A stretch of DNA of 64,000 bases from Sulfobacillus thermosulfidooxidans (GTDB taxonomy: Bacteria; Bacillota; Sulfobacillia; Sulfobacillales; Sulfobacillaceae). The notes beneath the pieces were generated by a model that was not told the origin of the DNA, made no database searches, and saw only the letters and a program-made list of their open reading frames with translations. This document shows positions 1 through 64,000 of the stretch, piece by piece. The position numbers and the translations under genes are program-made. The first letter of the stretch is position 1. The number at the start of each line of letters is the position of its first letter. Location of the stretch: positions 1,178,001 to 1,242,000 of the forward strand of contig NZ_LGRO01000001.1 in the NCBI RefSeq assembly GCF_001280565.1, read 5' to 3'.

Positions 1-1035
1 TATCATTTCACCAAAATGGAACCGAACCAATATTGGATGTTTACGGCGAACAGTCACTATGATGGGCACAAATCCACGTTGAAGCACATTGTCTTTGAAT
101 ATGAAACATCTTCTGCCAACGAATTTGCGGGATTAAAAACCGGAAAAATTGATTATGGATATCTCCCTCCCTCCTTGTGGAACTCGCGTCACCAACTCAC
201 CCAAGATACCTTTTTCCCAGGATACTTGTTTGGTTTTAATTACTTGCAACCCAACTTGAATCCCAGTGCTCCGGGGGGATTGGGTAAAGTATTCGACCAT
301 GCCTATATTCGCCAGGCTCTGGAAATGGGAATCGATCAGCAAGGGATCATTAATACGTTTTATCACGGATATGGTGTCACAGAAACCGACCCGATTCCTC
401 CCAAACCACACACGGTATTCTATGATGCGGCTTTACAAAAACCGCTATATCCTTTTAATCCTGAACAAGGTAAGCGGTTGCTGGAAAAACACGGATGGCA
501 GTTGCATAACGGGGTCATGACGAAAAATGGTATTCCCTTATCTTTTACCTTGTTATATGTTTCCGGGAGCAATACCGATACGAGTATTGTGCAGCTCATT
601 AAGCAGGATTGGGCTCAAGAAGGCATTCAAGTGAAGCTGGAAACCCAACCCTTTGATACGGTATTATCTACGGCTCAACAAACGGATGCGACAAAATGGA
701 ATATGGCATGGTGGGGAGGAGGCTGGACTTATGAGCCTGATTATTATCCCACGGGTGGAAGCTTTTACGCGACCGGAGCCGGAGCCAATCAAGGCGGATA
801 CAATAATCCAGAAATGGACCAGTTGATTCAAGATTCCTATAAACCCGGGACGCCAACCCAAATTAAACACGCATTAGATGCGTATCTTGCTTATGCCAGG
901 CAACAAGTTCCGGTGATTTGGCTCCCGTGGACACCGACTTTTAATGAGCACATCAATACCCTTCACGGTACCGCCAAAACATTCAATCCCATTACGGCTT
1001 TGATTTATCCCAACTATTGGACATTCTCGCAATAA
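1..1035 (+). CDS. Family 5 extracellular solute-binding protein, 5' end cut by window
   Basis: This is the C-terminal part of an ABC-transporter binding protein of the peptide/nickel (SBP_bac_5) family, which would capture a ligand outside the membrane. The frame is open from base 1, and the Met at 16 is internal. The piece aligns without large gaps to the last 345 or so residues of the full-length paralogue at 23525-25249. Shared blocks include YETSSANEFAGLKTG, ALEMGID, WGGGWTY, PDYYPTGG and the ending YPNYWT. No permease or ATPase gene follows; the next genes are unrelated. The ligand is unknown. Family assignment is firm, but the start and signal peptide lie outside the window. Confidence 0.9.
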   Translation, partial: YHFTKMEPNQYWMFTANSHYDGHKSTLKHIVFEYETSSANEFAGLKTGKIDYGYLPPSLWNSRHQLTQDTFFPGYLFGFNYLQPNLNPSAPGGLGKVFDHAYIRQALEMGIDQQGIINTFYHGYGVTETDPIPPKPHTVFYDAALQKPLYPFNPEQGKRLLEKHGWQLHNGVMTKNGIPLSFTLLYVSGSNTDTSIVQLIKQDWAQEGIQVKLETQPFDTVLSTAQQTDATKWNMAWWGGGWTYEPDYYPTGGSFYATGAGANQGGYNNPEMDQLIQDSYKPGTPTQIKHALDAYLAYARQQVPVIWLPWTPTFNEHINTLHGTAKTFNPITALIYPNYWTFSQ

Positions 1036-1148
1036 GAAACATTGTGCGCAACAAAAGCGCCCTGTCTTACGCTGCCATCATCATGCCCCACCGTAGCTGG
1101 CCTGAAAAACGCGTATAATAGAAATACAATAAAGCAAAGGGGAGAGGC

Positions 1149-1397
1149 ATGATGATGTGGCCGATGGGGCGCATGTTTCCGTTTTTGGGGTTGATTGGCT
1201 TGACTCTCATGGGATTTTTTCTATGGATATTTTTGTTCCGTCTTTTGGGAAAACCACGATCTGACCACCATGAGATGGCTCCCGGACCCGATCCTTTAGA
1301 ACTTGCCCGGGAGCGTTTTGCACGCGGTGAAATTTCCCAAGACGAATTTGATGCTATCGCAGATCGATTAATCCGCACAGAAAAACCGTTAAAGTGA
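1149..1397 (+). CDS. Small membrane protein with C-terminal SHOCT domain
   Basis: An 82-residue protein. Residues 8-32 form one hydrophobic membrane segment, followed by a short basic and polar linker. The C-terminal 30 residues fit the SHOCT motif (LARERFARGEISQDEFD), a short helical domain common in small bacterial membrane proteins and thought to mediate oligomer contacts. AGGGGAGAGG sits just before the ATG triplet at 1149-1157, so any of the first Met codons could be used. A TATAAT hexamer at 1114-1119 could be its -10 box, but no good -35 is visible. Function is unknown. Confidence 0.75.
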   Translation: MMMWPMGRMFPFLGLIGLTLMGFFLWIFLFRLLGKPRSDHHEMAPGPDPLELARERFARGEISQDEFDAIADRLIRTEKPLK

Positions 1398-1414
1398 TAC
1401 GGTCCAGCATCTAC

Positions 1415-1798
1415 TTATATGGCGTTGTTCAGTGCCTTGATAAGTTTTTCTTCAATTTCTTTGGCCTTCTTTTCCAATTCTTTATCCTCAATTAAGTTGA
1501 TGAGAGTCGTGGGTTTTGTTAGGCCAATTTTCGTGTGACCATGATCATCGTAAACTACGACTTTACAGGGTAGAAAATAACCGACTAACAAATTCTGGGT
1601 GAGTACTGATTTGGCTTCGACAGGATTACAGACCTCAAGCACGTGATAGGCTTGATTGAAATCGACGCCTTTTTCCTGCAGCTTTTGAGCAATATCCATA
1701 TGCCACAGCACGCCAAATCCGTTAGCCTTGAGCTGCTGTTCGACAGATTCAATCGCGTCCGGAACGTTTTTCGTCGTTTCGACCGTATAATGAAACAT
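1415..1798 (-). CDS. DUF302 family protein
   Basis: A 127-residue cytoplasmic protein matching the DUF302 fold: FHYTVETTKNVPDAIESVEQQLKANGFGVL at the N terminus (seen in short blocks), then VLEVCNPVEAKSVL and LLVGYFLPCKVVVYDD. The family is often found with thiol, sulfur or metal stress genes, but its biochemical role is not settled. Two Cys residues (in EVCNP and LPCK) lie in the positions usual for the family. The C-terminal 30 residues are a charged helix rich in Glu and Lys. CGAGGTGA precedes the ATG with good spacing. It is convergent with the SHOCT gene, with only 17 bp between the ends. Confidence 0.8.
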   Translation of the reverse strand: MFHYTVETTKNVPDAIESVEQQLKANGFGVLWHMDIAQKLQEKGVDFNQAYHVLEVCNPVEAKSVLTQNLLVGYFLPCKVVVYDDHGHTKIGLTKPTTLINLIEDKELEKKAKEIEEKLIKALNNAI

Positions 1799-1933
1799 AA
1801 AATCACCTCGCCGAATGTGAAATGGTTAAGACTCTTCCCATTATAAGGGTTAGGAACCAGACAAGCCCACACGTGATAGTATACCCAATGTCTCTCCCCG
1901 GCGTAAAAGAGTGCGTTTTGCCCATGCTTCGCT

Positions 1934-2344
1934 TCAAGGCGGGTCATTGCGCCATGAGTCCGCAAAGACCTCCACTTTCAACCCATCCGGATCGGCAAAA
2001 AACACCCCATAATATGATGGTCCTCCGGCATGAGGATGACGATCTTCGTACAGTATGCGAATTCCTTTAATCCGCAAAAGGTTCGTGAGGTCATCGATTT
2101 CTTGCGGCGTAGCCACACGAAAAGCTAAGTGATTCAGTCCCGGATTTCGCCGGTTAAATGGTACGGGCGATGCAGTCGTGACTTCGACGAAAACAATGTA
2201 GACACCACCATCGATCCAGCTGCATCCCTGCGCCCATTGTTGGTAACGCTGCCAACCGATGTGTTCGAAGAACCAATCCCAAAAGTCCTTGATCCGCTCA
2301 AGGCTCTTGACATAGATTTCAATATGACTCAGTCGCGCTCGCAT
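1934..2344 (-). CDS. VOC (glyoxalase/bleomycin-resistance) family protein
   Basis: A 136-residue single vicinal-oxygen-chelate module: LSHIEIYVKSLERIKDFWDWF at the start (read in pieces), NPGLNHLAFRV in the middle, and FFADPDGLKVEVF near the end. The His of LSHIEI, the His of LNHLAF and the Glu of KVEVF are the usual metal ligands, so it may be a metal-dependent lyase, dioxygenase or binding protein. The ATG overlaps the stop of the upstream hydrolase by one base (TAATG), which indicates translational coupling and sets this start rather than a longer one. Substrate unknown. Confidence 0.8.
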   Translation of the reverse strand: MRARLSHIEIYVKSLERIKDFWDWFFEHIGWQRYQQWAQGCSWIDGGVYIVFVEVTTASPVPFNRRNPGLNHLAFRVATPQEIDDLTNLLRIKGIRILYEDRHPHAGGPSYYGVFFADPDGLKVEVFADSWRNDPP

Positions 2345-3075
2345 TATTCGGTCCCGGTATCTCGAATTTGGTTTAGCCATTCCACGACCAGAGGTGCAGC
2401 CTTTAAGGGAACACCAGAATGATCGCTGTCGACGCTCTTGTGGGATTTGGGTTCATGAGCCATCTGAAACAAGGTTTGTGCACTAAAAGGAGGTAATTCT
2501 TGATCGAAAGTGCCACTGATAAGCAAAAAAGGGCGGCCCTTTAATCGTGTGAGAGCCTCTGGAATATCATGATCCATTGCCAAGCCCACTTCAATCGGAC
2601 TGGCGCCATCGACCCATGCCCAGCGTTCCAAGTAATAATTGATGATCGCCGGGTCGGGTCGCATAACTGTCACGGGATAACCTAAACCAAGACTGGCCGC
2701 TCCCACAGCTTGCGGGTCCCGACTCGCAGCGACTAAAGCAGCCGCCGAACCCATACTGTGACCAATATAGACGGGACGACATGGAGATGGCAGTTGGCTA
2801 TTGGCGTCTAAGGCTGCTTGCACAACCATAGCAAAGCTGATGAGGGCGCCCCCACTAGATCCCAATTTATGCCCGGGCAGGTCGATTGACAAGACAGGAT
2901 AGCCTGCCTTAGCTAATGCTGTGGCCACCGGATCAAGGGCATGTTTTGATGAGCTATATCCATGAATTAAGATGGCCCGAATCGATTCTGGAGCACCTCC
3001 ATGTGGCCCATACCCGAGTCCCCGAATGACTTGCCCTCCCGATACAAATTGAATAGGAAAAATATTCATCATCAT
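2344..3075 (-). CDS. Alpha/beta hydrolase
   Basis: A 243-residue serine hydrolase. The oxyanion-hole region is ILIHGYSSSKH (about residues 36-46), the nucleophile elbow is GHSMGSA (about 105-111), the likely acid is the Asp of GTFDQ near 205, and the catalytic His is in SDHSGVP near 230. There is no signal peptide, so it is probably a cytoplasmic esterase, acylhydrolase or lipase-like enzyme. AGAAGGG lies about five bases before the ATG-ATG-ATG start. It is co-translated with the VOC gene downstream. Substrate cannot be read from sequence. Confidence 0.85.
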   Translation of the reverse strand: MMMNIFPIQFVSGGQVIRGLGYGPHGGAPESIRAILIHGYSSSKHALDPVATALAKAGYPVLSIDLPGHKLGSSGGALISFAMVVQAALDANSQLPSPCRPVYIGHSMGSAAALVAASRDPQAVGAASLGLGYPVTVMRPDPAIINYYLERWAWVDGASPIEVGLAMDHDIPEALTRLKGRPFLLISGTFDQELPPFSAQTLFQMAHEPKSHKSVDSDHSGVPLKAAPLVVEWLNQIRDTGTE

Positions 3076-3131
3076 TCATCCCTTCTCTTCAGTCATGGCA
3101 TAACGGTTTTGTCTTTTGACGTCGAATTATA

Positions 3132-3155
3132 CAGAAAGTGTGTAAAAACTTTCTG
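3132..3155. promoter_or_regulatory. Perfect 8-bp inverted repeat between divergent genes
   Basis: CAGAAAGT and ACTTTCTG are separated by eight A/T-rich bases, midway between the divergent hydrolase and the small 3199 gene. There is no T-run, so an operator is more likely than a terminator. No regulator gene is adjacent. Confidence 0.35.
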
Positions 3156-3198
3156 ATATTCTTAATATATCGCAAGCTTGAAGAGAGGGGATTGGTGG

Positions 3199-3456
3199 AT
3201 GCAGTATCTCACAACAGATGATAATGCCGATATGGGAAGGGTTGTGGATCAATGGCTGCATGAATTATGCCAAACTTATTCGTTAACGCAGTGTCAACAG
3301 GCGGCATTCCTCCTGGGACAATGGGCCGGAAATGGCTGGCAATGGTGCGACGGAGACGAGTATGCGTGGGTCCTAAAAAGTTTTGTGAACTGGGCTAATG
3401 ATCACGACATCATCCTCAACTGGGCGATTCCGGTATTATTAAGGGGATGGGAATAA
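3199..3456 (+). CDS. Small Trp-rich hypothetical protein
   Basis: An 85-residue protein that I do not recognise. It is acidic and unusually rich in Trp (9) and Gln, with a repeated pattern of short helices (DQWLHELCQ, AAFLLGQWAGN, VLKSFVNWAND). It has no signal peptide or clear membrane span. The open frame begins at a TTG at 3178, but AGAGGGG placed about eight bases before the ATG at 3199 favours this start. It stands alone, divergent from the hydrolase gene. Confidence 0.6.
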   Translation: MQYLTTDDNADMGRVVDQWLHELCQTYSLTQCQQAAFLLGQWAGNGWQWCDGDEYAWVLKSFVNWANDHDIILNWAIPVLLRGWE

Positions 3457-3591
3457 GCCAGATTGTTTGTTAAGAGGCAATAAAATAAGATACGATAAGG
3501 TTATAGCTTATCCATCTAGATTTCTCAACTCCTGTCGGTGCCTTCCATGATTGGGAAATGATGATGAATTAACTCAAACGAGGTTGGTCTA

Positions 3592-4167
3592 ATGGATAAT
3601 ACTCCACCTGGCTCTAACAAGCCTGAAATCGTCCTGCAAGCCTTATATGTGGCGCAACAGTTAGCGTTTTCGGGGTCATGCTTGGATGAAGTGGGCAAGT
3701 TATTAGCCCTACTGGCTGGACATATTCGCACAGGAAAAATCGCCGAAATTGGCACGGGATGCGGCGTTGGCACAGCGTGGTTAATAAGCGCCGCTACTGT
3801 CGATGTGTTTACGGTCGATCACGATATTTCGCGTGTGAACCGGGTCCGGCAATTGTTTGCGCATCATTCGGGGGTGCACGTGTTAGCCGGAGACTGGACA
3901 CAAATTTTATCGCACGGGCCCTTTCAATTAATTTTTGTTGATGCGAAGCCTGCTAAATATGCGGGCATTGATGCCATTATTAGCGCATGTGCAGAGGGAG
4001 GCCTGATATTCCTGGATGATTTAACACCGTTCGAATTATGGCCGGAAGCCTGGAAGAACAAACGCGATCCGCTTAGAGATATGTGGCTGAACCATAGTCA
4101 ATTGTGGAGTGTGGAAATACGTACCTCGGCCCGCCACGCAGCGATTTTAGCCCGGCGCACAAAATAG
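3592..4167 (+). CDS. Class I SAM-dependent methyltransferase, O-methyltransferase-like
   Basis: A 191-residue Rossmann methyltransferase. Motif I is AEIGTGCGVGT (about residues 50-60), the acidic end of strand beta-2 is VFTVDHD (about 73-79), and motif IV is LIFVDAKPAKY (about 115-125), followed by GGLIFLDDLTP. The layout is closest to the small O-methyltransferase / YrrM-like group, but the N terminus is short. The substrate is unknown. The Shine-Dalgarno is weak (CGAGGTT). It lies alone, upstream of the promoter for the repair operon. Confidence 0.8.
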   Translation: MDNTPPGSNKPEIVLQALYVAQQLAFSGSCLDEVGKLLALLAGHIRTGKIAEIGTGCGVGTAWLISAATVDVFTVDHDISRVNRVRQLFAHHSGVHVLAGDWTQILSHGPFQLIFVDAKPAKYAGIDAIISACAEGGLIFLDDLTPFELWPEAWKNKRDPLRDMWLNHSQLWSVEIRTSARHAAILARRTK

Positions 4168-4267
4168 GGGCAAGATTTCTCAAAATGGGGCCATCCCATG
4201 CCATCGGCAAAAACATCTTGCAGATCGTCTTCGAGGATCTTTCGTTACTTCATGGGACAAATAGGCC

Positions 4268-4276
4268 TGTTATAAT
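4268..4276 (+). promoter_or_regulatory. Extended -10 promoter element of the yhaO-yhaN operon
   Basis: TGTTATAAT is a perfect -10 hexamer (4271-4276) with the extended TGn motif. No convincing -35 is visible, as is common for extended -10 promoters. It lies about 65 bases before the first gene of the operon. Confidence 0.5.
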
Positions 4277-4340
4277 GGAAACCATGTTAATACCAAAGCA
4301 TTGGCGATAGTCAATCGATAATAATGTTGTGGGAGGTTTC

Positions 4341-5597
4341 ATGTTCAAATTCATCCATTGCGCTGATTTGCATTTAGACAGTCCCATGCGAGGCTTATCG
4401 GCTCGCGATGATGCGCCCGTCGACATGATCCGTTCCGCGACACGCGAAGCTTTTAAAAATTTGGTTAACCTCGCCATCGCGGAAAATGTCCGGTTTATCA
4501 TTATTGCAGGCGATTTATTTGATGGGGATTGGCCCGATTATTCAACTGGCCTATTTTTTAATCGCATCATGTCAAAGCTCAAAGATTTGGGCATTGATGT
4601 CTACATTGCGAAGGGCAACCATGATGCTGCATCGAACATCACTCGCCATCTTGTTTTGCCGCCGAACGTTCATCAATTTGCCACGGATCATGCCCAAACA
4701 TTTGTAATCCCGGATGTCAAGGTTGCGCTTCATGGACAAGGATTTGCCGCACGAGAAGTGCGCGAAAACATGGTTCTACACTACCCCGAGCCATTACCAG
4801 GTTATGTCAATATCGGGGTAGTGCACACCTCCTTAGAAGGACATGAAGGCCATGAAACCTATGCGCCATGCTCGGTCGAGGATCTTGTCTCCAAACATTA
4901 TGATTATTGGGCCCTAGGGCACGTGCACAAGAGGCAGGTTATTCGCGACGCCAATCCCTGTATTCTTTATCCGGGCAACTTACAAGGACGGCATATTCGG
5001 GAAACAGGAGAAAAAGGGTGTACGGTTGTCACAGTTACCGGGCATGACGTGACGTTCGAACATCGTGCCTTGGATGTGTTACGGTGGTATCTCGTAGACA
5101 TTGATTTGACCGGTGCTGAACAACATGAAGATTTTGTGGAGCGTGTTGTGAAGATATTTCAGCAATATCTTGATGATAACCCGGACTCACCCTTAGCTCT
5201 CCGCTTACAGTTTTACGGGCTAACAACATTGCATGGAGACTTATTAGCCAATCCGGAATACTTTTTTCATGAAATTGATAATGCGGTAGCCATGACTGCA
5301 CCGAGCCGAATTTGGATTGAAAAAGTGAAATTTTTGACTTCTTATCCTGTAAAAACGGAGCAGTTGTCTTCCCAAATCAATGCGCTATCCAAATTGGAGA
5401 TGTACATAAAAGATGCGCAAAACGATGAGGATTTTCTCCAACAATTTTTTCATGATATCGAACGCATTCAGGTCCGATTGAAAGCCTACACCAAATCCGA
5501 AGGGGCTACAGTCATTCGTTCGCTGCAGGATGTAAAAACCTTAATAGGGGACGCTCACGATGTCTTGTTGGCCCTGATGACGAAAGGAGGGCATTAA
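4341..5597 (+). CDS. yhaO: DNA repair exonuclease subunit, YhaO/SbcD-type metallophosphoesterase
   Basis: A 418-residue Mre11/SbcD-like nuclease. The N-terminal phosphodiesterase motifs are all visible: CADLHLDSP (motif I, residues 7-15), AGDLFDGD (motif II), KGNHDA (motif III), and ALGHVHKR with the two metal-binding His residues near 195. Length agrees with Bacillus YhaO (about 400). GGGAGG four bases before the ATG at 4341 fixes the start; a GTG at 4329 is inside the ribosome site. It is followed after one base by the partner ATPase gene, so the two should form a nuclease-ATPase complex acting on DNA ends. Confidence 0.9.
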   Translation: MFKFIHCADLHLDSPMRGLSARDDAPVDMIRSATREAFKNLVNLAIAENVRFIIIAGDLFDGDWPDYSTGLFFNRIMSKLKDLGIDVYIAKGNHDAASNITRHLVLPPNVHQFATDHAQTFVIPDVKVALHGQGFAAREVRENMVLHYPEPLPGYVNIGVVHTSLEGHEGHETYAPCSVEDLVSKHYDYWALGHVHKRQVIRDANPCILYPGNLQGRHIRETGEKGCTVVTVTGHDVTFEHRALDVLRWYLVDIDLTGAEQHEDFVERVVKIFQQYLDDNPDSPLALRLQFYGLTTLHGDLLANPEYFFHEIDNAVAMTAPSRIWIEKVKFLTSYPVKTEQLSSQINALSKLEMYIKDAQNDEDFLQQFFHDIERIQVRLKAYTKSEGATVIRSLQDVKTLIGDAHDVLLALMTKGGH

Positions 5598-5598
5598 T

Positions 5599-8500
5599 GT
5601 GAAACTTCGACACATAACCGTTTCCAATGTTTTGCATTACCGCCATCTGCACGTTGCATTTGATGAAGGACCATCGGGCCTGCATATTCTTTATGGCCCG
5701 AATGAAACAGGCAAGACAACATTACTTCATGTGATGATTGATTGGCTCTATGGTGGAACGATTTCAGAACCGTTTCGCGACCATTATAACAGTCAAACCC
5801 TACTCGACGGCCTCATCGAAGATGCTTCCGGCAAGACCATTTCATGGTGTCGCAAAAAACGCTATTCCCGCCTGGAATTAGCGAATACATCGGTATCAGA
5901 AGACGATCTGAAATTATATCTGGGAGGATATGACAAGGAACGGTTTATGTTGTTATTTGGGTTAGACCATGAGCGATTGCGTGAGGGGGGTGAGAGTCTA
6001 TTACAATCTGGGGGGCATGCTGGAGTCTCGTTATTTGAAGCCGGAGGCGGTATCCAGCATCTGCACAATTTTTTGCGCTATTTGGATGAACGAGCTAATG
6101 GTCTCGTCGATCCATCCTTTCGTCGGGGTTCTGCCAAACTTCTCAATAAACGATGGAAAGAGTACCTGGATGCTGAACAAGAAATTCGTGCCAACAGTGT
6201 TCGTTCTGATGACTGGAACCAACAAAAGCTCTCTATTGCCGCCTTGGAGCATGAACTAGTCCAGATTAAGCAACAGCGGCACGACCTGGAGCAGCAACGG
6301 GAAAAATTTAAACGGGTGCAGCGTGTCAAGACGATGCTTCCCGATTTACACCGTGTGCGAGATCAGATTCAGGAACTTGGTGCTGTCATCCCGCTTCCTG
6401 ATGAACATGAACAGCAGATCGAACAGCTATTAGACATGCGTCAACTCATCGCTCAAAAAATCCAAGATCTGGAAGGACAATTGCAACAACAGCGCGACCA
6501 ACTCGAGGTACTTGTGCCCGAATCGCAATTGTTAACCCACAATCATGCGATTTTAAAGATAGGTCGTGCCCTCACGCAATATGAGACCTGGCGCAACGAA
6601 GAATTGCCTAAACTGCGGCAAGCCGAACAACAGGTATCGAGCGATATCGCCAACCGCCTGAAGGTTCTGGTCCCTGATCTTAGCCATGCCACAGTCGACA
6701 GCGTTCGCATACCTTATGAGGCGATGGAATCGATCAAAAGACTGATTGCAAGACTACAAGAGACCACACCCCATCGGGAAATCGAAAAGAAGCGGTACCA
6801 AGATTTGTTAACTGAGCAAGATCAAAAACGAAACGCATTGCACCATCTAGGCACAGTGGATGACGTCAGACCGTTACGAAAAATCTTAGAAGAGATTCGC
6901 CAAGCAGGGGCTTTAGACAATCAGATTGCATCTTTACGCCAGCGTATGGAGTCATTGCGCCAAACGCTTGAGAAAAAGCGTCACCAACAAACCATTTATG
7001 ACGGTGATTTGGAACATCTCGAGACTCTTCCATTACCCTTGGAAGCGACATTAAACGCCTTTCATAATGTTTGGGACACGCTGGAAGGGGAATTGCGAGA
7101 ACAACGCCGGGATATTGCCCACAAAGAGCAAACCTTGGCCGAGTTGGTCAGGGATTTAGAAAGACTCGAACTTGAAGGTCATGTCCCTGTGGAAGATGAC
7201 CTCATGCAAGTTCGTCATCAACGCAATCAAACCTGGTCACTCCTCAAACGAAAATGGCTATTGCATGAAGACATTACGGCACAAATATCGGATCGTAATC
7301 CAGGACTCAGTGTCGAAGAAGTCTTTGAAACCCTAGTGCAAGAGGCGGATACCATCGCCGATCGTTTACGCAAAGAGGCGGACAAGTCCGCTCAGCGCAC
7401 CCACTTGTTATTCCGTCGCAATCAACTTACCCGTCAATTACAACAAGACCGTCAACGTCTCGAGCAATTGCAAAACGAGTTTGCAACTTTGCAACACAAG
7501 TGGCAAAAACAGTGGGAGGGGACCAGGTTAACAGTCCAAAATCCTGCTGAAATGAAAGAATGGCTTACCACGTTTTATTACCCTCTCCGTGAAGGTCTTG
7601 ACACGCTGGCCAATTACCAACAGGAACTGAACAGACTGTTAAATCAGCAGGCCACCTTTCAACAGCGTTTGATAAATGCAGCAGAACCATTTCAACTGAC
7701 TTTGGCAGATGCCTCCTTGAACGAACAACTGGCCCAGTGTGAAGAATTTGTCCGAAACATGGAGAAAAAGGCCCAAACTGCCGAGACGTATCAACAAGAT
7801 TTACAGACGATTGCCGACAGATTAGTCCGGCAGCAAACGGTTCTGGCAGGCTACGACAATCAGTTAGCAGCTCTTTATACTCAATGGGCTCAGTGGCGAG
7901 AAAAATATCCGTTAATTCCTCACGAACCTGAAATTGCTGCGGGTTATCTTCAACAACTTCATGAAATATTTAGAGCGAGCCAGAGAAAAAGTGAACTGGA
8001 TCAGGAAATTGCCAATAAAGAGGAAGCCTGTCAGCGATTTGAGGACGAGACCCGCGTCTTAGCTGAGCAATTGGGCGACTCAATTAATGAACTAACATCC
8101 ATCAGTTCGTGGGTTTCTTCCATACTAGCTCGGCTCGACGACGCCAAGAACATTGCTAGTCAGCGACAACAGGTTTCTCGTCAAATTCACACCATCGAAG
8201 AGGCGTTAAAAAACTTGCGTCAAGAACAGAACGCAATTAACGAGCAGTTAAATACCTTGGGGGTTCTGTATCAATGTCCTGATATTCTCTCTTTGCGAGG
8301 CATCATTGAGCAATCCCGGCGATATAAAAACGCTTACAATCATGCTTTATCATTGGAAACCAATATTCGCCAAGCCGGTGACGGTTTATCTGTGGCTGAA
8401 CTCGAACAGGAATTTAATGAGGTCGACCCCGCACTGGATTTGTCAGTGGAAATCGATCGTCTGACCGAACAAATTGACCAGATCGCTATACGTGAAGACG

Positions 8501-9111
8501 CCGAAAAGGAACGGTTGAAAGAAATGCAGATAGCCTTTCAAGCGTTAAGCGGAGACCGTGCTACGGCTGCTGATGAAGCACAAGGGGCACAGTATCTGCT
8601 TGCGGACATTGACAGGTTATGGACAGAATATCTGCGCATTGAATTGGCGCGGCGATTATTGCAACGGGCCATAGAACTCTATCGCCAACAAAACGAATCG
8701 TCAATTATTGACAGAGCTAGTCAATTTTTCCGCCGGCTCACATTAAACCATTATGAAGACCTAATGATTGATTATGATGACAATATTCCGTATTTGGAAG
8801 CTCGCGACCACAAGGGCCATAAGCGCCGCGTTGGGCAGATGAGCGATGGGACCCGAGATCAATTGTACTTAGCGTTACGCCTAGCATTTATCGGTCAACA
8901 TCTCGAGAACGGTGAGTCATTACCAATCATCTTAGATGATATTTTGGTTCATTTTGATGATGATCGAACGAAAGCGACGTTGGAAGTTTTAAATGAAATG
9001 GCAGGTCGCACCCAGGTCATCTACTTTACCCATCATCAATGGGTTGTAAATCTTGCGCAAGATTTACATCCTAGGCCGGCGCAAGTCCATGATCTGGCAC
9101 AGCTTGTCTAA
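5599..9111 (+). CDS. yhaN: Rad50/SbcC-like AAA ATPase, YhaN family
   Basis: A 1170-residue SMC-like ATPase. Walker A is GPNETGKTT (residues 33-41). The ABC-type signature is represented by QMSDGTRDQLYLALR near residue 1080, and Walker B by PIILDDILVHFDDDR near 1110. Between them lie roughly 900 residues of Gln/Glu/Arg-rich coiled coil. No clear CxxC zinc hook is visible at the centre, as in YhaN rather than Rad50/SbcC. It starts with GTG behind AAAGGAGG, one base after yhaO. The family is normally about 960-1200 residues, so this is full length. The pair probably processes broken or structured DNA ends. Confidence 0.88.
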   Translation: MKLRHITVSNVLHYRHLHVAFDEGPSGLHILYGPNETGKTTLLHVMIDWLYGGTISEPFRDHYNSQTLLDGLIEDASGKTISWCRKKRYSRLELANTSVSEDDLKLYLGGYDKERFMLLFGLDHERLREGGESLLQSGGHAGVSLFEAGGGIQHLHNFLRYLDERANGLVDPSFRRGSAKLLNKRWKEYLDAEQEIRANSVRSDDWNQQKLSIAALEHELVQIKQQRHDLEQQREKFKRVQRVKTMLPDLHRVRDQIQELGAVIPLPDEHEQQIEQLLDMRQLIAQKIQDLEGQLQQQRDQLEVLVPESQLLTHNHAILKIGRALTQYETWRNEELPKLRQAEQQVSSDIANRLKVLVPDLSHATVDSVRIPYEAMESIKRLIARLQETTPHREIEKKRYQDLLTEQDQKRNALHHLGTVDDVRPLRKILEEIRQAGALDNQIASLRQRMESLRQTLEKKRHQQTIYDGDLEHLETLPLPLEATLNAFHNVWDTLEGELREQRRDIAHKEQTLAELVRDLERLELEGHVPVEDDLMQVRHQRNQTWSLLKRKWLLHEDITAQISDRNPGLSVEEVFETLVQEADTIADRLRKEADKSAQRTHLLFRRNQLTRQLQQDRQRLEQLQNEFATLQHKWQKQWEGTRLTVQNPAEMKEWLTTFYYPLREGLDTLANYQQELNRLLNQQATFQQRLINAAEPFQLTLADASLNEQLAQCEEFVRNMEKKAQTAETYQQDLQTIADRLVRQQTVLAGYDNQLAALYTQWAQWREKYPLIPHEPEIAAGYLQQLHEIFRASQRKSELDQEIANKEEACQRFEDETRVLAEQLGDSINELTSISSWVSSILARLDDAKNIASQRQQVSRQIHTIEEALKNLRQEQNAINEQLNTLGVLYQCPDILSLRGIIEQSRRYKNAYNHALSLETNIRQAGDGLSVAELEQEFNEVDPALDLSVEIDRLTEQIDQIAIREDAEKERLKEMQIAFQALSGDRATAADEAQGAQYLLADIDRLWTEYLRIELARRLLQRAIELYRQQNESSIIDRASQFFRRLTLNHYEDLMIDYDDNIPYLEARDHKGHKRRVGQMSDGTRDQLYLALRLAFIGQHLENGESLPIILDDILVHFDDDRTKATLEVLNEMAGRTQVIYFTHHQWVVNLAQDLHPRPAQVHDLAQLV

Positions 9112-9142
9112 TGGGACGAACATTTGTTGAAAGGACTGGGTG

Positions 9143-9190
9143 GTGGGGTCTTGGACGCCTGAGACCCCACAGTCTAGTCACAAATTTTTT
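9143..9190 (+). terminator. Probable terminator of yhaO-yhaN
   Basis: GTGGGGTCT (9143-9151) and AGACCCCAC (9162-9170) form a perfect 9-bp stem with a 10-base loop. A T6 run follows at 9185-9190, which is rather distant from the stem. Confidence 0.5.
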
Positions 9191-9362
9191 CCTCTCGCCC
9201 TGTGCTGATCAATGATAATCCGGGGACCGTCGCAAAGGAAACAATAGTCGGTGACAGTTTCTGTTGAGATGACAGAATGGTTCCAAAATATTTTTGTCTA
9301 TAGTGTCCGATTTCTCGGAATGATAGAATAATAAGAAATTTATGATATGGAGAGGATAGGAA

Positions 9363-11327
9363 ATGGGATCGTCATTTTCGTTAACCGATGTCCCCCTGAT
9401 TGCACCCAGCTACCGTCCATCGTCTCGCTTGCCCATTTCTTCGGAAAAAGAGTACCCAGCCTTTTATCAGAATTCGATTGAACATGTAGGGGCTTATTGG
9501 GCCAGCGTGGCTCAAGAATTGGTATGGGACCAAGTTTGGCGTGAGGATTTACAAGGAGAATTACCCAACTTTGAATTCTTTAAAGACGGATATCTTAATG
9601 TCAGCGCCAACTGCATCGATCGTCACGCACAGCGCAATCCTCATCGGCAAGCCTTGAAATGGATCAGTGAAACCGGTGAGGAAAAAACATGGACTTATGC
9701 CCAGTTATTGGATCAAACGGCAAGAATGGCATCTTTTTTACGGCAACAGGGCATCCAACCCGGTGATGTGGTGGCTATTTTTCTTCCCAATTTGCTCGAA
9801 ACATTTGCGGCGGTCCATGCATGTTATCGCATTGGTGCCATTTACAATATTATCTTTTCGGGATTCTCCCAAGAAGCATTGTATGATCGGCTAGTCGAAA
9901 CGCAACCTCGGATTATTATTACAGCTGATGGCACGTACCGTAGGGGACGTGTCATTCCCTTAAAACAAACGTTGGATAAGATCGTGGAACGGATTGAGAG
10001 TGTCGAACATATTATTGTGATTCGGCGTGCCAACATGGCGGTAACCATGATGCGACCTCGTGACATATTTTGGGATGACATTTTGCATGATGTGAGCACC
10101 TACCAAGAGCCTCTTCCCATTGAGGCGAACCAACCCGGTTTTATCATTTATACATCTGGAACTACATCAAAACCCAAAGGACTCATTCATAGTGGCGCGG
10201 GTTTTCTTGTGGGCGCTTATCACAATGTGAAATTTACGTTGGATTTGGGCGAGCATGATGTCTATTGGTGTACGGCCGATACCGGATGGCTTACTTTTCC
10301 AATTTTTGAGCTGGTAGGCGGTTTAGCGCACGGGGCCACTATGATCGTCTATGAAGGCGCCATGGATTATCCTAGCCCTGCTCATTTTTATCAAATATTG
10401 TCTCACAACCAGGTCACCAAAATCTTTACAGCTCCGACGTGGTTACGTATGCTGGCGCGTTTTGGCGAATCTTTGGCGCATGAATATGGGTTAGACGCCC
10501 TTCAGCTGATTGGTTTAGTTGGTGAACCATTAGACGCCAATACATGGCAGTGGGTACGTCAACACCTAGGATCGGGTCAGGTCGATATTAATAATACTTA
10601 TGGACAAAGTGAAACGGGCAGTGCCTGGGCGTCAGGAATTGCGGGGGTCACGGCAATGAAACCGGGTTCGTGCGGTCCCGCCTTACCCGGTCATGCTTAT
10701 CAAATTGTTAATGCCAATGGGGAAGTCGAGGCGTTGAATACTGCCGGCACATTAGTGTTAACCAAGCCGTTCCCCGCCTTGACACGGGGAATTTGGGGAA
10801 ATCCCGAACGATATTACTCCCAGTACTTCAGCCAATATCCCGGTCGTTATAACACCTTTGATACGGCCATAGAGGATTCAAACCGCCACCTTTGGGTGTT
10901 AGGACGCATTGATGATGTGATCAATGTAGCCGCTCACCGCTTATCCACCATGGAAATGGAAAGTGTGATTCTTCAATTACCGGGCGTAGCCGAATCCGCC
11001 GTCATTGGCGTAGATGACAGCCTCAAGGGGCAAGTGCCCGTGGCCTTTGTGACCCTACGGGACAATTCGTTAAAACAGGAAAACTGGAATGCCAAAGTTG
11101 GAGAACAAATCAGCCAACAAATTGGAGCGATTGCGCGACCCGCGCAGGTTTATATTATTGATGCGATGCCCAAAACTCGTAGTGGAAAGATTGTTCGCCG
11201 CCTCCTGAAAGAGATTGTGACAACAGGTCAAGCTCAAGGGGACCGCACTGGCATGGAAAATCCCGAAATTGTAGAGACCTTAGTTGCTCAATTACAAGAG
11301 GCGATCCATCGGGAAGAAGACAGCTAA
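9363..11327 (+). CDS. Acyl-CoA synthetase of the acetyl/propionyl-CoA synthetase family
   Basis: A 654-residue AMP-forming ligase that would activate a carboxylate to its CoA thioester. Signature motifs are YTSGTTSKPKG (P-loop, about 262-272), VGEP (about 385), YGQSETG (413-419), GRIDDVINVAAHR (hinge) and PKTRSGKIVRR, with the catalytic Lys in the last. Length and N-terminal layout match Acs/PrpE. The residue before Gln415 is Gly, where acetate enzymes have Trp (Trp414 of Salmonella Acs), so a longer or branched acid is likely. GGAGAGGATAGGAA precedes the ATG. Its stop overlaps the stop of the convergent ABC gene. Confidence 0.88.
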   Translation: MGSSFSLTDVPLIAPSYRPSSRLPISSEKEYPAFYQNSIEHVGAYWASVAQELVWDQVWREDLQGELPNFEFFKDGYLNVSANCIDRHAQRNPHRQALKWISETGEEKTWTYAQLLDQTARMASFLRQQGIQPGDVVAIFLPNLLETFAAVHACYRIGAIYNIIFSGFSQEALYDRLVETQPRIIITADGTYRRGRVIPLKQTLDKIVERIESVEHIIVIRRANMAVTMMRPRDIFWDDILHDVSTYQEPLPIEANQPGFIIYTSGTTSKPKGLIHSGAGFLVGAYHNVKFTLDLGEHDVYWCTADTGWLTFPIFELVGGLAHGATMIVYEGAMDYPSPAHFYQILSHNQVTKIFTAPTWLRMLARFGESLAHEYGLDALQLIGLVGEPLDANTWQWVRQHLGSGQVDINNTYGQSETGSAWASGIAGVTAMKPGSCGPALPGHAYQIVNANGEVEALNTAGTLVLTKPFPALTRGIWGNPERYYSQYFSQYPGRYNTFDTAIEDSNRHLWVLGRIDDVINVAAHRLSTMEMESVILQLPGVAESAVIGVDDSLKGQVPVAFVTLRDNSLKQENWNAKVGEQISQQIGAIARPAQVYIIDAMPKTRSGKIVRRLLKEIVTTGQAQGDRTGMENPEIVETLVAQLQEAIHREEDS

Positions 11328-13231
11328 AATGCTTCGGTTGAGGTGCCTAGGCTGCTCGAAGAAGCGAGGGAGGAATGGGCACCGTGATATTGACTGTGAT
11401 AAAGGTTCCAATAAAAACCATGCCGGCGTAACAACTCCTGGTGTGTACCTTGTTCTACGATACTACCCGCATTCATGACAACAATGCGATCGGCATTGAG
11501 AATAGTCGAAAGGCGGTGGGCGATAACAAAACTCGTTCGCCCTTTCAGTAATTGATCCATCGCCCGTTGAATAAGTAGTTCAGTGCGGGTGTCGACATTG
11601 CTCGTCGCCTCGTCCAATATCAAAATCGGGGGGTTGGCTAAAATAGCCCGGGCGATGGTCAATAATTGTTTTTGTCCTCCCGAAATGTTGATGGCCTCCT
11701 CGTTCAACACGGTATCATATCCTTGGGGAAGGGTACGAATAAAATGATCGGCCTGGGCCTTTTGGGCCGCGTCCCTAATCGCGGAATCCGGAGCGTCTGG
11801 TTTACCGTAGGCAATATTTTCACGGATGGTGCCATGAAATAACCAGGTATCTTGCAAGACCATCCCTAACAGCTGATGCAGCTCATCTCGACGTATTTGA
11901 CGGATGTCCCTGCCGTCGATGCGAATGCTACCTTGACTCACGTCGTAGAACCGCATTAATAAATTAACCACGGTGGTTTTCCCGGCTCCCGTCGGGCCAA
12001 CGATGGCAATCATTTGTCCCGGTTCCACATCTAAGGTAAAGTCCCGAATAATGAGGTGATGAGGTGTGTAGCCAAAACCCACATGGTCAAATTGGACATG
12101 ACCTTGAATAGGGTTTACAAAGGCGACATGAGTCCACGAGGATTCTTCTGGAGCATCAAGCAAATCAAAGATTCGTTCGGCTGATGCCATCGTCGATTGG
12201 ATGACATTAGAAATGCCCGAAAGTTGATTAATGGGTTGGGAAAACTGACGGGCATACTGGATAAATGCCAAAATATCGCCAATTTGTAGTTGTCGTTGGG
12301 TCACTAAGATCGCCCCCGTGACACTCACTAATACATAGCCAAGATTGCTAATAAAGTTCATGAGGGGCATGATAATGCTGGTAATAAATTGGGCTTTCCA
12401 TGTCGCCTCATACAATTGATCATTGATTTGGTCGAAATGCCTAATAGCTTCGTCCTCCCGGGCAAAGGCTTTGACGACGTGATGTCCGGTATACATTTCT
12501 TCAATGTGTCCATTGAGTTGCCCGAGAATACTTTGTCGCAGCGCAAAATATTTCTGAGAGCGTTTAGCAATAATGCGCGTGAAATAAAAACTCAGTGGTA
12601 AGGTCACAATGACTGTGAGAGTCATTATTGGGCTTATTGTCAGCATCATCACAATGATCCCAATAAAGGTAATTAAACCTTGAAGTATTTGCGTTAAGGA
12701 TTGCTGCAAGGTACTGCTGATATTATCAAAATCATTGATAAACCGGCTTAAAATATCACCATGAGGATGGGTGTCAAAATAACTGACCCGAAGTCTCGAT
12801 AGTTTGTGATCTAATTGTTGACGGAGATCGAAAACTGATTTCTGCGTCACATGGGCCATGATATACCGGGGAAGGTAGTTAAATAGCGCGCTGATGATAT
12901 ATAGCCCGGCTAAGACAAACAACCAATGCCCAATGGTAACAAAATTGACTCCGGGCAGTCCATGCATTTTGTGTAAGAACCCCTGGTATAACTGGGTAGT
13001 AATAATCCCCATGATACGGGGCCCAAAGATTGCAAACACTGTGCCGAGAATACTGCTGAGTACAACAAATATCAGTGACCATTTATACGGGAATAAATAG
13101 GTCATCAGCCGCATGAGCGTCGCCCGAAAATTTTGCGGCTTTTCGCTGGGGATGGCGAAATTTTGACTCCAACCATGGCCGCCAGATCCAATCATAGGCA
13201 TAAATGGGCGGGGACGGTTCTGATCAGCCAT
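11324..13231 (-). CDS. ABC exporter half, catalytic (consensus) subunit
   Basis: A 635-residue type IV ABC exporter: a polar N-terminal extension of about 30 residues, six membrane helices (about 40-330), then the ATPase. Walker A is VGPTGAGKTT, the signature is ISGGQKQLL, and Walker B is LILDEATSNVD with the catalytic Glu intact, followed by the H-loop IAHRL. This makes it the LmrD/BmrD/TM288-type half of a heterodimer. The ATG overlaps the stop of the upstream half-transporter (TGATG), so the pair is co-translated. A TTG one codon upstream is the longest possible start. The exported compound is unknown; multidrug export is the usual role. Confidence 0.88.
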   Translation of the reverse strand: MADQNRPRPFMPMIGSGGHGWSQNFAIPSEKPQNFRATLMRLMTYLFPYKWSLIFVVLSSILGTVFAIFGPRIMGIITTQLYQGFLHKMHGLPGVNFVTIGHWLFVLAGLYIISALFNYLPRYIMAHVTQKSVFDLRQQLDHKLSRLRVSYFDTHPHGDILSRFINDFDNISSTLQQSLTQILQGLITFIGIIVMMLTISPIMTLTVIVTLPLSFYFTRIIAKRSQKYFALRQSILGQLNGHIEEMYTGHHVVKAFAREDEAIRHFDQINDQLYEATWKAQFITSIIMPLMNFISNLGYVLVSVTGAILVTQRQLQIGDILAFIQYARQFSQPINQLSGISNVIQSTMASAERIFDLLDAPEESSWTHVAFVNPIQGHVQFDHVGFGYTPHHLIIRDFTLDVEPGQMIAIVGPTGAGKTTVVNLLMRFYDVSQGSIRIDGRDIRQIRRDELHQLLGMVLQDTWLFHGTIRENIAYGKPDAPDSAIRDAAQKAQADHFIRTLPQGYDTVLNEEAINISGGQKQLLTIARAILANPPILILDEATSNVDTRTELLIQRAMDQLLKGRTSFVIAHRLSTILNADRIVVMNAGSIVEQGTHQELLRRHGFYWNLYHSQYHGAHSSLASSSSLGTSTEAF

Positions 13232-14964
13232 CAACTGGCCTCCTCTGACAATTGTGAACGAACAAATTCCTGATAAACCACTGAGCTTTGCATAAGGGTT
13301 TCATGTCGGCCACGCCCAACAATTTGCCCCTTGTCAAGAACCAGGATTTGATCCGCATCGATCACGGTTTGTACTCTTTGGGAGACGACAATAATAGCGG
13401 CCTCTCGTAAGGATTCTCGCAAAGCCTCTTGCAGTCGCTGATCCGTTTGGTAGTCGAGAGCTGAAAAACTATCGTCAAAGAGGTAAATGTCTGCTTTTTT
13501 CACCAGGGCTCGGGCAATCGCCAATCGCTGTTTCTGACCTCCCGACAAGTTATTTCCATTTTGGGTGACTGGCGATTGGAACCCGTCGGGGAGCCGCTCA
13601 ATAAATTCGAGGGCTTGTGCAATTCGGGCAGCTTCTTCAATGTCCTCATCCGAGGCCTCGGGATTACCAAAACGAATATTGTCGGCAATGGTTCCAGAAA
13701 AGATCACCGCGTTTTGGGAAACATACGCAATTTTTGACCGAACAAATTGTTGAGGAAGATTACGGATGTCGATTCCATGTAATAATATGGCTCCTTCACT
13801 CACATCAAAGAACCGCGGAATTAGATTTAATAGAGCCGTCTTGCCTGATCCTGTTCCTCCTACAATTGCCGTGATCTGGCCGAAAGGAACATCGAAGGAA
13901 AGACGGGACAAAACCATATCTTCAGCTCCCGGATAGCGAAAGGACACCCTGTCAAAAATTAGTGGTGTTGATGAGGACGTTGTGAGGGTTGGAATTATCA
14001 TATCATCGCGATTAGTTACAGAAGGGACGAGGTTCAGTACCTCATTAATGCGTGCGGCCGATGCCTGGGCTCGGGGGATCATAAAAAACATAGCCGAAAC
14101 CATCATGATGGAAAACATGATTTGAGAGATATATTGAATAAAAGCCATTAAGTTTCCCACCTGCAGAGTGCCGGTGCCCACTTCTCGTCCGCCAAACCAT
14201 AAAATCGCTACAGTCGATAAGTTTATAATCATCATCACCAATGGCATGAATAATGCCATAATCGTATAAACCCGAATTGAAACCTGGGTCAAATCACCGT
14301 TAACACGTTCAAAACGAGACTGCTCATAACTATCCCGATTAAAAGCCCGAATCACCCGCACGCCAGTCAAATTCTCGCGAACAATACGATTTAACACATC
14401 CACCTTTTCTTGCATCAAGTGAAACAGAGCCAGACCGCGTTTCAAAATGAGATAGATCCCTAATGCTAAAAGAGGTAATACCACAACCAGAATTGTCGAC
14501 AATTTGGCATTAGTAGTAACCGCCATAATGATGCCGCCAACAGCCATGAGCGGGGCAATTACCATCATGCGAAGCAGCATATTGACAAACTGCTGCACTT
14601 GCATGACATCATTGGTTGAACGCACAATCAAGGAGGAGGTGCCGAATTGATCAAATTCGTGCGGCATTAATGACTCAACATGACGAAAAAGTTGTCCTCG
14701 CACAATGCGCCCGAATTCTGCGGAAGTTTTCGATGCCAAATATCCCGCACCAATAGAGAAAACCGCTGCCAAAAACGTAACGATCAACATCAGAGTTCCG
14801 ATAGCAAAAATCTCGGCCATATTGCCTTTCACGACCCCTTGGTCCACCATTTTGGCCATCAGTCGCGGTAAATATAAGGTCGATAAGGTCTGAAAAAACG
14901 TCAATAGGATAATCAAGCTGATGGAGAGCCATGCTGGACGTAATATTTTTAATAACCGTGTCAT
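13231..14964 (-). CDS. ABC exporter half with degenerate ATPase site
   Basis: A 577-residue half-transporter with six membrane helices (about 10-310) and a C-terminal ATPase. Walker A is VGGTGSGKTA and the signature LSGGQKQRL is normal, but Walker B reads LFDDSFSALD, with Asp where the catalytic Glu is expected. This is typical of the LmrC/BmrC/TM287-type partner in heterodimeric exporters. The longer frame to 15042 is unlikely: TGGAGTGA lies four bases before the ATG at 14964, and the protein then begins right before the first helix. It is first in the two-gene operon. Confidence 0.88.
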   Translation of the reverse strand: MTRLLKILRPAWLSISLIILLTFFQTLSTLYLPRLMAKMVDQGVVKGNMAEIFAIGTLMLIVTFLAAVFSIGAGYLASKTSAEFGRIVRGQLFRHVESLMPHEFDQFGTSSLIVRSTNDVMQVQQFVNMLLRMMVIAPLMAVGGIIMAVTTNAKLSTILVVVLPLLALGIYLILKRGLALFHLMQEKVDVLNRIVRENLTGVRVIRAFNRDSYEQSRFERVNGDLTQVSIRVYTIMALFMPLVMMIINLSTVAILWFGGREVGTGTLQVGNLMAFIQYISQIMFSIMMVSAMFFMIPRAQASAARINEVLNLVPSVTNRDDMIIPTLTTSSSTPLIFDRVSFRYPGAEDMVLSRLSFDVPFGQITAIVGGTGSGKTALLNLIPRFFDVSEGAILLHGIDIRNLPQQFVRSKIAYVSQNAVIFSGTIADNIRFGNPEASDEDIEEAARIAQALEFIERLPDGFQSPVTQNGNNLSGGQKQRLAIARALVKKADIYLFDDSFSALDYQTDQRLQEALRESLREAAIIVVSQRVQTVIDADQILVLDKGQIVGRGRHETLMQSSVVYQEFVRSQLSEEAS

Positions 14965-15692
14965 AATGTCACTCCATTTGGAATGGTCGTAGGCCCTGGT
15001 ACATGACCAGTTGATGAGAAACTCATTGTTAGTACAAATCATAGCATATGTTGAACGCCCTTGAACTCCCCATATCCATCGTATGTTTTAGGAAATTCCC
15101 TGGGGAACTTGATGCAGAGGGAGGCTCCGCCAGTCGATCCGACAAAATAACTCGTCGACCCAAGGCTACTGCTTCACAGCGCCCACGCCAGCGCCAGCTC
15201 GGATAGGGCTTCTGACGGATGCGTTGGGCTTGAGGCTATTCACCCGTCGAGAAATCGCGACCTTAGGCGAGTCAGGGATGAGCCAGTGTCCATAGGCCTG
15301 CTTTCCATCGAATTCTTCCACCCCATGTCATGCCGGGAGTCGCTTGCCGGAGACCAGGACTCCATGTATAATCGGAACAAATGTTTGTCACTTATTTTTT
15401 TATGCATGGCCTTGTCATGGCCGACGATAAAAATTTTCTTATTTCCGGTCATTCCACGATGGCATTAGGCGTTAGGTGTCTTATGTTTTATCAAATGCGC
15501 CGTAAATCTCCATGGTGGTTCCCCCCAGAATCTCCGCTCTTAGGGCCAAGAGATTCAATCGGCAAAACATTTTTTCATTGCCAAGAATTCAAATTGTTAG
15601 ATAAAATAGGACCATCTCAAATGTAGAGAACAACATGTTCACACATACGCATGCACTCTCGTCTTCACTGACAACATCTAAAGGGCGTGACT
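14965..15692. other. Intergenic stretch with a shared 12-bp block, no convincing gene
   Basis: About 730 bp between the exporter operon and glcE. Open frames here (for example 15240-15452 on the minus strand and 15381-15626 on the plus strand) lack ribosome sites and recognisable domains. The segment 15244-15270 contains CCGTCG followed 9 bases later by GACCTTAGGCGA; the same pair of blocks occurs at 39052-39080. It may be decayed mobile DNA or a non-coding RNA remnant. The leader of glcE probably lies in the last 150 bases. Confidence 0.4.
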
Positions 15693-17030
15693 ATGGACAG
15701 ATTCACACGCAACGATTTGCGAATGATAGCGAATCGTCTAGAACGGTTTCTCAGCTCCTCCCATATTCGAATTGAAGAGTTCGTTGTTGATGGGACTGAA
15801 GAAGAACAGGCTTGGTCTTTTATTCGAGTATTGCCGTCCTCGGAGAGTGAGATTGTGCAGATTGTCCAGATGGCCCGGACTCAAGGCTGGAAGATTGCCC
15901 CTAGTGGGGGTGGGTCGATGTGGTCTTACGGCAATATTCCGCGGGAAAGACCTGTGATTGTTCTCGATACCCAATATCTCCAAAACGTTATTCATTACTC
16001 CCCGGCAGATATGCTAATTACGGTCGAAGCAGGCATGACATTACGCAAGCTACAACACATCCTGGCCCAAGAAGGACAAATGTTAGCACTTGATCCCGTG
16101 TGCAATGAAGAAGCCACGACCATTGGTGCGATTGTGGCGACTGCCAAATCGGGACCTTACCGTGCGCATTATGGCACTCTACGCGACATGGTTACGGGAC
16201 TTCGGGTTGTACTGGGTGACGGAAATGCGGTCAAAACGGGAAGTCGGGTAGTCAAAAATGTTGCGGGCTATGATCTTAGCAAGTTGTTCATCGGGTCTCT
16301 GGGGACTTTAGGAATTATCACCCAGTGCACCTTGAAAGTGAAGCCGATTCCGCGCTACCGCGAACTTTGTGCTTTGTCGGGCACTCTTAATGAAGTTATC
16401 AGCTGGCAGCGTGCGATTATGGACTCATCCTTGATTCCCGCCTGTTTTGAGTTAATGGGAGAGATAGCTCCATTGTCGGGAAAGGTGACCAAGGCTTCTC
16501 TCTGGACCTTAATCATTGGCAGTGATGAAAATGAAGCCTCAGCACGGTTCCAACGAGACAAGTTGCACCAGTTAACTGGACGGTCATGGCAAGTCATAGG
16601 GCCCTTGGAGGTGGAAGATTTTTGGCGTGATTACCGGCGAATTCTCGGTGCCGCCAACATCGTGCTGCGCTTGCAAGCGCAACCGACCCATATCGCATCA
16701 CTGGCTTCGGATATTCAACACCAACTTAAAGCCGAGCATAATATCCCGTCACAGGTCTCGCTGACACTACCCGAAGGCATAGGCCGCTTATATCTCAATA
16801 CCGATCAGGTTGACGAGGCAAAACGCGCCATGACTCGTCTTAGCCAATATGTTCAATCCCAGCATGGAGCCCTAGTTATTGAAAAGGCTCCTCCAGCATT
16901 ACGCCAAGGCGTTGAGGTTTTTAACAGTCCTCGGCTCCAAGATGGAGCGCTAGAACTTATGCACTTATTAAAGGACCAGTACGATCCGCAGCACCTGTTC
17001 AATCCGGGAATATTTGTCGGAGGGATCTAA
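15693..17030 (+). CDS. glcE: FAD-binding oxidoreductase, glycolate oxidase GlcE-like subunit
   Basis: A 445-residue FAD-linked oxidase of the p-cresol methylhydroxylase fold. The FAD domain shows IAPSGGGSMWSYG (about 70-82), TVEAGMTL (about 112), TIGAIVATAKSGPYR (about 145-160), KNVAGYDLSKLFIGSLGTLGII (read in parts, about 187-208), and ends with LFNPGIFVGG. GlcE subunits are normally about 350 residues; this one is longer but keeps the KNVAGYD signature. AAAGGG six to seven bases before the ATG at 15693 is preferred to the GTG at 15687. It leads a glcEFD set that would oxidise glycolate or another 2-hydroxyacid and feed electrons to the membrane. Confidence 0.8.
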   Translation: MDRFTRNDLRMIANRLERFLSSSHIRIEEFVVDGTEEEQAWSFIRVLPSSESEIVQIVQMARTQGWKIAPSGGGSMWSYGNIPRERPVIVLDTQYLQNVIHYSPADMLITVEAGMTLRKLQHILAQEGQMLALDPVCNEEATTIGAIVATAKSGPYRAHYGTLRDMVTGLRVVLGDGNAVKTGSRVVKNVAGYDLSKLFIGSLGTLGIITQCTLKVKPIPRYRELCALSGTLNEVISWQRAIMDSSLIPACFELMGEIAPLSGKVTKASLWTLIIGSDENEASARFQRDKLHQLTGRSWQVIGPLEVEDFWRDYRRILGAANIVLRLQAQPTHIASLASDIQHQLKAEHNIPSQVSLTLPEGIGRLYLNTDQVDEAKRAMTRLSQYVQSQHGALVIEKAPPALRQGVEVFNSPRLQDGALELMHLLKDQYDPQHLFNPGIFVGGI

Positions 17031-17032
17031 CT

Positions 17033-18370
17033 ATGGCAGAAAGATTGGCATCAACGAATAACGAGCGGGCAACAGCGTTTGGTTACCCAGAGCCGCCGCA
17101 GCCCGATAAATATTCAAAATGTGTGCACTGTGGTTTTTGCCTGGAAGTTTGTCCCACTTACCAACAATCATCCGATGAAAATCATTCCCCGCGAGGACGC
17201 GTATACTTGATTAAACAAGCGGCTCTCGGTGATATTCCATTAGATGAAGCTGTCATTGATCCAGTGATGAGCTGCTTGGATTGCCGGGCGTGTGAAAGCG
17301 TCTGCCCGTCGGGAGTCGAGGTGGGCAATCTCATCGAACATGCCCGTGGGCAAATTTATGCTTGGCAGGCCGAGCAAGGGCGGCTAAATCGCATTCAACA
17401 GTTTACGCTCCATCATCTCTTTCCCCATCCCAAACGCTTGAGATGGGCTGGCAAGTTTCTACAATTTTATCACCGTTCTGGTTGGCGTGGCCTCGCTCAC
17501 AAAATCCAAATAACCAAATTATTGCCGCAGCATCTACGGGATTACGAAGAAATTCTGCCAACGCCGTCCTCGCCGACATTGACAACATGGCCCCCTGTAA
17601 CTTCTCCCAAAACTTCGCCTAAGGGCCGGGTCGGACTCCTCACAGGTTGTGTCATGGATGCTCTCATGTCACCTATTAATGAGGCGACCATACGTGTTGT
17701 CGTTCATAATGGTTGGGAAGTTGTGATTCCGTCACAACAGGTTTGTTGCGGCGCTTTGCATGTGCATGCTGGTGATCGGCATACGGCCCGGTCTTTGGCC
17801 CGAACCAATATCCATGCATTTTTCGAGGAGGATGTGGATTACGTCGTCACCAACTCGGCTGGGTGTGGGGCAGCAATGAAAGAATATCCCGACTTATTTG
17901 AGGAACTCCCGGAAGAGGAATATGATTTGGCCACTCGGTTCGCCAAGAAAGTGCGGGATGTCTCGGAATTTTTGGTCGAAACCGGCTTTGATCCACCCAA
18001 ACAGGCCATTTCCGGTGCAGTAACCTATCACGATGCATGTCATTTGTGCCACGCGCAAAAAATCCGGCATCAACCCCGGTACTTGATTCAATCCATTCCG
18101 GGAATCCAGTTTGAAGAAATGCCCAATGCAGATCGCTGTTGTGGAAGTGCAGGGATTTACAATCTAACCCATCCCGACATGGCGGGAAAGCTATTGGATC
18201 AAAAAGTCGAGGATATTCCGCCAGATGTCGATACGGTGGTTCTAGGCAATCCCGGATGCCTTTTGCAGATCAAAGCGGGGTTAAACAAGCATCACCGTAA
18301 CGTAAAAGTGGTGCATACGGTGGAATTGCTCGATTTAGCCTACCAACAAGAATCTGGTCACGAGTCCTGA
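17033..18370 (+). CDS. glcF: Glycolate oxidase iron-sulfur subunit GlcF-like
   Basis: A 445-residue electron-transfer subunit. Two ferredoxin-type [4Fe-4S] motifs lie near the N terminus: CVHCGFCLEVCP (about residues 32-43) and CLDCRACESVCP (about 82-93). Two CCG domains follow, with motifs VCCGALHVHAG (about 240) and RCCGSAGIYN (about 367). This is the complete GlcF/LutA-like layout. It starts two bases after the glcE stop, so it is in the same operon and probably passes electrons from the flavin subunits. Confidence 0.88.
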   Translation: MAERLASTNNERATAFGYPEPPQPDKYSKCVHCGFCLEVCPTYQQSSDENHSPRGRVYLIKQAALGDIPLDEAVIDPVMSCLDCRACESVCPSGVEVGNLIEHARGQIYAWQAEQGRLNRIQQFTLHHLFPHPKRLRWAGKFLQFYHRSGWRGLAHKIQITKLLPQHLRDYEEILPTPSSPTLTTWPPVTSPKTSPKGRVGLLTGCVMDALMSPINEATIRVVVHNGWEVVIPSQQVCCGALHVHAGDRHTARSLARTNIHAFFEEDVDYVVTNSAGCGAAMKEYPDLFEELPEEEYDLATRFAKKVRDVSEFLVETGFDPPKQAISGAVTYHDACHLCHAQKIRHQPRYLIQSIPGIQFEEMPNADRCCGSAGIYNLTHPDMAGKLLDQKVEDIPPDVDTVVLGNPGCLLQIKAGLNKHHRNVKVVHTVELLDLAYQQESGHES

Positions 18371-18397
18371 CTGCAAGAGCAGAACTTGTCAGCCCAC

Positions 18398-18535
18398 ATG
18401 TTATCGCGAACGGACGAAATGGAGCGTTACGTGACACATGATCATGAGTTCCAAAATGGGACCTGTGTCACTCCCGAGGATAAAGAATCTCGCAATTGGG
18501 GAATAAATCCGGTTTCGACCGCCGTGCGCAACTAG
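18398..18535 (+). CDS. Possible 45-residue ORF between glcF and glcD
   Basis: An open frame starting MLSRTDEMERYVTHDH and ending STAVRN fills most of the 183-bp gap between glcF and glcD. It has no good Shine-Dalgarno and no recognised domain. The segment also contains an 8-bp inverted repeat, GTGACACA (18431-18438) and TGTGTCAC (18464-18471), so the stretch may be a regulatory leader of glcD rather than a gene. Confidence 0.25.
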   Translation: MLSRTDEMERYVTHDHEFQNGTCVTPEDKESRNWGINPVSTAVRN

Positions 18536-18553
18536 ATGAAAGAAGGGAAGAGA

Positions 18554-19996
18554 ATGCTCGATACGCAAAGTATTCAGGCTATTCAATGTATTGTAGGGGA
18601 GCATAATCTGCTATATGATCCGGCCCGGATTAAAGCCTACGATTGTGATGGTTATACGGCAGAAAAAGCCGAACCGAGCGCCGTCGTCTTTCCTGAAACG
18701 ACTGAACAGGTGTCTTTGCTTGTACAGTATTTTTACCAACACGGTATTGCGTTTCTTCCTCGAGGGGCGGGGACGGGGCTTAGTGGAGGAGCGATGCCCA
18801 CCCATCATGAAGTCATTATTAGTCTGGTTAAGATGGATAAAATACTGAGTATTGATTATGAGAATCACCGGGCTGTTGTTCAACCGGGTTTTGTTAACTT
18901 ACATTTGACTCAAAGGATTGCGAGCCATGGTTTTTATTATGCTCCCGATCCGTCAAGTCAATCAGTATGTACGATTGGCGGAAACGTCGCCGAAAATTCG
19001 GGGGGATCACATTGTTTGAAATATGGCGTCACGACCAACCATGTGGTAGCCATCAAATGTGTGTTGCCTACCGGTCAGATTGTGGAACTCGGTGAAAATT
19101 TTGGAGATGCCGTGGGCTATGATTTGCTAGGCGTCGTTGTGGGTTCCGAAGGCACTTTAGGCATAGTGACGGAAATCACTGTCAAAATTCTTAAAAAGCC
19201 AGAATCCGTCAAGACACTTTTGGCCTTGTTTGACCGTATTGAGGATGCATCAGATACGGTATCAGCCCTGATACGCCATGGTATCATTCCAGCAGCTTGC
19301 GAAATGATGGACAAACTCACACTCTATGCGGTCGATAAAAGTCACTATCATGTCGGATATCCCGATGATATCGAGGCCGTATTGCTTATTGAAGTCGATG
19401 GACTTGAAGCGGGTGTCGATGATGTTGCAGCAGAAGTCGTTCATGTCTGCACCGCCCATCATGTTCGCACCGTAAATCTTGCGGCCAACGATGCCGAAAG
19501 AGATTTATGGTGGAAAAGCCGAAAAATGGCATTCCCGGCTATTGGTCGTATTTCTAACGATTATTTAGTGCAAGATGGAGTGATTCCCCGAAGTCAATTG
19601 ACTCATGTTCTTGAAAAAATTGCGGAACTTAGCCAGAAATTCGGATTGCGTGTGGCCAATGTTTTTCACGCTGGTGATGGCAATTTACATCCTCTCATTT
19701 GTTATGATGCTCGAAATCCGGAGGAATTACAGCGGGCGGTCATGCTCGGACAACAAATTCTCGAGTTGTGTGTTGATGTAGGGGGAAGTATTACCGGGGA
19801 ACATGGAGTCGGTATTGAAAAGATCCAACACATGGCCTATATGTATAATCAATTCGATTTGGAGGCTCAATCACGCCTAAGATACGTTTTTGATCCTTTA
19901 GGATTGTGTAATCCAGGAAAAATTCTGCCCACGCCACAAAGTTGTGGGGACCGGCCTACACGTCATGTTGTTATGAGTATTCCATCATCTCTCTAA
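18554..19996 (+). CDS. glcD: Glycolate oxidase GlcD-like FAD subunit
   Basis: A 480-residue FAD-linked oxidase/lactate dehydrogenase of the GlcD family. Motifs include PRGAGTGLSGGA (about 72-83), IGGNVAENSGGSH (about 143-155), YDLLGVVVGSEGTLGI (about 192-207) and, in the C-terminal domain, VFHAGDGNLHPLI and SITGEHGVGIEK, which carry substrate-binding His and Glu residues. Length is as expected. GAAGGGAAGAG before the ATG at 18554 fixes the start. It is the catalytic partner of the GlcE and GlcF subunits just upstream and would oxidise glycolate or D-lactate at the membrane. Confidence 0.88.
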   Translation: MLDTQSIQAIQCIVGEHNLLYDPARIKAYDCDGYTAEKAEPSAVVFPETTEQVSLLVQYFYQHGIAFLPRGAGTGLSGGAMPTHHEVIISLVKMDKILSIDYENHRAVVQPGFVNLHLTQRIASHGFYYAPDPSSQSVCTIGGNVAENSGGSHCLKYGVTTNHVVAIKCVLPTGQIVELGENFGDAVGYDLLGVVVGSEGTLGIVTEITVKILKKPESVKTLLALFDRIEDASDTVSALIRHGIIPAACEMMDKLTLYAVDKSHYHVGYPDDIEAVLLIEVDGLEAGVDDVAAEVVHVCTAHHVRTVNLAANDAERDLWWKSRKMAFPAIGRISNDYLVQDGVIPRSQLTHVLEKIAELSQKFGLRVANVFHAGDGNLHPLICYDARNPEELQRAVMLGQQILELCVDVGGSITGEHGVGIEKIQHMAYMYNQFDLEAQSRLRYVFDPLGLCNPGKILPTPQSCGDRPTRHVVMSIPSSL

Positions 19997-20144
19997 TGCG
20001 GATGATGAGAGACTCTGGGATTGCGCAGAATAGGATGATATTCCATGATGCAGCCAAATTGTCCTCCAATGATTGCTACGTTCGATAATGAAGCGCAAGA
20101 AGGCAAAACAGATAATCTCATGACAGGGTGGGAAGAATACGAAA

Positions 20145-20180
20145 GTATCATAACACTTCGAAATCGAAGTGTTATGATAC
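20145..20180. promoter_or_regulatory. Perfect 36-base palindrome in front of the MFS gene
   Basis: Two 16-base arms (20145-20160, GTATCATAACACTTCG, and its exact reverse complement at 20165-20180) flank AAAT. It ends 22 bases before the MFS start codon and is not followed by a T-run, so it looks like a repressor operator or an RNA hairpin in the leader rather than a terminator. Confidence 0.55.
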
Positions 20181-20202
20181 CGGTTCGAAAGCAGGACAAC
20201 GA

Positions 20203-21390
20203 ATGCCTTATGCGCACTATCGTCAATTTCTATGGGTTGTATTTCTCAATTACTTCGTGCAAAATAGCTGGTCCGTTCTGTTGTTATGGCGCGTGTTGGA
20301 AAAAACCCATTCAGCAGTATGGATGGCTTTTGCCCTAATGTTAGGTACGATTTCTGATGTTTTTGTTGGGTTGCTTGGACCCCAAAGAGGGGGAGGACAA
20401 TCGATAGCGAGCATCATGCTCTTTCAGACTGTCATCATGGGTGTGGGCGTTATATTAGCACCATCATCTTTGGTCGGATTATTAGTTATTGCCTTAATCA
20501 ATGGGTGGTTATCTGGCCGCGTTGTTCCATTGCTCCAAGCACATCTTATGCGTCATACTCCTGTGGACCACTTGCGCCATGCGTCCCGCGGTTATGAATT
20601 GGCCTCGCGTTTTGGTATTCTGTTGGGCCCGTTAGCGGCGGGGTGGGGTTTGGCAAATCTATCATTTTCACAACTTATTTTGACTGTTTGCGTAGTCCTG
20701 GCCATCGCATTTTTGCTAATCCGGCCGCTGTCTACCGCATGGATTGGATTACCGCGTCCAGTACATCAAACACAGTCTTTTCAGCCGTTTTTCTTGGCCG
20801 TACGTCAGATAACGCATGATTCGTTTCTTGGTTTGGCATTAGCGATTCGTGGGCTAAACAACCTGTTGTGGCCGGCTTTTACTTTAGGCATCCCTTTGTT
20901 GGTGCTCAAACAATGGCACCATGGGTCATTAGGTTATGGAGTTATACGGTCTACATGGGGATTGAGCACGATTATTGGTGCGGTGTGGCTTCTTCCCCGA
21001 ATCCGGGCATCTCTCAAAAAGTTCTATTTCGTATCGTGGATGATGACAGGAACCGGCTTTGCCTTGTTAGCCTTAAGCCCGTCTTATTATTGGGCACTGG
21101 GCGCCGCGATGATCGGAGCCATCGCGTCTCCAGCAGTGCATGTGGCCTTAGATACCCATATTGGCGAGCATATTCCCGCGTCAGATCAAGGACATGTGTT
21201 TGCGGTCCAACAATTTGTCATGTCTGGCCTCGGAGTGATGGGTCTTGGTATTATGGCCGCATTATACAAAGTCTTTCATCCACAAACGGTTTTGATTTTA
21301 ACAGGAATGGTGATGATTAGTGCTGCCGTTGTCGGATTTTTGTACTATTCTCGTCATATAGCGGGCAATCAAGCCAAGATGTCCGTATAA
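20203..21390 (+). CDS. MFS transporter
   Basis: A 395-residue membrane protein with about 11-12 predicted helices, of the drug-efflux type of major facilitator. The open frame extends back to 20128, but that part would encode the arms of a palindrome and is polar. AGGAC seven bases before the ATG at 20203 gives a start directly before helix 1 (QFLWVVFLNYFVQNSW). Amphipathic loops such as RHTPVDHLRHASRGYELASRFG (in parts) lie between helices 4 and 5. The substrate is unknown. The preceding palindrome suggests repressor control, though no regulator gene is adjacent. Confidence 0.8.
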   Translation: MPYAHYRQFLWVVFLNYFVQNSWSVLLLWRVLEKTHSAVWMAFALMLGTISDVFVGLLGPQRGGGQSIASIMLFQTVIMGVGVILAPSSLVGLLVIALINGWLSGRVVPLLQAHLMRHTPVDHLRHASRGYELASRFGILLGPLAAGWGLANLSFSQLILTVCVVLAIAFLLIRPLSTAWIGLPRPVHQTQSFQPFFLAVRQITHDSFLGLALAIRGLNNLLWPAFTLGIPLLVLKQWHHGSLGYGVIRSTWGLSTIIGAVWLLPRIRASLKKFYFVSWMMTGTGFALLALSPSYYWALGAAMIGAIASPAVHVALDTHIGEHIPASDQGHVFAVQQFVMSGLGVMGLGIMAALYKVFHPQTVLILTGMVMISAAVVGFLYYSRHIAGNQAKMSV

Positions 21391-21435
21391 AACAATTTTC
21401 CAGCTCCATTCAAATTGTGATGCCCTTGCAACCGA

Positions 21436-21687
21436 CTAGACCTCATCTGAGCAGGTATCGCATCCGGAGGCTGCCACAAGAGGCGCTGTAATGAGGCGAA
21501 CATTGAAGTCGATGGGCGCTTCCCGAAAAGCATCCCAGGTTGGAGGCTTTTCCCCAGTCAATTGAGCCAACTTTTGTGCCTGGTGATACTCATGGACTAA
21601 TTTGCGATCATAATCACCCGTTTGCAATGTCACGTCCCATACCGCCAAGCTAAATAAGGCCACCCCGATCAATTCTAAAATGATCAC
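21436..21687 (-). CDS. Small protein with one N-terminal membrane segment
   Basis: An 83-residue protein not recognised as a named family. Residues 1-17 (IILELIGVALFSLAVWD) are hydrophobic and could be an anchor. The rest is charged, with a Cys pair close to the end (GCDTCSDE), which might bind metal. The start is GTG at 21687, supported by AGGAGAGG six bases upstream. It is convergent with the MFS gene. Confidence 0.55.
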   Translation of the reverse strand: MIILELIGVALFSLAVWDVTLQTGDYDRKLVHEYHQAQKLAQLTGEKPPTWDAFREAPIDFNVRLITAPLVAASGCDTCSDEV

Positions 21688-21882
21688 GCGAATCCTCTCC
21701 TCATTCGTTTCATAAATCCCTGGGTTGTCGTTTTACTGTGTAAAAATACACATTAGTCAAATTTAAACATATTTTGAATCCTTTGCCCATCAAAATGTCG
21801 ACAAAATTCCAGAATAATTTTTCACACTGTCCCCATGCTTTGTAACCGCATGTTTTCAGCCATAGCGGATCGGGCAATAATT

Positions 21883-21918
21883 AGCGCTCCTCTAAACTCT
21901 GAGAGAAAAAGGAGCGCT
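21883..21918 (-). terminator. Hairpin downstream of the exported phosphorylase gene
   Basis: AGCGCTCCT (21883-21891) pairs perfectly with AGGAGCGCT (21910-21918) across an 18-base loop, about 50 bases beyond the stop of the minus-strand gene. No strong T-run follows, so it is a weak terminator or an mRNA-stabilising hairpin. Confidence 0.4.
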
Positions 21919-21969
21919 GAATATAATCCTCGATGGAGAGCCTTGAGGTGAAATGCGAAAAAACTCGAG

Positions 21970-23154
21970 CTAAGGCATGATATATTCTGACTCGTTAGGC
22001 GAGTTGATAGTTACGGTTTGGCCATGAGAGTTGGTATACACAATTTGTGTGACCGGCCCCACTTGGTAGAACGCTTTATTGCCTACGATGTAACCCCATT
22101 TTTTCGCATTGCTTTCGGGTGACAAGTTCGAAAACGTGGCGGTGTTTCGGAGCACTGAGGATTTTGGCCAGTGGGCGATCACACTTTCAACAATTTTGGC
22201 AGCGCGATCGGCCGCTAAGACGCCATGATATGTTGAGGGATACCAGGGGGAGTCCGAAATGCCCCGCACAATGAGCCAGGGAATACCCATTTGTGTTGTC
22301 ACATAAGCAAAGCCCATTCCTTCATTTTCGCCCGCGTCTGATGGGTACAAAGCATTTTGGGCAGCCATCCAGGATAGGGGCTCTGTCCATTGATTGGCAC
22401 TCCCAATAACGCCTTCTATGACTTTGGCAGGTTGCGATCCCGACTGTTTAGGGTTGCCGGTAATGTCGCTAACGGGGGTGGTTCCCAGTACTGCTTGAGA
22501 AGACAATGCCAGCGTGGCCAGAGCTTGAGAACCTGATAACGCTTCGAAATAGACATACTCAGTTGAGAGATGCGAGGACCCATAACCAAAATTTGCCGCA
22601 TTTTGGGGATTCGGTCCAACAATACCATACCCGCCAACGATCGCATGGGAATCAAGTGAATGGGGCGTAGTGAGCATTTCCAGCCCGGTATAAGGCGTAG
22701 CATCACCGTGATTATGATAATGTAATGACGATTTATCGACGACAAATCCACTCACCACAACATCGCCCACGTGTATGGAGGGATTGCGGGCACCAGCGGT
22801 ACCGGCCAGCAATGCACCTTTTAAATGGAAGGTAAGAGCCATTAAGGTCATGGCAAGTTCCGCGGCATATTCTTTTTCACCGCTCCGTACGTCTACCACT
22901 GGTTGACCGGCAATTGTGCCTACATAAAATATATATCCGTCTTTGCGAATCGTGTCTTGGACTTTCATCGCCGCCAATATCGGGGCTTGTTCCATGGCCA
23001 TCGGACTAATGATACCTATTCGCGGAACTTGCCAAAAATTCGATTCCTTTTGCGGCGTTGGTGTCGCAGCAGAGGATGGGGAAGAGGCTGCAATAGTGGT
23101 GATCCCAAAGGATACCGTCACCAAAAGCAATGCCATCCAGGACAATGATTTCAT
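21970..23154 (-). CDS. Exported nucleoside phosphorylase / MTA-SAH nucleosidase-like protein
   Basis: A 394-residue protein of the PNP/UDP phosphorylase fold. Residues 1-30 are a signal peptide (SWMALLLVTVSFGITTI then SSAATP). The fold begins at RIGIISPMAMEQAPIL, then LLAGTAGARNPSIHVGDVVVSG (in parts), and ENEGMGFAYVTTQMGIPWLIVRGISDS (in parts), where the Glu of NEGMG and the Asp of RGISDS match the ribose-binding Glu and catalytic Asp of 5'-methylthioadenosine nucleosidase. The core is interrupted by a long Ser/Gly-rich insertion, so it is larger than the usual 230 residues. AAGGAGA precedes the ATG. An outside-facing nucleosidase is unusual; a purine-salvage role is inference. Confidence 0.75.
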   Translation of the reverse strand: MKSLSWMALLLVTVSFGITTIAASSPSSAATPTPQKESNFWQVPRIGIISPMAMEQAPILAAMKVQDTIRKDGYIFYVGTIAGQPVVDVRSGEKEYAAELAMTLMALTFHLKGALLAGTAGARNPSIHVGDVVVSGFVVDKSSLHYHNHGDATPYTGLEMLTTPHSLDSHAIVGGYGIVGPNPQNAANFGYGSSHLSTEYVYFEALSGSQALATLALSSQAVLGTTPVSDITGNPKQSGSQPAKVIEGVIGSANQWTEPLSWMAAQNALYPSDAGENEGMGFAYVTTQMGIPWLIVRGISDSPWYPSTYHGVLAADRAAKIVESVIAHWPKSSVLRNTATFSNLSPESNAKKWGYIVGNKAFYQVGPVTQIVYTNSHGQTVTINSPNESEYIMP

Positions 23155-23524
23155 GCCACGTCTCCTTCATTCTAGTAGTGGGGAATTACGAACCTGGAAG
23201 ATATTTTCATGGTACCGTGTTCCTCTAGGACTTTTAAGAGGCTCAATGAAAATTTGTAGTCTTGCCCAATAATCTCTCCAGTTTTCTTACAATGTGATCA
23301 ATCCATAATCATTATGTTTTGTCGATCTAACAATAATCTTTGCTTTTCGACAATTATTGACTATAATACGGTGTATTCCTCACAATCACATCACAAATTT
23401 TCAAGGCATTACCTATCATTATCCTGATGATTTTGTCGACAGAAAAATACTGAATCGGGATATCTACCGATCATTTATGTACCCTTGTTTCTATATTCAT
23501 TGCAAATGCTGCGGGAGGTTGTCC

Positions 23525-25249
23525 ATGAAGAAGGTCTCACCTTTTATTCTCGGTACCACAATTCTGGGATTGCTCTCGGCTGGCTGTGGGCAGAGCTCGA
23601 CGACCGCGCAATCTTCCACACCGACATCGCCAGCGCCTTCGACGGTCGTGGTGGCTTTGCCGGTGCAAACGGCGCCGAATTGGTTTTTTCCAGTCCTCGC
23701 CTCAACTGGCTTTACAGATACGAATAGCCAGATGAATTTTATGATGTATAAACCGTTAGTATATATCAGTAAAACAGATGGGATTGACTATGCCAAATCG
23801 CTGGCAACCAATATCCAATATAATAGTTCAGGCACGCGCTATATCATCACATTAGGTTCTAAATACCGTTGGTCAAACGGTCGGCCTGTTACCGCTCAAG
23901 ATGTGGTATTTACTTGGGATATTATCAAAGCGGCCAGTGAAAATAATGCACCATGGTCTTATGGGGGTGCGGGGGGCGGAGGAATTCCCTCAGATTGGAC
24001 AAGCGTGCAAGCTGTCGGTTCCAATAAGGTGGTGGTCACCTTAGCTCATCCGGCCAACCAATCGTGGTTTATCCATAATGGCCTCGCCCAAATTATTCCT
24101 GTCCCCAAAAGTGCGTGGGACAAGTATCCTGGTAACATGAACCAAGAACTGACCTATATCAAAAGCATTGCCAATGTCCCTACGGCTGCTCCCTTCAAAA
24201 TCGTCGACGGGCCGTTTCAGTTTTCTCAAATGCAGCCCAACAATTATTGGGCGTTTACCCCCAATCCGCATTACGGCGGTAAAAAAGCGACGATTAAAAA
24301 GATTGAATTTCAATACGAAACGTCGTCGGCGAATGAATTTGCCGGCTTGAAAACCGGCACAGTTGATGTTGGATATCTACCACCATCTTTATGGGATTCC
24401 AAATCCTCCTTAAGCCATGTCGACCGATATTGGAGTGGCTATGCTTTTGGCTTTAATATGGCACGGGTTAATCAAAGTCCCGATGCCTTGGGAGGATTGG
24501 GGCCGGTCTTCAGTCAACGATATGTGCGGGCCGCGTTAGAAATGGGCATCGATCAAGAAGGTATTATTAACAGTTTCTATCATGGTCAAGGGGTCACAGA
24601 GGATGGCCCGGTGCCTTCCAAACCACCCACTCAATTTTATGATTCGGCGTTAAGCCAAGCTCCTTATCCCTTTAATCCGCAGGCTGGGAAAAAGTTGCTT
24701 GAAGAACACGGATGGCACATGGTTAACGGAGTGATGACCAAAAATGGTATTAAACTCGCATTTCCTCTCATCTATACATCCGGTAGCAACACTATTACCG
24801 ACGTGGTGCAATTAGTAAAAACTGATTGGGCTAAAGAAGGCATCCAGGTTACTCTTGTGCCAGCACCGTTCGACAACGTGATTCAAACCATGCATTCGAA
24901 CCCTGCCAAATGGGATGCCGCGTTTTGGGGTGGTGGGTGGACCTATCAACCCGATTATTACCCCACCGGAGGGGAATTGTTTGCAACGGGCTCTGCGGCC
25001 AATGCGGGTCATTACAATTCGGCGACGATGAATCGTCTCATCCAAGCCTCTTATGCTCCAGGTAGTCCTGCACAGACCAAAAGAGCATTATTTGCTTATG
25101 AAGCATGGGCTGTCAAAGATATACCGTATTTATGGTTTCCGTGGATTGCACAATTTAATGAAACGGCCAATACGGTCCACCATGTCGAGTCAACCTTCAA
25201 CCCCATTACAGACTTGTACTATCCAAACTATTGGACGACAACAAAATAG
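23525..25249 (+). CDS. Family 5 extracellular solute-binding lipoprotein
   Basis: A 574-residue ABC binding protein. The start at 23525 follows GGGAGG by five bases and yields a lipoprotein signal (MKKVSPFILGTTILGLL, lipobox LSAGC, Cys about 21) followed by a Ser/Thr/Pro linker; the longer frame to 23357 has no signal. Blocks typical of SBP_bac_5 are YKPLVYI, RWSNGRPVTAQDVVFTWD and ALEMGIDQEGI. Its C-terminal 345 residues are very similar to the truncated protein at 1-1035. Neither copy has permease or ATPase genes beside it, so they may share a transporter elsewhere. Likely ligands are oligopeptides or metal chelates. Confidence 0.9.
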   Translation: MKKVSPFILGTTILGLLSAGCGQSSTTAQSSTPTSPAPSTVVVALPVQTAPNWFFPVLASTGFTDTNSQMNFMMYKPLVYISKTDGIDYAKSLATNIQYNSSGTRYIITLGSKYRWSNGRPVTAQDVVFTWDIIKAASENNAPWSYGGAGGGGIPSDWTSVQAVGSNKVVVTLAHPANQSWFIHNGLAQIIPVPKSAWDKYPGNMNQELTYIKSIANVPTAAPFKIVDGPFQFSQMQPNNYWAFTPNPHYGGKKATIKKIEFQYETSSANEFAGLKTGTVDVGYLPPSLWDSKSSLSHVDRYWSGYAFGFNMARVNQSPDALGGLGPVFSQRYVRAALEMGIDQEGIINSFYHGQGVTEDGPVPSKPPTQFYDSALSQAPYPFNPQAGKKLLEEHGWHMVNGVMTKNGIKLAFPLIYTSGSNTITDVVQLVKTDWAKEGIQVTLVPAPFDNVIQTMHSNPAKWDAAFWGGGWTYQPDYYPTGGELFATGSAANAGHYNSATMNRLIQASYAPGSPAQTKRALFAYEAWAVKDIPYLWFPWIAQFNETANTVHHVESTFNPITDLYYPNYWTTTK

Positions 25250-25271
25250 ACTGACTCCGGTAGACATACTG

Positions 25272-25306
25272 AACCCGCGGATTGATACCTTGTCCGCGGG
25301 TTTGCT
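25272..25306 (+). terminator. Terminator of the binding-protein gene
   Basis: AACCCGCGGA (25272-25281) pairs perfectly with TCCGCGGGTT (25293-25302) and runs into TTTGCTTT, 22 bases after the stop. Confidence 0.75.
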
Positions 25307-25624
25307 TTCATCATGTCCATCATGACATTCTTCGTCTGCTGCCGGAGAAATCATAACGCGAATAGGGAGGTTGTCTCATAGCCTGAATTAACTAAAATCT
25401 ATCCTCCGATGATTAACGATGATTAACTAAGATTTTCTCGGGGTATTCTCAGCTTTTTAAAGGTCAGCACGACGTCACGTTGACGTCACGGTAATGAAAT
25501 TTGTCGATGGAGGTATTATGACCAGTACTAAGAACTCTGTTTCCTGGCCATAGCAATAGCATCTAAGAGAAGGGGTTTGAACAGTTTTAATTGAATCTAT
25601 CCAAAACTATGCCATACTATCCAT
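25307..25624. other. Left flank of the IS607-like element with tandem repeats
   Basis: No gene of normal size is present. It contains the tandem repeat GATGATTAAC (25408-25417 and 25418-25427), related ATTAACTAA blocks at about 25387 and 25423, and GACGTCACG twice (25471 and 25482, 11-bp period). These could be recombinase-binding repeats at the element's left end. An 11-codon frame at 25518 (MTSTKNSVSWP) follows GATGGAGGT and may be a leader peptide or the start of a gene cut by the insertion. Confidence 0.4.
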
Positions 25625-26279
25625 ATGGACCGATTAGTAACGATAGGTGAAGCGTCAAAAGTGCTTGGCGTCTCCATCACCACACCCCGGCGCTGGGAAA
25701 AAGAAGGCCGTTTGCAACCGGATGCAATGACCCCCGGCGGTCACCGACGATATGATGTCGTCAAACTGCAAACTGCGTCCGGAATTATTCCGACTCCAAC
25801 GCAGTGACAGAAAAACCGTCGCGTACGCAAGAGTTTCAAGTCATGATCAAAAGGAGGATTTAGAACGGCAAAAACAAGTTTTGGAAATGTATTGTGCTGC
25901 TCAAGGATGGACATATGAGGTCGTTGCTGATCTTGGATCAGGCATGAACGACCACAAGAAAGGCTTACAACGGCTATTGAATACCATTTTACCGGACGAA
26001 GTAGGCAGGTTGGTCATTACATATACCGATCGTCTCTTGCGTTTGGGAGCAGAACTGGTTTTTGCCCTTTGCGAGGCGAAAGAGGTGGAAGTGGTCATTC
26101 TCAATCAAAGCGAAGACACTCCGTTTGAAGAAGACCTTGCCAAGGATGTGCTGGAAATCATCACGGTATTTTCTGCACGCCTTTATGGTTCTCGTTCACG
26201 TAAGAATCAGAAATTGATCGCAGATATGAAAAAGGTGGTTGACGATGCGGAGAAGCCATCAAATTGCACTGGATCCTAA
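25625..26279 (+). pseudogene. tnpA: IS607 TnpA serine recombinase, frameshifted by a 7-bp duplication
   Basis: The first part (25625-25801) encodes a MerR-like helix-turn-helix: TIGEASKVLGVSITTPRRWEKEG and GGHRRYDVVK (in parts). The second part, in another frame to 26279, encodes the serine resolvase domain: VAYARVSSHDQKEDLERQ with the nucleophile Ser in RVSS, then ADLGSGMN, VGRLVITYTDRLLRLG and EDLAKDVLEIITVFSARLYG (in parts). At 25763-25776 AAACTGC occurs twice in tandem. Removing one copy joins the frames exactly as DVVKLRPELFRL. The gene is otherwise full length, so the break looks recent. Confidence 0.8.
25763..25776 (+). repeat. 7-bp tandem duplication inside tnpA
   Basis: AAACTGC is repeated directly (25763-25769 and 25770-25776). 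The extra copy shifts the frame by one base; it has the form of a slippage event. Confidence 0.85.
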
Positions 26280-27411
26280 TAACAAACACGCTACCTATTT
26301 TGCCAAAGCCTGTGGTGTAGCTCGGTTTGCCTACAACTGGGGGCTTGCACAGTGGAAGCGCCAATATGAGGCCGGTGAAAAACCCACGCAAGCTTCCCTT
26401 CGTCGGCAACTGAATGCCATCAAGCGTGAACAGTTCCCGTGGATGCTCGAAGTCACGAAAAACGCGCCACAAATGGCTTTGATTCACCTCGGTAATGCGT
26501 TCCAACGGTTTTTTCGAGGGGATGCGAAGTCTCCAACCTTCAAACAGAAAGGCGTTCATGACAGGTTCACGCTCACGAATGATCAGGTTGCCGTCAGTGA
26601 CAAGCGTATACGTATTCCCCATCTCGGATGGGTACGAATGCGAGAAACCTTGCGGTTCTCTGGCAAGATCATGTCTGCCACCATTTCCCGAAAAGCAGAC
26701 AAATGGTATGTCAGTATCACGGTAGACACGGAAGAGACGCCGGCGATGTGCGAAAACCAAGCGATAGTCGGCGTGGATTTGGGGGTCAACCGATTGGCTA
26801 CGTTGTCTGACGGAACCTTTGTGACAGGCGCAAAGCCTCACCAGGCCCTTTTGAATCGTTTACGTCGATTGTCCCGTTCGCTATCTCGCAAGCACAAAGG
26901 CTCGAAAAACAGAGCAAAAGCCCAACTCAAATTCGCGAAGCTCCACGCAAAGATCGCCAATATCCGCCACGACGCACTGCATAAGCTCACGACCCGCTTA
27001 GCGAATCAATACGGCGTGATTGTCGTCGAAGATTTGAACGTCAAAGGAATGATGGCGAATCATCGTTTGGCAAGAGCTGTGGGAGACAGGGGCTTTCATG
27101 AGTTGCGTAGGCAGTTAGCGTATAAGACATCAATGCGTGGTGGACAACTCATCATTGTGGATCGCTGGTTTGCCTCCAGTAAAATATGTTCAGAGTGTGG
27201 GACGAAACAAAAAAATATGCCACTGTCGATACGCGAGTGGACATGCCCGGAGTGTGGAACCCATCATGATCGAGACGTGAATGCTGCAAGGAATCTGATG
27301 AAATGGGCCGTGAGTTCCACGGTGACAGCCTGTGGAGAGGACGTAAGACCTGCTATTGCAGAGGCAGCCTCAACGAAGCAGGAATTTAACGTCAAAGCTA
27401 CCTATGCGTAG
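26245..27411 (+). CDS. tnpB: TnpB RNA-guided nuclease of the IS607 element
   Basis: A 388-residue TnpB (OrfB, Cas12-like RuvC nuclease). RuvC-I Asp is in VGVDLGVN (about 176-183), RuvC-II Glu in VVEDLNVKGM (about 260), a CxxC-CxxC zinc ribbon follows (CSECG and CPECG, about 317-340), and RuvC-III Asp is in DRDVNAARN (about 344-352). All catalytic residues and both ends are present, so it should be active. AAGGTGG six bases before the ATG at 26245 sets the start; a TTG lies two codons earlier. It overlaps the tnpA end by 35 bases. TnpB normally uses a guide RNA made from the element's right end. Confidence 0.88.
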   Translation: MRRSHQIALDPNNKHATYFAKACGVARFAYNWGLAQWKRQYEAGEKPTQASLRRQLNAIKREQFPWMLEVTKNAPQMALIHLGNAFQRFFRGDAKSPTFKQKGVHDRFTLTNDQVAVSDKRIRIPHLGWVRMRETLRFSGKIMSATISRKADKWYVSITVDTEETPAMCENQAIVGVDLGVNRLATLSDGTFVTGAKPHQALLNRLRRLSRSLSRKHKGSKNRAKAQLKFAKLHAKIANIRHDALHKLTTRLANQYGVIVVEDLNVKGMMANHRLARAVGDRGFHELRRQLAYKTSMRGGQLIIVDRWFASSKICSECGTKQKNMPLSIREWTCPECGTHHDRDVNAARNLMKWAVSSTVTACGEDVRPAIAEAASTKQEFNVKATYA

Positions 27412-27425
27412 ACTTGAGTAGGTTT
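27300..27425 (+). ncRNA. Predicted TnpB guide RNA (reRNA/omega RNA) scaffold
   Basis: In IS605/IS607 elements the scaffold overlaps the 3' end of tnpB and runs to the right end. Here the last tnpB codons can fold: CCTGCT (27349-27354) with AGCAGG (27377-27382), enclosing the small hairpin GAGG-CAG-CCTC (27361-27371). The guide would be read from the flanking DNA just after the right end. Boundaries are guesses based on family knowledge. Confidence 0.4.
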
Positions 27426-28140
27426 GAAAGAACGGAGGAAGGTACCCCGGAGCCGGTTGCAACATTCCAGCTGGAATCCAGTGCGACGTCCCACAGCAAG
27501 CAATTGATCACGTAAAGCGGAAAAGATATCAATGCTGACAACCGAATTTTTGACTCGTCCCAAGATTTCTTCAGGATCAACGTAATAGAGGTCACTACCG
27601 TTGCCCGCAATGTCTCCTCGTAAGGGATTAGTGGACCGCCCGCCGATCCAGTTGCCCAAAATTAAACAACGGCGAACCACATTCATGAGATCACTCAAAT
27701 GGTATGGTCCTGTTTGAACCACCAAACTCGCCGGAAGGGCTTGAGGAAGTTGTTTGATAGCCGGACGGTAATCCAAGGCGGTCGATGATACGTTTAGTTC
27801 ACTGGCGGAAGCTTGATTTAACACGAACGATCGTAAAATTCCGTCTTGGATAAGCGGCTGCACACAAGCGAGATGACCTTCATCATCGTACAAACTGGTT
27901 CCGGCTAATGTGGGATCGCTAATTAAGGAGAAATAGGGCGATAAAACCTGTTCATCAAATCCTGTCTTCCCATGGGCTACAATGGTTGATTAAATGCGGA
28001 TCGCTTAGCCGGGATAGGACGGGCAAGAGCAAGCTCATGCCTACGGTAGGCAGAAACACGATAGGACATTGTCCATCGGGGATGGCAATCTGCTTTTCTG
28101 TCCATTGTTTCTTCACATCCGGTCGCAGGCTTGGGCTGCT
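27402..28140 (-). pseudogene. C-terminal half of a TldD/PmbA-type metalloprotease, broken
   Basis: On the minus strand, 27989-27402 encodes a TldD/PmbA C-terminal domain: HGKTGFDEQVLSPYF, ISDPTLAGTSLYDDEG, GILRSFVLNQ and STNPLRGDIAGNGSDLYYVDPEE (in parts), with no start codon. The preceding part of the domain (GQCPIVFLPTVGMSLLLPVL) lies in a different frame at about 28140-27990, so at least one frameshift is present near 27990, and the N-terminal half is missing. The last residues (KPTQVYA) come from the adjoining IS607 end. The family removes leader peptides or degrades small peptides; this copy is inactive. Confidence 0.6.
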
Positions 28141-28144
28141 GACG

Positions 28145-28310
28145 TCAGAAGGCCCGGATTTGATCTTCAGTATAATAGCGAGGGCCCGTTCATACGGCCG
28201 GCGGGCTTGAGAGGTCCCTCCCGATCTCAACGTCGAATGGTCTTGATGTTGACCCCAAACAGATGGGCCACCTCATGACGGGTTCGTGGGCGTTCTATGG
28301 CGCATATTAT
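28145..28310 (-). pseudogene. Remnant of a MerR-like HTH domain (recombinase/transposase N terminus)
   Basis: Reading the minus strand from about 28305 gives RTRHEVAHLFGVNIKTIRR, then a TGA where Trp is expected, then DREGPLKPAGRMNGPSLLY and another stop. This resembles the N-terminal HTH of IS607-type recombinases or MerR-like regulators (compare TPRRWEKEG in the nearby tnpA). It has stops, no start and no downstream domain, so it is a decayed fragment joined to the tldD remnant. Confidence 0.45.
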
Positions 28311-28414
28311 ACAGTTATAGGCGCAGGGGAGAAAGCTAGACTACAACTCCTTATAGAATTCCGCCATCATCTCTTTACATTACATTAAGGAATTGCTGTA
28401 ACCGGTAAAGTTCT

Positions 28415-29371
28415 CTAACATGTGCCAAAGCGCACCTGATGGGTCTTTAACCACCTTCGATACGAGACGGATAAGCGATCAGCTCGAATATGCAGTTCCC
28501 GGTCATCTAAGGGCAGTAATTTGGGAATTTGTGACTCAACAATCCTGCGATCTTGTTCTGCCAAGACATCTTGAAACTGTTGCAGCGTTTCATCCGATAA
28601 CGCATTATCATGGTATGCTAGGTGAATCACCATCCACGCCTGGGTATGCGTTGTGTCGCGTGGGGTGGCAAATAAATCTAAGCCAAAATATCCTGAAGGC
28701 GTCTTCTTGATTAGTTGGGCCGTATAAGGCCCGAGAACCCGGTAGGTATAGGATACCTCAGCAGGTTGACTCGACCCCTCCGGATTGGGCTGGAAGACCC
28801 GCACTTCAGAGGCCTCAATACCCCAAGCATATTCTTTAACCAAATAATCAACAATTTCAGGGCGGTCGATGGAACCCAATAGACCTTGATGCACGAACGA
28901 AAAGTGAGCGACATCGAGAAAATTTTCTACGACGCGGGGGGCACTCGCGGAAAAATCATAAGGCCCACAAAGCACCGTACGTCCTGGAAACAGGGGACAA
29001 TCGGGTCCTTTCAGGATCTTAGGTGATAAAGTGACAAAAGCTAAGTCATGGAAGATCTGTGTTTGTAGCATCGTTAATCGCGCCCGGGGAGGAGGCGACC
29101 GATGTTGGGCTGGGATATTTGTACATTGTCCCGAGGTATCGAATCGCCATCCGTGATAGGGACAAATAATGTGATCCTGATGAATAGATCCAAGCGATAA
29201 GGGCGTTCCTCGGTGCGGACAGGAATCATATCCCGCATAAAGTTGGTGATGCGACTTCCATAAGAAAATAGCTTGGTCAAGAATTTTGATAGCAATCGGA
29301 GTGTTATCTGCTAGACTCCTCATGTCTGCCACGGCATACCACTGTGCTATTTCCATGTCCATTTCTGCCAT
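28415..29371 (-). CDS. Rieske non-heme iron oxygenase
   Basis: A 318-residue oxygenase terminal component. The Rieske [2Fe-2S] motif is CPHRGTPL and CPYHGWRFD (about residues 51-78). The mononuclear iron site is NFLDVAHFSFVHQG (about 150-163), giving the usual D-x2-H-x4-H ligands. Length and layout fit the chlorophyllide/vanillate/phenoxybenzoate oxygenase-like group; the substrate is not evident and no reductase gene is adjacent. GGAGGG four bases before the ATG at 29371 is preferred to the Met four codons upstream. It follows oligopeptidase B on the same strand, with 205 bp and a 14-bp inverted repeat between them. Confidence 0.88.
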   Translation of the reverse strand: MAEMDMEIAQWYAVADMRSLADNTPIAIKILDQAIFLWKSHHQLYAGYDSCPHRGTPLSLGSIHQDHIICPYHGWRFDTSGQCTNIPAQHRSPPPRARLTMLQTQIFHDLAFVTLSPKILKGPDCPLFPGRTVLCGPYDFSASAPRVVENFLDVAHFSFVHQGLLGSIDRPEIVDYLVKEYAWGIEASEVRVFQPNPEGSSQPAEVSYTYRVLGPYTAQLIKKTPSGYFGLDLFATPRDTTHTQAWMVIHLAYHDNALSDETLQQFQDVLAEQDRRIVESQIPKLLPLDDRELHIRADRLSVSYRRWLKTHQVRFGTC

Positions 29372-29488
29372 GCTGCCCTCCAAGAAAATACCACCACTTG
29401 TCCAGAAAGCGCCTTTATCCTGGCATAGGCTCTTGGAATCTGTCTATTGGCTGTTGCCGTCTTTGTGCAAACTGACAAAAGACAGCGA

Positions 29489-29532
29489 ATGGTTGGCAAT
29501 AAGCATGATTTTAATCGTTTATTGCCAACCAT
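29489..29532. promoter_or_regulatory. Perfect 14-bp inverted repeat upstream of the Rieske gene
   Basis: ATGGTTGGCAATAA (29489-29502) and its exact complement (29519-29532) are separated by 16 bases. It lies between the end of oligopeptidase B and the start of the Rieske gene. With no T-run on either side it may be an operator or a weak terminator. Confidence 0.45.
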
Positions 29533-29576
29533 GATCAAAAGAGGATGGGTGAAATTTATAGACGCCTTAGCACCAG

Positions 29577-31634
29577 CTAATGGTGAATGCCTAATTTATC
29601 GAGAATAAATGCATATTCCTCGGCTGTTTCCCGGATTCGGGCATAACGTCCAGAGGCTCCACTATGCCCAGCACCCATGTGGGTCTTCAATAATAATTGA
29701 TGGGTATCTGTTTTCATTTCTCGCAATCGTGCCACGAACTTTGCCGGCTCGAAATATCCGACACGGGGATCATTTAATCCCGTATAGATAAAAATGTGAG
29801 GATAATCCTTGGCTTCAATATTGTCATAAGGACTGTATGATTTCATATAGGCATAGTCCTCCGGAAAATGCGGATCGCCCCATTCGTCCCATTCCAATGT
29901 GGTTAGAGGAATCGTTGCGTCAAGCATGGTGGTGACCACATCAACGAAGGGAACGCCTGGTACAACAACTTGGAATAATTCAGGCGCCATATTTAATACC
30001 GCTCCCATTAATAAGCCTCCTGCACTCCGTCCTCGCGCTGCAAGTTTTTGGGGAACGGTAAATCCATGATCAATCAGATAGCGAGCCACTGTAATAAAAT
30101 CCGTAAAGGTATTACGCTTATTCATCAGTTTTCCTTGTTCATACCACCAGCGCCCTCGTTCTGATCCGCCTCGAACATGCGCCGTCGCCAAAATCACCCC
30201 GCGATCAAGCAGGGGAAGCTTGCTAGGATCAAAGTGAGGTTCTGTGCTCATGCCGTAAGATCCATATCCATAGAGAATACACGGATGTGGATCGCCTTGG
30301 AAAAGTCCCTGGCGATACACCATAGAGACAGGTATTTCGACGCCATCGGACGCCGTGACCCATAACCGTTTCTGTTCATAATTTTGTGGATCGTATCCTC
30401 CGGGTACCTCTTGTTGTTTTAAAATGGATAATTGCCTGCTTTTCGGGTCTAAGCTATAGGTAATCGTTGGAGTCAGAAAGGATTCATAATAAAGCAGAAT
30501 GTCTGTAGCATCAGCATCACGATTAGGCCCCATACTCACGTAGTACAAGGATTCCGGCCACTGTAAGCGAGTTAATTGACCTTCGTGATAAATCCATAAC
30601 TGCGTTAGTCCATCTTCGCGTCCTGATACGATTAAGCATTGTGCAAAAGGATACACGTGTTGCAAGTATTGATCGTCGTTGTAAGGGACAAGGGCGGTGC
30701 AATTTGGCGATGACAGTTGACTATCCGGACAGGATAATAGCGTGAAATTGCGCGCTTCTTTATTGGTCAAAACAATAAATTGATGATGCCAATGTTCGAT
30801 AAAATACAAAACACCGGTTTCTCGTGGCCAAAATACTGTCCACGGTCCCTCTGGTTCATGAGTCGGTAGTACACGAATTTCATTCGTTCTCTTATTTTGG
30901 GACGTCAGGAACAGGTATTGTCCGTCTAAGGACTTCGTTAAAGATAGGGTATAAGTAGGGTCAGTTTCTTCGTACAACAGAACATCCTTCGTTATGACAT
31001 CGCCGAGACGATGACGCCACAGCTGAAAAGGGCGTTGACTGTCATCAACCTTCAAATAATACAAGAATTGGCCAGATGCATCCCATTCTACACTGTGGTT
31101 CAAAAATATATTGGGAACGCTATCCGGAAGAAATTGGTGATTACGCAGATCCAAGATACGTAGTGTGTACCGATCTGTCCCATCGTGATTTTCTAAGAAC
31201 GCCAAAAGCTGATGATTGGGACTGACTTTTTGTACCGTAACGCTGAGAAATTCGCCAGGTTTTGCTAGACTATTCACATCAAGGATAATTTCTTCAGAAG
31301 CCTGTGCTAATTCTTGGCGTGTGTTGGCCCTCTTCCGAGCATAGATGGGATACTCTAAATTGGCAACCACACGCTTGTAATAAAAATACGGGCCATCTTG
31401 CACCGGTATTTCAGAATCGTCTTCGGCAATGTGCGAGCGAATCTCCTGAGTAAGCTTTTCTATCAAGGACTCCAGAGGCTTCATGGCCGATTCAAAATAT
31501 TGATTTTCCTCTTCTAAATACCTTATAACTTCTGGATTATTTCGTTCGCGAAGCCAATAATAGTCATCAGGACGGATGTCACCGTGCAACTGATGCCAAT
31601 AGGGTTTCTTTGGGGCTTTTGGTGGGTTAACCAT
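29577..31634 (-). CDS. ptrB: Oligopeptidase B (prolyl oligopeptidase family S9A)
   Basis: A 685-residue serine peptidase that would cleave short peptides after basic residues in the cytoplasm. The N-terminal beta-propeller (about 75-400) begins after HGDIRPDDYYWLRER. The catalytic domain has YGYGSYG, HVRGGSERGRWWYEQGK (in parts), the nucleophile in GRSAGGLLMG (about 530), the Asp in GLNDPRV (about 617) and the His in MGAGHSGASGR (about 652). The Arg/Lys-selecting acidic pair is consistent with the family but not checked. GGGAGG lies 12 bases before the ATG. A 44-residue frame ends eight bases upstream. Confidence 0.9.
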   Translation of the reverse strand: MVNPPKAPKKPYWHQLHGDIRPDDYYWLRERNNPEVIRYLEEENQYFESAMKPLESLIEKLTQEIRSHIAEDDSEIPVQDGPYFYYKRVVANLEYPIYARKRANTRQELAQASEEIILDVNSLAKPGEFLSVTVQKVSPNHQLLAFLENHDGTDRYTLRILDLRNHQFLPDSVPNIFLNHSVEWDASGQFLYYLKVDDSQRPFQLWRHRLGDVITKDVLLYEETDPTYTLSLTKSLDGQYLFLTSQNKRTNEIRVLPTHEPEGPWTVFWPRETGVLYFIEHWHHQFIVLTNKEARNFTLLSCPDSQLSSPNCTALVPYNDDQYLQHVYPFAQCLIVSGREDGLTQLWIYHEGQLTRLQWPESLYYVSMGPNRDADATDILLYYESFLTPTITYSLDPKSRQLSILKQQEVPGGYDPQNYEQKRLWVTASDGVEIPVSMVYRQGLFQGDPHPCILYGYGSYGMSTEPHFDPSKLPLLDRGVILATAHVRGGSERGRWWYEQGKLMNKRNTFTDFITVARYLIDHGFTVPQKLAARGRSAGGLLMGAVLNMAPELFQVVVPGVPFVDVVTTMLDATIPLTTLEWDEWGDPHFPEDYAYMKSYSPYDNIEAKDYPHIFIYTGLNDPRVGYFEPAKFVARLREMKTDTHQLLLKTHMGAGHSGASGRYARIRETAEEYAFILDKLGIHH

Positions 31635-31642
31635 ATTTTTGA

Positions 31643-31777
31643 TTATCCTCCCGTTATGTGTCGCTTATCTGTAAATATGTCTTGTATAGCTTCGTGATGA
31701 TGCCCAAACATTCCTGCTAGATTTCCCATTAAAGATGCACAAATCAAGCCAAGGAATGCGTGGAGGCTGAAATTCAT
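31643..31777 (-). CDS. Possible 44-residue membrane peptide upstream of ptrB
   Basis: A short open frame starts MNFSLHAFLGLICASLMG and ends DKRHITGG. The first 24 residues are hydrophobic and are followed by a His cluster (GHHHE). AGGA lies six bases before the ATG. Its last two Gly codons contain the Shine-Dalgarno of ptrB, and its stop is eight bases before the ptrB ATG, so translation of the two would be coupled. It could be a real small protein or a leader peptide. Confidence 0.4.
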   Translation of the reverse strand: MNFSLHAFLGLICASLMGNLAGMFGHHHEAIQDIFTDKRHITGG

Positions 31778-32016
31778 GCGAGGTCCTGTCTTATGATTCT
31801 CTTACAAATTCTATAAGTCCAGGACCATGCAAAACGGCCGGAAGAAAAAAGTGCAAGTCCCACCTACAATGCTTGAGCCTTAACGCATCAGGTCCATGCG
31901 AAGGGGCATAATGAGGATGACATTTCATGGCATGTCGAGGAGGCTGTTGGAATCGTGAAACCCCAAAATCGAGACCAGTCCCATGAAAAGCGCCATTGTG
32001 GGCGCCGCTAACGATA

Positions 32017-32292
32017 ATGAAACCGACTCCGCATCGTCATCACCGTATTTCACTGTCAGGCTATCAATACATTTTAACGTGCCTTAAACGCGCTCGTCCC
32101 CAATCATGGCATTGCAAGCGAACAAAGCACCGTCCCTCTATTTACGGTCTTGTCGAAAAACATTTAGAGTGGTGGCGAACATATCTCAACGGCGATGATC
32201 TTACGCCCTCACAGCGGTATTATGCGAATCGACGGTTTATGCATTATTGGATTATTCTGTTGCGGAATCATTATTATCCCGATGTTCCTTAG
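32017..32292 (+). CDS. Hypothetical protein, basic and aromatic-rich
   Basis: A 91-residue frame that I do not recognise. The N-terminal 40 residues are rich in His and Arg. The C-terminal 50 look like ordered helices (GLVEKHLEWWRTYL, SQRYYANRRFMHYWIILLRN). There is no Shine-Dalgarno before the ATG at 32017, and the frame extends to a TTG at 31996 without one. A good hairpin follows the stop. It may be a real lineage-specific gene or a fragment. Confidence 0.4.
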   Translation: MKPTPHRHHRISLSGYQYILTCLKRARPQSWHCKRTKHRPSIYGLVEKHLEWWRTYLNGDDLTPSQRYYANRRFMHYWIILLRNHYYPDVP

Positions 32293-32313
32293 TCACCCCC
32301 CAACTCATCAAAG

Positions 32314-32345
32314 TGGCTTCAGCCCGTCATAATGAGCTGAAGCCA
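32314..32345. terminator. Hairpin between convergent genes
   Basis: TGGCTTCAGC (32314-32323) pairs perfectly with GCTGAAGCCA (32336-32345). It lies 22 bases after the 32292 stop and 32 bases beyond the end of the minus-strand permease, so it could serve both. The T-run is poor. Confidence 0.5.
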
Positions 32346-32376
32346 TAATTTATCGCAACCTCACTAAGAAGAATAT

Positions 32377-33828
32377 CTATTGCGCCTTAGCTTGCATCAC
32401 TGATAGTTCTTGGGAAGAATTCCGCATAAGGATAAAGAAAAGCAATCCCGTGAAAACTGGTCCGAAATATGCGCTTAAATCTGCGCCCCCAAACCAATGC
32501 GTTGACAAAGGGCTGACCCACAAAGCCGAGTTAACGGTCCAAAAAGTGGCGAAAGCCCCCACAAATAAGGCAATCAAAGCCCGCCAATTCACGCCTCCAC
32601 TATACCAATACGCACTACGGGGTGAAGAATCCACGAGATCGGCGCTGTGATATTGGCCCTTGTACATCCAATAGTAAACAAGATAAATGGCCGTCCACGG
32701 TCCAATGACCAAAATATTGAGACTTAAAAAGTTCTCAAAAAAGTTCACGAAGCCTGGTGAAATAAATAACGCATATAATGCAATAAGTGTGCAGATGGCC
32801 GCATCTACGATAACAGCAACATACCGCTTCATCCGAATACCCATGGACAAGAAACTCATTCCTGAACTATACGAATTCAAATAATTTGCGGTGACATCGC
32901 CAAGAATCACGACAACGAGAAAAGGAACAACTGCCCAAGTCGGCACTGCATGCGTGATTGCTAGGACAGGATTTTGTGCATAGGCTTTGGCATTGATAAA
33001 GGTTCCCAACAAAATGCCTAATGTCATCACAATAAATGATGCAACACCTCCGCCTAAAAATGTGAACCAAACAATTTTTTTGGATGACGTGTCTTTCGGT
33101 AAATACCTGGAGTAATCGGCAGCAAAATTGGTCCAGCCCCACACAGTCGAAATTAATCCAATAGATAGGGCAAGAACAAAAGTGGGGAATGGTCCATCGG
33201 CAGCCATAGATTTCACGGAGGGGGAAAAGCCCCAATTTACATGGGGAATTACACCGATAAGTAATAACACTCCACTGACGGCTAAGGCATAGGCAAGAAT
33301 CCGCTGCATGAGCACAACGGTCGCATGACCAAATAAAGGCACAATATAGGTCAACGCAATGGCGACGATCAGGGCAATAATGGTTGGTACAGTCCCGGAA
33401 CCGGGGCCTCCCATGATTTGTGACAAGCTCAACAAGGCATAGACCGTCAAAACCATGGTTACTGCTTCCCAACCAACGGCCGAAAGCCAACTAAAAAACG
33501 CGGGAACGACATTGCCTTTGACACCAAATGCCGCCCGAGAGGTTGTCAGAGTGACAGTACCTGATTTTGGCCCAGTGGCTGAAGCCCAACCTAAAATAGC
33601 AAAGGAAATCGAACATAAAACAGCAGCAACGAGGGATTCCCATACATTGAGACCAAGGGCAGTGAATAACTGTCCGATAATCACTCCAGTGAAAGTTAAA
33701 ACAGCAGCAAACCACACAAAAAACAGTTCTTTGGGTGTACCATGGCGTTTATTCGGCGCAATAATGCCGATGCCTTCGGTCTCAATCTGAAACGCCTGAT
33801 CATTTTGAATCATTGGATCAGATGCCAC
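32377..33828 (-). CDS. NCS1 family nucleobase/cytosine permease
   Basis: A 483-residue membrane protein of the purine-cytosine permease (NCS1) type with about 12 helices. Typical segments are the polar N terminus ending TPKELFFVWFAA, helix 1-2 (TFTGVIIGQLFTALGL), TSRAAFGVKGNVVPAFFSWL (in parts, about 95-115) and WTNFAADYSRYLPKDTS (about 230-246), the family's conserved loop. It probably imports cytosine, another nucleobase or a related compound by cation symport. AAGGGGGA six bases before the GTG at 33828 supports this start; upstream Met codons lie inside or before the ribosome site. It differs clearly from the second NCS1 protein at 41368. Confidence 0.88.
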   Translation of the reverse strand: MASDPMIQNDQAFQIETEGIGIIAPNKRHGTPKELFFVWFAAVLTFTGVIIGQLFTALGLNVWESLVAAVLCSISFAILGWASATGPKSGTVTLTTSRAAFGVKGNVVPAFFSWLSAVGWEAVTMVLTVYALLSLSQIMGGPGSGTVPTIIALIVAIALTYIVPLFGHATVVLMQRILAYALAVSGVLLLIGVIPHVNWGFSPSVKSMAADGPFPTFVLALSIGLISTVWGWTNFAADYSRYLPKDTSSKKIVWFTFLGGGVASFIVMTLGILLGTFINAKAYAQNPVLAITHAVPTWAVVPFLVVVILGDVTANYLNSYSSGMSFLSMGIRMKRYVAVIVDAAICTLIALYALFISPGFVNFFENFLSLNILVIGPWTAIYLVYYWMYKGQYHSADLVDSSPRSAYWYSGGVNWRALIALFVGAFATFWTVNSALWVSPLSTHWFGGADLSAYFGPVFTGLLFFILMRNSSQELSVMQAKAQ

Positions 33829-33970
33829 CCCATCTCCCCCTTTTCTCATTATTGTTTTTAACATAATTACGCGGTGTCATTCAAAATTCTAACATATATT
33901 AGATGCATCCGATTAAAAGTCTTACATTTTTGGAACCGTATCCAATTTTTTTGCCAATAACCCGTTTGTT

Positions 33971-34375
33971 TTACTGATCGATAGCAGGAGGATGAATGAG
34001 AAACCGATAAAGTACGTCAAAAGAGGGAGGGGGTACTATGGGATGTTCAAAGATTTGCCGAACCAAAACTTGCATATGCCGGGACAATATGACGAAGATA
34101 ACGACAAACATGCCCAAACTCAGAAGAAGCCATAGATTTAATGTGGACGGCGAAAGGTTTTTTAAAAGAATAAGCCATAAAATCGTCTGACCTAATAACA
34201 TACTGTAAAATGTATAAACAGTACGGTATACATTTTGCCATTTTTTAAGCCACGCCCATCCTTCTATACTGGATGATTGCCACCGGTACGGCCAGTCACC
34301 TTGAAAATGTAGACGGACAAGCCGGTTAACGGCATAGACTCCTTGAAGAATCATGAGAATTTGTAGGAGGAGCAT
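33971..34375 (-). CDS. Hypothetical integral membrane protein
   Basis: A 134-residue protein with three likely membrane helices (residues 1-17, about 52-72 and 80-100), a basic loop with several Trp between the first two, and a cytoplasmic-looking tail containing PIVPPPSFDV. I do not recognise the family. GAGGAA lies eight bases before the ATG. It stands alone upstream of the MFS gene and on the opposite strand. Confidence 0.6.
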   Translation of the reverse strand: MLLLQILMILQGVYAVNRLVRLHFQGDWPYRWQSSSIEGWAWLKKWQNVYRTVYTFYSMLLGQTILWLILLKNLSPSTLNLWLLLSLGMFVVIFVILSRHMQVLVRQIFEHPIVPPPSFDVLYRFLIHPPAIDQ

Positions 34376-34633
34376 CCCGTCACTTCCTCTCTTTCATATA
34401 GAGTAGATTAACGTGTTTTTGGTGCCGTGCCTATTATTATCTCTACGATTAATTTTCCCGGAGGTTGTCTCGAATCTGCACAAGCATCGAGGCTTGATGC
34501 TTAAAGAGCGCAATTTCTGTAATTAGAAGACAAAACATCGGGATGTTCAAGATTTTTCGACAAAATCTGAATGACACAACCTGTCATGCTATGCATAATT
34601 CATATTGGTAAAGAATAGGAGGAGAGTCTCTAA

Positions 34634-35872
34634 ATGTCCAAACCCGCTTCATCACCTGTACCTCGACAAGCTCGTGAACTAGCACAAGCTCGTTCATTGG
34701 CTGCCGGTGGTGATGCCATGATCGAAGTGGCTATCGCCCTGTTAATTCTTCATAGAACCCATAGTCCAGCGGCTCTGGGTCTGGTGCTCTCAATGCCCTG
34801 GTGGGCGGGCATTGTCAGTCATTTAACAAGCACAGCGTGGATTGATCGTGTATCCCGTCGCGTAGTCTTGATTTGGGGAGATATTTTGCGTGCGGTCATT
34901 GTGCTCGCTATTGCGATCATTCCGTCATTAGTCGGCGACACCATTGGATATTTTTTGTTGTTTGGAGTGGCGGCTCTTTATAACAGTGCATTTCAAGCGA
35001 TGACTCCTGTCTTATCAGGCAGTCACCTAAAAGGCATGATAAGTCTCATTCAACAATGGGAATCATTAGCTAGTGCAGCTGCTTATATTATCGTGAGTGT
35101 GGGCTTTGTCAAATCGAATACTATTCCATGGATATTTGCACTGGCTGCCATATTATTTATTCTTTCCGCAGTGCGTATTGGTACCATTTCAGTAGACAAA
35201 GCATCATGGCTACCTCATGAAGATCCCTCCGCTATGGCGACATCCACACAACAACAATATCGTGAAGCTTTTATCGCTTTTCAAGCCAACCGCACGTTGT
35301 CGTTATTAACTGTCATTAGCTTTTTTGGAGCAGCTCTGGTGTTTGGTGCCAATGTGTTAACCGCCCCCGCCATGCGCCGGGTGTGGCATCAGCCGACCGC
35401 TCGATATGGGTGGGCTTTGTTAGCGATAGCCATAGGACAATGGCTAGGCGGACGCCTAATCGGTACTCCCAAAGTGCAGCAATTAACCTCCAAAGGGCGA
35501 ATCATTATCGGATTTTCTGGCTTGTCCTTAGCATTTTTCGCGTTAGGAACGTGGCATTTTATTGCGATTGCTATGGTTATCTTAGTCCTAGCCGGAATCG
35601 CTAATGCGGTGGCATCACGCGCCATTTCTGAATGGATTCAAACATATACACCAAAACATTTGTTGGGACGAGTGATGTCTTTACGAGGTTTATTTTTAAT
35701 TACCGGTGCAGGACTCGGTACGCTACTTGCTGGAGTGGTGGCAAATCATTATGGAGTAATCACCACATTTTATTCATGGGCTGTATTAGGAGTATTCATT
35801 GTCTCTGCAACGGTATTAATTCCCTTCAATCATGTGACAGAATCATCTACATCCCAGCGTGCTTTCAAATAG
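34634..35872 (+). CDS. MFS transporter, multidrug-efflux type
   Basis: A 412-residue major facilitator with about 12 helices. The loop between helices 2 and 3 (TAWIDRVSRRVVLIWGD) resembles the conserved DRxxRR motif of drug/H+ antiporters, and the layout is like the enterobactin-exporter/macrolide-efflux group. The central polar loop (about 185-215) separates two six-helix halves. AGGAGGAGAG nine bases before the ATG is strong. The substrate is unknown. A clear hairpin terminator follows. Confidence 0.85.
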   Translation: MSKPASSPVPRQARELAQARSLAAGGDAMIEVAIALLILHRTHSPAALGLVLSMPWWAGIVSHLTSTAWIDRVSRRVVLIWGDILRAVIVLAIAIIPSLVGDTIGYFLLFGVAALYNSAFQAMTPVLSGSHLKGMISLIQQWESLASAAAYIIVSVGFVKSNTIPWIFALAAILFILSAVRIGTISVDKASWLPHEDPSAMATSTQQQYREAFIAFQANRTLSLLTVISFFGAALVFGANVLTAPAMRRVWHQPTARYGWALLAIAIGQWLGGRLIGTPKVQQLTSKGRIIIGFSGLSLAFFALGTWHFIAIAMVILVLAGIANAVASRAISEWIQTYTPKHLLGRVMSLRGLFLITGAGLGTLLAGVVANHYGVITTFYSWAVLGVFIVSATVLIPFNHVTESSTSQRAFK

Positions 35873-35924
35873 CCTCACTGACGACTACGCCCCAAAATCT
35901 AAAAACTTATTATTCCCATTCATA

Positions 35925-35970
35925 AGCAAGAGCGTTCACGGTCATAATCGTGAACGCTCTTGCTTGTTTT
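35925..35970. terminator. Strong bidirectional terminator
   Basis: A perfect 17-bp stem (35925-35941 with 35950-35966) and 8-base loop are followed by GTTTT on the plus strand, between the convergent MFS and SPW-repeat genes. Confidence 0.85.
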
Positions 35971-36003
35971 ATAGGGCGTTAAGGCCTTGGCATGTGTAAA
36001 TGA

Positions 36004-36372
36004 TTATGCCACGTGATGTCGCCCAGGTTGTTCATGTTCGCCTGATGCGTGACGGATGGCAAAAATTTGCCAAAGTCCAACCGCCAAAACCACGAACCCC
36101 ATTACCATCGTAATCCATAAGGCGCCAACAAATCGCTCAAAGTGGTAAAAGAAGGGCGTCAAACCCATATACAAACCCATCAATGCGAGTAGGTAATAGC
36201 GCCATATCATGCCTGCAGTGGTACGCAATGCCCACAAGCTTCCTGCCAAAATGAAAAGTCCTAAAATAATTGCGGTGGTAGTATAGGCGCTGGAGTGCAT
36301 GGGATTAAGGGCCCACGCTGAAATCATGAACCAAGCACCAACAACCGCCATAACGATGTTTCGCCAGGTCAT
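36004..36372 (-). CDS. SPW-repeat type membrane protein
   Basis: A 122-residue protein with four hydrophobic helices arranged as two repeats, each with a small-residue/Trp motif (MISAWALNP near 15-23; GLYMGLTPFFY near 68-78), as in the SPW repeat family of bacterial membrane proteins of unknown role. The last 20 residues are polar and His-rich. AAGGAGGTGGAG before the ATG at 36372 is one of the strongest ribosome sites in the window and excludes the longer start. Confidence 0.75.
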   Translation of the reverse strand: MTWRNIVMAVVGAWFMISAWALNPMHSSAYTTTAIILGLFILAGSLWALRTTAGMIWRYYLLALMGLYMGLTPFFYHFERFVGALWITMVMGFVVLAVGLWQIFAIRHASGEHEQPGRHHVA

Positions 36373-36809
36373 AATCTCCACCTCCTTACCCTTAATCAAT
36401 CGGTTTTAATGATTCGAAGAGAACGAGGTTCAGGGCTTTCGCCCTAACTTGTATTTATCATAAGAATACGGCATGGAAAAATTTGATAAACGGCAATAAA
36501 AGGTAAATAAAGTCAAAGACAACAAAAAATTAAGAAAAACATCGGTATTTCGCATTAAAACGGGATTTTTTTGTTTTTTTTTCAATGAGAGGACCGGACC
36601 ATTGCCGTTAAAAGTCACGACACGTGTCTTTTCCAAACAACATGTTTTTAAGCCAATGTGGATTTCCCAATCCAAGGAATATCAAGAACGTCACGAGTTG
36701 CCTTTAAAGGCGTTCAGAGCAGAGAGGGAGGAAGTGATGCATATTTTTTAACACCACGGAAACTCTATGCCAATAAAGGCATTGCACAGGAATTGAGGGG
36801 CATGTACAA
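36373..36809. other. AT-rich intergenic region, no gene seen
   Basis: About 440 bp between the divergent SPW-repeat and SSS-transporter genes. It is A/T-rich with several homopolymer runs (36560-36580) and holds the palindrome GACACGTGTC at about 36623. The frame at 36430-36675 on the minus strand has low-complexity sequence and no ribosome site. Promoters of both genes should lie here. Confidence 0.5.
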
Positions 36810-38372
36810 TTGGCTGTTCTCAGCAGTTTCCTTCTTTACACGGGTTTCTTAATCCTAATAACTCGGCGAAGCGATATGAAGACCATCCCTATTGAGGCAT
36901 TTCGAGAAGGCAATCGGCAGCTTGGATCATGGACAATCTTTCTCATGGTTACCGCTTTATGGAGCTCGTCCGTGATTGTCGTCGAGATTGACACGGCATA
37001 CCGCTGGGGCGTGGGAGCCATCTGGTATGGGATTAGTGTTGGTCTAATGTCCCTCTTGGTTTCTCTATTAATTCCGTGGTTTCTCCGCCATCATTACGTT
37101 TCCAACAGCGATTTGTTAGGACAACGATTTGGGGGCACTGTCCGACGTTTAACCGGCATCGTTATTGGGATAACCTTTCCTATTTTTGCATTGTCCAATG
37201 CCTTGGCCGCCGGAGCTCTCGTGCATATCTTGCTGCACTGGCCGCTTTGGGTGACACTATTGATTACGACCGCGTCATTGGTAGCCTATATCCAATTTGC
37301 CGGCATAATGTCCCTAGCCAAGACACAAGGCATGAATTTAGCGATGGTTATTATCTCGCTCATATTAGCTGGCATAAAACTTGCCCAACAGGTTCGTCAC
37401 CATCACGGGCCATTTCTTGATATTCCGAGGCCGACATTTTGGCATCTCTTCGGAATTAGCCATGGGACCATTTGGGTTTGGTTTGGCATGAATATTTTAA
37501 ACGTGTTCTCCGCTCAAGCAGAAATTCAAACCGTGGCAGCATCGAAAACGCGTCTCGCTGGCCAACGCGCCATTTGGTTATCAACGGCCTTACTCATATT
37601 AATTACCATCATTAGCGTTTGGCTAGGCATTCAAGCCCGCATATTAATGGGGTATTCAAACCAAGACGGTTTAATGGCATTTTTTAATCTTATACTCCGA
37701 GGTAGTTCATCAGGTTTTGATGTGATTTTCAGCTTAGGTGTATGGGCCTTGGCCCTCACTTGGTGTGGACCATTACTTTTTTCAGGAGCAATTAGCGTTG
37801 GCAGCGATGTCATCAACCGTTCCCGCAGTGTGCGCACGCTTCGCTGGGCCCTAATTATCGAAGCCATATTAATGGTGTTATATACCACGATGCGCCCTGA
37901 TAATATTGCATGGTGGCGTGTGTTTGGCCTGACTCTTCGTAATGCCGCGGTTGTCGGGCCAACAATGGCTGTTATTCTATGGGATGATTTAAATCCCACC
38001 GCTGTGACAATAGCGATTATAGGCGGTATTGGCGTGGGATTGGGTTTTAATGCGTGGACAGATTTTTCTGTGACACATTTTGTCTGGGGCATTAATCCAA
38101 TGTGGACCGCCGCCACAACCAGCTTTATTATTCTCGCACTTTCCCGTTTGTTGACGCAGCATCAATATGGCTCTGCATTCGCAGGGACAGGACTTTGGCT
38201 TTTATTCGCCATACTCTTGATTAAGGCAGAATACAAAATATTTTCTCCTGGTCTTGCCGGTCTCGGACTCTTAGTATTGGGCATGTCATTTATGATTTTT
38301 GCCTGGTGGCGAACGCGATCCTCTGACTCACCTGACATCGCGACTTCTATTCTTAAGCCCGAAGGGCACTAG
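36810..38372 (+). CDS. Sodium:solute symporter (SSS) family protein
   Basis: A 520-residue membrane protein with about 13 helices. The SSS-type features are the start of helix 2 (WTIFLMVTALWSSSVIVVEIDTAYRWG, in parts), the long first loop with FREGNRQLGSW, and YVSNSDLLGQRFG after helix 3. It would import an organic acid, amino acid or similar solute with a cation. The start is TTG at 36810, nine bases after GAGGGG; no ATG in frame lies before the first helix. It is convergent with tag. Confidence 0.78.
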   Translation: MAVLSSFLLYTGFLILITRRSDMKTIPIEAFREGNRQLGSWTIFLMVTALWSSSVIVVEIDTAYRWGVGAIWYGISVGLMSLLVSLLIPWFLRHHYVSNSDLLGQRFGGTVRRLTGIVIGITFPIFALSNALAAGALVHILLHWPLWVTLLITTASLVAYIQFAGIMSLAKTQGMNLAMVIISLILAGIKLAQQVRHHHGPFLDIPRPTFWHLFGISHGTIWVWFGMNILNVFSAQAEIQTVAASKTRLAGQRAIWLSTALLILITIISVWLGIQARILMGYSNQDGLMAFFNLILRGSSSGFDVIFSLGVWALALTWCGPLLFSGAISVGSDVINRSRSVRTLRWALIIEAILMVLYTTMRPDNIAWWRVFGLTLRNAAVVGPTMAVILWDDLNPTAVTIAIIGGIGVGLGFNAWTDFSVTHFVWGINPMWTAATTSFIILALSRLLTQHQYGSAFAGTGLWLLFAILLIKAEYKIFSPGLAGLGLLVLGMSFMIFAWWRTRSSDSPDIATSILKPEGH

Positions 38373-38409
38373 AAGCCAATTAACCAGCGATGGGTCACAT
38401 GACACATCT

Positions 38410-38991
38410 TCACACATGAAGAGTCTTGGGATGACTGAGCACGGAATAGCGATCACAACTGGTGATGTGATCCATCACCACACCAACAGCTTGACAATAA
38501 GAATAACACACTGTAGGCCCCACAAATTGAAATCCCCGGCGTTTTAAATCGCGACTCAAGCGGTTGGACAGTGATGAATAAGGGGGTATTTGATCACACG
38601 ACGCATATTGATGAATTTCTGGAATGTAGTGAACAAATGACCATAAATATTTAGCAAACGATCCCCATTCCGCTTGGACCCGTATAAAAGCCTTCGCATT
38701 ATTGATTGCCGCTTGCATTTTTAACCGGTTACGAATTAACAGCGGGTTCGATAATAATCGTTCCATATCAGTATGATTAAATTGGGCGACAAGTTCAGGG
38801 ATAAAATCACCAAAGGCTCGCCGAAATTCCTTGCGTTTTTTGAGCACGATCAGCCAACTTAATCCGGCTTGCATACTCTCCAACACTAGCATTTCAAATA
38901 GTTTGTTATCATTTGTAACCGGAACCCCCCATTCATCATCATGATACGCTTGATATAAGGGATCCTTTTTGGCCCAACGACAGTCTGCCAT
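38410..38991 (-). CDS. tag: DNA-3-methyladenine glycosylase I
   Basis: A 193-residue base-excision repair enzyme that removes 3-methyladenine from alkylated DNA. The family pattern is clear: CRWAKKDPLYQAYHDDEWG (residues 4-22), LFEMLVLESMQAGLSW (in parts, about 31-46), with catalytic Glu38, and FVGPTVCYSYCQAVGVV (about 156-172). The zinc ligands are Cys4, His17, and the His and Cys of MDHITSCD near the end. GGAGAGGG six bases before the ATG fits well. It lies near two other DNA-repair genes (tatD, udg). Confidence 0.93.
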   Translation of the reverse strand: MADCRWAKKDPLYQAYHDDEWGVPVTNDNKLFEMLVLESMQAGLSWLIVLKKRKEFRRAFGDFIPELVAQFNHTDMERLLSNPLLIRNRLKMQAAINNAKAFIRVQAEWGSFAKYLWSFVHYIPEIHQYASCDQIPPYSSLSNRLSRDLKRRGFQFVGPTVCYSYCQAVGVVMDHITSCDRYSVLSHPKTLHV

Positions 38992-39011
38992 CGATAACCC
39001 TCTCCTAATCT

Positions 39012-39080
39012 CAAGTACCTATATACTTGCGCCTTCTTACCGCCGAATACTCCGTCGTGGCAGACTCTGACCTTAGGCGA
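39012..39080. other. Possible structured element sharing blocks with 15244-15270
   Basis: CCGTCG (39052-39057) followed 11 bases later by GACCTTAGGCGA (39069-39080) repeats the arrangement seen at 15244-15270. Nearby, CAAGTA (39012-39017) and TACTTG (39024-39029) form a small hairpin. The 39000-39218 interval between tag and tatD otherwise holds no gene. Confidence 0.35.
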
Positions 39081-39218
39081 ACGTATATCACCATTTTGTG
39101 CGTGGATTAGTGAATCATGGACCATTTCCAGGTCCCTTCGCACCGATAACATACTAAATGATTTTAATTGTTCAATGAAAGAGCGTGTTGAGAGTAGCGT
39201 TAGTGGTTATTTGCCCAC

Positions 39219-39995
39219 TTATGATGTGTGATCTGGCAGTTCCAGGTTAAATAACCTACGGGCATTTAAAGTTGTTTGCCATGCCCAGTCGTGCCGATAA
39301 GGAAAAGTGTGATTTAAGTAATGGACCAGTTCGGCAATGTCTTTTGGTTCACTGACTGATTTGTCAGGATGATGAGGCCACGGACTGTCTGTCTCGAGTA
39401 CGATACGCGTAGGGGGAAGCAACGACCATAAGAATTGATCCCGCTGACGCCAAATCATATCCGGAGTCACGCCAACAAAATATTGGCGATGCACAATTTC
39501 TATGATAATTTCTTTAGGCGCTTTCAGCCAGTGAAAGACAACGCGATGCAAATTAGGGAACTCTTCTAAAATCCTTAGCATTGGTTCAGTGCTGGCATGA
39601 ACAGCATGAATAATGACCGGAAGATTTTTGCGTTCTGCCCATCCCAGCTGAATATATAGCCCGTCCCAATTCCGGTTGAATTCCTGCCGTGTTAAAAATC
39701 GGTAAGTTGGCAACCCTATTTCGCCTATAGCAGCAATGGGTTCTTGCTCAAGAAGATGAGCAACTTCTTGAATATCATTTAGCGAATAAGGATACTCGGG
39801 ATGCAATCCAATACTGCGTAAAAAACGTAAACCAAGTGGCGCCAGGATTTTAAGGCTTTGCGATTGCTGGTAATAGGCTTTAGGCCCTGTTGCAACAAGT
39901 ACCCAGTGCGTGACACCGCGGTCGACCGCGCGTTGTCCGACATCTTTGAGATAATGAATTTGTTCTACATGTACATGTGTATCCCAAATTTCCAT
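39219..39995 (-). CDS. TatD family metal-dependent hydrolase
   Basis: A 258-residue amidohydrolase-fold protein of the TatD group, whose members act as 3'-5' exonucleases or other phosphoesterases. Metal ligands visible are DTHVHVE at the N terminus (residues 5-11), GEIGLPT (about 92-98), the His of IIHAVHAS (about 128), the His of VVFHWLKAP (about 152) and the Asp of LETDSPWPH (about 202). The ribosome site is poor. It is divergent from udg with 81 bp between the starts, and both are near tag. Confidence 0.85.
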   Translation of the reverse strand: MEIWDTHVHVEQIHYLKDVGQRAVDRGVTHWVLVATGPKAYYQQSQSLKILAPLGLRFLRSIGLHPEYPYSLNDIQEVAHLLEQEPIAAIGEIGLPTYRFLTRQEFNRNWDGLYIQLGWAERKNLPVIIHAVHASTEPMLRILEEFPNLHRVVFHWLKAPKEIIIEIVHRQYFVGVTPDMIWRQRDQFLWSLLPPTRIVLETDSPWPHHPDKSVSEPKDIAELVHYLNHTFPYRHDWAWQTTLNARRLFNLELPDHTS

Positions 39996-40076
39996 AACTG
40001 CATTATGGCATATTTATTGTAGGAGATTCAGAACATAATCCACTGAAAATTTATTGAACAAGGAAGGATTTTTGAG

Positions 40077-40781
40077 ATGGACGATAGCGAACTGCTTCAG
40101 ATTCAACAAGCTACGATTATGTGCCGTCAATGTCCTCGTCTTGTCCATTGGCGAGAACAGGTCGCCACCCAAAAGATCAAGCGGTTTCGCGATCAAGAGT
40201 ATTGGGGGAAGCCACTAGCTGGATTTGGCGATCCTCATGCTCAAGTCGTCATTATTGGTCTTGCCCCTGCTGCTCATGGTGGCAACCGTACTGGTCGTAT
40301 GTTTACGGGGGATGATTCGGCAAGTTGGCTAATCAATGCCTTATATGAGACAGGATTTGCCAATCAAAGAACAAGCGAACATAAAGATGATGGATTGGTG
40401 CTAAACCATGTGTATATCACGGCTGCAGTGCGTTGTGCGCCACCACAAAATAAACCTACGCGCCAAGAAGCTGCCAATTGTTTTCACTTTTTGGTTGAAG
40501 AGCTGGACGTTCTTAAACCTCGAATCGTAATAGTTCTCGGCCGCTTTGCTTTTGAAGCTTTTCGCCGATATCTTAATAATCGCGGCATAAACACCCATGC
40601 ACTCAGCTTTACTCATGGAAAACAAGAAACTTTGACGATTAATTCTCACACGCTTACTTTGTTAATGTCTTATCATCCTAGCCGCCAAAATACGCAGACG
40701 AAAAAATTAACCCGCGACATGTTTCTAGAGATTTTTCAACGAGCGCAAAACATTTTACATGACCAAGCCCGTTGTTATTGA
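40077..40781 (+). CDS. Uracil-DNA glycosylase, family 5 (UdgB type)
   Basis: A 234-residue [4Fe-4S] glycosylase removing uracil and other deaminated bases from DNA. The [4Fe-4S] Cys residues appear in CRQCP (residues 16-20), VRCAPP (about 121) and ANCFHFL (about 137). The active-site motif GLAPAAHGGNRTGRMFTGD (about 61-79) is that of family 5 rather than family 4, and MSYHPSRQNT (about 202-211) is the second motif. AAGGAAGG nine bases before the ATG supports the start. Such enzymes are common in thermophiles, where cytosine deamination is fast. Confidence 0.9.
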   Translation: MDDSELLQIQQATIMCRQCPRLVHWREQVATQKIKRFRDQEYWGKPLAGFGDPHAQVVIIGLAPAAHGGNRTGRMFTGDDSASWLINALYETGFANQRTSEHKDDGLVLNHVYITAAVRCAPPQNKPTRQEAANCFHFLVEELDVLKPRIVIVLGRFAFEAFRRYLNNRGINTHALSFTHGKQETLTINSHTLTLLMSYHPSRQNTQTKKLTRDMFLEIFQRAQNILHDQARCY

Positions 40782-40827
40782 AAACCCAATAATATAAGCA
40801 CTATGCACAAATAAAAATCTAATTTGT

Positions 40828-40856
40828 TTGTCAATTTATGATAGTATGATGATAAT
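40828..40856 (+). promoter_or_regulatory. Probable sigma-A type promoter of the 40959 gene
   Basis: TTGTCA (40828-40833) and GATAAT (40851-40856) are spaced by 17 bases, about 100 bases before the small gene and the NCS1 permease leader. Confidence 0.45.
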
Positions 40857-40958
40857 TATTGGCAATACAATCCATGCTTTGCGTGCGTTCACTGCTAACT
40901 TTTTAACACCTTAACCCTATGTGGCGTTATGCACAACTTCTATAAGGTAGGAGGGTGA

Positions 40959-41195
40959 ATGATGGTGGATAACTTTAGTGAATTTGAACGGTTATTGGCG
41001 CGTTATCAACTTGCATGGGAACAATGGGATTGGGCAGACACTTTGCATCAAGAGCAAGCCAACGCCGAATTAACTGCGGCTGTGACGGCTCTTAATACGT
41101 ATATACAAGAACAAAAAGGGTTGAGAGGGATCCCAACCCGTTCTCGTCATCATACAGTTCTCTATCCTCGATTTCGACGTCATCAGGTCTCATAA
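40959..41195 (+). CDS. Small hypothetical protein before the NCS1 permease
   Basis: A 78-residue protein that I do not recognise. Residues 3-55 are predicted helical and acidic (SEFERLLARYQLAWEQWDWA, TAAVTALNTYIQEQ), and the last 20 are strongly basic (RSRHHTVLYPRFRRH). It has no signal or membrane segment. AGGAGGGTGA directly before the ATG-ATG start is strong. It precedes the permease by 172 bp that contain the helix described at 41257-41360, so the two may be co-transcribed. Confidence 0.6.
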   Translation: MMVDNFSEFERLLARYQLAWEQWDWADTLHQEQANAELTAAVTALNTYIQEQKGLRGIPTRSRHHTVLYPRFRRHQVS

Positions 41196-41256
41196 AGTCA
41201 AAGACTTCTAAATTTGGCCAAGTTGTTCCAGACAAAATTAGATTAAAAACCACCCA

Positions 41257-41360
41257 TAGGCATCCTCCTTGACTTCGCGTATGATGTTTTGGGACATACT
41301 ATGTCCGCATGTGTATATTGCGCTCATCTATGCGACAGTGGTATTGAAGGAGGATGCCTA
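41257..41360 (+). promoter_or_regulatory. Leader RNA able to mask the NCS1 permease ribosome site
   Basis: TAGGCATCCTCCTT (41257-41270) is the exact reverse complement of AAGGAGGATGCCTA (41347-41360), which contains the Shine-Dalgarno of the permease. The 76 enclosed bases can form inner stems: GGACAT-ACT-ATGTCC at about 41295-41309, and TCGCGTATGATG (about 41274) with CATCTATGCGA (about 41325) allowing wobble and a bulge. The arrangement is that of a translation-controlling riboswitch or regulator-bound leader. It does not match the purine or TPP riboswitch patterns I know. Confidence 0.5.
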
Positions 41361-41367
41361 CACCGTA

Positions 41368-42801
41368 ATGGTTTCTCAAGCAAATGACGACCTGACATAT
41401 ATTAATCGAGACATTGCCCCCACAACTCCCGCGCAACGACAATGGTCACTGTATAACTATCTCAGCTTATGGATCGGCATGGCGCATAATATTCCTACGT
41501 ATCTTATGGCTGGTGGATTTATCGTTCTGGGTCTTAGTTGGTGGCAAGCGATTTTAACCGTTCTTATTGGAAACTTAATTGTTTTAATCCCCATTCTATT
41601 AAATGCTCACCCTGGGACCAAATATGGTATTCCTTTTCCTGTTTTGGCGCGAGCGTCTTTTGGCGTTATCGGTGCAGGTATTCCAGCTGTTTTGAGAGCT
41701 TTGGTTGGGGCCGGATGGTTCGGAATAGAAACTGCTATTGGAGGACAGGCCATCCAAACTTTTCTCTTACTCATCGTTCCTGATTGGAATCACTTTTCTA
41801 ACACAGGAACATTTCTGGGAATGAATTTGGGTGGATGGATTAGCTTTTTATTATTTTGGTTTCTTAACGTATGGATTATTTATCACGGTATTCAAGCGGT
41901 TAAACGGTTTGAAGCATGGGCTGGTCCTCTCGTCTTATTATTGGGTGTTGGTCTGTTAATTTGGGCTGTATCAGCTGCTCATGGCTTTGGACCGTTGCTG
42001 CAAGCACCAGCAAAAGTGCATGGTGCGGCATTTTGGGCCGTGGAAATTCCCGCGTTAACCAGTGTCGTCGGATTTTGGGCCACTTTATCTCTCAATATTC
42101 CGGATTTTACCCGCTTTGCTAAGAGTCAAAAAGCTCAAGAATGGGGTCAGGCACTAGGACTCCCGTTAACCATGACCATATTTTCGGGGATTGGTGTTCT
42201 CGTCACATCGGCGACGATTGTGGTGTTTCATCATGCCATTTCCGATCCCATTACACTCTTAGGTCATTTTCATAATGTATGGATTTTGGTCATTTCGTTA
42301 GGAGCTGTGGTCGTGGCCACGTTATCGGTCAATGTCGCGGCGAACATTGTGTCACCTGCTTATGATTTAATTCAATTATTTCCGCGGCATTTGACATTTG
42401 CACGAGGTGGCCTTATCACTGGTATTTTGGGAATACTCATGGCTCCATGGTTACTCATCTCGAATCCACATATTTATATTTTTACGTGGTTAAATGTGTA
42501 TTCGGGATTTCTTGGTCCGATCGCCGCTATCCTGATTGCAGATTATTGGGTGTTCCGTCATAGACAACTTAATGTGAAGGAACTTTATGAGCATCACGGT
42601 CAATATTTTTATCTAAAAGGCTACAATCCTCGAGCTATTTGGGCTTTAGTTGCAGGAATTATCGTTTCTCTGATTGGTAAGGTGGTACCGTCATTGAGTT
42701 GGCTCTTTAATTATTCATGGTTTGTCGGATTTATTGTGGCTTTTATTGTTTACTTAATATTGATGTATAGCCATTATGGTTCGTCTATGGCATCGAATTG
42801 A
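41368..42801 (+). CDS. NCS1 family permease (hydantoin/allantoin/uracil type)
   Basis: A 477-residue, roughly 12-helix symporter. It matches the Mhp1/PucI/FurE-like branch: YINRDIAPTTPAQRQWSLYNYLSLWIGMAHNIPTY (in parts, residues 12-46), GIPFPVLARASFG (about 90-102), GAGWFGIETAIGGQAI (about 115-130, with the Trp and Gln of the substrate site) and NIPDFTRFAKSQKAQEWGQ (in parts, about 245). The ATG at 41368 follows AAGGAGG by 14 bases, and no in-frame start is closer. The longer frame to 41269 would translate the leader helix. It imports a nucleobase, hydantoin or allantoin-like compound by inference. Confidence 0.88.
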   Translation: MVSQANDDLTYINRDIAPTTPAQRQWSLYNYLSLWIGMAHNIPTYLMAGGFIVLGLSWWQAILTVLIGNLIVLIPILLNAHPGTKYGIPFPVLARASFGVIGAGIPAVLRALVGAGWFGIETAIGGQAIQTFLLLIVPDWNHFSNTGTFLGMNLGGWISFLLFWFLNVWIIYHGIQAVKRFEAWAGPLVLLLGVGLLIWAVSAAHGFGPLLQAPAKVHGAAFWAVEIPALTSVVGFWATLSLNIPDFTRFAKSQKAQEWGQALGLPLTMTIFSGIGVLVTSATIVVFHHAISDPITLLGHFHNVWILVISLGAVVVATLSVNVAANIVSPAYDLIQLFPRHLTFARGGLITGILGILMAPWLLISNPHIYIFTWLNVYSGFLGPIAAILIADYWVFRHRQLNVKELYEHHGQYFYLKGYNPRAIWALVAGIIVSLIGKVVPSLSWLFNYSWFVGFIVAFIVYLILMYSHYGSSMASN

Positions 42802-42821
42802 CCCGTGTGGCATGTGTGAGA

Positions 42822-42854
42822 AATCTCGCGACCGATGGTTGCGGGATTTTTTTT
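42822..42854 (+). terminator. Terminator of the NCS1 permease gene
   Basis: AATCTCGCGACC (42822-42833) pairs with GGTTGCGGGATT (42837-42848) using two G-U pairs, followed by a T8 run. Confidence 0.8.
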
Positions 42855-43010
42855 GAATTTGTTAGTCATGGGTATGAAGACAAGCGAAGTTGGATATGTT
42901 GAAAGCGAGAATCAGTAATCAATTTTGAGCAATTTGGCGCATATGACTAACATTTGCTTGTAAATAGCTTTATTCGGGAGAATCACTTTGTTTTGGTGAA
43001 TTTTTAGATA

Positions 43011-43040
43011 TAGACAGCATGGTTGAGGCGGTGTTATTAT
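43011..43040 (+). promoter_or_regulatory. Probable rRNA operon promoter
   Basis: TAGACA (43011-43016), an 18-base spacer and TATTAT (43035-43040), about 125 bases before the 16S gene. The upstream 150 bases are A/T-rich and hold no gene. The transcribed leader has CCTTGAAAACT at about 43098, a sequence common in Firmicute rRNA leaders. Confidence 0.5.
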
Positions 43041-43164
43041 ATCAAAGCTGTCCGACAGGGCAGCACGGCCACGAGGTGAAGGCCTCGGGTAGTCGGTCCT
43101 TGAAAACTATATCGTCATGGTGAAGATGAGATTAGACAGCATCAATGATGTCAGCAGATAAACG

Positions 43165-47672
<4,508 letters not shown>

Positions 47673-47707
47673 GTGAAGTTGTGAGGGTCCGAGACCCTCC
47701 ACGTATT

Positions 47708-47822
47708 GTCGGTGCCTCAGGTGGCGTGTGTTGACCCGTTCCCATCTCGCACACGGTCGTCCCCCACGCCGCCGCTGGTGGTACTGGATCCGTCGGGATC
47801 TGGGAGGCCCAGTCGTGCCGAC
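47708..47822 (+). rRNA. rrf: 5S ribosomal RNA
   Basis: A 115-base gene. The conserved ACCCGTTCCCATCTCGCACACGG loop (in part) is at about 47733. The ends pair as GTCGGTGC with GTGCCGAC using wobble pairs (helix I). It lies 35 bases after 23S and is followed at once by a terminator. Confidence 0.93.
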
Positions 47823-47832
47823 TGCTTATTTA

Positions 47833-47867
47833 AACCCGCTGAATATCCATCAGCGGGTTGTTTTTTT
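47833..47867 (+). terminator. Terminator of the rRNA operon
   Basis: AACCCGCTGA (47833-47842) and TCAGCGGGTT (47850-47859) form a perfect 10-bp stem followed by GTTTTTTT. Confidence 0.9.
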
Positions 47868-47874
47868 ATAAAGT

Positions 47875-48753
47875 TTAGATATTAGGAACAGCCTCAGCTA
47901 ATAACATACTGGCGAGAATAAGAGCGGCACCCAAAAGTGCCGAAAGACTCATCGTCTCGTGATAAGCAATAAAAGCAATTCCAGCGGCAAAAACTGGTTC
48001 CATGGTAAAAATCACGGCCACATAGGAAGCCGAGGTTAAACGTTGAAAACGTAATTGTGCCCAATAAGCAAACGCAGTACCCAAAAGTCCATTGACGATA
48101 ACTGCGACGAGCACTACCCCCGATGTGCCGTAACCAAAGCCATAAAGACCAGCATGAAGGGACATGACGAAGCTTAATAAGGCCACAGTCAAGAGTTCAA
48201 TGGTGGTAAGACTTATCGAATCATAGTCAATAGCCCATTTATCCACTGCGACAATCTGCATGGCTAAGAAGATAGCGCAGGCTAAAGTTTCGACGGTGCC
48301 TATAGAAAAGTGGCCTAGTTGGTGAATCCCATTTAAAAAGCCTAAACCGACGGTCGCGATCATAGCAGCAATCCATGTTCGCCATTGTGAGTGTTGGCGT
48401 AAAAAGAAAATGGCCATAATAGGAACCAAAATAACACTTAATCCCGTCAAAAAGGCCGAAACTGCCGGGTCAATTGTTTGTAATCCCAAGGTCTGTAATG
48501 CATATCCCAAAAACAGCAAAACCCCCAATGACGTTCCAGTCATCCACAATTTAAGATTATGCAAACTTTTTATACGGTCTCGATCCAAAAAAACAAACAC
48601 ACCCATGACCAAAGTCGCTAACAAGAAACGCATCGTCAGATAAGGGAAGACAGGGATTTTAGTTAAAGCCGCTTTCGTTAAGGTAAATGTGGCACCCCAA
48701 ATTAACGTCACCAATAGCAAGATACTATTAGCCCAAATTCTCGATGAAATCAA
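47875..48753 (-). CDS. DMT/EamA family transporter
   Basis: A 292-residue protein with ten predicted helices in two EamA repeats (about 7-140 and 150-288). The first begins LLLVTLIWGATFTLTKAAL, the usual WG-x-x-F motif of the drug/metabolite transporter family, and the second half ends FTMEPVFAAGIAFIAYHE (in parts), the EP-x-F-A motif. It probably exports a metabolite or amino acid. The start appears to be TTG at 48753, about 11 bases after AAGGAGC. It ends eight bases after the rRNA terminator on the opposite strand. Confidence 0.87.
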   Translation of the reverse strand: MISSRIWANSILLLVTLIWGATFTLTKAALTKIPVFPYLTMRFLLATLVMGVFVFLDRDRIKSLHNLKLWMTGTSLGVLLFLGYALQTLGLQTIDPAVSAFLTGLSVILVPIMAIFFLRQHSQWRTWIAAMIATVGLGFLNGIHQLGHFSIGTVETLACAIFLAMQIVAVDKWAIDYDSISLTTIELLTVALLSFVMSLHAGLYGFGYGTSGVVLVAVIVNGLLGTAFAYWAQLRFQRLTSASYVAVIFTMEPVFAAGIAFIAYHETMSLSALLGAALILASMLLAEAVPNI

Positions 48754-48791
48754 AAGTCAAGCGCTCCTTATATGACCCGCAGATAATGACT

Positions 48792-49370
48792 TCAATGTGA
48801 GGTATAACGCCGCTTATAATGCCGCAAACTTTTTTGCCGATTTCCGCATGTCTCCATCGAACACCATTTGCGTTTGCCACTTCGGTTGACAAAGTACGCT
48901 ATACATCGCGAACTTTCACATTGTTTTGTACGAGAAAGCATATCACTCGTTATCAATCCCATAAAGTCATACGATAACAGCGATAACAAACCAGCGGTGC
49001 CACCGCGATTAGGAACAGCAATGCGTTCAACATGGGTACCATGATCTACAAGAGAAAAGGTTAACGGACATTGTTGCGATACACCGCTTAGATAGTTAAA
49101 AAACAATACTCTCGATGCACTTCCGCCAAGAAATGCTCGCCCATACTGCCGAAACTGCTGCACTTGGGTCAAATCCCAGGTGCCTTGAGTTATCAGCCGC
49201 TCGCGCTGACTAGCCGATAACCATTGGTGCTGTTCCATATAGAGAATCCATTGCACAAGGTGGGACGGTGAGTCAATCAGATCTATTTCCTGTCCCCGGT
49301 AATGTTGCAGCGTGTTAAGAAAATTTAGAACCAAATGATCTCCTAGATTGGTAAAGTCTGGTTGTTTCAT
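48792..49370 (-). CDS. CGNR zinc-finger / ABATE domain regulator
   Basis: A 192-residue putative transcription regulator. The N-terminal 130 residues fit the ABATE stress-response domain (LVLNFLNTLQ near the start). The C-terminal CGNR zinc finger is complete: CESSRC, FVNRSGKRKWCSMETCGNRQK (in parts, about 152-180), with four Cys ligands. Such proteins often sit beside transporter genes. Here it lies between two DMT transporters, in line with one and divergent from the other at 49545, and may control either. Confidence 0.85.
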   Translation of the reverse strand: MKQPDFTNLGDHLVLNFLNTLQHYRGQEIDLIDSPSHLVQWILYMEQHQWLSASQRERLITQGTWDLTQVQQFRQYGRAFLGGSASRVLFFNYLSGVSQQCPLTFSLVDHGTHVERIAVPNRGGTAGLLSLLSYDFMGLITSDMLSRTKQCESSRCIAYFVNRSGKRKWCSMETCGNRQKSLRHYKRRYTSH

Positions 49371-49462
49371 GAGACGCCCTTATTTTCGTCATAGTCTGTC
49401 AATCACTTTCGCTCTTTCATTATAAGGCCAAAAATATCCAGATTGACAAATTAAATTCTAAC

Positions 49463-49490
49463 TGGACAACATAAATTAAAAGGTTATATT
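49463..49490 (+). promoter_or_regulatory. Probable promoter of the 49545 DMT gene
   Basis: TGGACA (49463-49468), a 16-base spacer and TATATT (49485-49490) lie in the A/T-rich interval between the divergent CGNR regulator and transporter genes. A TTGACA hexamer at 49443 has no matching -10. Confidence 0.4.
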
Positions 49491-49544
49491 GATATCATGA
49501 TGATTATGAGAAACCTCAATGTTATCAAAAGGGGCCCGAACTCC

Positions 49545-50447
49545 ATGGAAACGTTTCTTGCTCTGCTTTATACTTTTTTATGGTCCTCGGCTTCTGTTGC
49601 TACTAAATTTGGTCTCAAATCCGGACCGCCGCTGATGTTGGCCGCGATACGTTTTAGCCTAGCAGGACTTATACTACTAGCCGTCAATGGGCTATTGCAC
49701 CGAGGTGTTTGGCCAAAGCGCGAACAAATGGGCGCGTTGGCTATGATTGGGTTTCTTAATACAACGCTTTATTTAGGCGCATCATTCATGGCTCTTCAGG
49801 TCGTACCTGCAGGACTTTTTAATTTATTTGTCGCGGTTAATCCATTTTTTGTTTTAATTCTGGAATTCACATGGCTTAAAAAAACAATTCGACGGACACA
49901 ATGGTGGGGATTCATAGTCGCTGTCCTAGGGCTTGGCATAGGATCATGGCAAGCCCTAACTCATGTTCACACGCCATTATGGGGTCTAATTTTAGTCATT
50001 GGGGGGCAAATGGCAATGGCGTTAGGAAGTATTTATTTTCATCATGTTGGAATTCCTGGCTCTACTATCATCATCAATATCTGGCAATTAATTTGGGGAG
50101 CTATATTTCTTTGGCCGATTGCGCTTCTTGTGAGTTTTTCTAAGCCCATCAAATGGAATGGGGACTGGTGGGGCTCGCTGTTGTGGTTAGTAGGAGCTGT
50201 GTCCATTGGTGCGATGTTGTTGTGGTTCCGCCTTTTACGGCAAGGTGCGGCTAAAGCGAGTATGTGGCTTCTTCTCACACCCATTATTGGCTATGTTCTG
50301 GGTTTTCTCATTCTCCACGAAGCTCTCACTTTCTACGACATGATTGCCAGTATATTGGTTATGTTTGGGCTCTTTTTAGCCAACCGGAGGGTCCTTAGTC
50401 AGCATGGAGGGCTAAATACCTCATCACGAACTAGCTCTGATACCTAA
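49545..50447 (+). CDS. DMT/EamA family transporter
   Basis: A 300-residue, ten-helix transporter with two EamA repeats. The first helix FLALLYTFLWSSASVATKFG carries the family's W-S/G-x-x-F/V motif, and VNPFFVLILEFTWLKK marks the end of the first repeat. The start at 49545 is placed by AAAAGGGG nine to ten bases upstream; the frame is open to 49497, but that segment is polar. It is divergent from the CGNR regulator, which probably controls it. The substrate is unknown. Confidence 0.87.
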   Translation: METFLALLYTFLWSSASVATKFGLKSGPPLMLAAIRFSLAGLILLAVNGLLHRGVWPKREQMGALAMIGFLNTTLYLGASFMALQVVPAGLFNLFVAVNPFFVLILEFTWLKKTIRRTQWWGFIVAVLGLGIGSWQALTHVHTPLWGLILVIGGQMAMALGSIYFHHVGIPGSTIIINIWQLIWGAIFLWPIALLVSFSKPIKWNGDWWGSLLWLVGAVSIGAMLLWFRLLRQGAAKASMWLLLTPIIGYVLGFLILHEALTFYDMIASILVMFGLFLANRRVLSQHGGLNTSSRTSSDT

Positions 50448-51017
50448 GTGTCTACATAACATAGAAAAGATTATCCATATCTCAGGTGAATCTAAATTGC
50501 CAGCGTGTTCGTATTAGGTGCCTTTGCTCTCTTTTTGGATGCCGTTTTGTCCGGCCAATAGACCATATCACGTGAGTTCTTCTACCGCTCAAATGTTATA
50601 TGTCTAAGGAATTTGTCTTGACTGTGATGCAAGGTCAATGGTCGCGCGGAACATTGCAGATGGGTCCAGGGTCAAGCAAACCTTTTGCTATTAAATTTAT
50701 TACTGTGTCGCGCTTATCTTATTAAGTTCCGCGTTTCTTGATACTTTCGGAATACTCAGTTATTGTTGAAAGCAATTTAAAATATATTAAAGATAAAACC
50801 AACCTTTGCAACCATCCATGCGGTATTGCTGACAAGAAAGAAAACTTTGAGATAAGATGGAATTGATAATTTCTTTCAATTCCTTTCAATGAAAACATCA
50901 AGTTCTCACCAACAGCATCTGTGAGAATGAGACCAAAGATCGTGTTTGAGGTATACAAAGGATCAAACAGCAAACGATTTTCAATAAATCATATAAACGA
51001 GACAGGGAGTGAAATCA
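50448..51017. other. Intergenic region without a supported gene
   Basis: About 570 bp, A/T-rich in its second half. A 41-codon frame at 50600-50725 (begins MSKEFVLTVMQGQWSRG) lacks a ribosome site, and the minus-strand frame at 50722-50973 has no recognisable domain. The last 60 bases should contain the promoter of the small membrane protein gene. Confidence 0.45.
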
Positions 51018-51233
51018 ATGACTCTTATCGGATCTCGGTTCTTTAGTCCTTTTTCTATCGGTATTGTCGGTTTAGTTATCCTTTTTGTTTTAACATTTGG
51101 TATTCCCGCTTTGCTAATGTGGGTATGGAATGCTACTATGCCTGAACTATTTGGGTGGACCCGCTTACGTTATTGGCAAGCTTTCCGCTTAGAACTAATT
51201 TCGGGCCTTCTTTTCGGAATATTTCGTCTATGA
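51018..51233 (+). CDS. Small membrane protein, 71 residues
   Basis: Two hydrophobic segments (residues 14-38 and 56-70) flank a loop with TMPELFGWTRLRYWQAF. The pattern W-N-x-x-MP-x-LFG followed by YWQA is shared by many small bacterial membrane proteins of unknown role. GGGAGT eight bases before the ATG at 51018 supports the start. It stands alone. Confidence 0.6.
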   Translation: MTLIGSRFFSPFSIGIVGLVILFVLTFGIPALLMWVWNATMPELFGWTRLRYWQAFRLELISGLLFGIFRL

Positions 51234-51769
51234 TAGTCTTTTAAAGTCCACGGCGGCAATGTGATCGTCCTCTTCAAAATTCAAAAGCTGAATCATACAC
51301 AGCCCCGCTCGACAACAAACAACTGTGGTATCTCCATCTTTATCAAAGAGGAACCCGTGTCTTGGCACGATTATGAGCGAGATGTACTCAAGAAACAGGG
51401 AGAATCCACTGTAGTGTTAGATTCGGGCGAATTTACTCAAGGATTACTTAAGTACCAAAACTCATTTTTATGTGCATACACGCCATGCCCAATGCCTCGA
51501 AGCTTGTTGACGAGTGGAACTGGCTCGGTTTCCCTGATTTGAGCAGAACCACTCCAACTCCATTATGTTCCTGTCGCTGAGCCACATTGAGATGGTACAA
51601 TTGTGGTAGGTTAATTGTTGTTATTTCTTTGCTCCTCTATGGCATAGGGCTTTTTCAACTAAGACGGTTACCGATCTGCTTGCCTCACAAATCCAATAAG
51701 CCTGTGAAGAACCCAGCGAATTATTTGATATCATTTTATTAATTACAGTAAAGAAGGGAAATTCTTCCA
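51234..51769. other. Intergenic region with uncertain coding remnants
   Basis: About 535 bp before the cysteine desulfurase gene. The frame at 51261-51542 has no ribosome site or known domain and contains stretches (VLDSGEFTQGLLKYQ) that look protein-like, so it may be a decayed gene. Nothing else was recognised. Confidence 0.35.
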
Positions 51770-52897
51770 ATGATTTATTTAGATTACAATGCAACAACTC
51801 CGGTTGCCTCTGAAGTACTTACAGCCATGCTCCCTTATTTTACTGACAAATTTTATAATCCGTCTTCTTCCTATTCGGAGGCCCGAGAAATTAGCGTAGC
51901 CTTGTCTAAAGCACGGTCCAATCTGGCGACACTGCTCGGAACAGTCAGTGAGTCAATTATTTGGACAAGTGGTGGAACAGAAAGTAATAACTGGGCCCTT
52001 ACGCGTAGCTTGTGGTATTGGAGGGGAAAGCGCCGTCGCATAGTGATTTCAGCCATCGAGCATCCATCGGTAATGGAAACGGCATTAGCCCTTCAAACAC
52101 AAGGTGCAGAAATACGCGTCATTCCTGTTAATGAGGATGGCATGATTCGCATAGAAGATTTAGATACCCTATTGGATGAACGAACAGCCCTAGTGAGTGT
52201 GATGTTGGCTAATAATGAAATTGGTACTATTCAACCTATCGCAGAAGTGGCCCAACGCGCACACAGGGTAGGAGCTCTTGTACATACCGATGCTTCTCAA
52301 GCTATTGGCAAAATTCCAGTGAACGTACCGTCTCTGGATGTCGATTTGCTCACTGTTGCTGGCCATAAAGTCTATGCGCCTAAGGGGATAGGGGCTTTAT
52401 TTATACGGCCCGGATTAGATTTTTCTCCATGGGTATGGGGAGGTGGCCAAGAGCAAGGTAAACGAAGTGGAACCGAGAACGTTCCTGGAATCATTGGTCT
52501 AGGAGTCGCTGCACAATTAGCTAGCGATTGGCTTAATCATGACGGCCCGTCACAACAGACTATTCTCCGTGATCAACTTCAAAATGACTTAATGTCATCC
52601 ATATCACAATGCCATGTATTTGGACATCCGACGATGCGGTTGCCTAATACTCTGGGATTTGCCATAGAAGGATGGACTGGAGCAGAGATATTAGCGGCAT
52701 GTCCCGAATTGCGAGCTGGCACAGGGTCAGCTTGTCATTCGTTAACAGATGAAGGCGCACCAACTTTACGGGCAATGGGATTTCCACCCGAGTTGGCCCG
52801 CGGTTTGGTGCGTATTAGTTTGGGAAGGCAAACAACTGCCAGAGAAATTTCTCGCGCTGCATATCTTCTCCTTCAAGCAATCAGATCACGGAATTGA
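51770..52897 (+). CDS. Cysteine desulfurase (NifS/IscS family)
   Basis: A 375-residue PLP enzyme that takes sulfur (or selenium) from cysteine and holds it as a persulfide. MIYLDYNATTP opens the protein; TSGGTESNNWAL (about 66-77), HTDASQAIGK (about 175-184), the PLP Lys in VAGHKVYAPKG (about 198-208), GGGQEQGKRSGTEN (about 222-235) and the persulfide Cys in AGTGSACHS (about 318-326) are present. It is an isolated copy with no iscU, iscA or suf genes beside it. A SAM-dependent methyltransferase follows after 47 bp on the same strand. Confidence 0.9.
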   Translation: MIYLDYNATTPVASEVLTAMLPYFTDKFYNPSSSYSEAREISVALSKARSNLATLLGTVSESIIWTSGGTESNNWALTRSLWYWRGKRRRIVISAIEHPSVMETALALQTQGAEIRVIPVNEDGMIRIEDLDTLLDERTALVSVMLANNEIGTIQPIAEVAQRAHRVGALVHTDASQAIGKIPVNVPSLDVDLLTVAGHKVYAPKGIGALFIRPGLDFSPWVWGGGQEQGKRSGTENVPGIIGLGVAAQLASDWLNHDGPSQQTILRDQLQNDLMSSISQCHVFGHPTMRLPNTLGFAIEGWTGAEILAACPELRAGTGSACHSLTDEGAPTLRAMGFPPELARGLVRISLGRQTTAREISRAAYLLLQAIRSRN

Positions 52898-52944
52898 TGG
52901 ATAGATTCCCATAAAACCTGTTTGGCGTTGAGGTGACAATATTT

Positions 52945-53646
52945 ATGAGTCTCTTTGATGATGTTGTGCCGCGTTACGAAGCCTTTTGCAATACACCATT
53001 AGGCCAATTTATCAACAAAGTGGAACGGGAGATTATTCTTACCCTGAGCTCACCTCAGCCTGATGAATTGTGGATTGATCTAGGCTGCGGTACGGGAGAA
53101 TACAGTATAGCCTTGGCATCATTTGGTTGTCATGTCATCGGGCTCGATGAGTCAGAATCCATGCTCGAACGGGCTCGAATGAAATCTGTCATTTCAGGAA
53201 CTGTTAAATATGATTCCGGAGATATCAGTTGCATTCCTTATTCAGATGGACTTTTTGATGGCGCGTTGATTCAAGTGACTTTGGAGTTCGTAAAGGATGC
53301 ACCTCAGGTCCTAAAAGAAACACTGCGTGTGTTAAGGCCGTCAGGCCGATTGGTCATAGGCCTTATTCAGCGATTAGGGTCTTGGGCACAATATTATCAA
53401 ATACGAGCTAAGACGGATCCATCAACCGTTTATCGTCATGCTCATTTTTGGACCGTAAGAGAACTTTATGAATTGTTACATTGCTTTCCAGTCCGCATTG
53501 AAGGTGGGCTTTATGTCAGTCCCAACGAATTTACTAATTTAGATACTGCTTGGGAAATAGAATCTCAACGGCGAAAAACATGGCCGTTAGACAAAGCAGG
53601 TTTCATTGGATTACGATTTGATCGAAAAGATTGTGGCAGCCTGTGA
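52945..53646 (+). CDS. SAM-dependent methyltransferase, UbiE-like
   Basis: A 233-residue class I methyltransferase. Motif I is WIDLGCGTGEYSI (about 46-58), the acidic residue after beta-2 is VIGLDES (about 68-74), motif II is SDGLFDGALIQVTLEF (about 104-119) and motif III is LRPSGRLVIGL (about 134-144). GAGGTGA eight bases before the ATG at 52945 sets the start. It is probably in one transcript with the cysteine desulfurase, so a thiol, selenium or thio-nucleoside substrate is possible, but this is only inference. Confidence 0.83.
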   Translation: MSLFDDVVPRYEAFCNTPLGQFINKVEREIILTLSSPQPDELWIDLGCGTGEYSIALASFGCHVIGLDESESMLERARMKSVISGTVKYDSGDISCIPYSDGLFDGALIQVTLEFVKDAPQVLKETLRVLRPSGRLVIGLIQRLGSWAQYYQIRAKTDPSTVYRHAHFWTVRELYELLHCFPVRIEGGLYVSPNEFTNLDTAWEIESQRRKTWPLDKAGFIGLRFDRKDCGSL

Positions 53647-53747
53647 AAAGATCCAAAAGACGTACTGTACAAAGTAGGCGAGACCTAAAGCGTGATAATG
53701 ATTCCAAGTCGCTATAGGCCATCAAGGTAAAACATCCCAGTTTCATT

Positions 53748-54461
53748 TTAATTATTTATTGATATTAATTCGTTGATAAAATCAATAATGTTATTGTGTA
53801 AAATAGGACCATGCCCTGTTGCCAAAAATATGGCTTCTTTGAAAGAAGATATCACCTTAAGGCCGCAAGCAAAACTCTCATAATGATACTTGTTGCGGTT
53901 TTCTGGAGATTGTGACCAGGCCATTACAAAAGCATGGTATTTCTTTCGGAGATCATTACCAAATGTCACTAGGCTATTGTCGACAAGCTTAGCGCCAAAA
54001 AAGCAAATATAATCCCCACAGAACAGGCAACGCGTATTGACGTCGTAGATGGCTATTGATCCGTTCGTGTGATGTCCCACTCGGAGAAAGGAGAGTCCAT
54101 ACATTACGCCTATGTCAGAATCAAGCTTATTGAATTCGCTTGTTTGTTCCTCTGACAAGCGATCCCAATCATCAGCGTGAATCCATTTTGCTGCCCTCCT
54201 AAAAGTAGCGGTTGCACCGATATGATCAATGTGTCCATGAGTCGCAATGAAGACATCGACATCATCGGGATGCACATTGATTTCTCTCAAAGCCTCAACC
54301 AACTGATTGCTTTGCTCTCGCTTGCCACAATCGAGCAAAAGCGTCTTTCCTTCTCGATTGATGACATAGCAGTTATTGTATGAATTCCATGACGAGTCCC
54401 ACAGCGCGATACCAAAGACTGAATCAGCGACTTTTGAGATTACGAATGGCATATTGTTCAT
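53748..54461 (-). CDS. MBL-fold metallo-hydrolase
   Basis: A 237-residue metallo-beta-lactamase fold protein. The metal site motif is ATHGHIDHIGA (about 72-82), with further ligands probably His of VGHHTNGS (about 128), Asp of LFCGDYICF (about 149) and His of ATGHGPIL (about 214). It resembles the broad glyoxalase II-like / NorV-like group, and the substrate is unknown. AAAGGAG eight bases before the ATG at 54461 excludes the GTG three codons upstream. It is convergent with the methyltransferase gene. Confidence 0.85.
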   Translation of the reverse strand: MNNMPFVISKVADSVFGIALWDSSWNSYNNCYVINREGKTLLLDCGKREQSNQLVEALREINVHPDDVDVFIATHGHIDHIGATATFRRAAKWIHADDWDRLSEEQTSEFNKLDSDIGVMYGLSFLRVGHHTNGSIAIYDVNTRCLFCGDYICFFGAKLVDNSLVTFGNDLRKKYHAFVMAWSQSPENRNKYHYESFACGLKVISSFKEAIFLATGHGPILHNNIIDFINELISINN

Positions 54462-54805
54462 CTCGGACACTCCTTTTACCTGATAATACGACCTGGCTGT
54501 CTAAAACTCATGATTATCAATGTTACAAAAATATTTTCAGGACACCGGATTGCGGTCATTACTCTTTTTTCGACTACAGGTTAATCAGGCCAGTTATTGC
54601 GTTAACAGGTCGTTGGAACAGGTCTTTGGTGAACGCTTTTTTGAGTCATGAAAAGCCCCTTTAGCGTGAGTGAAGATATAGGGGGATCTTTATACATATT
54701 AACATCTACATTTTGGATGTGTTTGTAAAGGAACACTCAGAGTGGATCTCGTTGTGTCCCCAAGCCGTCAGAAGCCATTCGTTCGACAATGAGCAGGAGC
54801 CCTAC
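54462..54805. other. Intergenic region, nothing recognised
   Basis: About 340 bp with short open frames that lack ribosome sites. It should hold the promoter of the minus-strand MBL gene near its left end. Confidence 0.4.
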
Positions 54806-55087
54806 ATGAAACGCATTGGAATTTGGGGGCTATTTAAGCACCGCGAGTCTACGACTGACTTTTGCTACGTCGTAACGCGGTCCTTTATCCGACGTTTTGG
54901 TAGCCCCAATTTTGCCAAAGTCATGATTTTTCTAGCCCAAACAATTTTCTTTAACGATATGATATTAACTTGCATCATTGAAGGAAAACGGTGGGGTGAC
55001 AGTCATTTTATGTGGACAGAAATTCGGTGGCTAATAGATGAATACTCCATTACAGCTAATCTTTACCTTCTATCACAAACGTTCTGA
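54806..55087 (+). CDS. Doubtful ORF, 93 residues
   Basis: An open frame beginning MKRIGIWGLFKHRES with AGGAG six bases before the ATG; the frame is open upstream to 54713. It is rich in aromatic residues and has one hydrophobic patch (MIFLAQTIFFNDMILTCII). I do not recognise a domain. It may be a small gene or a fragment of a decayed one. Confidence 0.3.
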   Translation: MKRIGIWGLFKHRESTTDFCYVVTRSFIRRFGSPNFAKVMIFLAQTIFFNDMILTCIIEGKRWGDSHFMWTEIRWLIDEYSITANLYLLSQTF

Positions 55088-55178
55088 GAATGCATACCAA
55101 AATACTAGAGAAAAATCTATGTCAACTCTTCCTTTCGAAGCGCAATAGGTAAATGGACGATGGCTCCAATTTGTATAA

Positions 55179-56408
55179 CTATAATGACGACACACTTCGT
55201 CGCATTCCCATGATTGCACAACATGACCCGTCATCAATACGACCAACTTCGGTCATTTTAGCAAAGCCGATTTCGATGGCCTTAATCATCGCAGCCATGG
55301 CAAATAATGTAGGGAATCCCAGCCGGATACCCCAGAACGCGACGATTCCTCCTCCTATAGGGATGAACATATTCGACAAAAGTCGGGATGCGGTTAAGAC
55401 ACTATTGCGTTGTTCCGGTTTTAGAAGTTCTAATCGCACCCCAACACTAAGTACCACCCACGCCGTATCGCATAATCCGACGAGGGCTTCACCAATGGCA
55501 GCAGCCCAAGCAGTATTCCATTGTAAAATAAGCAGACCCAGCAAACCTCCACTTAAAAACAATGGATAGAGTTGGCCACGTCTAAATCGCGAAAGTAATG
55601 GGATAACCACGACAGTTCCAGCGATGCTTCCAATGCCTATACACAAATAAACCATAGCAACAGCTTGTGAAGCGAGATGCAAGCGGTTCAATAGATAGTA
55701 CAGAAAACCGCTCATCACAAGCGTCCATCCCAAATTTCCAATCATCGCTTGAATTGCTAACGAGCGCAACACCGGCATGCGCCATAGTTGGGTTAGTCCA
55801 TTGTGTGCATAAGTCATTTTCCGACCGACAATCAAACTGGTATTTGATTGGGGAATCCATAAGGGTCCCAAAAATCCGGAAATGGCTGACAGTCCAGCAA
55901 GAATCATTAGAGTTACGACAGAGCCAACTAATCCCATCAGAAGTCCCCCAGTCGGGGCACCGACAACCCGAACGATCATTATGACACGTTGTAGACGGTT
56001 TGCCTGCTCTGTAAGATGGGGACCTTGTCCTGGCAGCGCAGTCTGCATCGCAGCCTCGGCCATCACACTCCCGAATCCGTTAAGGCCAGCCGATATAGTT
56101 AGTCCCACCTCTACAATCCATGAATTCTGATCAAGCGGTATGCTCAGTAATACCAGGAAAATAATCGCACGAATTCCTTGGCCAAAACGAAACAAGTCTC
56201 CCGCCTGCGTATGGCTAATGTAAGAGGACAATAGCCATCCTACAATTAATGGCACTAGAGCCTCGGCTACAAACATCATCGCCATGATTGATAAAGAATG
56301 ACTCAAATCATATCCGTACCAGGGAAGAATGAGCGGAGTTGTAACGTCCGCGAATGTACTTACAGCAGCTAACCATCCTATTCGCTGCATGATTTTTACT
56401 TCTATCAC
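55179..56408 (-). CDS. MFS transporter in the MarR / acetyltransferase operon
   Basis: A 409-residue major facilitator with about 12 helices, of the drug-exporter type (loop SSYISHTQAGDLFRFGQG after helix 2, LLSRFRRGQLYP between helices 8 and 9). The likely start is a GTG at 56408 overlapping the stop of the acetyltransferase gene (GTGA), which is typical of coupled translation; an ATG at 56390 is the alternative. The longer frame to 56468 lies within the upstream gene. It is the third gene of marR-acetyltransferase-MFS and probably exports the compound handled by the operon. Confidence 0.82.
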   Translation of the reverse strand: MIEVKIMQRIGWLAAVSTFADVTTPLILPWYGYDLSHSLSIMAMMFVAEALVPLIVGWLLSSYISHTQAGDLFRFGQGIRAIIFLVLLSIPLDQNSWIVEVGLTISAGLNGFGSVMAEAAMQTALPGQGPHLTEQANRLQRVIMIVRVVGAPTGGLLMGLVGSVVTLMILAGLSAISGFLGPLWIPQSNTSLIVGRKMTYAHNGLTQLWRMPVLRSLAIQAMIGNLGWTLVMSGFLYYLLNRLHLASQAVAMVYLCIGIGSIAGTVVVIPLLSRFRRGQLYPLFLSGGLLGLLILQWNTAWAAAIGEALVGLCDTAWVVLSVGVRLELLKPEQRNSVLTASRLLSNMFIPIGGGIVAFWGIRLGFPTLFAMAAMIKAIEIGFAKMTEVGRIDDGSCCAIMGMRRSVSSL

Positions 56409-57373
56409 GGCTTTATGCCATCTCCTGATTGTAAAATAAGATATTCCATCAGTTCTGTATTGCGCCATCGTCCCTCTAGTTGGGCTTGTTCATGGAGGAT
56501 ACCTACCGTACGGAAACCTGCTTGAAGATATAAGTGCCGTGCTGCCTCATTTTCCGGAAAGAGTGTTAATACCAATTTATGGAATTCATGTTCACGTGCC
56601 CATTCGATTCCGGTGCGTAATAGCCGTTTGCCAATGCCTTGTCCCCGCAGATTACGTTCCACATAAATCGAAATATCAGCCACTGCATGATATGCCTGAC
56701 GGGTACTGAAAGGATTGAGAGATAACCACCCTACGACGTGATTATCCATCGTTTCGCCTACCAGAACGGCATACCGATTTGAACGCGCTTGGAGCCATTG
56801 GCGCCGTTCTTCGCTTGTTCTCATAGCTGTCTCAAATGTCGCAACGCGATCAGCGATTCCTTGATTATAAATACGTGCGATGGCCGGTGAGTCACTAAGA
56901 TGGGCGCGCCTTATTCGAACCAGAGGATGTAATAATGACAGTTGCATAATTGTCGCGGTGTGCGGACACGCGCCCGAAAATTCATCGGCAGTCCGCATCG
57001 GTGCCGGGACCTTTTCTCGGCCAACGACAGCAAAGTTCCATTCACGAAAAAATTTTTCAGCGGTGTCCGTCACAAGAAACACCGTTTGAACATTGGTTGC
57101 CTGCAACTGACCGAGAGCATACCATACGAGTTTACTTCCTAATCCCTTACCTCGATATTCCGGCGACACTACTAAAGATCTAAGAAGCGCAGCAGATCCA
57201 TACGGTTCCACCCCAATAACGCCCACGTGACGATTGTCAGTCGTTGTCAAGATGAACCACTGACGCTTGCAAGGTCCAGAAGGAAAGGGGAGACCAGCTG
57301 AACTCCATAACTCTCGAATTTCGGTATCTTCAACCGTAAATCCTTGTTGTTCTTCAATCGCTATGCCATCCAT
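56405..57373 (-). CDS. Fused double GNAT acetyltransferase, ArsN2-like plus ArsN1/PAT-like
   Basis: A 322-residue protein with two acetyltransferase domains. Domain 1 (about 1-147) has LRSLVVSPEYRGKGLGS (about 64-80), FFREWNFAVVGREKVP and FSGACPHTA, the pattern of the arsenic-resistance acetyltransferase ArsN2. Domain 2 (about 152-315) has IRRAHLSDSPAIARIYN, VATFETAMRT, HAVADISIYVERNLRGQGIGKRL (in parts) and ALYL-type LYLQAGF, the pattern of phosphinothricin/arsinothricin acetyltransferases (PAT/ArsN1). The ATG at 57373 overlaps the marR stop (TGATG). It would N-acetylate an amino-group toxin; the fusion is unusual. Confidence 0.8.
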   Translation of the reverse strand: MDGIAIEEQQGFTVEDTEIRELWSSAGLPFPSGPCKRQWFILTTTDNRHVGVIGVEPYGSAALLRSLVVSPEYRGKGLGSKLVWYALGQLQATNVQTVFLVTDTAEKFFREWNFAVVGREKVPAPMRTADEFSGACPHTATIMQLSLLHPLVRIRRAHLSDSPAIARIYNQGIADRVATFETAMRTSEERRQWLQARSNRYAVLVGETMDNHVVGWLSLNPFSTRQAYHAVADISIYVERNLRGQGIGKRLLRTGIEWAREHEFHKLVLTLFPENEAARHLYLQAGFRTVGILHEQAQLEGRWRNTELMEYLILQSGDGIKP

Positions 57374-57807
57374 CAATGGGGTTCCTCCTCTTGTTCCAAA
57401 CGATGGGCTAGCCATTCTAATGTTTCTAATAACTGGTTATGCTCTTGAGGAGATAAACCTCCTAGAAGACTTTCAGCTTGAGCATTGAGCACCTCTTGCA
57501 AGCGCTGGGCCTCGACACGACCTTCCGGGGTAAGTTGAATCTTCACAAATCGGCGGTCCCGCAAATCCTGTGTGCGATTAACCCATCCACGCTGCCGTAA
57601 TTCTTCAACAACTCGGCTAATCCATGGAGGATCACTTCCTAGTCGTTCAGCCAAATCTCGAATAGATAAGCCGTCTTCCATATCAAGTTCTGTAAGAATT
57701 AAACATTGTGTCTCCGAAGCTGGGGTACAACAAGCCCATGTTTTACGTTGAATTAGGGAAAAACGTCGCGCAATACGACGTAAGATATGCATGGACTTCT
57801 GCGACAT
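57373..57807 (-). CDS. MarR family transcription regulator
   Basis: A 144-residue winged-helix repressor. The HTH region is ILTELDMEDGLSIRDLAERLGSDPPWISRVVEELRQRGWV (in parts, about 43-80) and the wing is RTQDLRDRRFVKIQLTPEG (about 82-100), the standard MarR DxRxxxxxLT pattern. The Cys pair in KTWACCTPASETQC could sense thiol-reactive compounds or arsenicals. GGGAGA eight bases before the ATG at 57807 sets the start. It heads the operon and probably binds the palindrome at 57868-57886. Confidence 0.87.
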   Translation of the reverse strand: MSQKSMHILRRIARRFSLIQRKTWACCTPASETQCLILTELDMEDGLSIRDLAERLGSDPPWISRVVEELRQRGWVNRTQDLRDRRFVKIQLTPEGRVEAQRLQEVLNAQAESLLGGLSPQEHNQLLETLEWLAHRLEQEEEPH

Positions 57808-58183
57808 ATTTTTGTCTCCCGTTTGTGAATATAGTGGAACAAACTCCATATAAGTAAGATTTACAATAACTGTATAATACAATTATATAATATTTTCCTG
57901 ATGATGAAGATCACTATTGTGTTGGTAGTTGTGACGAATTTCAAGCAAAAAACCCATAGGAAGTTTACATAATCTCTCTTATCGGACTCATAGACCCTCT
58001 AATCATTATGAGATTTGGTATTTCGTGAATGAAACGGTTCGGTCTATGGAAATTTTTTATGTAATTCACAACTAATTGGGATAGTTTATTTTTTAATTTT
58101 CGCTTGACCGTAACGCCTGTAATCGCTATATCGTTCATAGGGTCGTAAACTTATATAAATCATAATCAAGAGGATGAGAACGC
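57808..58183. other. Divergent promoter region, no gene
   Basis: About 375 A/T-rich bases between the MarR operon and the exported-protein genes. It carries the operator-like palindrome at 57868-57886 and must hold promoters in both directions. Confidence 0.5.
57868..57886. promoter_or_regulatory. Candidate MarR operator
   Basis: TAACTGTATAATACAATTA is a 19-base palindrome with one central base and a single mismatch between its 9-base arms. It includes TATA-rich -10-like sequence, 60 bases before the marR start, as expected for autoregulation. Confidence 0.45.
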
Positions 58184-58837
58184 ATGAAACGGTGTGTCTT
58201 TGCCATTGCAACGGGTGCCGCGTTTATCATTGGGTCAGGACTTGGCGTGTTGGCTTCGCGAGATCATCACGCTCCCCGATCCGTCGCCGCCGGACCCGTT
58301 TCCCATTCTCCATCTACCTCTCCTTCTCCTTCGACGTCGCCGTCTCCTTCTTCTTCCTCGCCGTCGTCCAGTCCTCCATCATCCAGTTCTCAACAAGCTA
58401 GCGCGCCATCATCTAGTTCGATTTCTTATCAGACTATTCCTATCCAATTTAACGGCTCTACGTTCGGATCAATGGAGATCCCCACCAATTGGAATCCATC
58501 CCCTGTCGTTAACTTTGGGGGTGGATCTGGGGGTTCTTTGACCTGGACGAGTCCGTCCGGTGCGAATCGCGTAACGTTTCATTGGTCTGCCGCCTATGGT
58601 TCCAATCATAATGTACTCAATCAGAATTCGCCCTTTGATCCGAATGCCGCTCTGAATGCGGGATGTGGCATTACAACTAACTCAGACGCTCCTATTTATC
58701 CCTTCCGCTGTTCTTCTGGTGTGTGGGGTGAGGTCTATACAACGCCGTCCCAATCGGGTGCGGAATGGGTCAGTTTTTCGGGTCCGAATGTGGTCGTTCT
58801 CTCGAATATCTGGGGATCGGTTTCATTTTCTTCGTGA
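58184..58837 (+). CDS. Exported Ser/Pro-rich protein of unknown function
   Basis: A 217-residue protein. Residues 1-25 are a signal peptide or N-terminal anchor (CVFAIATGAAFIIGSGLGVL). Residues about 40-80 are a low-complexity Ser/Pro linker. The rest is a compact-looking domain rich in Ser, Gly, Asn and aromatic residues, with Cys in NAGCGIT and FRCSSG, which may form a disulfide outside the cell. AGAGGATGAGAA precedes the ATG. It is the first of a row of small exported-protein genes. I do not recognise the domain. Confidence 0.75.
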   Translation: MKRCVFAIATGAAFIIGSGLGVLASRDHHAPRSVAAGPVSHSPSTSPSPSTSPSPSSSSPSSSPPSSSSQQASAPSSSSISYQTIPIQFNGSTFGSMEIPTNWNPSPVVNFGGGSGGSLTWTSPSGANRVTFHWSAAYGSNHNVLNQNSPFDPNAALNAGCGITTNSDAPIYPFRCSSGVWGEVYTTPSQSGAEWVSFSGPNVVVLSNIWGSVSFSS

Positions 58838-58846
58838 GGTGATGGT

Positions 58847-59252
58847 ATGTCTCGCTCTTTATTCATGACCACTCTTGGAGTTCTCATAGGTCTAGTGATT
58901 TACATGGTTCCTTTTTTTTTCTCATTCTCCTTCCCCTCATCCTCATGCGCATGTTTCTCGTAATGATCCGTATGGTCCTCATCCTATTGCAGACTTATAT
59001 CCTCGCCACGGTACTGCCCTCATCGATCAAGAAGCTGTTCTTCTTTCTTATTGCCCACCTTCCCAACAAGAAGCCTGGGTAGATAGTGGCAGGCCCCCGG
59101 TTTACTGGTCGCCTCAATTTCAGTATTACTATTTTGAGGAGTTTGGCGGGTCTCGAAATAATATCACGGATTCAGTGGTTTTAACACCAGATTTCGTTAG
59201 TATGCTCAATCCCTCCCCGTTCCCCGCATGGTATGGTCGTCCTTTTCAGTAA
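58847..59252 (+). pseudogene. Exported-protein paralogue interrupted by a frameshift in a T9 run
   Basis: The gene starts MSRSLFMTTLGVLIGLVIYMVPFF (in parts) behind GAGGTGATGGT. In the ATG frame it stops at about 58981. Skipping one T of the nine at 58912-58920 opens the rest: SHSPSPHPHAH, LLSYCPPSQQEAW, GRPPVYWSP, VVLTPDF and WYGRPF, ending at 59252. These blocks align with the intact paralogue at 59542-59919, so the correct product would be about 134 residues: one N-terminal membrane segment and a small external domain. The break may be true inactivation, a phase-variable tract or a sequencing error. Confidence 0.7.
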
Positions 59253-59268
59253 TTCTTTTTACACTTGA

Positions 59269-59466
59269 TTATTGACAGTTATAGCCGCAACATTCATTAC
59301 CCGGTTGGGCAACGCATTGCGGATCATATAAATCACTTTGGCTAATCGCTTGGCACGGAACCAATAGTTTGGGTACCCACTTAAATATTGCGGGAGCCAG
59401 ATCCAAAATGTCTGCGTAGAGCGTGTTAGGATCTAGCCCATTGGCCGGGGTCCGAATGGATCTCAT
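59269..59466 (-). CDS. Possible Cys-rich small protein
   Basis: A 65-residue frame on the strand opposite to its neighbours. The C-terminal part has five Cys in a tight pattern (VPCQ, PQCVAQ, NECCGYNC), and the middle is hydrophobic (ADILDLAPAIFKWVPKLL). It has no good ribosome site before the ATG. It could be a knotted or modified peptide, or chance. Confidence 0.3.
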   Translation of the reverse strand: MRSIRTPANGLDPNTLYADILDLAPAIFKWVPKLLVPCQAISQSDLYDPQCVAQPGNECCGYNCQ

Positions 59467-59541
59467 TTCATGGATTGAATGAGGTGGTTCTGTCTCGGAT
59501 TTTTAATTCCATTTCTTTTCTGAGTCAAGGAGAGTGATAGA

Positions 59542-59919
59542 ATGTCTCGCTCAAATGTAGTGCTTCCTTTTCTTTTCGCCGTTTCTCTTATTGCGTATTT
59601 GTGGCCATTTTTCTTTCATTCCTCTCATCAGGCTTCCTCTCAGCCTTCTACGCCTTTATCCCATCCGATTCCTGGGTTATTCTCTCATTTGTCCTCGCCG
59701 CTCCTCAAAAAGGAAGCGACGTTGTTGTCTTACTGCCCTGCCAACCAACAATTAGCATGGATTACCGTTGGTCGACCGCCTCTCTATTACTCAGGAGCTG
59801 ACAATCAATATTACTTTGGGACTCGCTATGATGCTTGGGTTGTTTTGACGCCCGATTTTTCATATTACAATCCCCCTCCTCCGGTTTCATGGTACGGACA
59901 ACCATTACGTAGCCACTAA
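59542..59919 (+). CDS. Small exported protein, paralogue of the broken 58847 gene
   Basis: A 125-residue protein with an N-terminal membrane segment (VVLPFLFAVSLIAYLWPFFF), a His/Ser/Pro linker and a C-terminal domain with LLSYCPANQQLAW, GRPPLYYSG, QYYFG, WVVLTPDF and SWYGQP. The single Cys and the aromatic pattern are shared with the 58847 copy. AAGGAGAG before the ATG is good. The family is not recognised; the domain should lie outside the membrane. Confidence 0.7.
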   Translation: MSRSNVVLPFLFAVSLIAYLWPFFFHSSHQASSQPSTPLSHPIPGLFSHLSSPLLKKEATLLSYCPANQQLAWITVGRPPLYYSGADNQYYFGTRYDAWVVLTPDFSYYNPPPPVSWYGQPLRSH

Positions 59920-60672
59920 CGGCTGCCGCGTTTCACATAAAACTTACCGATGCCAAAACCCGCCCTCGCCTCTTTGCATTGTCCTAGTAATTTCAACAGT
60001 TCAAAGAGTGAAGAATCACGGGCTCACGTATCACGTTGGAAATAGTGCAGCGTTGCCTCGCTGTATAAGGTGATGGCAGTCAAACCCATACTCCCAGAGG
60101 TCTCATAAGCAATTCAAAATTGCACTTCCTGATTGTCTTACCGGATTAAAATAATATAAGCGCATTTAAGGTACTCTCGTTTGGGACGGAATGGCGTCCC
60201 TGCTGTTGGTGTATTATGCCGGAATTCTAGAACAATCGTCGTTCCAATTGTTTTGTGCGCCCTATCCCACTTGCTGATGCATTGGTTGGTGCTTGTTAGT
60301 ACACCTGTTATCTTCTTTGTGCAATCACGTTTGATCGTTGTACTCTGTTCAACACCCCGCAGTAATGGCGTTCTTATTGACCATTTTTGCGGAATTATCT
60401 CAACAGTTGAATGGCTTCGACCATGGCTATCGGCCAGACAGCCTATTTCTTTTGAGCCATGCTAACGGAATTTGATCGTGGGAATAAATCTTTCGACAAC
60501 CAACGAGAAGCCCATGCTACTAGTGAGTACTAACCAAAAGGGGAATAATTTTTAGTGTATGCGTCGATGGTTATGGCGTCGTTTTCTTGGCAATTTTATT
60601 CTAACAGACTATACTTAGCTTATGCATATTTTTTGCATTTGATATAGAAACAACCTGGGAGGCTTGCAAATT
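59920..60672. other. Large intergenic region, no supported gene
   Basis: About 750 bp between the exported-protein genes and the APC permease. The plus-strand frame at 60181-60465 is partly hydrophobic but has no ribosome site or known domain. No repeats or strong hairpins were noticed. Confidence 0.4.
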
Positions 60673-62106
60673 TTGGACCGGAAACCTGTGGATAATGAGT
60701 TACACGCCAATGTCGTAGGGTTTTGGGGCCTGGTAAGTCAGAGCTTAGCGGGCATGGCACCGAGTTGTGACGTGGTGGCATTTATGACGGCGGGAGCGGC
60801 CTTTGCGTTAGTGGCACTACCGTTATCCTATTTGCTGGCTTTCGCCCTCATGTTTATTGAAGTGAATACGTTATACCATTTATCTAAGGACCGGGCATCT
60901 GCTGGTGGCTACTATAGCTATGTGTCGGCAGGATTGGGCCCTAAGGCATCATTACTTACCGGTTTTATGGTCATTTTTTATCAAACTCTCAGTGTAGCAG
61001 GCATTCCTGTCTATATTGGTGGAGTCTTCTTACCCGGTCTGGCAGCACGTTTGCACATCGTATTGCCGCACCAATTTTGGCTTTTTGCCATCTTATTTTT
61101 TATTGGCGTCCCTTGGCTCTTGGCCGTCATGGGTATTCGACCGAGTATCAAAGTGCTTGCCACAACCAGTCTTATCGAAATCAGTTTTCTGATCGTGGCG
61201 TCTATTATCATAATGATTAAGGCCGCACCCCCCACTCCCCTACGGCCCTTTGAAATTGGTTCTGTGGGTATTCGAGGCGTGTCATTGGGTATGGTCTTTG
61301 CTATTACTAGTTTTATTGGCATTGGCAGTCATAGTTCTCTGGGTGAAGAAACCAAAGCCGTTCAAACCCAGCGTGGACGCTTAATTGGAAAAGCTGCGTT
61401 AGTCTCTTTAACGCTGACGGGCGCCGCCTTAACGTTGTCAGCATATGCTTTAACTGTTGGTTGGGGAATGTTTCGCATGAATTCCTTTTCTACCGCCAAT
61501 GCACCCGGTGTGACCGTTTTTTTCCGGTATTTAGGACCGATTGGTGCCGCATCCTTAGTCATTTTAGCTCTTAATAGTGCCTTAGCGGATAGCATTGCGC
61601 TATTAACAAGTTCCTCTCGAGTTCTTTACGCCATTGGGCGAGATGAACTCATCCACACCGGTTTTGCGCAAGTTAATGGGCGCCGAGCCCCAGCTCGCAG
61701 CGTAAGCGTCCTGGCCGGATTTGCTGTGTTTACGGGAATAGGTATTGCCTCATGGCTTGGTCCCAGCACAGCCTTCAATGTCATGACGACGGCCGTATTA
61801 TTTGGTTTAGTCTCCGCCCACACGCTTATGAATATTTCATTAATGAGGCTGTTTCGCAAAGAACATCAACAATCACATTTTCTTCAACATGTTGTGCTCC
61901 CCATTTTGGCTATTGTTCTGTTCTGGTGGGTGCTTTATGAGTCGGTTTGGCCTATCGCCTATCCTTTAAGCCTTTCGGCCGTTATTTGGCTTTTGGTCCT
62001 GATTCCTTCCGTAATTTACATTGTCAAAGTCAGTAGACGTGTGACCTCTGCCCAAAAACATCGTTTGGGATTGCCCGCTCCTGCAGCACCTAAGAAACCA
62101 AAATGA
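60673..62106 (+). CDS. APC family amino acid/polyamine permease
   Basis: A 477-residue transporter with 12 helices. Family features are the first helix GLVSQSLAGMAPSCDVVAF (about 18-36, unwound Gly-rich), helix 2-3 with ASAGGYYSYVSAGLGPKASLLTGF (in parts, about 73-96), and RVLYAIGRDEL (about 318-328). It is an amino acid importer or exchanger by inference. The start is probably TTG at 60673, ten bases after GGGAGG; the TTG at 60664 is too close to it. Confidence 0.85.
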   Translation: MDRKPVDNELHANVVGFWGLVSQSLAGMAPSCDVVAFMTAGAAFALVALPLSYLLAFALMFIEVNTLYHLSKDRASAGGYYSYVSAGLGPKASLLTGFMVIFYQTLSVAGIPVYIGGVFLPGLAARLHIVLPHQFWLFAILFFIGVPWLLAVMGIRPSIKVLATTSLIEISFLIVASIIIMIKAAPPTPLRPFEIGSVGIRGVSLGMVFAITSFIGIGSHSSLGEETKAVQTQRGRLIGKAALVSLTLTGAALTLSAYALTVGWGMFRMNSFSTANAPGVTVFFRYLGPIGAASLVILALNSALADSIALLTSSSRVLYAIGRDELIHTGFAQVNGRRAPARSVSVLAGFAVFTGIGIASWLGPSTAFNVMTTAVLFGLVSAHTLMNISLMRLFRKEHQQSHFLQHVVLPILAIVLFWWVLYESVWPIAYPLSLSAVIWLLVLIPSVIYIVKVSRRVTSAQKHRLGLPAPAAPKKPK

Positions 62107-62130
62107 CTGCCAACTATTTCATAACATTTC

Positions 62131-63432
62131 TTAGGGTTTCTTTGCACTCTTCTTGACCCGTATGAGTTGTTCTCCTTCTCGGAAGCTAGGAGTCTTCTGA
62201 TATGCATAGATGGCGATGTGCTGGGTTTCAGGCAAAAAGCTCCACGTCAAGATCGTGCCAATAGCCGCCATAGCCCCAAAGAAAATAAGTCCCGCGCCAG
62301 GTCCCCACAACGCTGATAAAAAACTATAGCCCAATACCCCGGCAATTCCTCCGAGTCTGCCACTAGACTCCGCAATCGCTTGGGCAGAGGCGCGAATTTC
62401 TGTCGGCATGCGCTCGGCTGTGGTAATAACTGTTGTCTTGTCAGGACCTACGGCACCTGCCGCATATGCCAAGACTAACAATATCCATGCCACCCCGACT
62501 AAAGCCTGATCATGTCCTATATCTCCGTGCACTGCTACCAATAACATACCCAAAACAAGCAACGCAAACGCCCGACCCCAAAAACCCCATAATTGCAGAG
62601 GGCGTCTTCCCACCCGGTCAATCATCCATACTGTTATAAGCGCTGCAGGAATGGTTACAGCTTTGACTATAACACTGTGCCATGCGGCTAAAGAGATGCT
62701 CGTGCCAAATATGCTGACAAACATCCAGGGAAGAAAAATGGTAAGGCCTTGATCACTGACTTGATAGCTCAACCAGATGAGGGCTGATAGGCTTACGATC
62801 TTGCGATACTGGGGAACGCTTAAAATATGAATCACATCATGCCATGAAGCGGCCCGGTGCAATGCCCATTCCAGTGATTCCGGTAGGAACCGACGCCACC
62901 ATAATATGGGGATCACCAATAGAGCGCCAAATGCTAACGGTATACGCCATCCCCCTGGATAATTAATCGTTAAAGCGCCGAGACCATAGGCAAAAAGCAT
63001 GCCAAAGTTAGCGGCCCATAATGCCCACGCCATGATTCTTCCTCGGTCCTTTTGACCGATATATTCGACAAGATAGGGAAAAACTACGGCATATTCCGCT
63101 CCGACAGCAAGCCCCACAATCATTCGGCTGAGAATCAACCACGTCAAATCAGGACTGACAGCACTTAACACAGAGGCGATGCCGTATGCCAAAAAATCCA
63201 CCAGCAAAATTAAGCGGCGTCCCACGTAGTCGGCAGCAAATCCCGCTAATAAACTCCCAAGCATCATGCCAATAAAAGCTGACGAACCTAACAATGCCAT
63301 ACCAGAGGATGATACATGCCAAATTTGTACAACTTTCGGCAAAGCTACGGAAATAGCGGCCACGTCATAAGTGCCAATAAACACCCCGGCGCTCACCGCA
63401 ATAATAACACGACGGTTACTATCCACGTCCAT
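62131..63432 (-). CDS. MFS transporter behind a Fur-box-like promoter
   Basis: A 433-residue, 12-helix major facilitator of the sugar/metabolite:H+ symporter type. Conserved loops are ADYVGRRLIL (after helix 2, about 66-75), DRGRIMAW (after helix 4), PESLEW (end of the first half) and DRVGRRPLQLWG (after helix 8). The ATG at 63432 follows AAGGTGAGGG closely. A promoter with a palindrome resembling a Fur box lies 23-52 bases upstream, suggesting iron-responsive expression. It is convergent with the APC permease, with 24 bp between ends. Confidence 0.85.
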   Translation of the reverse strand: MDVDSNRRVIIAVSAGVFIGTYDVAAISVALPKVVQIWHVSSSGMALLGSSAFIGMMLGSLLAGFAADYVGRRLILLVDFLAYGIASVLSAVSPDLTWLILSRMIVGLAVGAEYAVVFPYLVEYIGQKDRGRIMAWALWAANFGMLFAYGLGALTINYPGGWRIPLAFGALLVIPILWWRRFLPESLEWALHRAASWHDVIHILSVPQYRKIVSLSALIWLSYQVSDQGLTIFLPWMFVSIFGTSISLAAWHSVIVKAVTIPAALITVWMIDRVGRRPLQLWGFWGRAFALLVLGMLLVAVHGDIGHDQALVGVAWILLVLAYAAGAVGPDKTTVITTAERMPTEIRASAQAIAESSGRLGGIAGVLGYSFLSALWGPGAGLIFFGAMAAIGTILTWSFLPETQHIAIYAYQKTPSFREGEQLIRVKKSAKKP

Positions 63433-63454
63433 CCCTCACCTTCTTACTCTCCAT

Positions 63455-63484
63455 ATTATAGATGATAATGCTTCTCATTATCAA
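63455..63484 (-). promoter_or_regulatory. Promoter with Fur-box-like palindrome
   Basis: On the minus strand TTGATA (63484-63479), an 18-base spacer and TATAAT (63460-63455) form a good sigma-A promoter. GATAATG-CTTCT-CATTATC (63464-63482) overlaps the -35 and spacer; its arms match the 19-bp Fur consensus GATAATGATAATCATTATC, with 16 of 19 positions identical. Confidence 0.6.
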
Positions 63485-63493
63485 AAGAATAAG

Positions 63494-63529
63494 ATGCCGA
63501 CTTTTCCTCATTGAAGAAAAAGCCGGCAT
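63494..63529 (-). terminator. Hairpin after the HAD phosphatase gene
   Basis: ATGCCG-A-CTTTT (63494-63505) pairs with AAAAG-C-CGGCAT (63518-63529), one mismatch inside the stem. On the minus strand it follows the phosphatase gene by 70 bases and precedes the MFS promoter. The T-rich tail is weak. Confidence 0.5.
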
Positions 63530-63598
63530 GTTCTTCAGCTTATTTATCCAGGGGCTTGGTTTGGACTAGGGATTCACCCCAAACTTGCCATCCCTCAC

Positions 63599-64000
63599 TC
63601 ATTGAGTCAACCATTCTTCAAGTTGCTTAGGATTCAGGCAATAACGTCCCCAACCGTGAGGGCCTCGCCCAAAGGCCGGATTTTTGTAGGTTCCAATACC
63701 TGTCAAGACGCCTAAGGCATCTGGGAAACTTTGATGGTAAGTCCAAATATTCATAGTGACAACAGTTGGAATACCCGCTTGTCTTGCAGCCATTAAACCG
63801 ACGGCAGAGTCTTCAAAGGCCACGGCCTCATCTGGAGCCACTCCTAAGCGCTGTAAACATTCGTGGTAAACGCACGGATGCGGTTTTTTCTGTACCACAT
63901 GATCGCCGGCTACGACGACCGGAAAAATCTTCCGCCACTGCGGACCAAAATGTGTTATCAGCAACGCCTCGACATTGGCATATTGCGTCGTCGTTGCTAT
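63599..64000 (-). CDS. HAD-family phosphatase, 5' end outside window
   Basis: The frame is open to the window edge, so the N-terminal part is missing. The visible 133 residues begin IATTTQYANVEALL, which includes the HAD motif II Thr. Motif III Lys is in VVQKKPHP and motif IV is AFEDSAVGLMAARQAGIP, as in beta-phosphoglucomutase-like and phosphoglycolate phosphatase-like enzymes. The C-terminal 40 residues (YKNPAFGRGPHGWGRY) differ from the usual ending. The substrate cannot be told. Confidence 0.85.
   Translation of the reverse strand: MATTTQYANVEALLITHFGPQWRKIFPVVVAGDHVVQKKPHPCVYHECLQRLGVAPDEAVAFEDSAVGLMAARQAGIPTVVTMNIWTYHQSFPDALGVLTGIGTYKNPAFGRGPHGWGRYCLNPKQLEEWLTQ

Follow-up and report, generated by a model that had tools for sequence, protein, structure and literature searches.

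A conserved hairpin predicted to mask the Shine-Dalgarno sequence of an NCS1 permease gene in Sulfobacillus thermosulfidooxidans and a sister species

The window analyzed here is a 64,000-nucleotide stretch of the Sulfobacillus thermosulfidooxidans genome (G000), and the features of interest all lie on its forward strand. A 78-aa open reading frame with a good Shine-Dalgarno (SD) sequence (40959 to 41195) sits between UDG and a gene for a 477-aa permease (41368 to 42801). Nearly all differences between this ORF and its counterpart in the sister species (G003) are synonymous, so that it is probably a gene, and possibly one that is co-transcribed. Homologues occur in several genus mates and a paralogue lies at G000:C1:2601508, with no Pfam or NCBIfam match above cut-off. 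The ORF is followed by a 61-nt spacer (41196 to 41256) and then by the hairpin leader of the permease.

Profile searches support the assignment of the permease to the NCS1 family made in the sequence-only reading, where TIGR00800 and PF02133 score 390.6 and 401.9 bits against cut-offs of 353.1 and 23.5, respectively. By sequence, the nearest solved structure is the Mhp1 hydantoin permease. In most relatives examined, the neighbors of the orthologous permease, as judged from sequence, are a carbon-nitrogen hydrolase, a dihydropyrimidine dehydrogenase pair and a dihydropyrimidinase, in many cases with an aldehyde dehydrogenase as well. In the S. thermotolerans (CP019454) cluster, PreA scores 627.6 bits (cut-off 335), dihydropyrimidinase 613.3 (393.25) and MMSDH 588.9 (448.5). 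Because its orthologues mostly belong to such reductive pyrimidine-catabolism clusters, the permease is a probable pyrimidine-type nucleobase importer, most likely for uracil, thymine or a related pyrimidine. The window's permease itself stands alone, outside any pyrimidine-catabolism cluster; the cluster of this kind in the same genome, at 1.86 Mb (L139, G000:C1:1860000-1876000), contains a 65%-identical permease paralogue instead.

Comparison with two further relatives, G005 and G006, bears on how the permease came to occupy this position. The order TatD-UDG-78-aa ORF-16S is found in G006 without a permease, where homology to the window ends at 41187 and resumes at ~43030. The intervening segment (~41188 to 43029) is absent from both genomes, both of which retain the neighboring genes in order as far as the ORF, with the 16S gene seen in G006. 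This order and the homology gap place the permease and hairpin together in a gained segment, most simply explained by acquisition next to the rRNA operon in a common ancestor shared by G000 and G003.

The hairpin is built on an exact 14-bp complementarity, first noticed from the sequence, between TAGGCATCCTCCTT (41257 to 41270) and AAGGAGGATGCCTA (41347 to 41360). These arms are separated by 76 bases, and the 3' arm contains the SD sequence AAGGAGG (41347 to 41353), an assignment that draws on complementarity, the sister sequence, the predicted fold and a model of accessibility; the 5' arm, UAGGCAUCCUCCUU, is thus the anti-SD strand. For the 106-nt leader (41256 to 41361), the predicted fold has an energy of -45.8 kcal/mol (z -6.3), as compared with a mean of -26.4 kcal/mol for 200 shuffles, none of which (0/200) folds as low. 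The leader of the sister species gives a z of -6.6. Proceeding inward, the predicted fold leads from the 14-bp outer helix through an internal loop into an inner helix, whose 10-bp and 4-bp portions are separated by a one-base bulge (41272 to 41286 paired with 41325 to 41339), and closes with an apical hairpin that has a 6-bp stem (GGACAU-ACU-AUGUCC, 41292 to 41306). At least two further stems inside the outer helix had been anticipated in the sequence-only reading. The remaining apical segment (41309 to 41325) is variable, with 71% identity to the sister, and a weak extra stem at ~41311 to 41323 is present in the window and absent from the sister. For any one SD, we estimate that a 14-bp match within ~150 nt would arise by chance at ~5e-6 per gene, or ~0.02 per genome. 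Among 127 SD-plus-start sites scanned in the window, the next longest SD-complementary arm is 9 bp. The permease SD itself was represented in this set solely by its minus-strand mirror copy, since its own ATG is too distant.

Folding of a model transcript starting at 40863 indicates that the GGAGG core has an unpaired probability of at most ~0.002 between 37 and 60 C. Opening the SD is computed to cost ~16 kcal/mol (37 C) or ~14 kcal/mol (50 C), and no alternative fold with a free SD emerged. Removal of the 5' arm leaves the SD partly accessible in the fold model. Sequence and prediction together place the SD of the downstream gene within a stable helix, one of the features expected of an SD-sequestering translational leader. 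Between the end of the SD and the permease ATG (41368) lie 14 nt, a long spacing; in a relative (L027) it is 6 nt. Directly after the SD lies a four-codon mini-ORF, ATGCCTACACCGTAA (41354 to 41368), which is the same in both species, places its ATG at zero spacing from the SD as opposed to 14 nt for the permease, and overlaps the permease ATG with its stop (TAATG).

Only one of the 40 relatives searched, G003, carries the leader at the same locus; its permease is 95% identical to that of the window and its permease gene 91%. All of the base pairs in the window's fold (34/34) are identical in this species, where the outer arms, both strands of the inner helix and the apical hairpin are unchanged and the inner helix again folds. 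Seven internal substitutions (41311, 41315, 41318, 41322, 41323, 41340 and 41346) each fall in unpaired columns (7/7; hypergeometric P ~4e-4, with the structure used to place them predicted from the same two sequences). An eighth difference, at 41256, makes the outer helix one pair longer in the sister. Moreover, a run of 52 invariant nt (41257 to 41308) directly adjoins the fast-evolving spacer, which is 65% identical. An invariant hairpin set against a diverged spacer, together with substitutions confined to unpaired columns, indicates selection on the hairpin region, and on this comparison the hairpin is a conserved RNA (or DNA) structure and not a product of chance.

A search for covarying homologues had been proposed as the check on the leader. 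The pairing is kept in the sister; only two species carry the leader and their arms are invariant, with zero pairs changed on both sides, and the leaders of orthologues have no such helix. With every pair unchanged and a structure that was itself predicted from these two sequences, the conservation is not proof of RNA pairing; two sequences with no compensatory change could reflect a DNA element. Coding constraint is not the explanation, as 3/7 of the internal changes affect third positions when read in the open permease frame, with no codon-position bias. An N-terminal coding extension in frame from 41269 was rejected on the same lack of bias and on an invariant stretch that exceeds coding constraint. 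Two other candidate reading frames were also set aside: a leader peptide from the ATG at 41309 is not conserved in the sister, and a divergent gene on the mirrored SD (minus strand, AAGGAGG-6nt-ATG) amounts to MGGF-stop, with its ATG lost in the sister.

The leader matches neither the purine nor the TPP class, as the sequence-only reading had it, nor any other family in Rfam 15, which returned nothing at gathering score and nothing at E<=5 within 40780 to 41500. A covariance model of the leader, trained on two sequences and reaching close relatives only, found no match in the other 152 class genomes (154 including the two species). Across 398 sampled phylum genomes, the model recovered only the window's own genome and none of the other 397; the sister, without a match in this set, was most likely not part of the sample. 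Exact-arm and SD-helix patterns run against 34 family genomes located the leader in the same two species, at one copy per genome. Plasmids did not yield the leader, nor did viral contigs when searched with an exact 21-base pattern. A MITE or other repeated mobile hairpin was considered and rejected, given a single copy with none elsewhere. Among the leaders listed for orthologous permeases (78-85% identical), none has a comparable helix over the SD, and no alignment of the leader to relatives' permease leaders clearly beats shuffles. The SD-masking hairpin is, by these sequence comparisons, real, conserved, of a known general kind and limited to two species in the genomes examined.

We lean toward the interpretation that the hairpin is a cis-acting, default-off translation leader that would block translation when both arms are transcribed. 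An mRNA initiated upstream of the 78-aa ORF, for instance, would contain both arms; in any such message the SD-bearing 3' arm would pair with the 5' anti-SD arm, such that ribosomes would be unable to load for permease translation. Permease expression would then require the hairpin to be opened, cut or bypassed. A ligand, a protein, an antisense RNA or RNase III might do so, as might a promoter located downstream of the 5' arm, and most of the rival readings considered below are other openers or bypasses of this hairpin. We infer each of the three parts of this scheme: the full-length transcript, the translation block and the regulation. A transcript that begins downstream of 41270 would be unable to form the helix. 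Among upstream promoter-like sites, the best (40828 to 40856, 10/12) would give a transcript that includes both arms, whereas initiation from a conserved 9/12 promoter-like site at 41257 to 41285 would fall downstream of the 5' arm and bypass the hairpin. These two kinds of message, along with an SD that is partly free when the 5' arm is missing, lead to two broad readings, in which the hairpin is either a regulated switch or a guard against read-through.

A guard would operate through a promoter contained within the DNA of the hairpin (such as TAGGCA-17-TATGAT, 41257 to 41285) and need no ligand: the permease's own mRNA would be translated because its internal start leaves out the 5' arm, and read-through mRNA from upstream would be sealed. 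We regard this as possible, if tentatively so, given that the 9/12 match lies inside the stretch that is invariant in the sister, that most of the SD is partly unpaired in a modeled RNA starting at 41292, and that the permease was inserted downstream of a probably real ORF on the same strand. However, promoter-like matches are common (5 found versus 2.0 expected by shuffling), the -35 of this candidate is weak, and the -10 of a second candidate (TATATT) is altered in the sister. The principle is known from transposase genes, where RBS-masking hairpins of IS10 and IS50 block read-through. The likeness is that only upstream read-through would be sealed, but the gene here is no transposase and the internal promoter is putative; a literature search on read-through guard hairpins returned no match. 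As for a regulated switch, the sequence-only reading had likened the element to a translational riboswitch or protein-controlled leader. The part of that proposal which stands is a real helix, preserved in the sister and able to bury the SD; no ligand, binding protein or alternative fold was found. Sensing of a pyrimidine or a breakdown product, by a metabolite riboswitch or by a protein-bound leader whose SD helix opens or closes accordingly, would fit a structured leader that no known RNA family matches, placed before a probable pyrimidine importer with orthologues in catabolic clusters. Against this, only two sister species carry the leader in a set of 154 class genomes, orthologous permeases do without it, the apical loop is in part its most variable portion, no alternative fold is seen, and the barrier amounts to 14-16 kcal/mol unless switching is co-transcriptional. 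We therefore consider such a leader rather unlikely, and judge as unlikely its lineage-specific form, in which a riboswitch or protein-responsive leader was gained at or after relocation of the permease and opens the SD in response to a pyrimidine or breakdown product. TPP leaders of CytX-type NCS1 permeases are translational riboswitches with SD sequestration and share with this leader the anti-SD/SD pairing before a nucleobase-type permease; they differ in that nothing in Rfam matches here even at E 5 and two species define no conserved aptamer. The riboswitch reading is a possibility that the evidence does not specifically favor, and the leader is at best a candidate riboswitch.

Other routes to a free SD, or to an invariant hairpin, were also considered. 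RNase III could cut the duplex, or an antisense RNA could invade it, and we find this doubtful, though the 14-bp and inner helices form a long, nearly continuous duplex. A duplex of this size is cleavable by RNase III. The scan of 41178 to 41420 contains no minus-strand promoter-like site from which an antisense RNA might arise. Published precedents exist for both routes. In the adhE and lambda cIII leaders, as reported in PMC5371410 with citation of earlier work, RNA secondary structure occludes the RBS and RNase III cleavage frees it; the occlusion is alike, whereas the genes described there are unrelated and cleavage is hypothetical for the permease leader. In the 5' UTR of ISPpu9 tnp, a stable structure likewise hides the RBS and translation is low, with the antisense RNA Asr9 proposed as opener (PMC8450116); that gene encodes a transposase, and no such RNA is known for the permease leader. 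Alternatively, the palindrome GGACATACTATGTCC (41292 to 41306) could be a repressor operator at the DNA level, with the outer repeat incidental. This palindrome is perfect, invariant in the sister and just downstream of a possible -10 box, but an operator leaves the exact SD arm and the invariant partner strand of the inner helix unexplained, and four other palindrome sites examined in the same genome form no obvious regulon. We take an operator to be quite unlikely, and a palindrome regulon was rejected on those sites. An RNA thermometer, in which heat melts the helix and frees the SD, would suit a helix-bound SD in an organism that is probably moderately thermophilic; the prediction that the core stays closed to 60 C makes it highly improbable.

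If the proposed default-off action is true, a permease that belongs to a catabolic cluster in relatives would here, upstream of an rRNA operon, be silenced by default via a structured leader, a modest instance of RNA-based control that originated inside a single genus. Were a pyrimidine ligand to be found, it would represent, to our knowledge, a new riboswitch specificity, a direction to which the present evidence does not specifically point. The literature searched contained no account of an RNA element associated with this permease gene.

Two further sequence observations were made. At L151 (G000:C1:2456662), one strand reads GGACATACTATGTCG, a near match to the loop palindrome; the site lies at the beginning of an amidohydrolase-like ORF or upstream of it. 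In addition, a 71-nt stretch bounded by TCCTCCTT...AAGGAGGA is identical in G000:C1:2837107-2837177 (L176) and G003:C1:1785551-1785621 (L175), where it possibly belongs to two divergently arranged genes whose SDs lie on opposite strands.
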